Part shown: positions 1 through 45,984 of the stretch, in pieces
How positions within the stretch are numbered: the first letter of the stretch is position 1
Layout: every line of letters begins with the position of its first letter
Source of the DNA: Planctomycetota bacterium
Lineage (GTDB): Bacteria > Planctomycetota > Phycisphaerae > Phycisphaerales > SM1A02
Direction: 5' to 3'
Assembly (NCBI GenBank): GCA_014381555.1
Contig: JACNLO010000042.1
Location: 1-45,984 of the forward strand
DNA: 45,984 nucleotides
Position numbers and translations under genes: made by a program
Notes under the pieces: model-generated
What the model was told of the DNA's origin: nothing
The model's database searches: none
The model's input: the letters and a program-made list of their open reading frames with translations, nothing else

Positions 1-1
1 A

Positions 2-76
2 CGGGCTGTAGCGCAGCTTGGTTAGCGCGCCTGACTGGGGGTCAGGAGGTCGGAGGTTCAAATCCTCTCAGCCCGA
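2..76 (+). tRNA. tRNA-Pro (anticodon GGG)
   Basis: The cloverleaf can be folded by eye. The acceptor arm CGGGCTG (2-8) pairs with CAGCCCG (69-75), and A76 is the discriminator. The anticodon stem CCTGA/TCAGG closes a 7-nt loop with GGG at 37-39, which reads CCC/CCU proline codons. The T-arm contains GGTTCAAATCC. CCA is not encoded. The 3' end (74-76) is shared with the first arm of a long perfect hairpin that follows at once. Confidence 0.95.
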
Positions 77-199
77 CTACGAAGAAACAACGAAGCCATG
101 CTTCGTTGTTTCTTCGTAGTCGTAAAAGCATGCGAAACGCACGCTGGACGATTCGTCAGTTTCAACAGCAAAACTGTTGAAAGTGTCAAATCCTCTCAG
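58..199. repeat. 14-bp direct repeat of the tRNA-Pro 3' part
   Basis: The 14 bases TCAAATCCTCTCAG at 58-71, inside the T-arm and acceptor of tRNA-Pro, recur exactly at 186-199. The two copies are 128 bp apart. A partial tRNA 3' end repeated a short distance downstream is the usual footprint of site-specific integration into a tRNA gene. Here the enclosed DNA holds only hairpins and no integrase, so if it is an att duplication the element is a relic. Partial tRNA duplication by slippage is the other explanation. Confidence 0.45.
74..182 (+). other. Chain of four hairpins after tRNA-Pro; possible structured RNA or mobile-element relic
   Basis: Four inverted repeats follow in close order. The first is a perfect 22-bp stem, 74-95 with 101-122, with a 5-nt loop. 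The second is TGCG/CGCA at 131-141. The third is GACG/CGTC at 147-157. The fourth is a perfect 9-bp stem, 160-168 with 174-182, with loop CAAAA. There is no T-run after any of them, so they do not look like ordinary intrinsic terminators. The first stem uses the last bases of the tRNA and could compete with acceptor folding or mark 3' processing. No coding frame fits the stretch. Confidence 0.4.
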
Positions 200-229
200 A
201 AGTGAGAAACCTCCCCCCACTAGAAATCA

Positions 230-667
230 TTATTTGTACGGATATTTTGAATCTCTCTGGATTCGAATCTCGCTCGCAGGGATGAGTTTGCCAGAATCCA
301 TTCCGGGACATGGCGTTTCTTTTTTGGCTCTGTGCCAATCTGTCTCAGAGCTAAGATTTTCTGGCCAGAATGGCCACGTTCTACATTGAGATGGGCGGGC
401 TTCATACAACAAACAACTCGGTTTTTTTGTCTTGCGATTAAGAAAAACACAGTCGTATTTACCATCTATTGAGTTCTCTCTCAAAGACCACCTAGTGCCC
501 ACCATTCGGGTATATCGTTGGTAAAAAGTCTCAACCGCCAGATTAAGTTTTTTCGCCATAGCTCGACCTTCTTCATCATTGAACCATACGGCACCTGGTG
601 GGCCAGTACAGCAATTACCGCTCTGCATGCAAGAAAAACAAAGACCGTCTTCAAACCAATCGCTCAT
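230..667 (-). CDS. YkgJ-family cysteine cluster protein
   Basis: This 145-aa protein belongs to the YkgJ-type zinc/iron-chelating cysteine cluster family, whose biochemical role is not settled. The N-terminal cysteines are in the pattern CFSC-x5-CC (residues 10-20). Later come a Cys in the Asp-Cys-Val segment, a PSCLLY Cys and RPSQCRTWPFW, all typical spacings for the family, followed by a final Cys near the C-terminus. There is no signal peptide or membrane segment, so it should be cytosolic. The start ATG has no clear Shine-Dalgarno. TAGGAT lies 7 nt upstream (675-680), which suggests a leaderless transcript. It is divergent from the NSS transporter with a 75-bp gap. The family call is firm; the function is unknown. 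Confidence 0.8.
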   Translation of the reverse strand: MSDWFEDGLCFSCMQSGNCCTGPPGAVWFNDEEGRAMAKKLNLAVETFYQRYTRMVGTRWSLRENSIDGKYDCVFLNRKTKKPSCLLYEARPSQCRTWPFWPENLSSETDWHRAKKETPCPGMDSGKLIPASEIRIQRDSKYPYK

Positions 668-674
668 AGATTAC

Positions 675-680
675 ATCCTA
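675..680 (-). promoter_or_regulatory. -10 box TAGGAT, 7 nt before the YkgJ-family start
   Basis: On the minus strand TAGGAT is followed by seven bases and then the ATG. A -10 box in this place puts the transcription start at or next to the A of the start codon, so the mRNA would have no leader. No convincing -35 is visible. Confidence 0.4.
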
Positions 681-742
681 TATCAAAAATCACACTACAC
701 ACCGGTATCTAAGGTCGGTATCATCGTAACTAAGGAGTTTAT

Positions 743-2125
743 ATGGCACAGGAACGTGGACATTGGTCATCTCGATTTGGATTCATTTTGGCAGCAGCTG
801 GTTCTGCTGTTGGTTTGGGGAACATTTGGAAATTTCCATATATCACTGGAGAAAATGGTGGAGGTTGGTTTGTTCTAATTTACCTCGGCTGCATTGCAAT
901 AGTTGGCTTACCAATAATGATGGCAGAAGTTCTGATTGGCCGATCCTCTCAACTTTCACCAGTTGGTGCATTTCGTAAGTTCTCACATGGCGGAAGCCCT
1001 TGGATGGGGATCGGTTGGCTTGGAGTACTTGCTGCTTTCGTAATTCTAAGTTACTACTCCATAGTTGCAGGGTGGGCAATGCATTACACTTGGCTTTCAG
1101 TTTCATCTGGGTTTGCCGAAATGGAGACCGATGCTATTGGCGCTCTATTTGGATCAGTATATGAAAACCCATGGATTAACATTGGTTGGCACGCTGCATT
1201 CATGGCAATCACCATAGCTATTGTTGCAAAAGGTGTACACGGTGGAATTGAACTTGCAAGCCGAGTACTTATGCCAGTACTCTTTATCATCCTTTTAGTT
1301 CTCCTGATTTATGCTGCTACTAGCGACGGTTTTGCACAAGCTTTCAAGTTTATTTTTATGCCTGACACATCCAAACTAACTGGAGCGTCTGTCCTTGAAG
1401 CACTTGGCCATAGTTTCTTTACACTTAGTTTAGGAATGGGCGCAATGATTACTTATGGCAGTTATCTTCACAAGAAAGACGACTTGGTCTCAACATCTAT
1501 TACTATCGCCATCCTTGATACTGGGGTTGCTCTTGTTGCCTGCCTAGTACTTTTTCCAATTATTTTCTCAGTCGGAATGGATCCTGCAGCGGGTCCTGGT
1601 CTTGTTTTTGTAAGCATTCCAATCGCATTTAGCCAAATGGCTGGCGGAGCAATTCTAGCGCCACTATTCTTCTTACTTCTAACTTTTGCGGCTCTTACCA
1701 GTGCAATCTCACTGCTTGAAGTTGCTGTTGCATATTTTGTAGATGAGATAAAAATTCCACGAGTTATCGCCACCGTAATGACTGGTGTTGTCATTTTCAT
1801 TTTTGGCATTCCATCGGCCTTAAGCGGAGGCACTGCACTCTTTGGAAGTGGTTTTTCTGATATGACCCAGTCCATCTTCGGAGAAGGTGATGGTAAAAAT
1901 TGGTTTGATTTATTTGATTATCTTGCAAGCAACTGGATGTTGCCACTTGGTGGCTTGGGTATAGCTGTCTTTGTTGCTTGGAGAATGGGCGACAAAGCAC
2001 GCGAAGAGGGTTTCAAGACCAGTAATCATTTGGGCAAAATGTATTGGGGATGGGTCTTTTTACTTCGGTACATTGTGCCAATTGGGGTACTGGCTGTCTT
2101 TTTACACGCAATTGGTATTATCTAA
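743..2125 (+). CDS. Sodium-dependent transporter, NSS (SNF) family
   Basis: This inner-membrane Na+-coupled amino-acid importer has 460 aa and about 11-12 hydrophobic helices, the usual bacterial NSS (LeuT-like) size. The unwound TM1 motif is clear at residues 17-32 (AAAGSAVGLGNIWKFP) and is followed by GENGGG. In this family that segment lines the Na+ and substrate sites. Later helices show the TM6-like GHSFFTLSLGMGAMITYGSY stretch. The start is fixed by TAAGGAG at 731-737, six bases before the ATG. The next gene, an alanine/Na+ symporter, starts 15 bp after the stop, so the two are probably co-transcribed and both serve amino-acid uptake. The substrate cannot be told from sequence. Confidence 0.9.
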   Translation: MAQERGHWSSRFGFILAAAGSAVGLGNIWKFPYITGENGGGWFVLIYLGCIAIVGLPIMMAEVLIGRSSQLSPVGAFRKFSHGGSPWMGIGWLGVLAAFVILSYYSIVAGWAMHYTWLSVSSGFAEMETDAIGALFGSVYENPWINIGWHAAFMAITIAIVAKGVHGGIELASRVLMPVLFIILLVLLIYAATSDGFAQAFKFIFMPDTSKLTGASVLEALGHSFFTLSLGMGAMITYGSYLHKKDDLVSTSITIAILDTGVALVACLVLFPIIFSVGMDPAAGPGLVFVSIPIAFSQMAGGAILAPLFFLLLTFAALTSAISLLEVAVAYFVDEIKIPRVIATVMTGVVIFIFGIPSALSGGTALFGSGFSDMTQSIFGEGDGKNWFDLFDYLASNWMLPLGGLGIAVFVAWRMGDKAREEGFKTSNHLGKMYWGWVFLLRYIVPIGVLAVFLHAIGII

Positions 2126-2140
2126 CACAAGGAAAGTTTT

Positions 2141-3844
2141 ATGGAATCATTGATGCAGTTCGTAGATAAAATCAACGGAGTACTCTGGGACAATAGCGTG
2201 CTTTACATCTTGCTTGGAGTTGGTGTTCTATTCACTGTCTGGACAGTGTTTGGTCAATACAAAGCATTAACGCATGGTGTTGCAGTAATACGCGGTGTAT
2301 ATGATCGAAAAGATGACCCTGGAGCCATTAATCACTTCCAAGCACTGTCTGCTGCCCTTTCTGCAACTGTTGGGCTTGGAAATATAGGTGGTGTTGCAAT
2401 TGCGATTGCACTTGGTGGACCTGGTGCTGTTTTCTGGATGTGGATTGTTGGATTCTTTGGAATGGCAATCAAGATGACAGAGGTCACACAATCGATGCTT
2501 TTCCGGAATACCGATGATCCTGATAATCCACACGGTGGCCCTATGTGGGTTGCGTCTGTAGGTCTTGCAAAATTCCATCCATCACTTAAACCACTTGGAG
2601 TATTCATAGGTGGCATTTTCTGTATTACCCTTCTCATCTCCACAATTACAGGCGGAAATATGTTCCAGTCCTGGAACGTTGCTGAAGTTACAGAAATGAA
2701 CTTTGGAGTCCCAAGCCCAGTTACTGGAGTTGTCCTTGCTGTTCTTGTTGGACTTGTGATTGTTGGAGGAATTAAACGAATCGGTGCTGTTGCCGGTCGC
2801 CTTGTCCCTTTTATGTGCGCGATTTACTTGCTCATTGGACTAGTGGTAATACTAATGACAATAGACAAACTTCCAAGTGCTTTTGGAGCCATATTCAAAG
2901 GAGCATTTAGTCCAACTGAGGGGCAAAATGCTTTTGTTGGCGGCACAGTTGGATATGCGTTTTTGATTGGAATGAAAAGAGCGCTATTTTCAAATGAAGC
3001 AGGTCAGGGCTCAGCACCAATCGCACACTCCGCAGCAAAAACGGATGAACCAGCACGTGAAGGTGTGGTGGCAGGTCTCGGTCCTTTCATTGACACAATC
3101 GTTGTATGCACTATGACAGCACTTGTCATCATTATGAGCGGAGCATGGAACCGTGCTCCTGATGGTACATTCGATGCTTCTGCGATTACCTATTCACAAT
3201 CCCAAGATGGTTGGACAATCAACACTCCACCTCTTTCAGAGAGTGATTCATGGCGCGAAGGTGATGAAACCGTCTTCTGTGTTCTTGAATCTAGTGATGG
3301 AAGCAGAGAAAAACTAACTGGAAATGTTTCCATAGATGGCGACTCATTCGTCGTCAACTGGAACGTAAGTGATTCATTTACTTCCCAGCCAAGCATGCTA
3401 GATTACGGTGTTTATGCAAACTTGCCTGGGGCATCTCTAACAAGCCACGCCTTTGACCGAATCATTCCTGAAAGTGGACGATGGCTAGTTACTCTGGCTG
3501 CTTGGCTATTTGCAATTTCGACCATGATTTCTTGGAGTTATTACGGTGAACAGGGAATTGTTTACTTGCTAGGTTCTTGGGCGGTACTACCCTACAAAGT
3601 AATTTATTGTTTGCTTGCTGTCATCGCTACAGTTGGAATCATCACAACAGACGCTGCGCTCGATGCATTGACTGGTCTTGGAACTGGTGTGATGCTCTTT
3701 GCAAACGTACCAATTATGCTTATCTTTGGGTTTGCAACTATGAAGGTTTATCACAAGTACATGGCAAAACTTAAAGCTGGCGAATTCCCAAAACATGATG
3801 CACCATCTATCGAAGATGTTGTTTCAGGTCACGATGTAGAATAA
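2141..3844 (+). CDS. Sodium:alanine/amino acid symporter, AGCS family, with a large loop insert
   Basis: This membrane symporter moves alanine or glycine with Na+. The family signature region is visible at residues 65-110 (FQALSAALSATVGLGNIGGVAI), with GGPGAVFWMWI after it, and the conserved SNEAGQGSAPIAH lies near residue 285. At 567 aa it is about 100 residues longer than a usual AGCS protein. The extra length is a hydrophilic block at about residues 335-445, between two membrane helices. It starts after the helix ending IIMSGAW and is rich in Ser, Asp and Glu. The RBS AAGGAAAG precedes the ATG. It lies 15 bp behind the NSS gene, and its stop abuts the lpxB stop on the other strand. An alanine dehydrogenase gene 8 kb away would use its substrate. 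Confidence 0.88.
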   Translation: MESLMQFVDKINGVLWDNSVLYILLGVGVLFTVWTVFGQYKALTHGVAVIRGVYDRKDDPGAINHFQALSAALSATVGLGNIGGVAIAIALGGPGAVFWMWIVGFFGMAIKMTEVTQSMLFRNTDDPDNPHGGPMWVASVGLAKFHPSLKPLGVFIGGIFCITLLISTITGGNMFQSWNVAEVTEMNFGVPSPVTGVVLAVLVGLVIVGGIKRIGAVAGRLVPFMCAIYLLIGLVVILMTIDKLPSAFGAIFKGAFSPTEGQNAFVGGTVGYAFLIGMKRALFSNEAGQGSAPIAHSAAKTDEPAREGVVAGLGPFIDTIVVCTMTALVIIMSGAWNRAPDGTFDASAITYSQSQDGWTINTPPLSESDSWREGDETVFCVLESSDGSREKLTGNVSIDGDSFVVNWNVSDSFTSQPSMLDYGVYANLPGASLTSHAFDRIIPESGRWLVTLAAWLFAISTMISWSYYGEQGIVYLLGSWAVLPYKVIYCLLAVIATVGIITTDAALDALTGLGTGVMLFANVPIMLIFGFATMKVYHKYMAKLKAGEFPKHDAPSIEDVVSGHDVE

Positions 3845-4948
3845 TTATTCAGCAAATTTTAAGATACATTCTGCCGCCTCCACTGAAGGGCTGTGGTTTT
3901 TGTATTCTTGAGAATACGCCAAAAGTTCTTTGCGCATCTTAGTCATAATTTCATTATCACTTAGTAAATCTAGCGCATTATCTGCAATCTTGTAAGAAAT
4001 GTTTCCACAAGGGATGAACTCTGGAACAATTTGTTTTCCGGCAATCAAGTTTGGCAACAAACGGTAAGGAGTTGTCAACATAATTTTTGAACCAAGCATC
4101 GACAATGGATTCACTTTGTACATCCCAATCATTGGCGTGCCGGCATTCATCACATGCAAAGAAACCGTACCTGAAACGCTTAGTGCTAAATCGCCCCACC
4201 CCAAAACAGTTGGCAATTCGTCAGCAATTATTTGCAAATCGTTTGCATAAGGTTTCACTCGTTCAACATCCTCAGCACGGCACGCAATAACGGCTTCTGT
4301 TGTTGGGTGCTCCAAACAAATCCTACTTAATATGGCTTGTTGCAACGGTAAGTTTTTTTTAATCTCGCTCTTACGTGAACCGGGAAGAAGGACAATGTTT
4401 GGTTCGCCGTTTGGCAGGTTAAGATCTTTCACCTCTTGTTTAACCATTGCAGGATGTCCAATGAACGTTGCGGGCATTCCCCTTGACTCAAACCAATCTG
4501 GTTCAAAGGGAAGCAAACACATTACGTGGTCACTGAGTCGTTTCATTTTTTTGATTCGCCAGGGTGCCCACGCCCAGAGTTGAGGTGCAGCAAGATGTAC
4601 CACGTTACATCCGTGCTTCTTTGCAATTTTACAAACCGGCCAATTTGCTGCAGGCGAGTCAACTGCAACAACAACGTCTGGTTTGTTGGAAGCAATCCAC
4701 TTTCCGACAACATCGACGAGACGCTTAATTCGTTTAATTTCAGTTATCGCACCAACTCCCATTGCGGCTTCTTTTGTTGTGTGTGCAAGAAGATTGACCC
4801 CAGCGCTTTCCATCAATGAGCCACCTAGACCAACCACATTAATTGTGCTGTCGATTTCCTTAATGCCTTTAGCAGCCATAGAACCAAGAGCGTCTCCGCT
4901 TGGCTCAAATGCAGTCATCAAGATTGTTTTTGATTTGTTCGATTTCAT
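3845..4948 (-). CDS. lpxB: Lipid-A-disaccharide synthase
   Basis: LpxB condenses UDP-2,3-diacylglucosamine with 2,3-diacylglucosamine 1-phosphate to give the lipid A disaccharide, at the inner face of the inner membrane. The protein is 367 aa, normal for the family. The N-terminal EPSGDALG corresponds to the family GE.SGD motif. Other landmarks are DSPAANW, HLAAPQLWAWAPWRIKK, the GHP segment, and LLPGSRKSEIKKNLP, a nucleotide-sugar loop of GT-B enzymes. The ATG at 4948 is preferred; an in-frame TTG nine bases upstream is the alternative. No strong Shine-Dalgarno is seen for either. It is divergent from aspS with 43 bp between the starts and meets the AGCS gene tail to tail with no gap. It shows that this organism makes lipid A. 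Confidence 0.92.
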   Translation of the reverse strand: MKSNKSKTILMTAFEPSGDALGSMAAKGIKEIDSTINVVGLGGSLMESAGVNLLAHTTKEAAMGVGAITEIKRIKRLVDVVGKWIASNKPDVVVAVDSPAANWPVCKIAKKHGCNVVHLAAPQLWAWAPWRIKKMKRLSDHVMCLLPFEPDWFESRGMPATFIGHPAMVKQEVKDLNLPNGEPNIVLLPGSRKSEIKKNLPLQQAILSRICLEHPTTEAVIACRAEDVERVKPYANDLQIIADELPTVLGWGDLALSVSGTVSLHVMNAGTPMIGMYKVNPLSMLGSKIMLTTPYRLLPNLIAGKQIVPEFIPCGNISYKIADNALDLLSDNEIMTKMRKELLAYSQEYKNHSPSVEAAECILKFAE

Positions 4949-4979
4949 CTGTATCAAATGCGGGTGTTCGCGGGTCTGA

Positions 4980-4986
4980 TACGATA
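4980..4986. promoter_or_regulatory. Symmetric -10 element TACGATA between lpxB and aspS
   Basis: On the plus strand TACGAT (4980-4985) ends six bases before the aspS ATG, as for a leaderless mRNA. On the minus strand the same DNA shifted by one base (4981-4986) reads TATCGT, a possible -10 for lpxB with a short leader. One TANNNTA core could therefore drive both genes. Confidence 0.4.
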
Positions 4987-4991
4987 CCCGA

Positions 4992-6782
4992 ATGCTGAAA
5001 AGAACATGTACATGTGGCGAGCCACGGAAGAATAATTCCGGTGAGACGATTACACTCAGTGGATGGATAAATACTTACCGCGACCAAGGTAAGGGGCTTG
5101 TTTTTATCGATTTACGTGACCGATACGGGATGACCCAAGTCGTTTTTGACGCCGAAGACACCCCCACCGAAGTGATGGATGCGGGAAGTACATTAAGGCG
5201 AGAAGATGTCATAAGCGTTACTGGTGAGATACGGCTACGTGATGGAAAACCAAATGCAAGATTAGCAACTGGTGAGATTGAACTAGTCGCTAAAGATATC
5301 GAAGTCATCAACCGAACTGCTAAGTTACCTATTCTCCCTGATGACCATGATGCCGACAAAATTGGTGAAGAACATCGGCTCAAGTACCGCTACATTGATT
5401 TGCGCAGACCCGCGATGCAAAAAATTCTGAAATTGCGCCATCAAATTACACAGTTCACTCGAAACTTTTTTGCTAGCAACGATTTTCTTGAAATCGAAAC
5501 CCCACTGCTTATTACTCCAACACCTGAAGGTGCTCGAGACTTCATTGTCCCATCAAGACATCAAGAAGGTTGCTGGTATGCCCTTCCTCAAAGCCCACAG
5601 ATTTTTAAACAAATTTTGATGGTTGCTGGCTGTGATAAGTACTTGCAAATTTGCAAATGTTTGCGCGACGAAGATCCTCGGGCAGATCGCCAAGCAGAGT
5701 TCACGCAAATTGACCTTGAAATGAGTTTTGTCGACCAAGATGATGTGTTAGCTATTATGAGCGAATTCGCAACTGGTCTATACAAAGAAGTTGGCGGCAT
5801 TGATTTAGGCGACCTTCCGCACATCTCGTGGAAAGATGCGATGGACAAATACGGTTCAGATCGACCTGACACACGTTTTGATTTGCAATTGCAAGATGTC
5901 ACCGAACTCGCTTCAAAAACAGATTTCAAAGTCTTTAATGAAGCATGTGAGTCCGGAGGAAATGTCAAAGCAATGCGAGTTCCTGGTGGGGCAGAAAAAC
6001 TTTCCCGCAAAAAGACCGACGCGTTTGCTGAAGTAGCAAAAACATACGGCGCTGGCGGCCTTCCAGTCGTGAAATACGAAGGCGGTAAATTTGTCACTGG
6101 TGTTGCAAAGTTTGTAGAACCTATAAAGGAAGAACTTGTGCAAGCCCTTGGGCTTGAAGACGGAGATATCGTCATGTTTGGGGTTGGTTCTTACCGCGTT
6201 GCATGCACGTCTCTTGGAGAAGTTCGTTTGGCGGTTGCAAAAGAGTTGGACTTGATTCCAAAAGGACTATTCCGTGGTTTATGGGTGATTGATTTTCCAA
6301 TGTTTGATTGGAACGAAGAGGGACAGCGCTGGGTAAGCGAACACCATCCGTTCACTGCTCCACTTGAATCTCACCTAGATATTCTTGAAAGCGATCCTGA
6401 GAATTGTTTATCATCTGGTTACGACCTTGTTATCAATGGCGCGGAAGTCGGTGGCGGTTCGATTCGTATTCACACCCCAGAAATTCAATCCAAAGTTTTT
6501 GGTTTGCTTGGTTTGTCACAAGAAGAAGCGGAAGATAAATTCGGATTCTTGCTCAACGCCCTTAGGTTTGGAGCACCTCCACACGGGGGCGTTGCGTTTG
6601 GCCTTGACCGCTTGGTCATGATGATGATTGGCACCGACAACATTCGCGACGTTATTGCGTTTCCAAAGACACAAACTGGCGCTGATCTTATGTGCGAAGC
6701 CCCAGGAATTGCTGATCCAAATCAACTTGATGAACTTGGCATCATTATGCGTGAACCAGTTCAGACCACAGAGCCAGCGTAA
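4992..6782 (+). CDS. aspS: Aspartate-tRNA ligase
   Basis: This 596-aa class II synthetase charges tRNA with aspartate in the cytosol and is of the long bacterial type. The order is an N-terminal OB-fold anticodon-binding domain (about residues 1-110, with LSGWINTYRDQGKGLVFIDL), the class II core split by a GAD insertion (about 290-400), and motif 3 GVAFGLDRL near the end. Motif 2 reads CLRDEDPRADRQAEFTQID, with Leu where most enzymes have Phe before RDED. Whether it also charges tRNA-Asn cannot be decided here; no gatCAB or asnS is in the window. The ATG at 4992 has no Shine-Dalgarno and sits six bases after TACGAT. The 3' end overlaps the convergent asparagine-synthetase-like gene by 38 bp. 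Confidence 0.96.
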   Translation: MLKRTCTCGEPRKNNSGETITLSGWINTYRDQGKGLVFIDLRDRYGMTQVVFDAEDTPTEVMDAGSTLRREDVISVTGEIRLRDGKPNARLATGEIELVAKDIEVINRTAKLPILPDDHDADKIGEEHRLKYRYIDLRRPAMQKILKLRHQITQFTRNFFASNDFLEIETPLLITPTPEGARDFIVPSRHQEGCWYALPQSPQIFKQILMVAGCDKYLQICKCLRDEDPRADRQAEFTQIDLEMSFVDQDDVLAIMSEFATGLYKEVGGIDLGDLPHISWKDAMDKYGSDRPDTRFDLQLQDVTELASKTDFKVFNEACESGGNVKAMRVPGGAEKLSRKKTDAFAEVAKTYGAGGLPVVKYEGGKFVTGVAKFVEPIKEELVQALGLEDGDIVMFGVGSYRVACTSLGEVRLAVAKELDLIPKGLFRGLWVIDFPMFDWNEEGQRWVSEHHPFTAPLESHLDILESDPENCLSSGYDLVINGAEVGGGSIRIHTPEIQSKVFGLLGLSQEEAEDKFGFLLNALRFGAPPHGGVAFGLDRLVMMMIGTDNIRDVIAFPKTQTGADLMCEAPGIADPNQLDELGIIMREPVQTTEPA

Positions 6783-7887
6783 GCAATGCAAATAATTGTT
6801 GAGCATTGTCTGCGTCTCCATTTCGATGAGCGTCAAATAATGCAGTAACCGCACTATGGTCAACTGGAATATCTGCGATTCGATTCGATGTCAACATGTC
6901 TCCTGCAAGTTGTCCCAAACTACTCTGAGGATTTCGAAGCCATGATGAAAGCGGAAAGTCTATCGGTTGCATCGGATTTCGTTTAGAAGTTAGAAAGAGT
7001 TCAAGGTCTACATGATTAGCAATTGCACGGAGCGCAATGCTCCTTGATGATTGGTATTCTTTTGGGTTCACTTTCACTCCAGATTGTGGGGGAAGCAAGC
7101 GTTGCAAAATTTCACTGTATTTCTTTTGCTTCTGTTCTGATAAAAGCAGACCATCGTAAATTGGCATCCCCTCCTCTTTCGCAAATCGATATTGCCACAA
7201 CGTTGAGAGTAGCGAAGAATCTGCGAATGGTTTTCCAAGTACGTTCACGAGAGTTTGAAGATCTTCTGCTGGTGTTCCAGATATATCACATTCAACTGAA
7301 CTCACTTTTGGAATTGAATCTATATCGAAGTGCTCCACTGGAATGGAACAAACTGGCAAGAGAAGTGCTCCTCCCTCATTTGCAAAACCGAATTGAAGAA
7401 ATTCTTGAACTCCTTGAGAATAACATTCGCTCGCCAAATCGAGTTCATTCGCAATTCGAAGCAGTGGTAATGGATTTGAACAAAACACGAACCCATCCCC
7501 AGCTTCAGCCAAATCAAGCCAATACAGGGGAATCGCACCCGTACCCTTCCGAAAAAGTTCTAGCGAAAGAGTTTTCGCTTCCCAATGAGCAAAAGCACAT
7601 TCACCAGCCATATTTCCATCAACAACCCACATTTCATCCTCTGAGGTTACCTCTGAGGTAACCTCAGAGGTAACCTCAGAGGACGACACAGAGGTTGCCT
7701 CAGAGGTAACTGGTGGCTGGGTACTCAGGAGGATTATCGTGAGAGTGCCGGCATTTGTCTCAATGGAGTCTTCAAATGTCCAATTCGTACCCGAGGAGCA
7801 GAGCAGCAGTGTTTCCTCAAGTAGTGATTGCCAATGATGAGGAACTTCACGTCCATCTCGCCTTATAACGCCTGCAATACCGCTCAT
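6745..7887 (-). CDS. Asparagine-synthetase-like protein, shortened, catalytic residues lost
   Basis: The N-terminal ~200 aa match a class II glutamine amidotransferase (Ntn) domain as in AsnB: MSGIAGVIRRDG at the start, a GECAFAHWEAK stretch, LFRKGTGAIPLYW and FVFCSNPLPLLR. Residue 2 is Ser instead of the nucleophilic Cys. After about residue 210 the sequence jumps to KPFADSSLLST (about 219), the middle of the synthetase domain, and ends with the typical AsnB tail (FPLSSWLRNP..., ALFDAHRNGD..., LLTLALWSELV). The SGG-DS pyrophosphatase loop and SGDGADE motif are absent, and 380 aa is far below the usual ~600. Residues 58-82 hold a Ser-Glu-Val-Thr repeat. The start is set by TACCCT 7 nt upstream. 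It is either an inactive relative with a binding role or a decayed gene that kept its frame. Confidence 0.7.
   Translation of the reverse strand: MSGIAGVIRRDGREVPHHWQSLLEETLLLCSSGTNWTFEDSIETNAGTLTIILLSTQPPVTSEATSVSSSEVTSEVTSEVTSEDEMWVVDGNMAGECAFAHWEAKTLSLELFRKGTGAIPLYWLDLAEAGDGFVFCSNPLPLLRIANELDLASECYSQGVQEFLQFGFANEGGALLLPVCSIPVEHFDIDSIPKVSSVECDISGTPAEDLQTLVNVLGKPFADSSLLSTLWQYRFAKEEGMPIYDGLLLSEQKQKKYSEILQRLLPPQSGVKVNPKEYQSSRSIALRAIANHVDLELFLTSKRNPMQPIDFPLSSWLRNPQSSLGQLAGDMLTSNRIADIPVDHSAVTALFDAHRNGDADNAQQLFALLTLALWSELVHA
7637..7712 (-). repeat. Perfect 21-bp inverted repeat and 12-bp tandem units inside the asparagine-synthetase-like gene
   Basis: Arms 7637-7657 and 7663-7683 are exact reverse complements around the 5-nt loop GTAAC. 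The block is made of 12-bp units containing CAGAGGTAACCT, with a further degenerate copy up to about 7712. In the protein it encodes Ser-Glu-Val-Thr repeats. The RNA of either strand would fold into a strong hairpin. Confidence 0.85.
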
Positions 7888-7893
7888 TTCGGA

Positions 7894-7900
7894 TAGGGTA
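7894..7900. promoter_or_regulatory. Superimposed divergent -10 boxes TAGGGTA
   Basis: The two start codons (7887 on minus, 7907 on plus) are only 19 bp apart. On plus, TAGGGT (7894-7899) ends 7 nt before the ATG. On minus, TACCCT (7900-7895) ends 7 nt before the ATG. There is no room for leaders, so both mRNAs should be leaderless, with -35 contacts lying inside the opposite gene. Confidence 0.5.
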
Positions 7901-7906
7901 CAACGC

Positions 7907-9208
7907 ATGACACATCGAAGTACCAATATTTTGACAATACTTATTCTAATTGGATTAGTTGCTGGAGCCCTTGTTGGGGAATATGGATTACATGCCGCTG
8001 GAGTAACAGTGAATGGCGACCACTGGCTCAAAGCAACCGGCGACCTTGTCCTCATTCGCCCGTTGAAGCTACTCATCATTCCACTGATTTTCTTCAGTGT
8101 TATTTCAGGCATTACCAGAATTGGAGACCCATCAAAACTTGGTCTTGTCGGTGGTGCAACGCTTATCTACTACCTCGCGACAATGTTTATGGCTGTAACG
8201 CTTGGCACTGTTCTTGTAACTTGGATTGCACCTGGTGCACTTGCTCCAGAAGTTCAGGAGTCGCTACGCGAGACCGCTGGCAATTTTGCTGCTGGAGAAA
8301 CTGCTACCCGCTCTCTTGGTTCTGCGTGGATGAATATTTTGCATCAACTTGTTCCTGTGAACATTTTTGAAGATATGGTGAAAGTCAGACCTCTTGGGGT
8401 CATCGTTTTTGCCATTGCTTTTGGGCTTGCGCTTGCAGCAGGCGGCGATAAAACGAAAGCGGCGAGGGATATCTGCAACGCTTGTTTTGAAGGACTTATG
8501 ATTTTAGTTCGCTGGGTTATTTGGCTTACGCCAATTGGTGTGTTCTTCCTTGTTGCTTGGACTGTTGGAAAAATAGGATTCGATTCAATAAAGGGACCAC
8601 TTGGTTTGTACATGACTACAGTTTTGATTGGTCTTGCAATTCACGGGTTTCTAGTTTTACCTCTAGTGCTTTGGGTTTGCACAGGAATGAAACATCAACC
8701 GTATCGATTTATGTGGCGGATGAAACGTGCGCTTATGACAGCAGTTGGTACTGATTCAAGTTCTGCAACCTTGCCAGTTACCATAGATGCAGCAGAAGGC
8801 GAAGGCAAATGCTCCAAACGTGCTGCAAACTTTGTTTTGCCACTTGGCGCAACAATCAACATGGACGGCACCGCATTATACGAAGCTGTTGCAGTAGTCT
8901 TTTTGTTCCAACTCTTTGGCATTCAGCTGGAATTTGGGCAACTGCTCGTTGTTGTGATTACCGCCACGCTTGCGGCAATTGGCGCAGCAGGGATTCCCTC
9001 AGCTGGATTAGTAACAATGGTCATCGTCATTTCAGCAGTCAATATGAACTTGACAGGGTCAGCAAACGGTCCACTCCCAGTTGCAGCAATCGGCATCATT
9101 ATTGGTGTTGACCGAATCCTCGATATGTGCCGCACCGCTGTGAATGTCTGGGGTGATGCCGTTGGCGCAAAAATTATTACTCAACTTGCTCCCGATGTTG
9201 AGACATAA
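7907..9208 (+). CDS. Dicarboxylate/amino acid:cation symporter, DAACS family
   Basis: This inner-membrane transporter takes up glutamate, aspartate or C4-dicarboxylates with Na+ or H+. It has 433 aa, as usual. Family landmarks are RPLKLLIIPLIFFSVISGI in the first third, the serine-rich GTDSSSATLPVT re-entrant loop, PLGATINMDGTALYEAV (the NMDGT cation-binding motif), GIPSAGLVTMV in the second hairpin, and GVDRILDMCRTAVNVWGD in the substrate helix. The ATG at 7907 starts directly with the first hydrophobic helix. It has no Shine-Dalgarno and lies 7 nt after TAGGGT. It is divergent from the asparagine-synthetase-like gene and convergent with trxB, with a hairpin terminator between them. Confidence 0.93.
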   Translation: MTHRSTNILTILILIGLVAGALVGEYGLHAAGVTVNGDHWLKATGDLVLIRPLKLLIIPLIFFSVISGITRIGDPSKLGLVGGATLIYYLATMFMAVTLGTVLVTWIAPGALAPEVQESLRETAGNFAAGETATRSLGSAWMNILHQLVPVNIFEDMVKVRPLGVIVFAIAFGLALAAGGDKTKAARDICNACFEGLMILVRWVIWLTPIGVFFLVAWTVGKIGFDSIKGPLGLYMTTVLIGLAIHGFLVLPLVLWVCTGMKHQPYRFMWRMKRALMTAVGTDSSSATLPVTIDAAEGEGKCSKRAANFVLPLGATINMDGTALYEAVAVVFLFQLFGIQLEFGQLLVVVITATLAAIGAAGIPSAGLVTMVIVISAVNMNLTGSANGPLPVAAIGIIIGVDRILDMCRTAVNVWGDAVGAKIITQLAPDVET

Positions 9209-9225
9209 AAATATCATTACAAAAT

Positions 9226-9250
9226 AAACTTTCCCGCGGGATAGTTTTTT
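9226..9250 (+). terminator. Rho-independent terminator after the DAACS gene
   Basis: AAACT and AGTTT flank the palindrome TCCCGCGGGA and are followed by a run of six T. It lies 18 bp after the symporter stop and touches the trxB stop codon, so it may also slow transcription coming from trxB. Confidence 0.55.
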
Positions 9251-10220
9251 AGTCTGAAAGTGAGCTCAGATAGTGTTCAGCATCAATTGCTGCTTGGCAA
9301 CCCATGCCCGCTGCACTAATAGCTTGCCGATAGTGTGGATCGGCAACATCTCCAGCAGCAAACACACCATCAATATTCGTATTACTACTTCTTGTATCCA
9401 ACTTGATGTATTTTGCTTCATCTAATTCGATACCTGTTCCATCGAGAAAGCTAGTGGTTGGCGTGTGACCGATTGCTACAAATAATCCACGTAAATCCAG
9501 GGTAGTTTCTTCGCCGGTAACCGTATCCTTCAATGCAACTCCTGTAATTGAGGTGTCACCAAGGACATCAGTTACTACTTTGTTCCAGAGAGGTTCTGCA
9601 TTTGGCGAATCGAAAATACGTTGCTGCATTGCCTTGGATGCTCGAAACTCATCCCTTCGGTGAATAATGTAGACCTTTGAAGCAAACTTCGTGAGGTAGC
9701 TTGCTTCTTCCAAGGCACTATCGCCACCGCCTACTACTGCGAGTGGTTGGTCACGAAAGGCAGGCAATGCTCCATCACAGACAGCACAAGCACTCACGCC
9801 GCCACCGCTTCTTGCAAGGCGCATTTCGTTTTCTAACCCAATCCAATTTGCTGTTGCACCTGTTGCAATAATTACTGCATTTGCCAGAACAGTTTCGCCT
9901 TTATTAGTCTCAAGTTTAAAGGGTTTCTCCGAAAAATCACAAGAAACAATATCTTCCCCACGTTTACGTGCTCCAAAACGCTCAGCTTGTTTTTGAAAAT
10001 TAGCCATCATGTCTGGGCCGGTAATTCCATCTGGAAAACCAGGGTAATTCTCAACTTCAGTTGTCAGCATCAATTGGCCACCGGGCAGAACAATTGATGG
10101 CGAAGTCTTTGGTACACCCACGAACACAAGAGGATTTAGTTCTGCACGAGCAGCATAAATTGCAGCAGTCCAGCCAGCTGGGCCACTACCAATGATGACG
10201 ACGTTTTCTACAGTTGTCAT
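9249..10220 (-). CDS. trxB: Thioredoxin-disulfide reductase
   Basis: This FAD/NADPH enzyme reduces thioredoxin in the cytosol. It is 323 aa. The N-terminal FAD motif IIGSGPAGWTAAIYAAR, the redox pair CAVCDGA (about residues 143-146; most relatives read CATC), the NADPH-binding VVGGGDSALEEASYL, and the C-terminal GVFAAGDVADPHYRQAI are all present. The ATG is three bases after the stop of the secreted 489-aa protein, so the two form an operon. An MauE-thioredoxin fusion encoded 7 kb away is a possible envelope relative of the same redox chemistry, though no direct link is visible. Confidence 0.95.
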   Translation of the reverse strand: MTTVENVVIIGSGPAGWTAAIYAARAELNPLVFVGVPKTSPSIVLPGGQLMLTTEVENYPGFPDGITGPDMMANFQKQAERFGARKRGEDIVSCDFSEKPFKLETNKGETVLANAVIIATGATANWIGLENEMRLARSGGGVSACAVCDGALPAFRDQPLAVVGGGDSALEEASYLTKFASKVYIIHRRDEFRASKAMQQRIFDSPNAEPLWNKVVTDVLGDTSITGVALKDTVTGEETTLDLRGLFVAIGHTPTTSFLDGTGIELDEAKYIKLDTRSSNTNIDGVFAAGDVADPHYRQAISAAGMGCQAAIDAEHYLSSLSD

Positions 10221-10223
10221 AAG

Positions 10224-11693
10224 TTAATTCAGTTGTCCTGCATTTCTTTGGAGAGTTTTAATCGGAGGCCAAAAGATAGTATCTTCCCGTACATCTAATC
10301 CACGGTCATCTTCGTTATCCAATGACTCGCTGTACAACAAACATTCACCAGCCTTCACGAACACCACGTCAGCAAGAGCCTTAATCTTCGTTTTCGTTTC
10401 GATTTTTCGATAGTGAAGTGGACCAACTGGATAGGTGTATAGGGACCAATCGGCTTCGGTTCGCAAAGGTAACTGTCTAAACAAATCGAGATTGTTTGCT
10501 CGATGTAACAATTGTGCATACATCATTTTTAAGCTCGTTGGATACACACCATAATGGTTTTTGTACCCACACAATGCCGCTGAGACCGCAGTGCCATTAA
10601 TTTGCGTTGCCAAAATATCCCGTTCTAAGAATAAATCCTGAATATCTCGAATAATAAGATTCACTGCGGCATACTTAACAGGGTTCGATTTTTTAAATTC
10701 GCTTGCAACGGAATGTTGTGGATGGAATGGGCGTAATTTCCAACGTCTCCACCAATCATCATAAATTTTGTTTAATCGAGCCACAGAATCATCACGCCCA
10801 AGGTGAAGAGTTGCTATTGATTCCCAGTATTTCGCTGCACCAAATCGAGACAATGGTTCTTGACTCGATTGAATATCCGTCAGAATCACTCTGAATTGTT
10901 CTGGATCGGTTGCACCGATTGAATCAAACAAATTACTAAGAAGCGCTTCGCCAACGAAGCGGTCTCCCTCTGGCATTGTTAACCGTGTTGAGTCTGTGCG
11001 AATATATGAGATGCCATCCTTCGCAAAAAAACGATATTCTGGAGTTGTAATTGATTCCCGATAGGTATAAAACATGTCACGAGTGTTTGCGAGTGCGTCG
11101 CCAAGCATTGGCATAAAAGCTAATTGCTCTTTCAAGAATTCACGGTCACAAAATTTTCTTAACACAATCAATTCAGACATTAACAGCTGGATTGCTCTTT
11201 CATTTTCTCCTGCATCAAACAGTCGATACAACTCCGCAGTTGCCCACACACAAGCCAACTCAACAGTGTCAATGTATCCAAAATGACTAACATGCAAATT
11301 CCCGTCGACACCTATTTGAGCAACTATATTGTTTGCAACATATTCGTTTGGAACGTTTTCACTTCCATAAGGAAGCCCTATCATTGCGAGTTTGCCTGCC
11401 TCTATAAATGCACCCGCCATGTGTTCATTTTGGCTTGCCCAGTCAGATACTGCTGCCCATCCTTCCATTCCAGGCCACACAGTATTCATGTTGAATGTGT
11501 CATTTACTGGACTCGGAGGAGTTGTTAACTCAAGACAAGCATCAAAGAACGATCTCCAAGATTTCGTACTATCCTCTCCCTCGGTTGATGGCAAATTGTT
11601 CAATTTTTCAATGACGTCTTCTCTAATTCCAGCATCGACTTGAGCGGCTATACACACTGAGAGACACGTTACTATCAATAATCTAATAATCAT
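10224..11693 (-). CDS. Hypothetical secreted protein, first gene of the trxB operon
   Basis: I do not recognise a domain in this 489-aa protein. Residues 1-22 form a signal peptide (MIIRLLIVTCLSVCIAAQVDA) with likely cleavage after A-Q-V-D-A. The mature part is soluble, aromatic-rich and mostly helical by composition. Near residue 385 is CGYKNHYGVYPTSL, like the short segment (..Y...hG.yP.sL) common in secreted and pseudopilin-like proteins of planctomycetes. It is followed three bases later by trxB. The ATG has no clear Shine-Dalgarno, and TAGGAT lies six bases upstream. Confidence 0.7.
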   Translation of the reverse strand: MIIRLLIVTCLSVCIAAQVDAGIREDVIEKLNNLPSTEGEDSTKSWRSFFDACLELTTPPSPVNDTFNMNTVWPGMEGWAAVSDWASQNEHMAGAFIEAGKLAMIGLPYGSENVPNEYVANNIVAQIGVDGNLHVSHFGYIDTVELACVWATAELYRLFDAGENERAIQLLMSELIVLRKFCDREFLKEQLAFMPMLGDALANTRDMFYTYRESITTPEYRFFAKDGISYIRTDSTRLTMPEGDRFVGEALLSNLFDSIGATDPEQFRVILTDIQSSQEPLSRFGAAKYWESIATLHLGRDDSVARLNKIYDDWWRRWKLRPFHPQHSVASEFKKSNPVKYAAVNLIIRDIQDLFLERDILATQINGTAVSAALCGYKNHYGVYPTSLKMMYAQLLHRANNLDLFRQLPLRTEADWSLYTYPVGPLHYRKIETKTKIKALADVVFVKAGECLLYSESLDNEDDRGLDVREDTIFWPPIKTLQRNAGQLN

Positions 11694-11699
11694 TACAGG

Positions 11700-11705
11700 A
11701 TCCTA
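11700..11705 (-). promoter_or_regulatory. -10 box TAGGAT, 6 nt before the secreted-protein/trxB operon
   Basis: On the minus strand TAGGAT-CCTGTA-ATG puts the likely transcription start on the start codon. An AGGA inside the box could also be read as a weak Shine-Dalgarno, so the leaderless reading is not certain. Confidence 0.4.
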
Positions 11706-11820
11706 TATTCTGAGCCCCCCACCTTGTTGTAGAAGTACGAGTGTACCAGATGAGGGTAGACTGGTCATTCCCTCCAAGTGACTATATCATGCCACGTTCT
11801 AGTGTTTAAAGGAGATTAAT

Positions 11821-12930
11821 ATGACAACCGTAGGCGTCCCAACCGAAGTAAAAAGTGATGAATACCGCGTAGGAATGCGGCCAGTTGGCGCTGAGATACT
11901 AGCTCACAATGGGCATAGGGTATATGTCCAATCTGGTGCAGGGTTGGGCTGTGGCCATGAGGATGCAATGTACGAAGCCGCAGGAGCAACAATTCTCCCA
12001 ACAGCAGAGGAAACTTGGGCAATCTCAGACATGATTGTCAAAGTCAAGGAGCCTCAGCCTCAAGAAATCCAACTTATCCGCAATGGACAAACAGTATTCA
12101 CATATTTCCATTTTGCAGCTGACAAAGCACTCACAGTAGGGTGTCTTGAGCGTGGGTGCATTTCTGTTGCATACGAAACTCTGACTGATGACCATGGGCA
12201 TCTCCCACTGCTCACCCCAATGAGTGAAATTGCAGGGAAATTATCTATACAAGAAGGCGCGAAATATTTAGAACGACCACAAGGAGGACGTGGAATACTC
12301 CTTGGAGGTGTACCTGGTGTTGATGTTGGAAAAGTACTCGTTCTAGGTGGTGGCATTGTGGGAACATGCGCAGCAAGAGTGGCGACTGGTATGGGAGCTG
12401 ACGTTGTCCTCATGGACATAAATATTGAGCGCATGAGACAACTTGACGAGTTCATGCCTGAAAACTGTAAGACAATTTATTCTGATCCCGAAGCAATTCG
12501 AGATCACTTAGCCTGGGCAGATCTTGTTATAGGTGCAGTGTTAATTCCTGGGGCAAAAGCACCAAATTTAATTACTCGAGATGACCTCACCCACATGAAA
12601 CCTGGGGCTGTCATCGTCGATGTTGCAATCGACCAAGGTGGGTGTGTTGAAACTGCAAGAGTTACAACTCACTCTGATCCAATCTACACAGTAGATGGAG
12701 TTGTTCACTACTGCGTTGGCAATATGCCGGGTGCCGTTGCTCGAACATCAACTCAAGCTCTGACGAATGCAACCATGCCATGGGTAACACGACTTGCAGC
12801 AACAACTGCAGACAATCTTGCGAAAAAGGACCATCATTTCGCAAATGCAATCAACACAAATTGTGGCGTATTAACGAACCAACCAGTTGCAGACGCACAT
12901 AACCTGCCATTTGAACCTTTATCTGTTTAA
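11821..12930 (+). CDS. ald: Alanine dehydrogenase
   Basis: Ald oxidatively deaminates L-alanine to pyruvate and ammonia with NAD+, or runs in reverse. The 369-aa sequence shows the family N-terminus (VGVPTEVKSDEYRVGMRP), the substrate-site segment KVKEPQPQE, FTYFHFAADK, LLTPMSEIAGKLS, and the Rossmann GGGIVGTCAARVATGMGADV near residue 175. The catalytic-region VDVAIDQGGCVET and the tail VHYCVGNMPGAVARTST are also present. AAAGGAG lies eight bases before the ATG, so this is a leadered gene. It is the first of three genes: an aminotransferase follows after 6 bp, and gmhA overlaps that. With the AGCS symporter it fits use of imported alanine. Confidence 0.95.
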   Translation: MTTVGVPTEVKSDEYRVGMRPVGAEILAHNGHRVYVQSGAGLGCGHEDAMYEAAGATILPTAEETWAISDMIVKVKEPQPQEIQLIRNGQTVFTYFHFAADKALTVGCLERGCISVAYETLTDDHGHLPLLTPMSEIAGKLSIQEGAKYLERPQGGRGILLGGVPGVDVGKVLVLGGGIVGTCAARVATGMGADVVLMDINIERMRQLDEFMPENCKTIYSDPEAIRDHLAWADLVIGAVLIPGAKAPNLITRDDLTHMKPGAVIVDVAIDQGGCVETARVTTHSDPIYTVDGVVHYCVGNMPGAVARTSTQALTNATMPWVTRLAATTADNLAKKDHHFANAINTNCGVLTNQPVADAHNLPFEPLSV

Positions 12931-12936
12931 ACACAA

Positions 12937-14109
12937 ATGCAACTCTACTTCGACAATGCTGCAACTTCATTCCCAAAACCCGATGTTGTCCTTGATGCGG
13001 TAGTAAGTTACCAACAATCATGTGGCGCCAGCCCTGGGCGCGGAGCGTATCCAACTGCGACGGATGCGACTGAAATACTTGATCAATGTAGAGACTTGCT
13101 ATGCAAACTTGTTAACGCCCCATCTGAAAAGCATTGCATTTTTACACTGAACTGTACCGATGCTTTAAATTTAGCGATCTATGGAATTGCAAAGCATTTT
13201 GTAGCGTTGAATAAACCTGTTCACATTGTTACAAGCTCGATGGATCATAATTCAGTTCTTCGCCCGCTACATGATCTGGAATTGTTTGGCGTCACACACA
13301 CCATTGTTTCAGCTGATTCAGAAACTGGGTTGGTAGACCCTTTAAGAATTAAAAGTGCAATAACTCCAAACACTAGGCTCGTAGCGATTGCTCACGGATC
13401 GAACGTTACTGGAACCGTGCAAGATATCGAATCAATCGGGTCGTATTGTGAAAACATTCCATTCCTTGTAGACGCTGCTCAAACAATGGGACACACACAC
13501 ATTGATGTGCAAACGATGAATATTGACCTTCTTGCCTTTCCGGGACATAAAGGTTTACTTGGTCCTTTGGGTACTGGCGGTCTCATCATAAAACCTGGTA
13601 TTGAAGAACTGGTGGACCCAATTCGTACTGGAGGAACTGGGAGTGAAAGTGAATATCCTGTTCAACCAATAACACTTCCTGATAAATACGAATCGGGTTC
13701 TCACAATATGACTGGCATTGCGGGTCTTGTGGCTAGTCTTCGTTGGATTCTTAATCGGGGTGTTACCAGCTTCCATGAAACCCAAACAATCCTTTGTGAC
13801 CAGTTCATAAATGAGATTAAAAAAATAGATGGAGTTCAAATCGTTGGCCCACCGACTACGAACCATCGCTGTAGTGTCTTTTCATTGTCTTTCGATGATG
13901 ACCCCTATGAAATAGCAAAACTCCTCGAAGAGGTTTCAGGAATTTGTGTACGAGCTGGCTTACATTGCGCACCACTTGCTCATGAAACAATGGGAACTGA
14001 TACTCTCGGGGGTACTGTTCGAGTTTCTTTCGGTCCTTTTCATACTTCAAACGATATCGATCTCCTTGTTCGAGCAATTTCGAACGCCACAGAAAGGGTT
14101 CTTTCATGA
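12937..14109 (+). CDS. Class V aminotransferase, cysteine-desulfurase family
   Basis: This 390-aa PLP enzyme resembles SufS/NifS-type desulfurases. It starts with YFDNAATSFPKP, has the PLP-phosphate region, and VDAAQTMGHTHID. The Schiff-base lysine is in FPGHKGLLGPLGTGG near residue 203. An SGSHNMTGIAGL motif and the C-terminal GLHCAPLAHETMGT follow, the latter holding the candidate catalytic Cys near residue 343. The pattern fits the subgroup often annotated as EF2568-like cysteine desulfurase family. Sulfur transfer to Fe-S or other acceptors is the likely role. No sufB, sufC or iscU is adjacent, although a NifU-like gene is at 29286. It lies between ald and gmhA in one operon. Confidence 0.85.
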   Translation: MQLYFDNAATSFPKPDVVLDAVVSYQQSCGASPGRGAYPTATDATEILDQCRDLLCKLVNAPSEKHCIFTLNCTDALNLAIYGIAKHFVALNKPVHIVTSSMDHNSVLRPLHDLELFGVTHTIVSADSETGLVDPLRIKSAITPNTRLVAIAHGSNVTGTVQDIESIGSYCENIPFLVDAAQTMGHTHIDVQTMNIDLLAFPGHKGLLGPLGTGGLIIKPGIEELVDPIRTGGTGSESEYPVQPITLPDKYESGSHNMTGIAGLVASLRWILNRGVTSFHETQTILCDQFINEIKKIDGVQIVGPPTTNHRCSVFSLSFDDDPYEIAKLLEEVSGICVRAGLHCAPLAHETMGTDTLGGTVRVSFGPFHTSNDIDLLVRAISNATERVLS

Positions 14110-14726
14110 ATTCACTCATTAGTCAACGCCTCGACGAAGCAGCATCTGTCATTGAAAATCTACGTGATGTCACTGATGATATTGCAACAATTGCCTCTGT
14201 CATCATTGACAGAATGAGTGTTGGTGGCACAATTATGGCTACAGGTAATGGCGGGTCTTCCGCCCAAGCAATGCACTTCTGTGAAGAGCTAACCGGTCGT
14301 TATCGAGACACCAGACCAGCTCTTCCTGCGATTTGTTTGTGTAGCGATGCGGCGACTATGACATGTATTGCTAATGATTTTGGTTGGGAACATGTCTTTA
14401 GTCGACAAGTGGAAGCGCACGCTTCATTCACAATTGATGACAGCAACGACGCTACCATTTGTGACGATGTGCTACTTGTTCTTTCCACTTCTGGAAATAG
14501 CGCTAACATTAACGTCGCACTTGAAAACGCAAACGAATTAGGTCTTGTCACCATTGGACTACTTGGTAGGGATGGCGGCGAATCTGCAAACTTATGTGAC
14601 CACTCACTTATTATCAATGCTTCCGATAGCGCTGCCATTCAAGATGGTCATCAAGTAGTCTTACATGCAATTTGTGAAATTATTGAAGCATGGGTTGCCG
14701 AGGAAATGGCAGAAGAAGTCAACTAA
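14106..14726 (+). CDS. gmhA: Phosphoheptose isomerase (SIS domain)
   Basis: GmhA converts sedoheptulose 7-phosphate to D-glycero-D-manno-heptose 7-phosphate, the first step to the heptose of LPS core. The 206-aa protein has the SIS phosphosugar loop GNGGSSAQAMHF, the CEELTGRYRDTRPALPAI segment with the acidic catalytic residue, LSTSGNSANI, and HQVVLHAICEIIE with the conserved His near the end. DiaA-type SIS proteins look similar, but the ELTGRY..RPALPAI match favours GmhA. The ATG overlaps the previous stop by ATGA, with AAAGGG upstream, so translation is coupled. It agrees with lpxB and the PagL-like gene in implying LPS. Confidence 0.87.
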   Translation: MNSLISQRLDEAASVIENLRDVTDDIATIASVIIDRMSVGGTIMATGNGGSSAQAMHFCEELTGRYRDTRPALPAICLCSDAATMTCIANDFGWEHVFSRQVEAHASFTIDDSNDATICDDVLLVLSTSGNSANINVALENANELGLVTIGLLGRDGGESANLCDHSLIINASDSAAIQDGHQVVLHAICEIIEAWVAEEMAEEVN

Positions 14727-14750
14727 TTACTAATAACCGGAGTCGAAGAG

Positions 14751-16088
14751 TTACCCTTCGCCACCTTCACCAGCACCACCATCTCTTGCACCAGTAAATG
14801 TATATGGTGGGGGAAGATTCTTACGCCAATCATCGTCTGAAGTAAATTCTTCAACAACATTCCGACCTTGATCTTCGGCAGATTCCATCCAACCATCGGG
14901 TCGCATGGCAGAAATTTTTTCAGGACCATTTTGCCATTCATCTTCTTTACGCATGTACAACGTCCGAGTTGGAAATGCAAACTCGATTTTTAATTCTCCT
15001 GCTAGGCGAATTATGTCAAGCATAAAACGGTGCCGTTCACGCAACTCTGTTTGCCAGTCAGGTGCAGTCCAAAACACGTAAACCAAAATACCCAAACTTG
15101 AATCATCAAATGTGTTTAACCAGACTTGATAATAATCTTTTCGTGTATATGGATGTACACGAAGCAACTCGCGAATACCTTCACAGAATGCAGCAATTTT
15201 TTCTGGAGGTGTTGAGTATCCGATGCCAACCATCTGTTTCCAGCGGCGGTATCGACGTTTTGAATAATTGTTACATTTTGAGGTCACCAAAATAGAGTTC
15301 GGAATGGTTACAACAGTGTCATAAAATGTACGAATTCTCGTTGAGCGCATTCCCACTGAAACAACTGTTCCCTCGACTCCGTCCACAATAACCCAATCGC
15401 CAATCTCAAATGGTTTATCTAAAATTACTGTGATGGAACCAAAGAAATTTTCGATTGTATCTTTTGCAGCAAAAGCAAAGCCCAACCCGCCAATTCCCAA
15501 TCCAGCAATAATTGGAGCAAGTTGTATCTGCATACTATCTGCGAGATAAACCACGCCAAACACGATTACAACAGCTTTCAATGTTTTACGAAGAAGTGGA
15601 ACAAGTAAATCATCTAACTTGTTTTTTGTTTTCTGTGCTTTTTGATGTGCAACCCATGCGATAAGGTCGGTGCCTCGGAAGCCAAACCAAATACATGCCA
15701 GTGTGATGTAAATATGAACAGCTGACTGTAGGTAAAACAGTACGCCTTCGGGCAATCCAATTAGTGGCATCAGAATGAGCCACATTACTCCACCTGCAGC
15801 ACCGCCTGCTGGTCGTGGCACACGTTTTAAAATTTGAACAAGTTCGACATCATGTTTATCCGCATGTGTGATCGATCGAAGAATGCTCCTCAAAATGAAT
15901 CGGACAATAATGTCGACAGCAAAACCAATCGCAATAACGATGGCAATTGCAACCCATCTCCACCACTCCATTCCTAAAAAGTCTGTGCCAAACCATCCAG
16001 AGAGATTATCAGTGACCCATGCATCCAAAGCATTTGGGGTCTGTACTACTGAACAAGGAATCAACCGTGATATTTGTAAGAACATCAT
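14751..16088 (-). CDS. MscS-family mechanosensitive ion channel
   Basis: This 445-aa inner-membrane channel would release solutes on osmotic downshock. Four hydrophobic stretches precede the pore-lining helix (AGLGIGGLGFAFAAKDTIENFFGS, near residue 190-210), which is the MscS TM3 signature. The beta domain follows (PFEIGDWVIVDGVEGTVVSVGMRSTRIRT, IPNS), then the alpha/beta C-terminal domain and a Gly-rich tail (GARDGGAGEGGEG). The start at 16088 is chosen because TACTAT ends 7 nt before it; an ATG three codons upstream is possible. It is convergent with gmhA and divergent from the PEP-CTERM-like gene. Confidence 0.88.
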   Translation of the reverse strand: MMFLQISRLIPCSVVQTPNALDAWVTDNLSGWFGTDFLGMEWWRWVAIAIVIAIGFAVDIIVRFILRSILRSITHADKHDVELVQILKRVPRPAGGAAGGVMWLILMPLIGLPEGVLFYLQSAVHIYITLACIWFGFRGTDLIAWVAHQKAQKTKNKLDDLLVPLLRKTLKAVVIVFGVVYLADSMQIQLAPIIAGLGIGGLGFAFAAKDTIENFFGSITVILDKPFEIGDWVIVDGVEGTVVSVGMRSTRIRTFYDTVVTIPNSILVTSKCNNYSKRRYRRWKQMVGIGYSTPPEKIAAFCEGIRELLRVHPYTRKDYYQVWLNTFDDSSLGILVYVFWTAPDWQTELRERHRFMLDIIRLAGELKIEFAFPTRTLYMRKEDEWQNGPEKISAMRPDGWMESAEDQGRNVVEEFTSDDDWRKNLPPPYTFTGARDGGAGEGGEG

Positions 16089-16095
16089 GTGCATC

Positions 16096-16101
16096 ATAGT
16101 A
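16096..16101 (-). promoter_or_regulatory. -10 box TACTAT, 7 nt before the MscS start
   Basis: The minus strand reads TACTAT-GATGCAC-ATG. If used, the transcript would begin at the second in-frame Met-Met pair and be leaderless, which rules out the upstream ATG of the same frame. The remaining intergenic bases up to 16286 (about 190 bp) show no other clear element. Confidence 0.35.
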
Positions 16102-16286
16102 CGTTAGAACACTTACAAAGTGGCATTGTGAATCATAGATTGCCCAGTTTGACACTTCTTCTACCATAACCCGCACAGACCAACCACCACCAATATTGAT
16201 CGGTAGGCAGACTTCAGACGTCACTGTTCTAGCGCCGAAGATGGTGGCACAGACACGTATTAACGGCGTGTATTGAGCAATTTACG

Positions 16287-16997
16287 ATGCAAACTACAAA
16301 AACATTCATTGCTTCTATTCTCACTTGCTTCATTACTTTTCAAGCGAGTGCAGAAGTAATTCAGGTAAGCAATGACTCCGGCTCGTTTGAATTGCACTCC
16401 AATGGAATGAATCTGTTCAACCATTCTTCACCTGAACTCTCTACATCTGATCTCGCTTATGTCCATTCCACGCTGAACAGCTCGGGAGTTACAACGAATG
16501 GAAAAATCACCCTCCTTCCAGTCCATACTTCACAAGGACTCTCTTTCGTGACTCTTATCGATCAAGAATATGGTGGTGGTGATACAGGGGCAAACGCAAC
16601 CCTTGGAGTAACAAGTACTGCTTCAAGTTCGCTTGGAATGTTTATCAATGACTCCGCTTATGACACTTGGCAACTCATACAACCCCCTTTTGGATCACAA
16701 ACATTAGGCGCCACATTCGTCTGGGATAGCGCTGCAAGTGGTGACGGTTTTGCTTGGACGAACCTACTCATGGGAGACAGTTTCTCTTATTCGTTTGTCG
16801 ATATTGACACTAGCGGGGCAATTGATGCAGAGGCGTTTCAATTTGTAGGATGGTCAAATGATAGTTGGGGCGTTGTTTCAACCAATGGTTTTAAAGTTGA
16901 TGGCAGTAGTGTATTTACTGGAATGGTCATTCCGGTGCCACCCACTGCAGCGCTTCTCTCTGCTTTTGCATTCGGTTATCGCCGAAGACGACACTAA
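16287..16997 (+). CDS. Secreted protein with PEP-CTERM-like sorting tail
   Basis: This 236-aa protein begins with a signal peptide (about residues 1-22, ending FITFQASA). The mature part has no recognised domain. It is rich in Ser, Thr, Gly and Asn and probably beta-structured, as expected of a secreted surface protein. The C-terminus reads VIPVPPTAALLSAFAFGYRRRRH: a VP.P motif, a short hydrophobic helix and an arginine cluster. That is the layout of PEP-CTERM/exosortase sorting signals, in the variant common in planctomycetes. The protein is predicted to be cleaved and attached or exported by an exosortase-type system, which is not in the window. The next gene starts 27 bp after the stop. 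No clear Shine-Dalgarno is seen. Confidence 0.75.
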   Translation: MQTTKTFIASILTCFITFQASAEVIQVSNDSGSFELHSNGMNLFNHSSPELSTSDLAYVHSTLNSSGVTTNGKITLLPVHTSQGLSFVTLIDQEYGGGDTGANATLGVTSTASSSLGMFINDSAYDTWQLIQPPFGSQTLGATFVWDSAASGDGFAWTNLLMGDSFSYSFVDIDTSGAIDAEAFQFVGWSNDSWGVVSTNGFKVDGSSVFTGMVIPVPPTAALLSAFAFGYRRRRH

Positions 16998-17012
16998 TTG
17001 AATCTACTACGC

Positions 17013-17018
17013 TAAAAT
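17013..17018 (+). promoter_or_regulatory. -10 box TAAAAT, 6 nt before the MauE-thioredoxin gene
   Basis: TAAAAT-CTGTAC-ATG. The spacing puts the transcription start at the start codon, and no Shine-Dalgarno is present in the 27-bp gap. Confidence 0.45.
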
Positions 17019-17024
17019 CTGTAC

Positions 17025-18005
17025 ATGACAGAATCGAACATCCCTGCTTCTAAGCAGGCAATTGTTATTGGTTGGATAGGCGCCCTTCTCGTACGACTAG
17101 TGGTCCCAGCATGGATTATTTATGGCGCCATGCAAAAAGTACTCGGCGGAACACCTAAATCTTTACCTCGCTCTGTTCTTGATGCTGGGAACACACTCGG
17201 AATTAAAGACCACTTTCTTCTTCTGGCAATTTTGGTATCGATTGAGTTTTTCTTTGTTGGCTTGATGCTCTTTGTCCCAAAACTGGCGCGTATCGCTGCT
17301 TCCATCATGCTCGGTGTGTTTTTACTTGTGCTAAGTGTTGAGATGTTCGGCTACGGGAATTACGAAAGTTGCGGTTGCTTTGGAGAAAAATCTCTTTCAC
17401 CAATTATTATGTTTGCAATCGATTTATCGCTTCTCGTAGGAATCGTCATTTGCAAACCGCGTATTAGTAAATGCCACATGAACAAAGGGAAACGCGCTCA
17501 CATTGCTGCTGGAATATTCATCATACTTGCTTGGGTGTTTACATTTTCATCCATCATGTATGGAAAAGAAAAGGGAAACAACGGCAGTGACGACCCAACG
17601 TTGCCAGCATCTTGGTATCCAAACGATTTGAACGATTGGATGGGAAAATCCATCGACAATATTGATTTGTTTGGATGGGTTAAAGAATGGCCCCACGACA
17701 TTCACGTAGGCAAACAATATGTAATTTTTTACTCGCTAACTTGTGATCACTGCGAAGCCCTTATCTATTCACATTTTGAATTCCCTAGTATCCCCACAAC
17801 TCTTGTTACTATTCCACAATCTACTGAAGGTTTTAATTATGACGGGGCGTTTGAAAACCCTTGTTATGAATGTTCTAAAACCGAATTGCTTGTTGGCACT
17901 GATTGGATTATTGGTACCCCGCTCCTTGTCGCTATTGAAAATGGAATTGTAAAATGCGCAACTGAAAACGAAGATTTTGAGGCCCCAGCATGTCTAATAT
18001 GGTAA
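17025..18005 (+). CDS. MauE/DoxX-like membrane protein fused to a thioredoxin-like domain
   Basis: This 326-aa protein has two parts. Residues ~10-150 hold four membrane helices with the MauE/DoxX-type redox pair ESCGCFGE near residue 117. A fifth helix (about 165-185) leads to a second half (about 215-326) with a thioredoxin-like core: YVIFYSLTCDHCEAL, where CDHC (240-243) is the CxxC active site, and GTPLLVAIENG, which supplies the cis-Pro loop. A second pair, PCYECS, lies near 285. MauE relatives pass electrons or handle disulfides for envelope proteins. The fusion suggests membrane and soluble steps of disulfide exchange in one chain. The C-terminal domain may face the periplasm. It overlaps the following dipeptidase gene by 16 bp. 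Confidence 0.7.
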   Translation: MTESNIPASKQAIVIGWIGALLVRLVVPAWIIYGAMQKVLGGTPKSLPRSVLDAGNTLGIKDHFLLLAILVSIEFFFVGLMLFVPKLARIAASIMLGVFLLVLSVEMFGYGNYESCGCFGEKSLSPIIMFAIDLSLLVGIVICKPRISKCHMNKGKRAHIAAGIFIILAWVFTFSSIMYGKEKGNNGSDDPTLPASWYPNDLNDWMGKSIDNIDLFGWVKEWPHDIHVGKQYVIFYSLTCDHCEALIYSHFEFPSIPTTLVTIPQSTEGFNYDGAFENPCYECSKTELLVGTDWIIGTPLLVAIENGIVKCATENEDFEAPACLIW

Positions 18006-19405
18006 CCCACTCAGCAACATTACAGCCAGTTCTTGACAAGATTGACGCTACTCTTGATGACTCAATTGCACGATTGCAAACGCTATTGAACATCCCAAGC
18101 ATAAGCACTAATCCAGACTACAAAGATGATGTTCGACGTTGCGCTGAACACGTCACTGCTGATTTACTCTCTATAGGTCTCAAAGCGAGTACGCACGACA
18201 CAATTGGACACCCAATGGTTGTCGCTACTGATGACAGTGCTGGCCCAGACGCACCTCGCGTTTTGTATTATGGACATTACGACGTACAACCTGTTGAACC
18301 ACTCGATGAATGGAACACTCCCCCTTTCGATGCAACGATAGTTGAAGGCAAAAACGGAAAACGAATTGTTGCAAGAGGAGCAGCCGACGATAAGGGGCAA
18401 CTTATGACCTTTATCGAGGCAATCCGAGCATGGAAACAAGTGCATGGTTCGCTTCCGGTACGAGTTGTCATTCTTCTTGAAGGTGAAGAAGAAAGTGGAA
18501 GTGAATCACTCGTACCATTCTTGACTGAGCACAAGAAGGATTTGATTGCTGACACTTGCATAGTATGCGACACTGGAATGTGGGATGAAAGTACTCCTGC
18601 TATAACTAGCAGACTTCGAGGCCTTGTATATATTGAAGCAACGCTTCATGGGCCATCACACGACTTACACAGTGGCGGTTACGGAGGGGCCGTTGTGAAC
18701 CCAGCAAACGCATTGACAAAAATACTCGCTCAACTTCATGATGAAGATGGGCGAGTCCAAATCGACGGCTTTTACGATGATGTTGTTGAAGTAAGCGCTG
18801 AACAAGTAGCGCAGTGGAATTCCTTAGGCGATGCCGACGCCCTCACGCTTGAAAGTTCTGGAGCCAAAGCTACATTTGGTGAAAAAGGGTACAGCACTCT
18901 TGAACGTTTGTGGTCAAGACCAACATGTGACATAAATGGCTTACGAGCTGGATATATTGGACAAGGCGCAAAGACCGTCATCGGAGCAACTGCAACTTCA
19001 AAAATTAGTTGTCGCCTTGTTGCAAATCAACAACCGGAGCAAATTAAAAATGCGCTCTTTGCATTTTTAGAAGAACGAACACCGAACGGGTGCCACTGGG
19101 ATTTGAAAAATTTCGGCGTGGCTCCCGCAATCGCAGTGCCAACAGAATCTCCGTGGCTTTCCGCTGCAAGCGATGCCCTCACTAACATCTTTCCTAACCC
19201 CGCTGTTTTAATCGGCACGGGCGGCTCCATACCAGTTGTTGGCGAGTTCCAAGAAATACTTGGTGTCGACACAGTTATGGTTGGGTTTTCTTTAGATGAT
19301 GATTTGATTCACGCGCCGAATGAAAAGTTCGAACTCTCGTGTTTCCATCGCGGCATCTTGTCACATGCAGCAATTCTGGAAGCATACGCATCTATTCATG
19401 TTTAG
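17990..19405 (+). CDS. M20-family dipeptidase (zinc metallopeptidase)
   Basis: This 471-aa cytosolic peptidase of the M20/M25/M40 type probably splits dipeptides or trims peptide C-termini. Metal-site motifs are in order: YYGHYDVQPVEP (first His and Asp, near residue 95), ARGAADDKGQL (bridging Asp, near 128), LLEGEEESGSE (catalytic and metal Glu, near 165), the CDTGMWDES Asp segment, LHSGGYGGAVVNPA of the lid domain, and the last metal His in DLIHAPNE near the end. The start at 17990 has GAGG upstream; an ATG at 17999 is possible. It overlaps the MauE fusion by 16 bp and the next gene as well, so the group is likely one transcript. Confidence 0.9.
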   Translation: MSNMVTHSATLQPVLDKIDATLDDSIARLQTLLNIPSISTNPDYKDDVRRCAEHVTADLLSIGLKASTHDTIGHPMVVATDDSAGPDAPRVLYYGHYDVQPVEPLDEWNTPPFDATIVEGKNGKRIVARGAADDKGQLMTFIEAIRAWKQVHGSLPVRVVILLEGEEESGSESLVPFLTEHKKDLIADTCIVCDTGMWDESTPAITSRLRGLVYIEATLHGPSHDLHSGGYGGAVVNPANALTKILAQLHDEDGRVQIDGFYDDVVEVSAEQVAQWNSLGDADALTLESSGAKATFGEKGYSTLERLWSRPTCDINGLRAGYIGQGAKTVIGATATSKISCRLVANQQPEQIKNALFAFLEERTPNGCHWDLKNFGVAPAIAVPTESPWLSAASDALTNIFPNPAVLIGTGGSIPVVGEFQEILGVDTVMVGFSLDDDLIHAPNEKFELSCFHRGILSHAAILEAYASIHV

Positions 19406-21713
19406 CGTCGTAACACTTCTTGTTTCTGCGACACTTGGCATTGCTAATGATTACTCCATCACAGTAAACTCTCTTGGAATAGGCAATGTGTGGAGCGATG
19501 ACGCCGTTACACCAATTCACGTCAGTGTTACATCAAATGTAGATACACCAACAGTTGCATGGGTGCAGTGGGAAGTTCCTGATTCAAATGGCGACACTGT
19601 TTTTTGGGGGAAGCCAATTACACTCTCGCCCAACAACACGACATCAACATGGCTCTATGCACCAGTGCAACCTAAGGCAAACTCAGAGACAGTGTGGGAC
19701 ATTCGACTTAGAGATTGGGATGGCAAAGAACCTACTACCGAACTTGCAAGAATTCGGTTTTCACCAAATTCCATCCGCGCTTCAAAAAGTAATGCGCTCG
19801 AGGGGATAATTGCAGTGTTTGGAACCAGGAGACTCGGACTTAATGGGTATCAACTACAAAAACCATTTGATGTAAAACAGGAAGCAACTCTCATTGTATC
19901 TGGCTTGCAGAGCAGTGACTTGCCAGACGCATGGCCATGCTTTGAATACCTTGATGCCATCGTTTGGGCAGACACATCTCCTCAGTTCACATCAAGACAA
20001 GAAGCAGCATTGAAACAATGGGTTGAACGCGGTGGACATCTAATACTCTCACTGCCGACAATTGGTGACCCTTGGAGCATTGGTTCAAATAATGGTCCCC
20101 TCTCTGAACTCTTGGATGGCATTTCACTTGCTATCGAACCAATGGCTGTTGACAATCTGCATCAGGTTCTCGGAAGAAACAATGGATGGCCGAAGATGGA
20201 CATCACTACCAGAACATTTACAACAACAAATAATGGTTGGGATGAAAGTAATTACTATCCTTTGTTAAAGCTTTGGAATAATAAAATTGTTGCCGTTCAA
20301 AGAAATTATGGTTTTGGGGCAATAACAATTATTGGAATTGATCTTGCAAGTGGGCAACTTGCATCACTTGATCTCCCCGAAACTGACATCTTTTGGAACA
20401 GAATTCTTGGTCGATGCAATGACACTCCTTCCCAAAGCACAATCTCAATGCTGAAAGAAGATAAACAATTATCTGATACTATTTCAGAAGTAACTCAACT
20501 TCAGGTTGGGGAACTCGTTGCTCAAGAAATTGCAATGTCAACAACTGCAAGTGGCCGGCTTGGCACAGTGTTTATTTTGGTTGTGTCCTATTGGGTGCTC
20601 AGTGGCCCAATCGCTTTTTTCCTTCTTCGTTTCAAACGAAAGCAACGATGGGCATGGGTAATATTTGCAGGAATAGCGAGTGTATTCACATTTTTAACTT
20701 GGGGATTGGCTACTACTACAGCGGGCGTGAGTACTCCATTGAAGCATGTCACAATCCTCGACCATGTGTACGGAGGGGAAGGGCAACGCGCTATCGGTTG
20801 GTGCTCTATACACTTTCCAACATATGGTGTTTCTTCGGTACAACTTGCGGGAGATAAAAATCTTCTGTTGCCTTGGACGTCAAAAGCGTCTTTGACACCG
20901 GAGTTTGTTGACCATCAAGAGGTAGTCGTGAACCTTGATCACGTTCCAAATCAGTTTAATCAACCTGCTCGATCAACAACTTCTAATTTTTCATACGATT
21001 GGATTGGGGATATTGACAATTCATTTTACGATGCACTTATTCGAGTGGAGCCTAATGATGAACCCGCCATTCTCAAACCAAACGGAGAAGATTCCGTAGG
21101 AGTGTTGATTGGTTCACTAGTTAACAATGCAACCCAGCCATTGAAAAATGTCACTGTCATCTGGGTCACCGACAGCAGATACTACGTTCCACCACTTGGT
21201 TTCTTTCAAGACAATACTCTTGCACCGTGGACTCAACGTAACAAAAGCGGGCAACCACTCAATCAAATGTATTCTTGGAGAATTCCATCTTGGAATTCAT
21301 CTGAAACTTTGAGTTTAACTGAATTAGAAGTTACTCAACTTGCAAATTTTCGAATATCAAATAAACGATACGAGCCCGACAATTCAAATCGTACCTTAAT
21401 GAGAAACAAGGTCATCTCTAAAAGTGAATGGCGAAAAGAAATGGAAATGCTCTCGTTATATTCTCATCTAGCACCCCCAATATATCAAAAGAATCCAGCG
21501 AGCAAACAAAGCCCCCCTTACCATCAGGTAACTCGAACAGGTGGCCACGAACTCGATTTTGCTTATTGGTTCGGCAGACCCTGCATAATTGTGATGGGTT
21601 TTATACCAAACTCTCCAATTCCAGTCGAAATCTCTGTAGACGGAGAGCAAATTACTAAAAGTACTGGTGAAACATTTGTACGATGGGTTTATCCTTTGAG
21701 GGATACCCAATGA
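19365..21713 (+). CDS. Membrane-anchored protein with GATase-like fold, partner of an ABC ATPase
   Basis: This protein of about 782 aa has a signal peptide or N-terminal anchor (MQQFWKHTHLF then SVVTLLVSATLGIA). An N-terminal beta-rich domain is followed by a class I glutamine-amidotransferase-like segment (DAIVWADTSPQFTSRQEAALKQWV, near residue 215-235, with no catalytic Cys seen). Two or three membrane helices lie at about 400-465 (VFILVVSYWVLSGPIAFFLL), and a C-terminal beta-rich domain follows. Such proteins often sit next to ABC ATPases in planctomycetes; the exact role is unknown. The start at 19365 gives a basic n-region; 19398 (771 aa, 8-bp overlap with the dipeptidase gene) is the alternative. 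The stop overlaps the ABC ATPase start by ATGA. Confidence 0.6.
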   Translation: MQQFWKHTHLFMFSVVTLLVSATLGIANDYSITVNSLGIGNVWSDDAVTPIHVSVTSNVDTPTVAWVQWEVPDSNGDTVFWGKPITLSPNNTTSTWLYAPVQPKANSETVWDIRLRDWDGKEPTTELARIRFSPNSIRASKSNALEGIIAVFGTRRLGLNGYQLQKPFDVKQEATLIVSGLQSSDLPDAWPCFEYLDAIVWADTSPQFTSRQEAALKQWVERGGHLILSLPTIGDPWSIGSNNGPLSELLDGISLAIEPMAVDNLHQVLGRNNGWPKMDITTRTFTTTNNGWDESNYYPLLKLWNNKIVAVQRNYGFGAITIIGIDLASGQLASLDLPETDIFWNRILGRCNDTPSQSTISMLKEDKQLSDTISEVTQLQVGELVAQEIAMSTTASGRLGTVFILVVSYWVLSGPIAFFLLRFKRKQRWAWVIFAGIASVFTFLTWGLATTTAGVSTPLKHVTILDHVYGGEGQRAIGWCSIHFPTYGVSSVQLAGDKNLLLPWTSKASLTPEFVDHQEVVVNLDHVPNQFNQPARSTTSNFSYDWIGDIDNSFYDALIRVEPNDEPAILKPNGEDSVGVLIGSLVNNATQPLKNVTVIWVTDSRYYVPPLGFFQDNTLAPWTQRNKSGQPLNQMYSWRIPSWNSSETLSLTELEVTQLANFRISNKRYEPDNSNRTLMRNKVISKSEWRKEMEMLSLYSHLAPPIYQKNPASKQSPPYHQVTRTGGHELDFAYWFGRPCIIVMGFIPNSPIPVEISVDGEQITKSTGETFVRWVYPLRDTQ

Positions 21714-22651
21714 TTCAGACAACAAACCTAACAAGAAAGTATGGCGACCTCGTTGCCCTTGACAACCTGAACCTTCAAATCGATGAGGGTGAGTGCTATG
21801 GTTTTATTGGTCCAAATGGAGCTGGTAAAACAACAACGATTAAAATTCTTGCAACTCTCCTGAAACCCTCATGGGGAGAAGCAAGGGTTGATGGGAAGGT
21901 CATTGGATATCAAAACGCTGAAATTCGACCAAGCATTGGATATGTTCCTGATTTTATGGGTTCATATGACGACATGGTAGTTCGGGAATATCTCGATTTT
22001 TTCGCAACATGCTATGGCTTAAGTGGCTCGCAGCGGCACAGAGCCGTTGGAGATGTTCTTGAACTCACGGAACTCAATTACAAAGCAAATTCACAAGTCG
22101 CTGGACTAAGTAGAGGCATGAGTCAACGACTTTCTATTGCACGAGTCTTACTCCATGATCCAAAAGTGCTATTGCTAGATGAGCCCGCTTCAGGGCTTGA
22201 CCCTCGAGCAAGAATTGAAATTCGTGAGTTGCTCAAAGAACTTAACCGCATGGGAAAAACAATTTTAATAAGCTCCCACATTTTGCATGAACTTGCAGAA
22301 TTATGTACAAGCGTTGGAATTATTGAACAAGGCAAGTTGCTGTTCTCTGGCAAAGTTTCAGACATCTTGGATAAAGCGAAGGTTGGGCAAGTTGTCCATA
22401 TCGAAGTTACTCAGCAAAGCAAAGAAGCTGCCACCTTATTGCGTGCTGTTGAAGGAATTCGTTCAGTTGATGTTGTAACCGAAAACAACCGTGAGAGGAT
22501 CGACATCACCATTGATTCAGAATCTGCATTTGATCAATCTGAAATCCCAAACCGTTTAATCGCACAGGGCTTTAGAATAACTTCTATGCAAGGCGAACAA
22601 ATAAACCTTGAAACCGCATTCATGCGGCTCACCAAGGGTCTCATCAACTAA
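21710..22651 (+). CDS. ABC transporter ATP-binding protein
   Basis: This 313-aa ATPase is of the CcmA/DrrA/GldA-like type used by ABC-2 exporters. Walker A is GPNGAGKTTTIK (about residues 34-45), the signature is GLSRGMSQRLSIAR (about 133), Walker B is VLLLDEPASGLDPR (about 155), and the switch His is in ISSHILHEL. A C-terminal domain of about 85 residues follows the ATPase core. The start is the ATG that overlaps the stop of the membrane protein by ATGA. No ABC-2 permease gene follows. The upstream membrane protein has few helices, so the permease is either elsewhere or that protein itself. nadK begins 49 bp later from its own promoter. Confidence 0.85.
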   Translation: MIQTTNLTRKYGDLVALDNLNLQIDEGECYGFIGPNGAGKTTTIKILATLLKPSWGEARVDGKVIGYQNAEIRPSIGYVPDFMGSYDDMVVREYLDFFATCYGLSGSQRHRAVGDVLELTELNYKANSQVAGLSRGMSQRLSIARVLLHDPKVLLLDEPASGLDPRARIEIRELLKELNRMGKTILISSHILHELAELCTSVGIIEQGKLLFSGKVSDILDKAKVGQVVHIEVTQQSKEAATLLRAVEGIRSVDVVTENNRERIDITIDSESAFDQSEIPNRLIAQGFRITSMQGEQINLETAFMRLTKGLIN

Positions 22652-22686
22652 GGGGCTGACCCTAGGGACCACTTAGATGTTGTGGC
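22652..22686 (+). other. Isolated CTGACCCT unit between the ABC ATPase and nadK
   Basis: The 49-bp gap contains GGGGCTGACCCTAGGG, a single short match to the CTGACCC core of the 12-bp arrays at 29953 and 39310. GACCCT (22658-22663) can also pair with AGGGTC at 22635-22640 across the stop codon. No T-run follows, so it is a weak terminator candidate at best. Confidence 0.25.
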
Positions 22687-22692
22687 TATAAT
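22687..22692 (+). promoter_or_regulatory. Consensus -10 box TATAAT, 8 nt before nadK
   Basis: A perfect TATAAT is followed by eight bases and the nadK ATG. Transcription would start one or two bases before the codon, and there is no Shine-Dalgarno in the gap. The -35 region has no good match. It probably drives nadK-serS-tilS. Confidence 0.6.
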
Positions 22693-22700
22693 GCTTAATT

Positions 22701-23519
22701 ATGGCACGTTGCCAAGTCATTTTGCTCGCTGATCGTTCTGTTCAAGATATTGATTCGATTGCTACTTCACTTGAAGTGGCTCTCTCAGATGTTGTGGACT
22801 TTCTGCCCAACCTAAGTAAAGAAGCCTCTCTCGCTATTGCTATTGGCGGAGATGGTACGCTCATCAAACATGGCAGGATGCTTGCTAAAAAAAGTATCCC
22901 ACTTGTTGGTGTGAACAGTGGCCGACTTGGATTCCTCGCAAGATTCGATGTCGAGTCACTTGTTGAGAATCGCCGTGAAATATTCGTTGAATCTCCACCA
23001 ATCCTTAATGCGATGCTCCTAGATATCTCTGTCAATGATGAACTCCCAACAATTGCTGTGAATGAAATGATGATTACTTCTGGAGCGCCATTTCGAATGC
23101 TAGAGCTTGGGTTATCAATAGATGGAGTACCAGCTCCCACGCTTAGGGGCGATGGAGTCATTCTTGCAACCCCGACTGGCTCAACTGCGCATAATGCCTC
23201 TGCTGGTGGCCCAATCGTTGATCCATCAACAAATGCCTTTATCCTGACACCAATTGCCGCACACTCACTTGCTGTACGACCAATTGTCCTAGATGGAAAA
23301 GCAAACATCACTGTCGATATTTTGCAAGCCAATCAAGGAACTTCGCTAGTCATCGATGGACAAGTACATTGTGGAATGAAAGAGGGGATGAAATTAAAAG
23401 TAAATCAATCTTCACACTCACTTTCAATTGTACTTAATCCCACATGTTCATACTGGAACACGTTAGTCGATAAACTACACTGGGCAGCTCATCCAGAACT
23501 ACGAGAAAAAATGGAATAA
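22701..23519 (+). CDS. nadK: NAD kinase
   Basis: NadK phosphorylates NAD+ to NADP+ with ATP or polyphosphate in the cytosol. The 272-aa protein carries the catalytic GGDGT motif (IAIGGDGTLIKHG, near residue 50), GVNSGRLGFLARF (the conserved NxGxLGFL), the NE..I segment (AVNEMMITSG), and DGVILATPTGSTAHNASAGGPIV near residue 150. The length is normal. serS starts two bases after the stop, and tilS follows with a 1-base overlap, so this is a nadK-serS-tilS operon. A TATAAT box eight bases upstream points to a leaderless start. Confidence 0.94.
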   Translation: MARCQVILLADRSVQDIDSIATSLEVALSDVVDFLPNLSKEASLAIAIGGDGTLIKHGRMLAKKSIPLVGVNSGRLGFLARFDVESLVENRREIFVESPPILNAMLLDISVNDELPTIAVNEMMITSGAPFRMLELGLSIDGVPAPTLRGDGVILATPTGSTAHNASAGGPIVDPSTNAFILTPIAAHSLAVRPIVLDGKANITVDILQANQGTSLVIDGQVHCGMKEGMKLKVNQSSHSLSIVLNPTCSYWNTLVDKLHWAAHPELREKME

Positions 23520-23521
23520 AA

Positions 23522-24940
23522 ATGATTGACATCAAGTCTCTACGAGAAAACCCGCAACGGTATATTGATGGTGCAGCAGAAAAAAATATTTCCGTTGATA
23601 TTACCACGTTACTTGATCTTGACGAGCAACGTCGTCTTTTTACGCGCCAACGAGAAGAACACCGCGCAGAGCAAAAGCGTATTTCAAAAGAGATTGGTCC
23701 ACAAATTGGAAAACTTAAGAGCCAACTCAAAAGTGCAAATGAAGAAGAAACCTTACAAATTGAATCCCAACTTGTAGAACTTGAAGCAAAACCAATTGCA
23801 CTAAAAACTGAAATTCAACGACTTGATGAATCTATTTCTACAATCGATCCACAGTGGAAAGAACTCCTGCTTCAAATTCCTCAACCAGCAGATGAAGATG
23901 TCCCAAAAGGTAATAGTTCTGATGACAATGTTGAACTAAGAACATGGGAACCCGCTGGATTTGACCTCTCAAAGTCATTTAAAGAAAACCGAGGGTTTGA
24001 ACCAAAATCACACCTTGAGCTCGTTAGTGAACTTGGCCTTGCTGATTTTGAACGAGGGGTTAAAGTTGCAGGCACTCGACATTACATGTTGACAGGTAAT
24101 GGAATGCGCTTACACCAAGCGGCATTGCGTTTCGCATTTGACCTCATCGTCGACTCCTATAATTTCACACCAACATCTGTACCCATGATAATTCGCGAAG
24201 AGAGCATGGTCGGCACTGGCTTTTTCCCAACAGGTAGAAGTGAGGCATATCACATTGAAGAGTCAAAGCGAGGGTCTGGCCATGATTTATTCCTTGCAGG
24301 CACTGGAGAAGTTGGGTTGATGGGCATGTACGGAGATGAAATTCTTGATGAGGAACAATTGCCAATCAAAATGGCTACTGTTTCTACATGTTTCAGAAGA
24401 GAAGCTGGCGCTGCTGGTCGTGACACAGCTGGTCTCTATCGCATTCATCAGTTTGATAAGGTTGAACAAGTTGTTATTTGCAAATCAGATGAAGAAGAAA
24501 GCCGTCACTGGCATAAAGAAATGATTGTCATTGCCGAAAACATACTTGTACAACTCGGAATCCCATACCGTCTCCTACAATGTTGCACCGCTGATCTTGG
24601 CGCTAAAAATGCTGACATGATTGACATAGAATGTTGGATGCCTGGTCGTGGCGAACTAGATGCAGATGGAAAACCATCTGGTGCTTGGGGTGAAACTCAC
24701 TCCGCTTCACGGCTTTATGATTATCAGTGTCGAAGATTAAACATGAGGTATCGTGATGCTGATGGAAACACAATCTTCGCGCATTCACTTAACAACACCG
24801 TTCTTGCGAGCCCACGCATTTTGATTCCACTTCTAGAAATGCACCAACAACAAGACGGTTCTGTTTCTATTCCAGAATGCCTACAACAATACATGAACGG
24901 ATTAACGGTGCTTGAACCAACACATGCATCATCAGTCTGA
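23522..24940 (+). CDS. serS: Serine-tRNA ligase
   Basis: This class II synthetase charges tRNA-Ser and tRNA-Sec in the cytosol. At 472 aa it is somewhat longer than the usual ~425. The N-terminal tRNA-binding antiparallel coiled coil covers about residues 30-115 (charged, with EEHRAEQKRISKEIG). The core follows with TGTGFFPTGRSEAYHI, motif 2 CFRREAGAAGRDTAGLYRIHQF near residue 300, and motif 3 NNTVLASPRILIPLLE near 425. The TxE loop is represented by LAGTGEVGL, with Gly-Glu-Val where most enzymes have Thr-Ala-Glu. It begins two bases after nadK. Confidence 0.94.
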   Translation: MIDIKSLRENPQRYIDGAAEKNISVDITTLLDLDEQRRLFTRQREEHRAEQKRISKEIGPQIGKLKSQLKSANEEETLQIESQLVELEAKPIALKTEIQRLDESISTIDPQWKELLLQIPQPADEDVPKGNSSDDNVELRTWEPAGFDLSKSFKENRGFEPKSHLELVSELGLADFERGVKVAGTRHYMLTGNGMRLHQAALRFAFDLIVDSYNFTPTSVPMIIREESMVGTGFFPTGRSEAYHIEESKRGSGHDLFLAGTGEVGLMGMYGDEILDEEQLPIKMATVSTCFRREAGAAGRDTAGLYRIHQFDKVEQVVICKSDEEESRHWHKEMIVIAENILVQLGIPYRLLQCCTADLGAKNADMIDIECWMPGRGELDADGKPSGAWGETHSASRLYDYQCRRLNMRYRDADGNTIFAHSLNNTVLASPRILIPLLEMHQQQDGSVSIPECLQQYMNGLTVLEPTHASSV

Positions 24941-25890
24941 TGGCAGAGAAGGTTCCACTTGAAATTCGCAGACACCAGCTCGTCTCAGGTGTCCGTGACT
25001 CTATTAAAAGTACGAATGTGATAGTTGGAGTGAGTGGTGGCGCGGACTCTGTAGCACTACTTTTGCTATGTGCCGCTGCTTCCATGCAAAAATCATCGAC
25101 GTTTTCAGTCACCGCAGGACATATTCATCATGGATTGCGAAGTGAATCTGACCAAGAGCAAGCCCTTGTTGAATCTATTTGCTCTCGCTTTGGAATCCCA
25201 TGTATTACAAAGAATATAACTGTCCAAGCAAAAAATGGAAGCATAGCTGCTGGTGCGCGAGATGCTAGATATGCAGCGCTGTGTGAAATTGCAAGAGAAA
25301 ATAATTCCACTTCTATTGCAGTTGCTCATCATGCAGATGATCAACTTGAAACCATGCTCATGGCATTATGTAGAGGAGGAGGCGTGAGAAAACTCGCAGG
25401 AATGTCACCGACCCGCAACTTGGAGTGCAACATTACTCTTCTAAGACCCCTCTTACATGTCGACAAAAAAATACTGCTCGACATTTGTCGCAGTGCTGAT
25501 GTGAGTTGGTGTGAAGACCCAACCAATACAGATAGTTCAACACCTCGTGGTCGCCTCCGTAAAGATGTCATCCCAGTGCTTCGTGAATTGTGGCCTGCCG
25601 CTGATCGCCATGCATCAAATGCGTCTTCAATGTTACATGCAGCGGTAGAAGCGTTTCAATCAAACGTCCCGCAAGGAACGTCTTGGAAAAGAGATTCACT
25701 CTCTGCATTGCCTCTTCCAATTATCGCAGCAGCGTTGCACAGTGCAGTGGGTGACCATGCAACCTACGAAACCATTCAATCAATTTCACTCGCTATTGCA
25801 GACCAGAGCACAGAGCCACGCACCTTCGTTTGTAGTGATGGTTGTGTTGCATCCATCACAGCGCATCAGGTTGAAGTGCGTTACACGTAA
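24940..25890 (+). CDS. tilS: tRNA(Ile)-lysidine synthase
   Basis: TilS attaches lysine to C34 of tRNA-Ile(CAU), so that it reads AUA. The 316-aa protein starts at an ATG sharing one base with the serS stop (TGATG). The PP-loop SGGADSVALL lies near residues 31-40, and the family motif HHADDQLETMLMALCRGGG near 128 supports TilS over other PP-loop enzymes. RPLLHVDKKILLDICRS and WCEDPTNTDSSTPRGRLRKDVIPVL are also typical. The sequence ends after the middle domain without the long C-terminal domain of E. coli TilS, as in the short bacterial forms. It converges on the DapF-like gene with a 10-bp overlap. Confidence 0.92.
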   Translation: MAEKVPLEIRRHQLVSGVRDSIKSTNVIVGVSGGADSVALLLLCAAASMQKSSTFSVTAGHIHHGLRSESDQEQALVESICSRFGIPCITKNITVQAKNGSIAAGARDARYAALCEIARENNSTSIAVAHHADDQLETMLMALCRGGGVRKLAGMSPTRNLECNITLLRPLLHVDKKILLDICRSADVSWCEDPTNTDSSTPRGRLRKDVIPVLRELWPAADRHASNASSMLHAAVEAFQSNVPQGTSWKRDSLSALPLPIIAAALHSAVGDHATYETIQSISLAIADQSTEPRTFVCSDGCVASITAHQVEVRYT

Positions 25891-26597
25891 CACGCTGGCC
25901 CGGTCATTACGATGACTCCATTGTCATTCAATTGATAATTAAGTGTGCCACCTTGGCTTGACACATAGAACAATCCCCCAGCACCTGCAGCAACAAAAAC
26001 CGATGCGCCTCCTGTACCGGATGCATGTGTTGCACCAACACCGCGTTCATAAGAAGCGCATGTTGCGTTTTGTGTTGCGTCCCTCCGAGCAAAGTGAACA
26101 TTCATCCCACTCGGGAATGATTTGTGCATAGAGATTATCTCGCCAAGTTCGCCACGAACCTCAAGAGGATCTTTTTCAGTCCAATACACTGCATTTGGAT
26201 TCCCAATATCGACAAAGAAAAGATTTGGAAATTCAGCAACAAAATGTTCCTCAATCTTTGGTTTACAAAGTGTGACTGATACTTCATTACACTCCTCACT
26301 CACCTTGCAATGGCTAATACCCGATAAGGTGCGAATTGTTAAATCTGGACTATCAACCATTTTATTTCTGACAAGATGTAACGCGACACAACGTAACCCA
26401 TTACCACATTGTTCCGCCTCACTGCCATCTGCGTTAAAAACTCGCATAAATGCGTCTGCTTGATCATCTTCTTGAACAAGCAAGAGACCATCTAAACCCT
26501 GAAGATTATTCAAATTCTTTTCGAGAGTATCATCAGCAAAAAGTAACAAAAATTGATTTGAAGCTCCATGCATTTTCACTTTTTGTAGACAACTCAT
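25881..26597 (-). CDS. Diaminopimelate epimerase-like protein lacking the second catalytic Cys
   Basis: The fold and motifs of DapF are present: KMHGASNQFLLLF at the N-terminus (usual form K.HG.GNDF), FNADGSEAEQCGNGLRCVA with the first active-site Cys near residue 62, and IGNPNAV. Near residue 190 it reads YERGVGATHASGTGGAS, where true DapF has ERG.GET.ACG(T/S)GA.A. The second catalytic Cys is Ser, and the Glu before Thr is Ala. At 238 aa it is also shorter than the usual ~275. It may be an inactive or altered-specificity relative, and a second dapF may exist elsewhere. It is last in an operon after the lipoprotein and M48 genes (ATGA overlap). Confidence 0.75.
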   Translation of the reverse strand: MSCLQKVKMHGASNQFLLLFADDTLEKNLNNLQGLDGLLLVQEDDQADAFMRVFNADGSEAEQCGNGLRCVALHLVRNKMVDSPDLTIRTLSGISHCKVSEECNEVSVTLCKPKIEEHFVAEFPNLFFVDIGNPNAVYWTEKDPLEVRGELGEIISMHKSFPSGMNVHFARRDATQNATCASYERGVGATHASGTGGASVFVAAGAGGLFYVSSQGGTLNYQLNDNGVIVMTGPACYV

Positions 26598-27811
26598 AGT
26601 GCTAATCCTAACACAAGCATTAGAACGATTCCTATTTTTATTCGCCTGACAGTTCTGTTAATTGGGATGGAGTCGATTGGGCAATCAACCAAACTTTCGA
26701 GATATTTCTGCCTGTCATGAATTGAACCATGCATTGGATCTCCGCGTTCTATCGAAATATTATGTGAATCAGCCAAAGTTCGCAGCGATGAAGACATGCT
26801 TGACGATGCATTTTTTGTCACAGTGCAACTTCCATCTACCTTGGATTGATCTACGACAGAATATGTGTCTGCTTGCCTTTCAAACTTTCTCGACACTACT
26901 ACTATCGCAATGCACACGATAATAAATTGTGGTACTTGTACGTACCAAGAAGAACTCAGGTGTAATACCCCAAACAACACATCAGTCCAAATCAAAGAAC
27001 AAAGCATCGCAAGACCAAGAAATTCTAAGTGCCAGTATTTATGATGAGCAAACTCATGCCTAACAACAGAAAGAAGTTCTGCTTGAGTAAGGTTATGAAT
27101 AAGCTTGTCTGTAAGAATAATTGTTTTTCGCTGAAAAATACTACCAATTGCAAATGCATTCATCATCCGACCGTGGGTGTTCCACACAAGAACATTTGGA
27201 TGTTGCACGCCCGCTCGTGTTCCAACTTCTTGAAATAGTCTCAGCAAGGATGTGTCTTTCATTGCTTTAGCTGACAAGATAAGCCGTATAAATATAGGTA
27301 AAAGTAGAATCAGCATAACAACAGCGAGGAATTCAATTATTTCAAAAAATGATTCGTTGCTGTATATTTCAGAAACCTCACGTATTCCCCAGAATCCAAA
27401 CAGTGGAAGAAGTAACAAGAGTACATCCATACGGAGTCTGTAAGAAACCCAAGCAAATTTATTCTTAATTGGAGATGTTATAAACCAAAGCATTGAAAGC
27501 CAGAGAACAACAGGAAATACCACAATCAGTTCATCAACAAGGAATTGATTTCCTACAATTCCGCGAACAAACTTTATCCAAGCAAAGACTAGCATAGCAA
27601 CGCACCATGAAATTAGGATTATGACTGTTAAGATTTGTACGCAAATCTTATTGTTACATACAAAATAAGAAAGCAGCACTACCGTCAAAGGTACAATTAT
27701 GAGACACATTGAAATCCAAAAACCAAAACCCGCTGGATCAAGATTTTCGAACGAGAAGTATTCTGCTAGTACCAAACATGCAATCAAGAATAATGAAATT
27801 GGTCTAAGCAT
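26594..27811 (-). CDS. M48-family membrane zinc metalloprotease
   Basis: This 405-aa integral membrane protein has about seven hydrophobic helices. The zinc motif is HEFAHHKYWH near residue 250, between hydrophobic segments, as in HtpX/Ste24-like M48 peptidases. The NVLVWNTHGRMMNAFAIG segment upstream matches the family region before the active site (the usual Asn-Ala-Phe). Such proteases act on membrane or lipoproteins in quality control. It starts at TAATG, sharing a base with the stop of the lipoprotein gene, and overlaps the DapF-like gene by ATGA. The neighbouring lipoprotein may be functionally tied to it. Confidence 0.82.
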   Translation of the reverse strand: MLRPISLFLIACLVLAEYFSFENLDPAGFGFWISMCLIIVPLTVVLLSYFVCNNKICVQILTVIILISWCVAMLVFAWIKFVRGIVGNQFLVDELIVVFPVVLWLSMLWFITSPIKNKFAWVSYRLRMDVLLLLLPLFGFWGIREVSEIYSNESFFEIIEFLAVVMLILLLPIFIRLILSAKAMKDTSLLRLFQEVGTRAGVQHPNVLVWNTHGRMMNAFAIGSIFQRKTIILTDKLIHNLTQAELLSVVRHEFAHHKYWHLEFLGLAMLCSLIWTDVLFGVLHLSSSWYVQVPQFIIVCIAIVVVSRKFERQADTYSVVDQSKVDGSCTVTKNASSSMSSSLRTLADSHNISIERGDPMHGSIHDRQKYLESLVDCPIDSIPINRTVRRIKIGIVLMLVLGLAL

Positions 27812-29229
27812 TAGTCGAGTGTGATGGTTCCTAAATCAACAACAACATCAGTGTGACGGTAGTAATCGACATTAATAGTATTTTCATTTACAAATGTAAA
27901 GACAAGACAGTTAGCTCTTGTGTTTGAGGCGTAATTTTTATCTCCCATACCTGGACCTGCGTGGTCTCCATTACGATATTTTTGCGCATGGAAGTGAAAA
28001 TGGAATAGAGCGGTGTATGCTGCATCAAACATGTCTTGAGAAGCATTAAATCGCCTATCATGATGACGAACTCTTGGTTCAAACTCTAGAATTTCAAAAC
28101 GTCCTTCATTATCAAGCGCGATTACTCCTCCATACTCTGTAGTCGTATCGAGCAAGTCACGTCTTGCAAAGTCAAACAAGTGAGACCTTACTTCTTGCAC
28201 ATCCAGTGCCTTCAATGCAATTTCCAGTGCTATAGCATCACCCCATGTTAGTTTTGATTTGTGTGTCTTAAGTAGTTCTGATCCAGCATCATAACTCCCA
28301 CCACCTTCGTATTCAAAATAGTGATGCATCTCGCTAATTGCGGACTCCACCTTGCTAATGATTTCTTCTGTAGGTCTTGAAAGTGCTCCTGGTTCACCAT
28401 GTCTCTTCAACGAAACTGCGATAGGAATATCACGCATTTCTAATCTACTTCGTCGTTGTTCGTTTATTTCTGAAAGTGCATCGATTGCTTCCTTCCAGAA
28501 TGATTGGTATTTCGGTTTTGAAAGTTCACGAATCCATAGAATTTCTTCTCGCCTAAGAGGAACAATTCCAAAATCATTCATTGCTTTTCTAAGGTCTACA
28601 AGAAACGAGTCATCCTCTGAGATCATTTCATTATTTAATAATTCTGTAAGTCGATTTCTCTCTGCAAGTCGATGCAATAATTCCCAGCAACGAGTTCGAT
28701 ACCCCTGTTTCCATGTTTTATTTGATTCTACAAGTGAAGTAAAAATGACATCAACTACAGCGTCTTTGCCAACCAATTGAACAAGGGCTTGATATTCTGG
28801 GCGCTCTTCTTCTCCCTTAACCATAGGAGTTGGAACAGCCCAGGAACTTATCAATGCTTCATCAAGTTCTATAACATTTTCATCAGCTATCCAAGCACAC
28901 AACACTGTAAGCCAACTCCAATTTTCCAACCTAGGTAGACGTTGGCGAATAACTCTAATAGTTCCCTCACGGTCAGATTCCCAAAGCCGATGCAATGCTG
29001 CCATCCTCGCGTCATTCGTGTATCCCGGAGACCACAACATGCGCTGTAATTTATCCTTGTACGATTGATTTTCTATACCAACTTCAAGGTCAAGTAATTC
29101 CATTGCTTGTATGTGAACTGACGATGATCGTCCCGTCTCATTAAGAACAGAGTGCGGGTTGGTCATCGTTATTCCACCACATCGAATGAGTAACAGGGTG
29201 AGAATTATCAATAGTAACGTTCGTTTCAT
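27811..29229 (-). CDS. Hypothetical lipoprotein, first gene of the M48/DapF-like operon
   Basis: This protein of about 472 aa starts with MKRTLLLIILTLLLIRCGG, a short type II signal peptide with lipobox LIRC, so it is probably lipid-anchored at Cys16. The mature part is soluble and mainly helical at first (about 20-270). A compact C-terminal domain follows with several His and Asp (RVRHHDRRFNAS, LFHFHFHAQKYRNGDHAGPG). I do not recognise a named family. The ATG at 29229 is preferred; TTG at 29244 would lengthen the n-region. TACACT lies six bases upstream. It is translationally coupled to the M48 protease gene and divergent from the NifU-like gene. Confidence 0.65.
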   Translation of the reverse strand: MKRTLLLIILTLLLIRCGGITMTNPHSVLNETGRSSSVHIQAMELLDLEVGIENQSYKDKLQRMLWSPGYTNDARMAALHRLWESDREGTIRVIRQRLPRLENWSWLTVLCAWIADENVIELDEALISSWAVPTPMVKGEEERPEYQALVQLVGKDAVVDVIFTSLVESNKTWKQGYRTRCWELLHRLAERNRLTELLNNEMISEDDSFLVDLRKAMNDFGIVPLRREEILWIRELSKPKYQSFWKEAIDALSEINEQRRSRLEMRDIPIAVSLKRHGEPGALSRPTEEIISKVESAISEMHHYFEYEGGGSYDAGSELLKTHKSKLTWGDAIALEIALKALDVQEVRSHLFDFARRDLLDTTTEYGGVIALDNEGRFEILEFEPRVRHHDRRFNASQDMFDAAYTALFHFHFHAQKYRNGDHAGPGMGDKNYASNTRANCLVFTFVNENTINVDYYRHTDVVVDLGTITLD

Positions 29230-29235
29230 TGGCAC

Positions 29236-29241
29236 AGTGTA
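29236..29241 (-). promoter_or_regulatory. -10 box TACACT, 6 nt before the lipoprotein operon
   Basis: The minus strand reads TACACT-GTGCCA-ATG. It supports the ATG at 29229 over the upstream TTG, since a transcript from this box would not include the TTG. Confidence 0.35.
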
Positions 29242-29271
29242 CAAGCACTAGCAAAGTAAACGACTTCCGCA

Positions 29272-29277
29272 TACCAT
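29272..29277 (+). promoter_or_regulatory. -10 box TACCAT, 8 nt before the NifU-like start
   Basis: TACCAT-TTAGCAAT-ATG. The spacing predicts a transcript starting next to the ATG at 29286. It therefore argues against a longer reading of the same frame starting at 29229. Confidence 0.35.
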
Positions 29278-29285
29278 TTAGCAAT

Positions 29286-29543
29286 ATGGATTCGAAAAAC
29301 AAACATCGCAAGAGCACACTGTTCGTTGATGTCGCGGAAGTGATTGAACTCATCAGGCCATCTATCCAAGCCGATGGTGGTGATATTGAACTGGTCTCAG
29401 TAGATGCTGATGGTGTTGTCTCAATCAAATTCCTTGGTGCGTGTATCGGGTGCCCTTCACTGGATATGACTCTGCAGGGTGGGATTGAATCAACCCTGAA
29501 GGAACGAGTCCAGGGTGTCACGCACGTGAAAGCCGTTGAATAG
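29286..29543 (+). CDS. NifU-like Fe-S scaffold protein
   Basis: This 85-aa protein corresponds to the C-terminal NifU domain alone (Nfu type). It carries or transfers Fe-S clusters in the cytosol. Landmarks are VIELIRPSIQADGGDIELV, GVVSIKFLGACIGCPS with the cluster-binding CxxC (CIGC), and LQGGIESTLKERV. The frame is open upstream to 29229, but homology begins only at the chosen Met. It may receive sulfur made by the class V aminotransferase encoded at 12937, though there is no direct link. No obvious Shine-Dalgarno is seen. Confidence 0.88.
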   Translation: MDSKNKHRKSTLFVDVAEVIELIRPSIQADGGDIELVSVDADGVVSIKFLGACIGCPSLDMTLQGGIESTLKERVQGVTHVKAVE

Positions 29544-29621
29544 CCTTTAAGTGCAACATACTGCCGTTAAAACGGTTGCGATGCCTTTTTTAAGAATTAA
29601 CTGGAATGTGTTCTCTGTTTT

Positions 29622-29691
29622 TGCTACGATATGTTTTGGTGGTTCGCGCAGGCTGCGCGATATTTCTCAAATGGAAGTGGCGACAGGAGGT
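29622..29691 (+). promoter_or_regulatory. csrA promoter and leader with hairpin and GGA motifs
   Basis: An extended -10, TGCTACGAT (29622-29630), predicts a start near 29637 and a leader of about 60 nt. The leader contains the hairpin CGCGCA/TGCGCG with a GGC loop (29645-29659). GGA occurs in ATGGAAG and again in the Shine-Dalgarno CAGGAGG (29685-29691). CsrA binds GGA motifs, so it could repress its own translation here, as is known for csrA in other bacteria. Confidence 0.45.
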
Positions 29692-29698
29692 TCGCATT

Positions 29699-29917
29699 AT
29701 GCTAGTTATTACACGAAGAGAAGGGGAAGAAGTTGTTATTGGTGATCCAGCAAATCCGCTTGGAGTCATTCGCATCGCAACCATTAAGGGTGATCGAGTA
29801 CGAGTTGCTTTGGATTTTCCTAGAGAGGTTCCTGTGCACCGAAGGGAAGTGGCTTCTGAAATTGCTAAGTCTGGGCCTGCTATCGCTGGAAAAATCCGAC
29901 CAGCGTCCAAAGAATAA
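29699..29917 (+). CDS. csrA: Carbon storage regulator CsrA
   Basis: This small RNA-binding regulator of 72 aa acts by binding GGA motifs in mRNA leaders. It begins MLVITRREGEEVVIGDP, with beta strands IRIATIKGDRVRVALDFP and the helix VHRREVASEIA, all matching CsrA. The family core is ~60 aa; the last ~12 residues (PAIAGKIRPASKE) are an extra basic tail. The start is fixed by AGGAGG eight bases upstream. It is a single gene, convergent with mraZ, and a 12-bp tandem array lies just downstream. Confidence 0.95.
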   Translation: MLVITRREGEEVVIGDPANPLGVIRIATIKGDRVRVALDFPREVPVHRREVASEIAKSGPAIAGKIRPASKE

Positions 29918-29952
29918 TCTCAACACAATAGATTGCGAACGAAATAGTTAGG

Positions 29953-30054
29953 TCTGACCCCCGCTCTGACACCATGTCTGACACCATGTCTGACCCTCGG
30001 TCTGATCCCCGGTCTTACCCTCGGTCTGGCCCTTGCTCTGTCATCGGGTCTGAG
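29953..30054. repeat. Tandem array of 12-bp units (TCTGACCCYCGG-like), 8.5 copies
   Basis: Eight consecutive 12-base units at 29953-30048 all start TCT (TCTGACCCCCGC, two identical TCTGACACCATG, TCTGACCCTCGG, TCTGATCCCCGG and so on). A partial ninth unit follows. The period is exact although units have diverged. It lies between the convergent csrA and mraZ transcription units and has a relative at 39310-39381. In the minus reading it gives an Arg/Pro-rich frame, which is a by-product of the period and not a gene. Confidence 0.9.
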
Positions 30055-30069
30055 ACGTGGACAGACCAT

Positions 30070-30111
30070 AAAAAAAAGGCTCGCGGCATGTGGTGGGTCA
30101 TGCCGCAAGCC
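30070..30111 (-). terminator. Strong intrinsic terminator of the mraZ unit
   Basis: On the minus strand GGCTTGCGGCATG pairs with CATGCCGCGAGCC (13 bp, one G-U) around an 8-nt loop, followed by eight T. This ends the mraZ transcript and lies just before the 12-bp array. Confidence 0.85.
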
Positions 30112-30121
30112 AAGGGAAGGT

Positions 30122-30190
30122 AGCCAAACAAATATGCTTGGCTGACTTGAGGAATAGCTCTCGACACGGGCACGAGCCGAGAGCCAAGTT
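30122..30190 (-). ncRNA. Folded 3' region of the mraZ transcript (candidate structured RNA)
   Basis: On the minus strand CTTGGCT at about 30188 pairs with AGCCAAG near 30138, enclosing a second stem GCTCTCG/CGAGAGC. AGCCAA can alternatively pair with the following TTGGCT (30122-30144), so two folds compete. The terminator hairpin follows directly. No protein frame fits. It could be a 3'-UTR-derived small RNA or just an extended terminator region. Confidence 0.3.
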
Positions 30191-30193
30191 CGA

Positions 30194-30367
30194 TTAGTAT
30201 CTTGCGTCCGTGCAGATACTTTCTCTAGATAGAGCCATCCGTGACTCCTGATGTGCAGCAGATGCTGCATGTAACTCAAAGAGGGTCCGAGCGTCGTCCG
30301 TGACACTGCATCCCTCCCGTACTGAGCGTCCCTGCTCAGCAGTAGAAATAAATGTGTGATGGTTCAT
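30194..30367 (-). CDS. Possible small protein (57 aa) coupled to mraZ
   Basis: The frame begins at an ATG overlapping the mraZ stop (ATGA). AAGGGA lies eight bases upstream, the same arrangement as in proven operon pairs of this window. The product is 57 aa, polar and without membrane segments, rich in Ser, Ala, Glu and Arg. It starts MNHHTFISTAEQGRSV and ends RESICTDARY. I know no family for it; in most bacteria rsmH follows mraZ, and this is not rsmH. The stop lies just before the folded 3' region and terminator. It could be a chance frame, but the start signals are good. Confidence 0.35.
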   Translation of the reverse strand: MNHHTFISTAEQGRSVREGCSVTDDARTLFELHAASAAHQESRMALSRESICTDARY

Positions 30368-30819
30368 GGATTTCCCTTTGAAACTCCGCCCTTTTTCCTC
30401 GCTCGCTTCATGATTTCGCGAAGTTTTGCAAGGTTTTCCACTTTTTTCGCAGCCCAACTCGCATGATTGAGGACTTCTAGATGATCCCCTACCCCAAGCA
30501 CATAAGCTTGATTGGCTATCCCTGCTAGTTCTAGCAAGGTATCTGGAAGACGAATTCTCCCCTGCTTGTCTATTTCGAGTCGTCTTGATTGTGAAAACAA
30601 AATTTGTTCGAACTCCATCTCGTCCTCGTCGGGAAGTAAAGATTGTTCGAGTGAACTGGCTTTCTTTTCGAAAGTTGCCTCGGGTGACAACCAAATTGTG
30701 TCGTTTGCTCCAGGAGAAGCGTAGACAATCCCTGAACAAAAGCCCACTCGCATCTCTGCTGGTAGAGAGATTCGTGACTTTTCGTCGATAGATCGTTCTG
30801 TTTCGCCTGTAAATAACAT
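30364..30819 (-). CDS. mraZ: Transcriptional regulator MraZ
   Basis: MraZ is a DNA-binding protein of 151 aa with two AbrB-like SpoVT repeats. It normally heads the division and cell wall cluster and represses its own promoter. The first repeat has RSIDEKSRISLPAEMR (residues ~9-24) and the second has RLEIDKQGRIRLPDTLLELA (~80-99), the paired K.R..LP motifs typical of the family. The basic C-terminus (KRARKKGG) is longer than usual. Here it stands alone, without rsmH, ftsI or mur genes, and is followed by a possible 57-aa gene and a terminator. Three operator-like TGGGG repeats lie upstream. Confidence 0.93.
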   Translation of the reverse strand: MLFTGETERSIDEKSRISLPAEMRVGFCSGIVYASPGANDTIWLSPEATFEKKASSLEQSLLPDEDEMEFEQILFSQSRRLEIDKQGRIRLPDTLLELAGIANQAYVLGVGDHLEVLNHASWAAKKVENLAKLREIMKRARKKGGVSKGNP

Positions 30820-30851
30820 CTTGTGGGTATTGAGTATTCATTACCAATCGT

Positions 30852-30884
30852 CCCCACAGTACCCCACCTTTCCCCATTTTGCAA
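30852..30884 (-). promoter_or_regulatory. mraZ promoter with three MraZ-type TGGGG boxes
   Basis: On the minus strand TGGGG occurs at 30876-30872, 30866-30862 and 30856-30852, an exact 10-bp period. MraZ of other bacteria binds direct TGGGN repeats separated by 5 nt. A -35-like TTGCAA (30884-30879) and a -10-like TACTGT 17 nt further on flank and interleave with the boxes, so binding would block RNA polymerase. This is good evidence for autoregulation. Confidence 0.75.
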
Positions 30885-31013
30885 CACTTTTGCATTTAAT
30901 TGTGATAAAAAGTGAAGACAAACATTCTCGGACGTTGCTTTTCTTGAAATCTGTTGCATCCTAAGTAGTGATTGCACAATATGTTCCATCATTTTGTGCT
31001 AGTGCAATAATGA

Positions 31014-31553
31014 ATGACTGATCAACAACCCAATCCACAAGTAATCCACAATGCGCTGCGTAGTATCCCACATGCTAAGTTCGTTTTGACGTGTTGCCAT
31101 GGAGAATACCGCGATGGCATCATCACAAGATGGGTCCAACGGTGTAGCTCTGAACCACCCATGATTGTTGTAGCCATTCCAAAAGGAAAGATGATTGAAC
31201 CAATGCTCCGAGATGCTCGTGCATTTGCACTCTGTATGGTTAAGGAAAATGATCGATCTGTGCAACGGCTTTTTGGAAGTGAACATGAACTCGGTGACGA
31301 CCCTTTTCTCTCTCTATCTGTGCACAAATCTGTCAATGGAATGCCAATATTGGAACAATCTCTTGTATGGTTTGATTGCAAACTAGAAGGACATTTGTCA
31401 CCAGACGCTGATTGCAGGTTATATCTTGGCCAAGTTGTTGCAGCTCATATTTCAAAACAACATCAAGATGAAATTGTTGTTCCTCCAACCTCAAGTAAAC
31501 ACAAATCAATTCTAGTACGATCTATTCAGACAGTGCAAAAGTTCCAACAATAA
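31014..31553 (+). CDS. Flavin reductase-like, FMN-binding split-barrel protein
   Basis: This 179-aa protein looks like the flavin reductase domain family (split barrel binding FMN). Visible features are HAKFVLTCCHGEYRDGIITRWVQ at the N-terminus (family: G...V.T....g...g...s), PPMIVVAIPKGKMIEPML, and RAFALCMVKENDRSVQRLFGS. Next come the acidic loop HELGDDPF and WFDCKLEGHLSPDADCRLYLGQVV near the end. The reaction partner is not evident. No Shine-Dalgarno is clear. It is convergent with the glycosyltransferase-like gene, stop to stop with no gap, and divergent from mraZ. Confidence 0.75.
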   Translation: MTDQQPNPQVIHNALRSIPHAKFVLTCCHGEYRDGIITRWVQRCSSEPPMIVVAIPKGKMIEPMLRDARAFALCMVKENDRSVQRLFGSEHELGDDPFLSLSVHKSVNGMPILEQSLVWFDCKLEGHLSPDADCRLYLGQVVAAHISKQHQDEIVVPPTSSKHKSILVRSIQTVQKFQQ

Positions 31554-32606
31554 TTACACCAACGCGTGCATCCTCATTTGTAACGACTGTATAAAACGAG
31601 ATGGTGCAGCAATAGAACGAACAGTATCCACTTGTTCTGTGTAGTCACAATATGGAGATTTTTCTTTGTTCATAAGATCCATCATCCAACCACATATTTC
31701 GACAGCATCAGACGCCCAAGCAATTTGTTGTCCTATGGTTGGAATGCTTGATACAGGATGATCCCTATTCACTGCAAGAGGAGTCGTCATCCAAGCAGCA
31801 AACAACACATCGAGAACATTCGTTGAACAATCAAATGGGGCGAGTGAAGGGCACCAAGCACAATCAGCCAATCGTAACACGTCAACGTGGCGAATAGAAG
31901 ATGGGACACACTGCACTCTGTCGGCAACCCCGTGATTATTCGCAGCACGCATAAGCATAGCTAAATCACGATACGTTGAGGGAAGCACAAAATGTGCGGT
32001 CTTTCGTATTGAATTTAAGCGAATTATCATTGCAAGAATCTCTTGCCAAGAACCTAATTCACCAACAATGCTTATAAGAAACTCATCGCCTTGCAACTTA
32101 AGCGCCTCTTTAACCATAGCGTCACTAGCAAATACAGTCGTAGGTTCTACTCCAATGATTGGCTCTGTAAGTTGCTTTTCTAGTACACCTGATTTATTTG
32201 CAGTTATTGAAGCAACCTCTGTTGTAGGAATCACTAAATGCCCATTAGAACATGGTGAGCGCTGACCAACTTCATCAATGATTGCAAATGTGTCATAATC
32301 AAGAGTGCATTTTTCAGTTACGCACATTGCATGCCAGCCCCAAGCCATAATTTTTTCGGAACTATTTATCTTAATATCCCTTACAAATGAAATCATCCGT
32401 TTACTCAAGGTTTTTGATGTATCAAGAGATCCACTTAGGGAACCAAGAACCGGAACCCCCAGATTTCTACACCTTTTCATTTCAACAGAGTCTCCAACAA
32501 CTATCACCCTGTGGTTTTCTTGATGGAGCTGATGAATTGCGACCCTCATCAATCCAAACAGTGCAGCTGATGTCGTAAAGTGCGCTGGCGAAATGACGTG
32601 TAACAT
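31554..32606 (-). CDS. Putative glycosyltransferase (GT-B-like)
   Basis: This 350-aa cytosolic protein begins MLHVISPAHFTTSAALFGLMRVAIHQL, and near residue 38 has HRVIVVGDSVEMKRCRNLGVPVLGS. These are consistent with the N-terminal Rossmann half of GT-B glycosyltransferases. The second half has FLISIVGELGSWQEILAMIIRL, HFVLPSTYRDLAMLMRAA and RHVDVLRLADCAWCPSLAP. They resemble the donor-binding half, where a distinct-position segment (VLRLADCAW.PS) is common. Specificity is unknown. AAGGTGA precedes the ATG. It follows two lipoproteins and a DUF2752 protein in one minus-strand group, 9 bp after the previous stop. Confidence 0.5.
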   Translation of the reverse strand: MLHVISPAHFTTSAALFGLMRVAIHQLHQENHRVIVVGDSVEMKRCRNLGVPVLGSLSGSLDTSKTLSKRMISFVRDIKINSSEKIMAWGWHAMCVTEKCTLDYDTFAIIDEVGQRSPCSNGHLVIPTTEVASITANKSGVLEKQLTEPIIGVEPTTVFASDAMVKEALKLQGDEFLISIVGELGSWQEILAMIIRLNSIRKTAHFVLPSTYRDLAMLMRAANNHGVADRVQCVPSSIRHVDVLRLADCAWCPSLAPFDCSTNVLDVLFAAWMTTPLAVNRDHPVSSIPTIGQQIAWASDAVEICGWMMDLMNKEKSPYCDYTEQVDTVRSIAAPSRFIQSLQMRMHALV

Positions 32607-32615
32607 CTAATCACC

Positions 32616-33266
32616 TTACTTTCGATCTAAGTTATCGCCCAACCGACCTGTAGTGTGAGTGTAAAAGACTTTTGAAATCGAATCAGCAAGTTTTAATGCT
32701 AGTTCTTCTGCAAGTTCTCGAGCTTCTGAAGAAGATGTCACACGATTTGGTCCAATATGTTTTAATTTTTCTACAACAGTAAGCGAAGCTGCATCCAATG
32801 GGAAAAGGCGCTCCCTATTTTCAACATCAATCACACGGATGTTACAACTTGTCCTTGGATTTGCGGTTTGACCATCACTCGACAAACCAAACGCAGTCAT
32901 TTCAATATAAATCACTACTGATGCATCCACTGCTTTACCAAGTTCATTAACTGGTAGTGGCTCGTTGTATTTGTCATTCGTTGCACTAACACGCATCGCA
33001 TCACGAGGCGAAATCATCGTAGTTAAAAGTCCACGACTTAGAAGTTCTTCGGTAACCCTGTCTGCAATCACTCGGCGAAGACGCGTTGGATGCATCTCAT
33101 TCCTTCGATCATCTACAAAAACCACTGTTGGAACATTCGGAAGTTCAAACAGGGCTTCCTGTTCAGGATCTGGAGAAGTTATGTACGCAGCAACCGCGGC
33201 AATATTACATGAAGAGAGAACACTGTAAACAGAACAAATCATAAACAATAAAAAGATACGTTTCAT
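32616..33266 (-). CDS. Hypothetical lipoprotein
   Basis: This 216-aa protein has a type II signal peptide (MKRIFLLFMICSVYSVLSSC), with Cys20 as the likely lipid anchor. The mature domain includes VPTVVFVDDRRNEMHP, DRVTEELLSRGLLTTMISPRDAMRVSA and DASVVIYIEM. That suggests a small alpha/beta envelope domain of the type found in many outer-membrane lipoproteins that bind or sense ligands. No named family is claimed. The ATG overlaps the stop of the preceding lipoprotein by ATGA. The two lipoproteins have similar size and layout (a VVIYIEM / VIFIDL strand, a C-terminal helix) and could be distant relatives. Confidence 0.6.
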   Translation of the reverse strand: MKRIFLLFMICSVYSVLSSCNIAAVAAYITSPDPEQEALFELPNVPTVVFVDDRRNEMHPTRLRRVIADRVTEELLSRGLLTTMISPRDAMRVSATNDKYNEPLPVNELGKAVDASVVIYIEMTAFGLSSDGQTANPRTSCNIRVIDVENRERLFPLDAASLTVVEKLKHIGPNRVTSSSEARELAEELALKLADSISKVFYTHTTGRLGDNLDRK

Positions 33267-33937
33267 TGGTTTAACTCCGGTCGGTAACGATCTGGGTGTT
33301 TTGGCTCTTCGTGGAAGTAGAACAACCACGCAGTGTTTTTTACAAACTCTAAAATTAATCCTTGCTGAATTGTTTCTTTACTCGCTTCCTCACGGCTTAA
33401 TACTGATGGGCGATGAGGAAACTCCACCATTATTTCATAACTATCTGAGAAACCATCATGTTCATAACTTTCTGCTTCAATTATTCCAACTGTTGCAGAA
33501 CACCTTCCCTCCCAAAGCCATTGGTTTCCTGGAGGGGTCAAGGAATAGTTTTGTAAGTCGATAAAAATAACGCAATCTACTTGCAACGATTTTGCAATAT
33601 CTGTAGAAGGCATGGCTGACCACTGCGGGGTTTCGAATTGCCAACGCGCAACTAGATCTGGGCGGACTATTTTTACATCAGGAGTATTTTTTGCAATTCT
33701 TGCGGCTACTCCTCCTGCAATTGAAGTTGAAATGCCTGGGTGCTCATAATGAACTGCAAGGTCAGTGTCAATAACAACAGCGACACTCTTACCTTCAAGA
33801 TTATATTCTGCAGGCTTCTCAATTAACATCTGATCTTCCATTGCTTGCTTTCCAGCTCCAATAAAACCAAAGACAGAACATCCTATGCTGCATAATGTGG
33901 CAAGTGACGCAAGTGAAAGAATAATGAAACGAATCAT
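33263..33937 (-). CDS. Hypothetical lipoprotein
   Basis: This 224-aa protein has the signal peptide MIRFIILSLASLATLCSIGC, with Cys20 as the lipid anchor. Visible segments are KSVAVVIDTDLAVHYEHPGIST, IVRPDLVARWQFETPQWSAMPS and DCVIFIDLQNYSLTP near the centre. A tail with several His and Pro ends KHPDRYRPELNQ. No family is recognised. It is flanked by ATGA overlaps with DUF2752 upstream and the second lipoprotein downstream, so all are coupled. Two similar lipoproteins in a row suggest a pair acting together at the outer membrane. Confidence 0.6.
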   Translation of the reverse strand: MIRFIILSLASLATLCSIGCSVFGFIGAGKQAMEDQMLIEKPAEYNLEGKSVAVVIDTDLAVHYEHPGISTSIAGGVAARIAKNTPDVKIVRPDLVARWQFETPQWSAMPSTDIAKSLQVDCVIFIDLQNYSLTPPGNQWLWEGRCSATVGIIEAESYEHDGFSDSYEIMVEFPHRPSVLSREEASKETIQQGLILEFVKNTAWLFYFHEEPKHPDRYRPELNQ

Positions 33938-34401
33938 AAAACACCTCTGTGCAATAGAATTTTAAAGCCCCACGCAACGAGTGCGGCAGTGATGAGAAAT
34001 ACAAAAATTCGGGATGGAGGAAATCGATAGAGTAGTGGTTGAAAAGAATAACCAGTACACGCGGTTACGAATCCACCAATGACTACTAGAAATGCTGTTA
34101 TTGCAAGGAGCATGCCCAACGGCTGAACCATGAATGCTGATGGCAATTCCCCTCGAACGGTGTGACTCCACGCTGTAGTCATACCACACGTTGGGCATGG
34201 AACATTTGCTGCGAGAATCCACCCACATTGAGGAAGACCCAATTGCTGATGCGTCCCGACACCATCGGTTGATGGCTGAAGAAAAAATGCTATAGATAAA
34301 AGAAATAGTGTTGCTAACGCAACACCAAGTGCGTATATCCGTCTTTTTCGTTCTGATTTTTGTGGGATACATATTCCAATATTGTCTTTTTGATCTTGCA
34401 C
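33934..34401 (-). CDS. DUF2752 membrane protein
   Basis: This 155-aa protein has three hydrophobic helices (about residues 25-40, 88-110 and 125-145) and the family motif CPTCGMTTAWSHTVRGEL near residue 72. The CGW..A...PCPTCG cysteines may form a metal or redox site. Its function is unknown. The start is GTG at 34401. TATCCT is found nine bases upstream, slightly further than at other genes here. It opens the operon DUF2752, lipoprotein, lipoprotein, glycosyltransferase-like. The 87 bp before it hold no other clear feature. Confidence 0.75.
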   Translation of the reverse strand: MQDQKDNIGICIPQKSERKRRIYALGVALATLFLLSIAFFLQPSTDGVGTHQQLGLPQCGWILAANVPCPTCGMTTAWSHTVRGELPSAFMVQPLGMLLAITAFLVVIGGFVTACTGYSFQPLLYRFPPSRIFVFLITAALVAWGFKILLHRGVL

Positions 34402-34488
34402 GACAGGTACAGGATACCCGCCCTAAGGTTGTTGGACTATGACTACAACGATAAATCGGTGTAGCACACCACGGCAGAATGCGATGTA

Positions 34489-35694
34489 TTAATTCAGAGG
34501 CGTGCAAAATACGCCCGTCTTACATTCAACTTCTACTTCTGTGAGAAGATGCAATTTAACACCACTTCCATGCAAATCAGCAACCGAAGCCGCTGTACTT
34601 GTAAATAGATGTTGCACAGGAACCGAAGTCGTATCGAACTGAATACCGCTACATGCCATCTGGAGAATCGCACGATGTCGAGTTGCCCAAGCTCCCACAA
34701 TTGTAACTTCCCTAAAGTTTTCAACAGAAGCTAGTACATGCAGAGAACCCGTACTATCGACAGCCAATTCTATGTGTTCAAAATCTGGGCAACGCGGTTC
34801 TATTGAAATCAACCCTGCTATATGAGAAGCAAATCGGGTTTGTGAATTTGAAGTTTCTTTCCCGATTCGTTCTGGTTCTTTTGGATTCTCTTGCACTGTT
34901 GGCTCCACGGGCTTGGTAACTTCGTTTACAAAAGGAACATCTTGTAATTGTGCTTCTTGTTGCTGCAAATCGTCAGTGGCAAACCTGTGTGTAGTTGGAA
35001 GTTCAGTCGTAGCAGGAACTTCTTCGGTATCTCTTCGCAAGCGTCCAATGAAATCAACAACGTTGCTAATGCGAGGAAAGTTTACTTGAGAAACAACGTT
35101 GCTCGTACTTCCCATTGCAGGCAACGGGTGTCCAACTTCAAGACTAACTCCAAGTTGATGGTGAGCGGTTTGAACAATTCGGCTTGCTGCTTCACTTGAT
35201 GCTCGCTCCTCAGCCCCAACAATCACCAAACGAACAGGTGGGAACTCTTCACCCTTTCCTTTTGCACTTACCAACCCCTTTAGTAATCGATATGCTCCAA
35301 CGACTGCCGCTTGATCTGCCCCCGAAAGAAGCGTGACATAATCTGCATCGCAATGTAACAACGATGTTGAATCTACATCCGAAGGAGGTTGTACAATCCA
35401 ATTCTCAATTGGGTCATCTATCCGCTCTATAACCTCTTCAATAGACGTGCAGGATGTAATGTCAACATTCCCACCACTTCCAATAAACGCAACATCAACG
35501 GAATCTTCATGCATCCGCACAAGAACTGAATTGCCGCTCTGCGCTTCTCGACCCGCATATGGAACGAGCCACAACCCACCTTGTACTGGAAGGTGCGCAG
35601 GGAGCAGGAGTTCAATTGAAGCACCCGAAGAAGGTTCGGTGCTTGTCGTGAACATCGCTGCAAGTTCGGCATATTGTTCAGAGCTTGGTGTCAT
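34489..35694 (-). CDS. Hypothetical ParA-linked protein with possible degenerate MinD-like domain
   Basis: This 401-aa cytosolic protein overlaps the parA stop by 17 bp, so the two genes are tightly coupled. Residues ~10-100 are a unit of unknown type. Residues ~100-190 (WIVQPPSDVDSTSLLH, ADYVTLLSGADQAAVVGAYRLLKGLV, VRLVIVGAEERASSEAASRIV) look like the second half of a MinD/FlhG-type P-loop domain, but no Walker A motif is visible. This reading is tentative. A Pro/Glu-rich linker (~225-290) leads to a small C-terminal domain (~300-401). Having no ParB-like helix-turn-helix, it could be an adaptor or non-hydrolysing partner for the ParA. Confidence 0.5.
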   Translation of the reverse strand: MTPSSEQYAELAAMFTTSTEPSSGASIELLLPAHLPVQGGLWLVPYAGREAQSGNSVLVRMHEDSVDVAFIGSGGNVDITSCTSIEEVIERIDDPIENWIVQPPSDVDSTSLLHCDADYVTLLSGADQAAVVGAYRLLKGLVSAKGKGEEFPPVRLVIVGAEERASSEAASRIVQTAHHQLGVSLEVGHPLPAMGSTSNVVSQVNFPRISNVVDFIGRLRRDTEEVPATTELPTTHRFATDDLQQQEAQLQDVPFVNEVTKPVEPTVQENPKEPERIGKETSNSQTRFASHIAGLISIEPRCPDFEHIELAVDSTGSLHVLASVENFREVTIVGAWATRHRAILQMACSGIQFDTTSVPVQHLFTSTAASVADLHGSGVKLHLLTEVEVECKTGVFCTPLN

Positions 35695-36598
35695 CTTTAT
35701 CCTCTGTAGGAATTATACGCCCAATGACTGGCGAACCTTGCGTTAAAGATAAAGTGCCTACTCGCCGTGCAAGCTCCGCAGCTCGCCCACCCGATTCTGA
35801 TGCCACTTCAACGATTGGAACTGGCGGTGCATAAATATCTTCGAGCCACTGAGCCAATGCCTCAAAATCACGTTCTGCCTCGCTATCTGGGGCAAAATCA
35901 CAAACCGGCTGACCGAAACTTGCCGCTTCTCTAAGTGTTTCATGATCTCGAATAACCGTTGGAGCAACTTCTGGATCAAAAGATTCACGCAATCGCTGAA
36001 GCAGAGTTCGAGCCAAAGGTGAGGAACGATGAATGGAGGGAATAATCCAACATGGAAGGGGTTTTCCAATTCGAGCGATGAGGGCATCGACTGTTTTTCG
36101 TTGACGACGAGCCCCACGGAGTGAAAAATAGCCCGTTTCGACTGGAATCAACGCTTCGGTTGCTGCTCGGAGTGCGTTGTACGTCAATAAACCAATATTT
36201 GGAGGACAATCAATCACACATCGATCAAAATCGCCTTCCCACAACTTCAAAACACTTTCGAGCCGACAATCTCGGTCTGGCATATTCTGCAAGACACTTC
36301 CGGGTGCTTCAAGTGCTGTAAGCATCATCGTACTTGGAGCAAGGTGTAAATTACGAGTAATTTCCCATAAATAAGCATCCTTTTCGAAAGACTCATCGTG
36401 TGGAGCAATCATTGCGTCACCGATATGTTTTTCAATTTGTTCCTCTGGCACCCCGAGACCAGCAGCACAATGTGCTTGTGGATCCATATCTATCAATAAA
36501 GTACGTAAACCACGCCGTGCATACATGGCTGCAAGATTAATCGACGTTGTCGTCTTACCACAACCACCTTTTTGATTAACAATTGCAAATGTACGCAA
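35678..36598 (-). CDS. ParA-family ATPase
   Basis: This 306-aa Walker-type ATPase belongs to the ParA/Soj/MinD superfamily and places DNA or protein cargo in the cell. The deviant Walker A KGGCGKTTTSINLA lies at residues 10-23. Next come LLIDMDPQAHCAAGLG with the second P-loop-family Asp, DFDRCVIDCPPNIGLLTYNALRAA, and a C-terminal tail past residue 245 rich in Glu, Ala and Arg. The best start is TTG at 36598, with AGAGGA seven bases upstream. No parB is adjacent; the overlapping 401-aa gene follows instead. A cargo-positioning or chromosome role is likely but not proven. Confidence 0.85.
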   Translation of the reverse strand: MRTFAIVNQKGGCGKTTTSINLAAMYARRGLRTLLIDMDPQAHCAAGLGVPEEQIEKHIGDAMIAPHDESFEKDAYLWEITRNLHLAPSTMMLTALEAPGSVLQNMPDRDCRLESVLKLWEGDFDRCVIDCPPNIGLLTYNALRAATEALIPVETGYFSLRGARRQRKTVDALIARIGKPLPCWIIPSIHRSSPLARTLLQRLRESFDPEVAPTVIRDHETLREAASFGQPVCDFAPDSEAERDFEALAQWLEDIYAPPVPIVEVASESGGRAAELARRVGTLSLTQGSPVIGRIIPTEDKDDTKL

Positions 36599-36615
36599 TG
36601 GGGAATCCTCTCTGG

Positions 36616-36632
36616 CTCCAAAAAAGGAGCGA
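36616..36632 (-). promoter_or_regulatory. Small hairpin before the ParA-family gene
   Basis: GCTCC and GGAGC flank a six-base homopolymer loop about 20 bp before the TTG start. It is a weak structure, possibly a leader element; the 90-bp gap to aroB shows nothing else definite. Confidence 0.25.
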
Positions 36633-36688
36633 CTTTTCCTTATCGGAACCCCACACCACTTTCCTTGAAAGAGAGAGATTGTTCTGTA

Positions 36689-37795
36689 CTAAGCAGAAGC
36701 CCCTACCGAAGCCCACGCTAATCCGATTGCCCCATCATCAATTTCATCAACAATAGTTGCACCCTCTTCCGTTGGAAGGATTAATCGAATTAATGCGTCT
36801 ACAGTTTTTTTATCTCTTTGCATAATTGAAACTAATTCTTCAATGTTCACCGAAGCCGGCAACCGTATTGGCAAGCCAATATTTGTCAGAATTCCACGAA
36901 TTCGGTCAACATAATCCGCATCAACAAGCCCAGTTGCCTCTGCACAAAATACGGATGCACAAAGGCCGATTGAAACGGCTTCGCCATGGCACAAAGATAG
37001 TTCACGTATGGGCTCAATTGCGTGAGCAAATGTATGACCAAGATTTAAGAGAGCGCGGCATCCTGATTCTCGCTCATCCTGAGCAACTACCTCAGCTTTT
37101 ATTGATGCACACTCTGAAACAAGTTCAACAAGCGTGGATGTATCGCGTGCGAATATTTCTACAAGATGTTGTTCTATCCATGTCAACAACTTTTCGTGCC
37201 CAAGCATTGCGTGTTTCACACATTCTGCAAGCCCACAACGTAATTGTCGATCGTCTAGTGTGTTTAGAGTGTCGACATCTGCAACAACAAGAGCTGGCTG
37301 CCAAAAGGAGCCTGCGAGATTCTTGCCAAGCACAACTTGTCCACCCGAGTGTTCGATTGGTAGATTAATTCCCGTTTTTCCACCAATCGAAGCATCAACC
37401 ATTGCTAGCAATGTCGTTGGAACTTGAATAACTGATACGCCTCGCATAAATGTTGCTGCTGCAAAACCGCCAACATCTCCAACAAGCCCCCCTCCCACCG
37501 CAACAAGTGGAACTGTGCGATCACACCCATATGAGAGCATCGCACTCCAAATATCTTGGATCGAATCCATAGTTTTATTTGATTCCACTGCTCGCAATGA
37601 ACATGCATCTGTATCTTCTGAAAACGAATGCATTGCAATTTGGCCATGAGAGGACTCAATATTTTCGTCAAGAACAAAAAAGTATTTTGAAGCTGGCACT
37701 ATTTCCCCAACAAGCCCACCAAGTTTTTGAAGAATGCCACTTCCAACATGAATGGAGTATGACCTGTCACCAAGGGGTACTGAAATAGTTTTCAT
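36689..37795 (-). CDS. aroB: 3-Dehydroquinate synthase
   Basis: AroB cyclises DAHP to 3-dehydroquinate in the shikimate pathway, using NAD+ and Zn2+ or Co2+. The 368-aa sequence has the NAD-binding GGGLVGDVGGFAAATFMRG, VPTTLLAMVDASIGGKTGIN and QVVLGKNLAG. Metal-site residues are in CGLAECVKHAMLG (Glu), LNLGHTFAHAIE (His) and LCHGEAVSIGL (His). The length matches the family. It follows the 240-aa membrane protein with an ATGA overlap. No other aro gene is present in the window. Confidence 0.95.
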   Translation of the reverse strand: MKTISVPLGDRSYSIHVGSGILQKLGGLVGEIVPASKYFFVLDENIESSHGQIAMHSFSEDTDACSLRAVESNKTMDSIQDIWSAMLSYGCDRTVPLVAVGGGLVGDVGGFAAATFMRGVSVIQVPTTLLAMVDASIGGKTGINLPIEHSGGQVVLGKNLAGSFWQPALVVADVDTLNTLDDRQLRCGLAECVKHAMLGHEKLLTWIEQHLVEIFARDTSTLVELVSECASIKAEVVAQDERESGCRALLNLGHTFAHAIEPIRELSLCHGEAVSIGLCASVFCAEATGLVDADYVDRIRGILTNIGLPIRLPASVNIEELVSIMQRDKKTVDALIRLILPTEEGATIVDEIDDGAIGLAWASVGASA

Positions 37796-38514
37796 ACTTT
37801 ACCTTCCGAATCTTCATACAACATCGCCATTGCTTGTGATGGGTCATCGGGCAACTCGCCTGATGTTTCACTCACCGCATCGATTACCTCTCTAGTAACT
37901 ATTGACTTTCGAGGGTTCAACTTTCTTTTGCCTTTACATAATTTCACTACTAAAAAGAAAACAAAGAGAACTACGAAAAATAATGGAATTAGCAACAGAG
38001 ATGTTGGGATTTTTTGAATGCTCGTTGAAGATTTCAATACTGTATCTGTAGTCACAAACGTAGGGTACAGTCGTATTTGATTGTCGCGTGCTTTAATTGA
38101 CATGGTTTTATAAAACAACGCTGGTCCCTGAATTGTTTTCATCGAAGATGTAGTGGATTCCCCAACAACATATACCCCATACACGTTTCCAGATTCACCT
38201 CGAACGAAGAGTTCTTTGACGCCACTCCAAGGATGTACCAAGGTCTCAAGAAGTTCTACATCTCCAGATATTTGAAATAGTTTTCCTCGAAACAATTCTG
38301 GAGTTCTCAGCAGTGCTGCCATGTTTGGGGTTTGGAGGGATTCAGCAGAACCCTCCCACAAACGAACATGTTCAACAAGTGCTGCAAATCCTTCGCCTCG
38401 AGAATCCTCTCCATCAGCGACCGATTGAAGACGAATTTGGCTTTTTTCCCCAATTGGTGAAATATCTGCTGCCATAAGTACGCAGAAAAGCAATATCAAA
38501 GTCTCTCGTAGCAT
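37792..38514 (-). CDS. Hypothetical membrane protein before aroB
   Basis: This 240-aa protein has an N-terminal signal peptide (MLRETLILLFCVLMAADIS). A soluble domain covers about residues 30-165, with GKLFQISGDVELLETLVHPWSG, which resembles an OB-like beta barrel seen in small envelope proteins. One helix (IPTSLLLIPLFFVVLFVFFLVV, ~170-195) and a basic plus acidic tail follow. It should face the periplasm with its N-terminal part. No family is named. The ATG at 38514 is chosen; TATCCT lies six bases upstream. It is coupled to aroB by ATGA. Confidence 0.6.
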   Translation of the reverse strand: MLRETLILLFCVLMAADISPIGEKSQIRLQSVADGEDSRGEGFAALVEHVRLWEGSAESLQTPNMAALLRTPELFRGKLFQISGDVELLETLVHPWSGVKELFVRGESGNVYGVYVVGESTTSSMKTIQGPALFYKTMSIKARDNQIRLYPTFVTTDTVLKSSTSIQKIPTSLLLIPLFFVVLFVFFLVVKLCKGKRKLNPRKSIVTREVIDAVSETSGELPDDPSQAMAMLYEDSEGKV

Positions 38515-38520
38515 TTTTAC

Positions 38521-38526
38521 AGGATA
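38521..38526 (-). promoter_or_regulatory. -10 box TATCCT, 6 nt before the membrane protein/aroB operon
   Basis: The minus strand reads TATCCT-GTAAAA-ATG. This spacing predicts a leaderless mRNA and fixes the start at 38514 instead of the upstream in-frame codon at 38559. Confidence 0.4.
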
Positions 38527-38571
38527 CTCGTAGCAGCGAAGTCGTGAGTACGGTATCATTCCTCGCCTTAC

Positions 38572-38645
38572 GGTCCCATCGTCTAGTCAGGTCAGGACAC
38601 CAGGTTTTCATCCTGGGAACAGGGGTTCGAATCCCCTTGGGATCA
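38572..38645 (+). tRNA. tRNA-Glu (anticodon TTC)
   Basis: The acceptor GGTCCCA pairs with TGGGATC (one G-U), and A38645 is the discriminator. The anticodon stem CCAGG/CCTGG closes TTTTCAT with TTC at 38607-38609, which reads GAA/GAG. The T-arm has GGTTCGAATCC. CCA is not encoded. The next gene's ATG is only 17 bases downstream, so tRNA and mRNA may share a transcript. Confidence 0.95.
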
Positions 38646-38662
38646 TTTATAGGGAGGTTTTT

Positions 38663-39301
38663 ATGATTTCACTCTTCACAATTCCAATATTACTCGTTTC
38701 TACTCCTGTAGATTATCAGCCAATTGATTTTGTTGCTGCAACGAGTCTTTCATTTGAGAGCCAGCCAGAAACGACTGATTCTCCTTTGGATATTCAAGAA
38801 GAAGAGGTAATGAGTGTTTCTCCACCAACATGGGGCAAGAAAGATACTTGGCGCTGGAATCTCCAAGCTGGTTGGGCAAAGGATGTAAAAAATTCAGGCA
38901 ACACTCTTGAAGTCTATGGCGTCGAGTTTGAATATTTTGTGGATGAAGATTTGAGTCTTGACTTTGGGTTTTTGGGGATGACCGTCGACCAAGATGGTCC
39001 CAATGCAAACGGGTTGAATTTCACGTTGCAATTACGGTGGCATTTTGTTGCAGAAGAATCATGGTCGATGTTCTTAGAGGGTGGAGCTGGACTATTGCGT
39101 ACTAGTGACAACGTTCCAGCGGGCGGATCGAAGTTTAATTTTACTCCGCAAGCAGGGCTAGGTTTTTCTTTTGATATGGGTAAGCACAACAGGTGGCTCG
39201 TAGGCGTGAAATGGCATCACATTTCGAACGCAAATACATACGCATCAAATCCCGGTCGCGATAGCATCATGATTTGGACCGGCATTTCATTTCCATTTTA
39301 A
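38663..39301 (+). CDS. PagL-like acyloxyacyl hydrolase (lipid A 3-O-deacylase family)
   Basis: PagL removes the 3-O acyl chain of lipid A in the outer membrane. This 212-aa protein has an N-terminal signal sequence (~1-20) and a beta-barrel-like body with alternating residues. Near the end, KWHHISNANTYASNPGRDSIMIWTG contains the family His-x-Ser pair in HHISN. It ends in Phe (ISFPF), as outer-membrane proteins often do. The putative catalytic acidic residue cannot be placed with certainty. AGGGAGG precedes the ATG. It lies 17 bp after tRNA-Glu and converges on fabF, with a 12-bp array between. It fits with lpxB and gmhA. Confidence 0.75.
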   Translation: MISLFTIPILLVSTPVDYQPIDFVAATSLSFESQPETTDSPLDIQEEEVMSVSPPTWGKKDTWRWNLQAGWAKDVKNSGNTLEVYGVEFEYFVDEDLSLDFGFLGMTVDQDGPNANGLNFTLQLRWHFVAEESWSMFLEGGAGLLRTSDNVPAGGSKFNFTPQAGLGFSFDMGKHNRWLVGVKWHHISNANTYASNPGRDSIMIWTGISFPF

Positions 39302-39381
39302 AAGGGTCTGACCCCCGACCTAACCCCCGACATGACCCCCGACATGACCCCCGACATGACCCCCGACATGACCCTTGAATT
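39302..39381. repeat. Tandem array of 12-bp units (GACCCCCGACAT), 6 copies
   Basis: From 39310 there are six 12-bp units (GACCCCCGACCT, AACCCCCGACAT, three identical GACCCCCGACAT, GACCCTTGAATT), preceded by AAAGGGTCT. The minus strand has five GGGGG runs separated by 7 bases. That matches the usual G-quadruplex pattern and lies within the 3' end of the fabF transcript. The array overlaps the last base pair of the fabF stop region. It is related to the csrA-mraZ array by its period and CTGACCC core. Confidence 0.9.
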
Positions 39382-40636
39382 AACCGTTGAAGGCGGCAAT
39401 CGCCAGCGAAACGTTGTGACCGCCGAAGCCAAATGAATTATTCAATGCTACTTTGATTGTTCGTTCCTGAGCAGTGTTTGCAACAAAATTCAAATCAAAA
39501 CCTTCATCAGGATTATCAAGGTTAATTGTTGGAGGCATAACACCATCGTAAATTGCCTTCACCACTGCAATAGACTCGATACCACCTGCTGCACCAAGCA
39601 TATGACCTGTGCAAGATTTCGTTGAACTCATCGCAAGCGAACTCGCATGATTGCCAAACAAGCTCTTCACTGCAGACACTTCTGCAATATCCCCAAGTGG
39701 CGTAGACGTTCCATGAGCGTTGATGTAATCCACTTGGTCAATTTCAAGTTTAGCATGCCGCAAAGCCGTTTTCATAGCTGCATGCGCACCAGTTCCAACA
39801 GCATCAGGAGCTGCAATATGCCCAGCATCGCCAGTAATTCCAAACCCAATGATTTCAGCAAGAATTGTCGCCCCACGAGCTTTCGCGTGTTCCAACTCCT
39901 CCACAGCTAAAACTGCCGCACCCTCAGCGAGCACAAAACCATCTCGGTCTCGATCAAATGGGCGAGACGCAAGCGTGGGCTCATCATTCCGCGTTGAGAG
40001 AGCTTTCATCGCCGAGAACGAGCTCACACACACCGGAGACACCGCCCCTTCAGCACCTCCAGCAAGAATAAAGTCAGCTTGGTCAGATGCAATAAACATA
40101 AACGCTTCAGCAAGAGCGTGCCCGCCTGTAGCACACGCTGTTGCAGGAGCAGAATTGACTCCACGCAGGTTAAATTTTATCGAAACATTGCCAGCAGTCG
40201 CATTGACCATCAATTTCGGGACAGTAAATGGACTCAGCCGGCGAGGGCCTTTTTCTTTTAGGACTCCAGCATAGAATTCAATCGTTTGAATTCCACCAAC
40301 ACCTGATCCAATAACCACACCATTTCGATAGGGATCACCCTGGTTCCAGTCAAGCCCACAATTCTCCATGGCTTCAATCGCTGCCCACAATCCTAATTGT
40401 GAGAATCGATCCATCTTCTTGATTTCACTTCGATCAAGCTTCGTTGTTGGATCCCAATCGCGAACTTCGCCCGCAATTGTCGCAGACCAACGGTCATCTT
40501 GCTCAAAAGCGGTAATTGGGCCAATACCAGATCGACCCTCGACCATGCCCGACCACGTTGAGGTGACATCGTGACCGAGATTCGATATTGCACCGAGACC
40601 AGTTATGACCACTCGACGTTGATTATGGACTGACAT
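39380..40636 (-). CDS. fabF: Beta-ketoacyl-ACP synthase II
   Basis: FabF condenses malonyl-ACP with growing acyl-ACP in fatty-acid elongation. The 418-aa protein has the catalytic Cys in ATACATGGHALAEAF near residue 166, the two active-site His in NAHGTSTPLGD and KSCTGHMLGAAGGIES, and the C-terminal NNSFGFGGHNVSL. It begins with RRVVITGLGAISNLG. The length is standard. It is the last gene of the fab operon, 14 bp behind acpP. A G-rich 12-bp array begins right after its stop. Confidence 0.96.
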   Translation of the reverse strand: MSVHNQRRVVITGLGAISNLGHDVTSTWSGMVEGRSGIGPITAFEQDDRWSATIAGEVRDWDPTTKLDRSEIKKMDRFSQLGLWAAIEAMENCGLDWNQGDPYRNGVVIGSGVGGIQTIEFYAGVLKEKGPRRLSPFTVPKLMVNATAGNVSIKFNLRGVNSAPATACATGGHALAEAFMFIASDQADFILAGGAEGAVSPVCVSSFSAMKALSTRNDEPTLASRPFDRDRDGFVLAEGAAVLAVEELEHAKARGATILAEIIGFGITGDAGHIAAPDAVGTGAHAAMKTALRHAKLEIDQVDYINAHGTSTPLGDIAEVSAVKSLFGNHASSLAMSSTKSCTGHMLGAAGGIESIAVVKAIYDGVMPPTINLDNPDEGFDLNFVANTAQERTIKVALNNSFGFGGHNVSLAIAAFNG

Positions 40637-40650
40637 GAAAAAACTTTCTG

Positions 40651-40899
40651 TTATTCGGCTTCTGTTGCAGCAACTATAAAGTCGACTGCATTGCCAACTG
40701 TTTGAATTTGCTCTGCCTTATCATCAGGGATGGAGGTTGAGAATGCGTCCTCTAATTCCATAACTAATTCAACGGTATCAAGACTATCGGCGTTTAAATC
40801 ATTCGCAAAACTTGATGCAATAGTGACTTCGTTTTTATCAACTCCAAGTTGAGTTGAAACAATATCAATCACTTTTAGTTCAATTTCAGCTTTCGTCAT
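40651..40899 (-). CDS. acpP: Acyl carrier protein
   Basis: This acidic 82-aa carrier has a 4'-phosphopantetheine arm that holds acyl chains in fatty-acid synthesis. The prosthetic-group Ser lies in [16 protein letters not shown] near residue 39. The flanking helices ([11 protein letters not shown] and [10 protein letters not shown]) and the low pI are typical. AAGGAG lies nine bases before the ATG. The 98-bp gap to fabG carries a perfect -10, so acpP and fabF may have their own promoter, as expected for an abundant protein. Confidence 0.97.
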
Positions 40900-40942
40900 C
40901 GTAAGAATCTCCTTAGAAACCGCGACTGCCGCGGGCGTGGTA

Positions 40943-40948
40943 ATTATA
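40943..40948 (-). promoter_or_regulatory. acpP promoter, perfect -10 TATAAT
   Basis: On the minus strand TATAAT lies about 44 nt before the acpP ATG, giving a leader of ~37 nt that contains the TAAGGAG. No good -35 is seen; short inverted repeats AGGCA/TGCCT and GAGTG/CACTC lie just upstream. It would let acpP-fabF be transcribed above the level of the rest of the operon. Confidence 0.5.
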
Positions 40949-40997
40949 TCGAGTATCAGGCAAGAGTGCCTTGCACTCGTTTATGGGTTTTTCAGAG

Positions 40998-41750
40998 TTA
41001 ACAGGTTAGCCCGCCATCAACGACAAGCACTTGGCCAGTCACATACCCCGCATCCTCAGACGCAAGGTATGACACTGCAGAGGCGATTTCAGAAGATTGC
41101 CCATATCTGCGAAGTGGCACCATTTTTTCGACACCCTTTCGAATCTCTTCGCCAAGCGACGCTGTCATATCTGTTTCGATATAGCCAGGTGCAATTGCAT
41201 TTGCAGTAATTCCTTTGGAACCAAACTCTTTAGCAATCGTTTTGGTCAGTCCAACAAGCCCAGCCTTAGCCGAAGCATAATTCGCCTGCCCGGCATTTCC
41301 ACTAATCCCAGTAACCGATGTGATATTAATAATTCTTCCCCATCGGCCTTTCATCATCGGTCTTGCTACTGCCTTGCAACCAGCAAAGACTGAACGAAGA
41401 TTCACATTCATCACGACATCAAAATCTTCCAAAGTCATACGAAGCATCAGTCCATCTTTTGTCATTCCAGCGTTATTCACTAGAACATCAATACGACCAT
41501 ATTGCTCTGCGATTTCATCAATCGCTGCCGTATATGCTTCTGCGTCAGACAAATCGCAAATGTGAGAACTCGCTTGCCCACCAGTTACATCTATTTCTTT
41601 TTCTACTTTAACGAGCGCGTCGATATTCCTTGCCACCATTGCAACAATAAATCCATCGCTTGCAAGACGCAAAGCAATCGCTTTACCTATACCTCGATTT
41701 GCCCCAGAAACAATTGCAACTCGGGCTTCTTGTATATTTTCGTTGGAAAT
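40998..41750 (-). CDS. fabG: 3-Oxoacyl-ACP reductase, apparently with an ATT start codon
   Basis: FabG reduces 3-oxoacyl-ACP with NADPH. With the start at 41750 the protein is 250 aa: SNENIQEARVAIVSGANRGIGKA holds the NADPH loop GANRGIG, NNAG follows, and the catalytic triad is in ITSVTGISGNAGQANYASAKAG (Ser, Tyr, Lys). VDGGLTC ends the protein. The first in-frame TTG (41672) lies inside the Rossmann fold and would remove the cofactor motif. Between an in-frame TAA (41754-41756) and the conserved VAIV, the only possible starts are ATT (41748-41750) and ATA. ATT has GGAG six bases upstream, as expected for initiation. A sequencing error is the other explanation. Confidence 0.9.
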   Translation of the reverse strand: MSNENIQEARVAIVSGANRGIGKAIALRLASDGFIVAMVARNIDALVKVEKEIDVTGGQASSHICDLSDAEAYTAAIDEIAEQYGRIDVLVNNAGMTKDGLMLRMTLEDFDVVMNVNLRSVFAGCKAVARPMMKGRWGRIINITSVTGISGNAGQANYASAKAGLVGLTKTIAKEFGSKGITANAIAPGYIETDMTASLGEEIRKGVEKMVPLRRYGQSSEIASAVSYLASEDAGYVTGQVLVVDGGLTC

Positions 41751-41775
41751 AGTTTACTCCGTTCCTGTGTGGGTA
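41751..41775 (-). promoter_or_regulatory. Ribosome-binding site that decides the fabG ATT start
   Basis: On the minus strand GGAAC-GGAG is followed by TAAACT and then ATT. GGAG with a 6-base spacer is a normal Shine-Dalgarno position for the ATT. No ATG, GTG or TTG exists in this 25-bp gap in any frame that could lead into fabG. Confidence 0.6.
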
Positions 41776-42498
41776 TTATTGCCCAAGTGGTCCACCTGGT
41801 CGGCTTGGCGGCGGCCCAGGTCGAGATTCGTCAGTACCAACTGACCCGTCAGTACTTGTTATCTCACCAGCCAAAGAATACGAAGTTTCTTCATCTGGTT
41901 GTAATGCTATTTCTGCCTGCTTGCTTTTTAAATCGAAATAATTTTGAACCAAATTGCCACTTAGTTTTTCTATAAGGTTCGGGGATGTTTCTGCTGCACT
42001 AAAAGTAAAATCAGATCCTTTGTTCTGATAAAACCACATCTGTACCTGATAATCCATACCAATTTCATAAATTGCCATGACGCAGGATGTTCCCTCTGGA
42101 CTTTCGCCAGTCAACAACTCAATGAGAGAAACACTGTCCATATATGATGACATGTTCTCTTTAGACATTGTGTCGAGTTCCATGTGGTCGCTGTAGGACA
42201 ACATGCTTTTAATTGAGTCCAAATCTGATTGAATCATTGCGTTAAAAAAATTAAGGATTGCAATTCGCTCTGATTCTCGTCGAGGAGCTTCATCCTCACT
42301 GAGGAATATTCTGTTATCTATTGATAAATCCGAAACTAGTTGATCGACTGTTTTTGCTTTTGGTCGCTTGGGCGCAGTTGGTTTCTGGGTTACAACTTGC
42401 TTTGGCTTTTCTTCTTCTCCTCCGCATCCAATTCCAAAAACTGAAATTGCAAGGAACATCAAGAGTACTGACCATACGCTTTTATTTTGGTTCATCAT
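41776..42498 (-). CDS. Hypothetical lipoprotein inside the fab operon
   Basis: This 240-aa protein starts with a type II signal peptide (NKSVWSVLLMFLAISVFGIGC). Cys25 lies in a GIGC lipobox, then an EEEKPKQVV linker. A domain at ~55-210 (TVDQLVSDLSID, IAILNFFNAMIQSDLDSIKSML, VMAIYEIGMDYQVQMWFYQN) looks alpha/beta and resembles small ligand- or surface-binding lipoprotein domains. The tail ends RPGPPPSRPGGPLGQ, a Pro/Gly stretch. I do not know the family. It overlaps fabD by 17 bp and is followed by fabG after 25 bp. A lipoprotein is unusual here and may link the envelope to lipid synthesis. Confidence 0.65.
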   Translation of the reverse strand: MMNQNKSVWSVLLMFLAISVFGIGCGGEEEKPKQVVTQKPTAPKRPKAKTVDQLVSDLSIDNRIFLSEDEAPRRESERIAILNFFNAMIQSDLDSIKSMLSYSDHMELDTMSKENMSSYMDSVSLIELLTGESPEGTSCVMAIYEIGMDYQVQMWFYQNKGSDFTFSAAETSPNLIEKLSGNLVQNYFDLKSKQAEIALQPDEETSYSLAGEITSTDGSVGTDESRPGPPPSRPGGPLGQ

Positions 42499-43405
42499 GG
42501 GACTGTACCTTTACATCTCTATTCACTCGTCGCATGAGACCCCGCAGCACACCGCTTGGGGCAAGTTCATGCCAACTGCACCCATCATACTCTTTTGCCA
42601 TTTTGTTGCAAGATTGTGCCCAGCGAACTGAGCCAGTTATTTGGTCGACAAGACGGTCTGCGATGGTTTCTGGGCTATGTAAATCAGCGGTCACATTCGA
42701 CCATACATCGATTTTTGGTGCCAGTAATGTCGCTTCTGCTAGGGCTTCTCGCATTCCCTTTGCAGCAGGAGCCATAAAAGGCGAATGGAACGCACCAGCA
42801 ACAGAAAGTGCTGTTGCACGAACACCCTTTTCCTCTGCAAGCGTTGCAACACGCTCGCACGCAGCCACGGAACCACTAAGCACTGTCTGACCTGGCGCAT
42901 TAAAGTTAGCAGCAACAAGTATCTCGTCACCCTCTTTTGCATCATCGCAAAGAGCAAGTGCAGCATCATCATCGCCCATCACTGCAACCATCGTGCTTTC
43001 TTTTGCTTCTGCGGCTGCTTGCATCAATTGTCCGCGTTTTGCTACAAGTCGCAGTCCATCAGCAAATGAAAAGACTCCTGCAAGATGCAGCGCTGTGTAT
43101 TCACCAAGGGAAAGTCCAGCTGTTGCAACCATATCGCCAACAAGACCTTGTTCACGAAGTCCATGCCATGATGCAACTGAGCATGTGTAAATTGCAGGTT
43201 GGCTTATATTCGTTTTATTGATTTCACCGTTTGGATCGTTGAAACAAATTTCACTCAATGGCAACCCAAGTGAGTTACCAATGACTGCGTCTGCTTCTTC
43301 AAAAATTGCTTTTGCAGCTGGAGAAGCGTCGAACCACGCTTTACCCATGCCAGCTTTTTGTGCACCTTGACCAGGACATAATGCAACGAGTTTCGACATT
43401 GTCAT
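42482..43405 (-). CDS. fabD: Malonyl-CoA:ACP transacylase
   Basis: FabD moves malonyl from CoA to ACP to feed elongation. The 307-aa protein begins MTMSKLVALCPGQGAQKAGMG. The nucleophile Ser is in AGLSLGEYTAL near residue 95; GLSLG instead of GHSLG is also seen in other phyla. The Arg is in the VAKRGQLMQ segment, and the active-site His is in VAGAFHSPFM near residue 205. The start at 43405 overlaps the fabH stop by ATGA; ATG at 43399 is possible. Its stop lies inside the lipoprotein gene by 17 bp. Confidence 0.94.
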   Translation of the reverse strand: MTMSKLVALCPGQGAQKAGMGKAWFDASPAAKAIFEEADAVIGNSLGLPLSEICFNDPNGEINKTNISQPAIYTCSVASWHGLREQGLVGDMVATAGLSLGEYTALHLAGVFSFADGLRLVAKRGQLMQAAAEAKESTMVAVMGDDDAALALCDDAKEGDEILVAANFNAPGQTVLSGSVAACERVATLAEEKGVRATALSVAGAFHSPFMAPAAKGMREALAEATLLAPKIDVWSNVTADLHSPETIADRLVDQITGSVRWAQSCNKMAKEYDGCSWHELAPSGVLRGLMRRVNRDVKVQSHDEPK

Positions 43406-44397
43406 ATTCTCCAAGCGCTGCTTGCCCACGTGAGTCCTCCACCAAAGGCAAGGAGCACGATTACATCGCCGCGTTTAATTTTTCCATCTTGCCAGAGTTG
43501 GTCAAAACAAAGCGCAGCCGCGCCCGCTGAACTGTTTCCAAAGTGGCTAATGTTTTTATACACCTTGTCGTCAGCTAACCCCAGTTTTTTCTGCGCTGAT
43601 TCAATTATGCGCATGTTTGATTGGTGACAGATGAATTGGCTCACATCATCAGGCGTTAAGCCGGTTTCTTCAAGAAGTGTTTCTGCAATTTCTTGGAAGG
43701 TTGTCACTGCAAATTTATATACTTCTTTGCCCTTCATTCTCAGATTGCCGTATGAAGTCGTCGCCGTATCTCCTTGAACTACGTCTTCTTCACAAGAGGG
43801 AATGTATAAAGCCGGCCATGGCTGGCCATCAGCATTCATAGTCTGGTAAAAACAACCAACCTCTGGGTCATCGCATTTTTGTAATATAACTGCTCCCGCT
43901 GCATCGCCAAACAAAATGGAAGTTCCGCGGTCAAGCGGATCAGTCAACTTACTCATTGCATCACAACCAACAACTGCAATCGTATGTTGTGTACCGCTTC
44001 GAATCAAACTATCTGCTAGGTTCATCGCGTATACAAAGCCAGAGCAAGCGGCGACTATGTCAAACGCACCAGCAGGAGCAGCGTTTACTTTTGCTGATAA
44101 CCTGCATGCGTTGGAAGGGCATGTCATTTCAGAAGTCACTGAAGCGCAAATGATTAAGGAAAGATCTGACCCTTTGATTCCCGCATCGTCAAGCGCTTTT
44201 TTTAACGCCCGCGTCTGCAATTCAAACGTGCCTTCGTCTTCATTGCAATAGTGGCGTTCGACGATTCCGGTTCTCTGTTCGATCCATTCCACATCGACAT
44301 CAAATCGTTTTGCCAACTCTTCGTTTCCTAGAATGTTGTCTGGCACTGCGGAACCCGTGCCAACAACACGAACGCCGCAAGGTTCAAAAGTTGTCAT
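43402..44397 (-). CDS. fabH: Beta-ketoacyl-ACP synthase III
   Basis: FabH starts fatty-acid synthesis by condensing acetyl-CoA with malonyl-ACP. The 331-aa protein shows the catalytic Cys in DIVAACSGFVYAM near residue 115, His in FICHQSNMRIIE near 253, and Asn in HFGNSSAGA near 284. IEQRTGIVERHYC, near residue 38, is the family N-terminal mark. It starts at an ATGA overlap with plsX and ends in an ATGA overlap with fabD. Confidence 0.96.
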   Translation of the reverse strand: MTTFEPCGVRVVGTGSAVPDNILGNEELAKRFDVDVEWIEQRTGIVERHYCNEDEGTFELQTRALKKALDDAGIKGSDLSLIICASVTSEMTCPSNACRLSAKVNAAPAGAFDIVAACSGFVYAMNLADSLIRSGTQHTIAVVGCDAMSKLTDPLDRGTSILFGDAAGAVILQKCDDPEVGCFYQTMNADGQPWPALYIPSCEEDVVQGDTATTSYGNLRMKGKEVYKFAVTTFQEIAETLLEETGLTPDDVSQFICHQSNMRIIESAQKKLGLADDKVYKNISHFGNSSAGAAALCFDQLWQDGKIKRGDVIVLLAFGGGLTWASSAWRI

Positions 44398-45416
44398 GCG
44401 ACACTCACTTCTTCTTCGATGGTCGCAAGTTGTTCAATGATATGTTTGTTGACACCCGCGGTTGAAAACTGTTTCACTCTAACAATTGCATTAGTAATCG
44501 TTCTAGCTTCAGAACTCCCATGACAAATCATACTGATTCCATTTACACCAAGAAGTGGTGCACCACCGTACTCATGGTAGTCATAATCAGCGTAAAATTT
44601 TTGCATAATAGGTTTGAATGCCTCCGCGAGTTTCGGATCAGCTGCAGCAACATCTCGAGCTATTTTTGTAAGTAGCCCTGTTGCAAGACCTTCAGCAAGT
44701 TTGATGCTCACGTTTCCAACGATACCATCAGTAATTACAACGTCTGCGCCACCATCAAAAAGCGTGCGACCTTCGATATAGCCAACGAAATTAATGTCCG
44801 GTGCTGCGCGAAGCATATCGCGAACGAGTTTTAGATTGCTTGTGCCCTTTTGTTCTTCACCACCAACATTCATCAGTGCAACGCGAGGGTTCTCGATACC
44901 TAGAATTCGTTTTGCATAGACTTTTCCCATAACGCCATATTGTGCAAGATGAATAGGTTTTGGTTCGATATTTGCCCCAACATCGATGAATGCGACGGTT
45001 CCTGCAAACGTTGGGACTGCGGCTGCAATTCCGGGGCGGTGAACACCATCTAGCCTTCGCAAATACATTTGGCTACCAGCAACAAACGCGCCAGTGTTGC
45101 CTGCAGATATTACTGCGTCAAGTGGGTTATTCGCTTTTTGTGATCCATCTTTGCACATGACAACAAGAGAACTATCTTGCTTACTTCGTACAGCATCGAC
45201 TGGACTTTCGTCCATTGAAATAGTCTCTGAAGTTCCGACGATTTCAATTTGGGCTGGGCCAACGTTTGTGTTTTCAATTCCACCGCGAATAATTTGTTCG
45301 TCGCCGTATAAAACGACTACGTCGTCTGATTCTAATTGTGCAGTTGCCTCGAGTGCGCCATCTAGAATAGGGTCGGGCGCTAAATCCCCCCCCATCACAT
45401 CAATGCCGATTCGCAT
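44394..45416 (-). CDS. plsX: Phosphate acyltransferase
   Basis: PlsX makes acyl-phosphate from acyl-ACP, the first step of phospholipid synthesis with PlsY. The 340-aa protein begins IGIDVMGGDLAPDPILDGAL and has SAGNTGAFVAGSQMYLRRL, IDVGANIEPKP, LMNVGGEEQKGTS, GYIEGRTLFDGGADVVITDGIVGN and EYGGAPLLGVNG, all family hallmarks. It follows rpmF after 6 bp. It is peripheral at the membrane. PlsY is not in the window. Confidence 0.96.
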   Translation of the reverse strand: MRIGIDVMGGDLAPDPILDGALEATAQLESDDVVVLYGDEQIIRGGIENTNVGPAQIEIVGTSETISMDESPVDAVRSKQDSSLVVMCKDGSQKANNPLDAVISAGNTGAFVAGSQMYLRRLDGVHRPGIAAAVPTFAGTVAFIDVGANIEPKPIHLAQYGVMGKVYAKRILGIENPRVALMNVGGEEQKGTSNLKLVRDMLRAAPDINFVGYIEGRTLFDGGADVVITDGIVGNVSIKLAEGLATGLLTKIARDVAAADPKLAEAFKPIMQKFYADYDYHEYGGAPLLGVNGISMICHGSSEARTITNAIVRVKQFSTAGVNKHIIEQLATIEEEVSVA

Positions 45417-45422
45417 TAATGG

Positions 45423-45602
45423 TTACGCCTTTGTAGCTTTAACTTGAAGACCTGGGCGAACGTAGCCGCAACTTGGACATGAGCGATGTGGCAATCGATT
45501 GCTGCCACAATTTGGGCAGAGTGCCAAGTTCGTGCTGCTAAGCGCGTGGTGTGAGCGGCGCTTTCGCTTGCGTGCTGGGGATGTTCGTAGTTTTGGGAGC
45601 AT
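45423..45602 (-). CDS. rpmF: 50S ribosomal protein L32
   Basis: L32 is 59 aa here: MLPKLRTSPARKRKRRSHHAL followed by a zinc ribbon CPNC-x10-CPSCGYV. The basic N-terminus and ribbon match L32, although the usual MAVPKRK start is replaced by MLPKLRT. A different reading frame of the same DNA also looks open but lacks this homology. The start is ATG at 45602. rpmF, plsX and fabH form the classic ribosomal-to-lipid operon head. DUF177/YceD, which often precedes rpmF, is not visible upstream. Confidence 0.93.
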   Translation of the reverse strand: MLPKLRTSPARKRKRRSHHALSSTNLALCPNCGSNRLPHRSCPSCGYVRPGLQVKATKA

Positions 45603-45725
45603 CGTTCTATACCTTCTTCAATAAAATGACCGCTTAGGAGCGCTCGAGTGAAGGCGGGATTGTAGCAAAAATGGCAATTCATCGCCACCTCACAACCAAT
45701 ATCGACGTTTTACGATTTTATTCTC

Positions 45726-45826
45726 CTCTGAGACTTTTTTTCAAGCAAAGCAAAATGTGCCGTTTTTAGCGCTTAAAAAGTCTCAGAGGTGATTATTAGC
45801 GCTTAAAAAGTCTCAGAGGTGATTAT
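45726..45826 (-). repeat. 30-bp tandem repeat with matching inverted arm upstream of rpmF
   Basis: A 30-bp unit, beginning TAGCGCTTAAAAAGTCTCAG on the plus strand, occurs twice in exact tandem at 45767-45796 and 45797-45826. CTCTGAGACTTTTT at 45726-45739 is the exact reverse complement of AAAAAGTCTCAGAG in both units, so either copy can pair with it. On the minus strand the array precedes rpmF by about 125 bp and may be part of its leader or operator. Confidence 0.75.
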
Positions 45827-45835
45827 TAGGCTAAA

Positions 45836-45863
45836 AAGAAAGCACGGTAATCCGTGCTTTCTT
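45836..45863 (-). terminator. Intrinsic terminator of the gene at the right edge
   Basis: AAGAAAGCACGG pairs perfectly with CCGTGCTTTCTT (12 bp) around TAAT. On the minus strand a T-rich tract follows. It lies 22 bp after the stop of the partial gene at 45886, which supports that gene being real. A weaker A/T context on the other side could make it two-way. Confidence 0.7.
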
Positions 45864-45885
45864 AAAAATGCGTTTTTGTGCTGCG

Positions 45886-45984
45886 TTAACTGCTGGGTAT
45901 GAAGTGCAGCCATTCGCCGAATAAGAATTCGAGTCGCGCTGCGAGGAGTGCAATACGACCCATCACCGTGTATCCAAAAGAAGC
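45886..45984 (-). CDS. Partial gene: C-terminus of an unknown protein
   Basis: One minus-strand frame is open from the window edge to a TAA at 45886-45888 and gives 32 aa (starting ASFGYTVMGRIALLAARLEF, ending WLHFIPSS). The stop is followed at once by an intrinsic terminator. The residues are mostly hydrophobic with Arg and Glu interspersed. No family can be assigned from this length. A second frame is also open through the terminator, so confidence is limited. Confidence 0.4.
   Translation of the reverse strand, partial: ASFGYTVMGRIALLAARLEFLFGEWLHFIPSS

Follow-up and report, generated by a model that had tools for sequence, protein, structure and literature searches.

An AUU start codon of fabG in a planctomycete of the family SM1A02 and its probable control by IF3

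Where can translation of fabG begin when its reading frame offers none of the ordinary start codons, and what would such a start mean for the cell? The question is raised by a locus in the window, that is, the whole stretch of 45,984 nucleotides analysed here, which belongs to a genome assembly of 91 contigs totalling 2.0 Mb from a planctomycete of the order Phycisphaerales (family SM1A02). Genes named by sequence recognition follow one another in the window in the order plsX-fabH-fabD-lipoprotein-fabG-acpP-fabF, which locates fabG in a fab gene cluster.

The start region of fabG in the window

The features on which the argument draws are as follows.

41748..41750, minus strand: ATT, proposed start codon of fabG (no in-frame NTG from TAA to VAIVSG; ATC or ATT in relatives)
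41757..41760, minus strand: GGAG, Shine-Dalgarno-like, 6 nt ahead of the ATT
41754..41756, minus strand: TAA in the fabG frame, which bars starts farther up
40998..41750, minus strand: fabG, 3-oxoacyl-ACP reductase, 250 amino acids plus stop from the ATT (Pfam, alignment, dN/dS)
41776..42498, minus strand: upstream gene, 240 amino acids, lipoprotein-like N-terminus (open reading frame, labelled from the look of its N-terminus)
42482..43429, minus strand: fabD, first listed start GTG, ATG further on in the N-terminus (named by sequence recognition)
40651..40899, minus strand: acpP, acyl carrier protein, ATG start, control (named by sequence recognition)
39380..40636, minus strand: fabF, ATG start, control (named by sequence recognition)

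Read on the minus strand, the 5' end of fabG consists of GGAG, TAA, ACT, ATT, TCC AAC GAA AAT ATA CAA GAA GCC CGA, followed by GTT GCA ATT GTT TCT GGG, which encodes the conserved VAIVSG. No ATG, GTG, TTG or CTG occurs in the fabG frame of the window from the TAA to VAIVSG, and the only candidates in this interval are the ATT (codon -10) and an ATA (codon -5), counted from the V. The first ATG, GTG or TTG is a TTG 27 codons into the open frame; it falls within the Pfam short-chain dehydrogenase domain, which starts at residue 11 of the open frame, and an ORF finder using ATG, GTG and TTG starts cuts fabG to 224 amino acids from this internal TTG. Openings of at least 27 codons free of ATG, GTG and TTG are found in 6 of the 42 ORFs of the window; among the five of these that were run against Pfam, fabG alone has its domain truncated at the first such codon, and the sixth is fabF, with its ATG.

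The protein read from the ATT matches PF13561 (adh_short_C2) and PF00106 (adh_short) and carries GxxxGxG together with the N-S-Y-K residues in a short-chain dehydrogenase domain. Across 19 aligned FabG proteins, G16, G20, G22, N117, S145, Y158 and K162 are invariant, the last four of which are taken here to be the catalytic residues. Between the window and its nearest relative, fabG shows a dN of 0.105 versus a dS of 1.99, and dN amounts to 0.16-0.19 against three further relatives, for which dS is saturated. A first-pass annotation, made from the letters of this DNA, had placed the start at the ATT behind GGAG, with the TAA upstream, and had expected a protein of 250 amino acids; the codons, read directly, bear out the former, with strong support from the relatives, and the open reading frame at 40998-41750 agrees with the latter. 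On sequence grounds, it is near certain that translation of fabG in the window begins at AUU.

The lipoprotein-like gene (41776-42498) sits between fabD and fabG in the window; many loci of the family have an ORF of about 240-290 amino acids ahead of fabG, a putative counterpart of this gene.

Start codons of fabG and its neighbours across the family

A FabG protein search over the family covered 181 genomes and returned 158 matches at E 1e-80 or better, of which 12 were left out; the start region was read in the remaining 146 and in one genome with a weaker match (G020), giving 147 genomes from 43 genera. Starts were chosen by a script from codon type and Shine-Dalgarno motif, with the raw result of ATC 84, ATT 8, ATG 42, TTG 7, GTG 5, and ACG 1. 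In three loci (L227, L256, and L266), the NTG lies 14-16 codons upstream and a Shine-Dalgarno motif directly precedes the ATC; these were therefore reassigned by hand to ATC, and the final counts are ATC 87, ATT 8, ATG 41, TTG 6, GTG 4, and ACG 1. An ATC or ATT start is found in 95 of the 147 genomes and in 31 of the 43 genera (26 with such starts only and 5 mixed), and the other 12 genera are without it. Five loci that carry an NTG plus an ATC (L032, L035, L177, L179, and L209) are provisionally counted as NTG, and L217 offers no good NTG and no ATC or ATT. The comparison of close relatives proposed in the first-pass annotation favours the ATT only in part, since 5 of the 11 members of the window's genus start with ATT, whereas three start with ATG, two with TTG and one with GTG; carried across the 147 genomes of the family, the comparison comes out on the side of ATC or ATT at the start place, as the counts above indicate.

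A strict count, which is independent of any start choice, finds ATG, GTG, TTG, and CTG absent from the interval separating the last in-frame stop from VAIVTG in 46 of the 147 genomes (21 genera), and all 46 of these frames, the window's among them, hold an ATC or ATT. In 84 genomes, the ATC or ATT occupies codon -4 before VAIVTG (ATC 83, ATT 1), where the entropy of the codon column is 0.09 bit, whereas each of the three preceding codons has 3.3 to 4.6 bits; the codons downstream of the start follow the protein-like pattern GAN, NNN, CGN. Isoleucine codons inside the same fabG genes are ATC in 78.7% of cases, and the binomial value for the excess of ATC at the start is 4e-8 when relatedness is ignored; the third base of the start codon is thus more constrained than elsewhere in these genes, given 83 ATC out of 84. 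The remaining 11 ATC or ATT starts, 7 ATT included, stand at other distances. A Shine-Dalgarno motif of at least 4 nt, located 3-12 nt ahead, precedes 87 of the 92 script-assigned ATC or ATT starts, and the motif amounts to 3 nt only in the other five. Sister genera may exchange the codon at the identical place, for instance ATG GAC AAG CGC in g25 and ATC GAC AAG CGC in g55; the odd start is kept among relatives and lost in some of them. Both the position of the start and its conservation are established by these comparisons.

The neighbouring genes serve as controls. A start of ATG, GTG, or TTG lies within 16 codons of the N-terminal motif of fabF in all 115 loci where the gene was found (32 of 147 were not found), and an NTG start is present for fabD in 77 of 77 (70 of 147 not found) and for acpP in 116 of 117 (30 of 147 not found), the single exception resembling a false motif match; by the same approach with a stricter motif, fabG has an NTG start in 69 of 133 loci found. 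The nearest acpP start is GTG in 89 of the 117 loci of the family where it was found; acyl carrier protein is usually abundant in cells. Outside the family, ordinary bacterial fabG genes share the protein family and the place in the fab cluster, and they begin with NTG in 22 of 22 readable loci from other families of the order (24 fetched) and in 39 of 39 from other orders of the class (40 fetched). The class-level search comprised 114 matched genomes, 19 of them from the window's order, and the outside fabG examples comprise at least 80 loci across many phyla, none evidently from the window's family.

A fabG protein tree built quickly from 169 rows (147 from the family and 22 from the outgroup; 4 rows stateless), on which L032, L177, and L179 were scored as ATC/ATT, requires 15 changes of start type, versus a mean of 51.9 and a least value of 45 in 200 shuffles. 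The outgroup and the root have NTG, and parsimony fits a single early gain with many returns and several gains alike. A single early gain of AUC/AUU followed by repeated returns nevertheless appears likelier than several gains, because AUG-to-AUU switches are very rare: in one survey of closely related genomes, such a switch was reconstructed 1 time among 61,358 ancestral AUG starts (PMC5622118).

The initiator tRNA, infC and a putative circuit through IF3

The decoding of an AUU or AUC start depends on the initiator tRNA. A tRNA search and ARAGORN found one initiator tRNA in the window genome, with the anticodon CAU, and the tRNAs at the 30 fetched loci (32 matches) included no second one. 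Its location is given below.

L302:1500-1575 (G000:C65:59388-59461): initiator tRNA with an A-U stem pair

The anticodon stem of this tRNA has an A-U pair (A29:U41) where the first of its three G-C pairs would normally stand, and a pattern search of the window genome for the usual stem with three G-C pairs found none. Only two of the 45 genera in the family have the A-U stem: g1, with 10 of 13 genomes, and g59, with 7 of 9.

The gene of IF3 itself, infC, was viewed as an open frame at 31 loci, one of which (L037) is cut by a contig end and was excluded. In 24 of the resulting 30 loci from the window's order, the start was placed at ATC (18), ATT (4), or ATA (2), most of these after a Shine-Dalgarno motif; among the six unplaced loci, three show CCC ATC CGA GGA CGA, one has CTG there, one is cut by a contig end, and the last is L036. 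The infC of the window genome is placed at ATC, an assignment that rests on the relatives, because an in-frame ATG lies five codons upstream. A start of the AUU/AUC type is therefore in use for IF3 itself in this order and is shared by fabG. One further locus, L054 (G014), has an in-frame TAG within the infC coding region, possibly an assembly error or decay.

These observations can be combined into a mechanism in which decoding by the ordinary initiator, a low output, control by IF3, and a physiological meaning are all conditional steps. The 30S subunit would bind the fabG mRNA through GGAG, and the ordinary fMet-tRNA would pair with the first two bases of the start codon; the third base would be mismatched, because the sole initiator tRNA found has the anticodon CAU. 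Such a mismatch would make initiation weak, and IF3, by rejecting starts of this kind, would set the rate; weak third-base pairs are excluded by IF3 in vitro (PMC10158994). Since infC in the order starts alike and would be expected, from its AUC, AUU, or AUA start, to be repressed by its own product, fabG would become a second gene on the same circuit: a shortage of free IF3 relative to 30S subunits would raise FabG and an excess of IF3 would lower it, so that the AUU/AUC start would keep the output of FabG low and coupled to the balance of IF3 to 30S. Tuning of fabG by IF3, which the first-pass annotation had suggested, would fit because infC in the order likewise starts with ATC, ATT, or ATA. 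Altogether, the reading of fabG as an AUU-started gene held by IF3, the second on the IF3 circuit beside infC, is judged probable. A broader version, namely, that the IF3-fabG circuit has existed throughout the family since about its origin and sets membrane-lipid synthesis, together with the initiation machinery, according to the proportion of free IF3 to ribosomal subunits, is entertained tentatively and falls somewhat short of an even chance. Normal fabG starts are found in all of 12 of the 43 genera, in part of 5 more, and in 6 of the 11 genomes read from the genus of the window; the benefit of AUU/AUC, if any, is dispensable, because normal starts recur across these genera.

Rival readings, known systems and further candidates

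Several other accounts of the odd start have to be weighed against control by IF3. Translation might begin elsewhere, either at an upstream normal codon followed by a frameshift or read-through, through coupling to the preceding gene, or at the internal TTG; 24 genomes have an NTG only far upstream within the open frame, and the upstream ORF of the window stops 25 nt ahead of the ATT. However, many genomes place an in-frame stop just before the ATC or ATT, 46 of the 147 are devoid of any NTG, as noted, an out-of-frame ATG lies within -6 to +11 of the start in just 3 of 95, and a start at the internal TTG would delete the strongly constrained NADPH-binding N-terminus. Coupling from the upstream lipoprotein, which the first-pass annotation had raised, fails as a general rule: among 90 ATC/ATT loci with a machine-picked upstream ORF of at least 100 amino acids, the gap exceeds 100 nt in 58 and is at most 30 nt in 8. 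It may operate in the window genome, because the gap there is 25 nt, within the distance of about 30 nt taken to allow coupling. As a whole, a start at another place is considered very improbable. Still less credence is given to an assembly error or a decayed gene: many of the genomes are fragmented, but the same start type recurs in 95 genomes of 31 genera, and this recurrence over independent assemblies rules out an assembly error, whereas decay is contradicted by a full-length FabG with low dN versus dS and invariant catalytic residues. A special initiator tRNA, with an altered anticodon or the A29:U41 stem, could in principle normalise AUU/AUC starts, and the window genome does have the A-U pair; yet the anticodon is CAU, fabG starts with ATG in all 9 genomes read of g59 (where the A-U stem is present in 7), most ATC genera are without the stem variant, and the genes next to fabG retain NTG starts. 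With this anticodon and with a distribution of the A-U stem that differs from that of the fabG start, a changed initiator tRNA was rejected as the cause, its chance being negligible.

A closer rival accepts the AUU/AUC start as real and regards it as a fixed brake on the dose of FabG, with IF3 varying too little to regulate. The sequence evidence for it is identical, and the repeated reversion to ATG, TTG, or GTG suits a mild dose effect; against it, infC in the order keeps AUC, AUU, or AUA, and any AUU/AUC start would feel the IF3 circuit. Because infC retains such starts, a responsive IF3 circuit is probably present in the order, and the fixed brake is regarded as rather unlikely, albeit well ahead of the other rivals discussed above.

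Regulation of fabG by IF3, the preferred reading, may be compared with known systems. To our knowledge, well-studied bacterial genes with starts of the AUU/AUC type are very few. The pcnB gene of E. coli starts with AUU and resembles fabG as a non-infC gene with this start. The infC gene, which begins with AUU in E. coli and with AUC in Streptomyces, is like fabG in its AUU/AUC start, in the Shine-Dalgarno motif ahead, and in being kept in relatives; unlike fabG, it encodes the repressor and is under autocontrol (PMC5472188), whereas control of the metabolic fabG would act in trans. Similarly, sigR of Streptomyces has an odd start outside infC that is conserved in its clade, and IF3 represses the odd starts of both infC and sigR; SigR made from its GTC start is lowered by an excess of IF3 and raised by fidelity mutations in infC (PMC5472188). 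The two genes differ in that sigR uses GTC, encodes a regulator of the oxidative stress response, and has an IF3 repression that was demonstrated experimentally (PMC5472188), while fabG is known from sequence. The fabG gene may join the genes with IF3-sensitive non-canonical starts, among which its role in core metabolism and the breadth of its conservation would be unusual. A literature search of open-access sources, Planctomycetes included, found no pairing of fabG with an odd start codon among the papers listed. A core metabolic gene that holds AUC/AUU over 31 genera would make such starts a long-lived regulatory trait; if the proposed reading is true, fabG would be the second IF3 target beside infC and would link translation initiation directly to membrane-lipid supply. 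At the practical level, gene finders restricted to ATG, GTG, and TTG will truncate or overlook fabG in these genomes, because its start is AUU or AUC, as the shortened call in the window illustrates.

A coding-potential screen for further ATC/ATT starts was applied to 317 kb of an ATC genome (G122; 221 ORFs kept) and to 80 kb plus the fabG locus of the window genome (76 ORFs kept), and the only convincing ATC/ATT start in both was fabG. The top-scoring candidate was rejected as the shadow of an 833-amino-acid ORF on the opposite strand, and two weak candidates (L403, and L396 near 18749) have an ATG soon after. The screen detects ORFs with at least 12 codons before the first NTG and is blind to cases such as the infC of the window genome; further odd-start genes may exist, since frames with an earlier NTG are missed and the two weak candidates remain. 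In genus g44, the codons behind AAGGA are ACG ACC at L215 (G069), ACA ACC at L217 (G080), and ATG ACT at L226 (G066), so that ACG and ACA would represent two further non-canonical fabG starts of a different kind.
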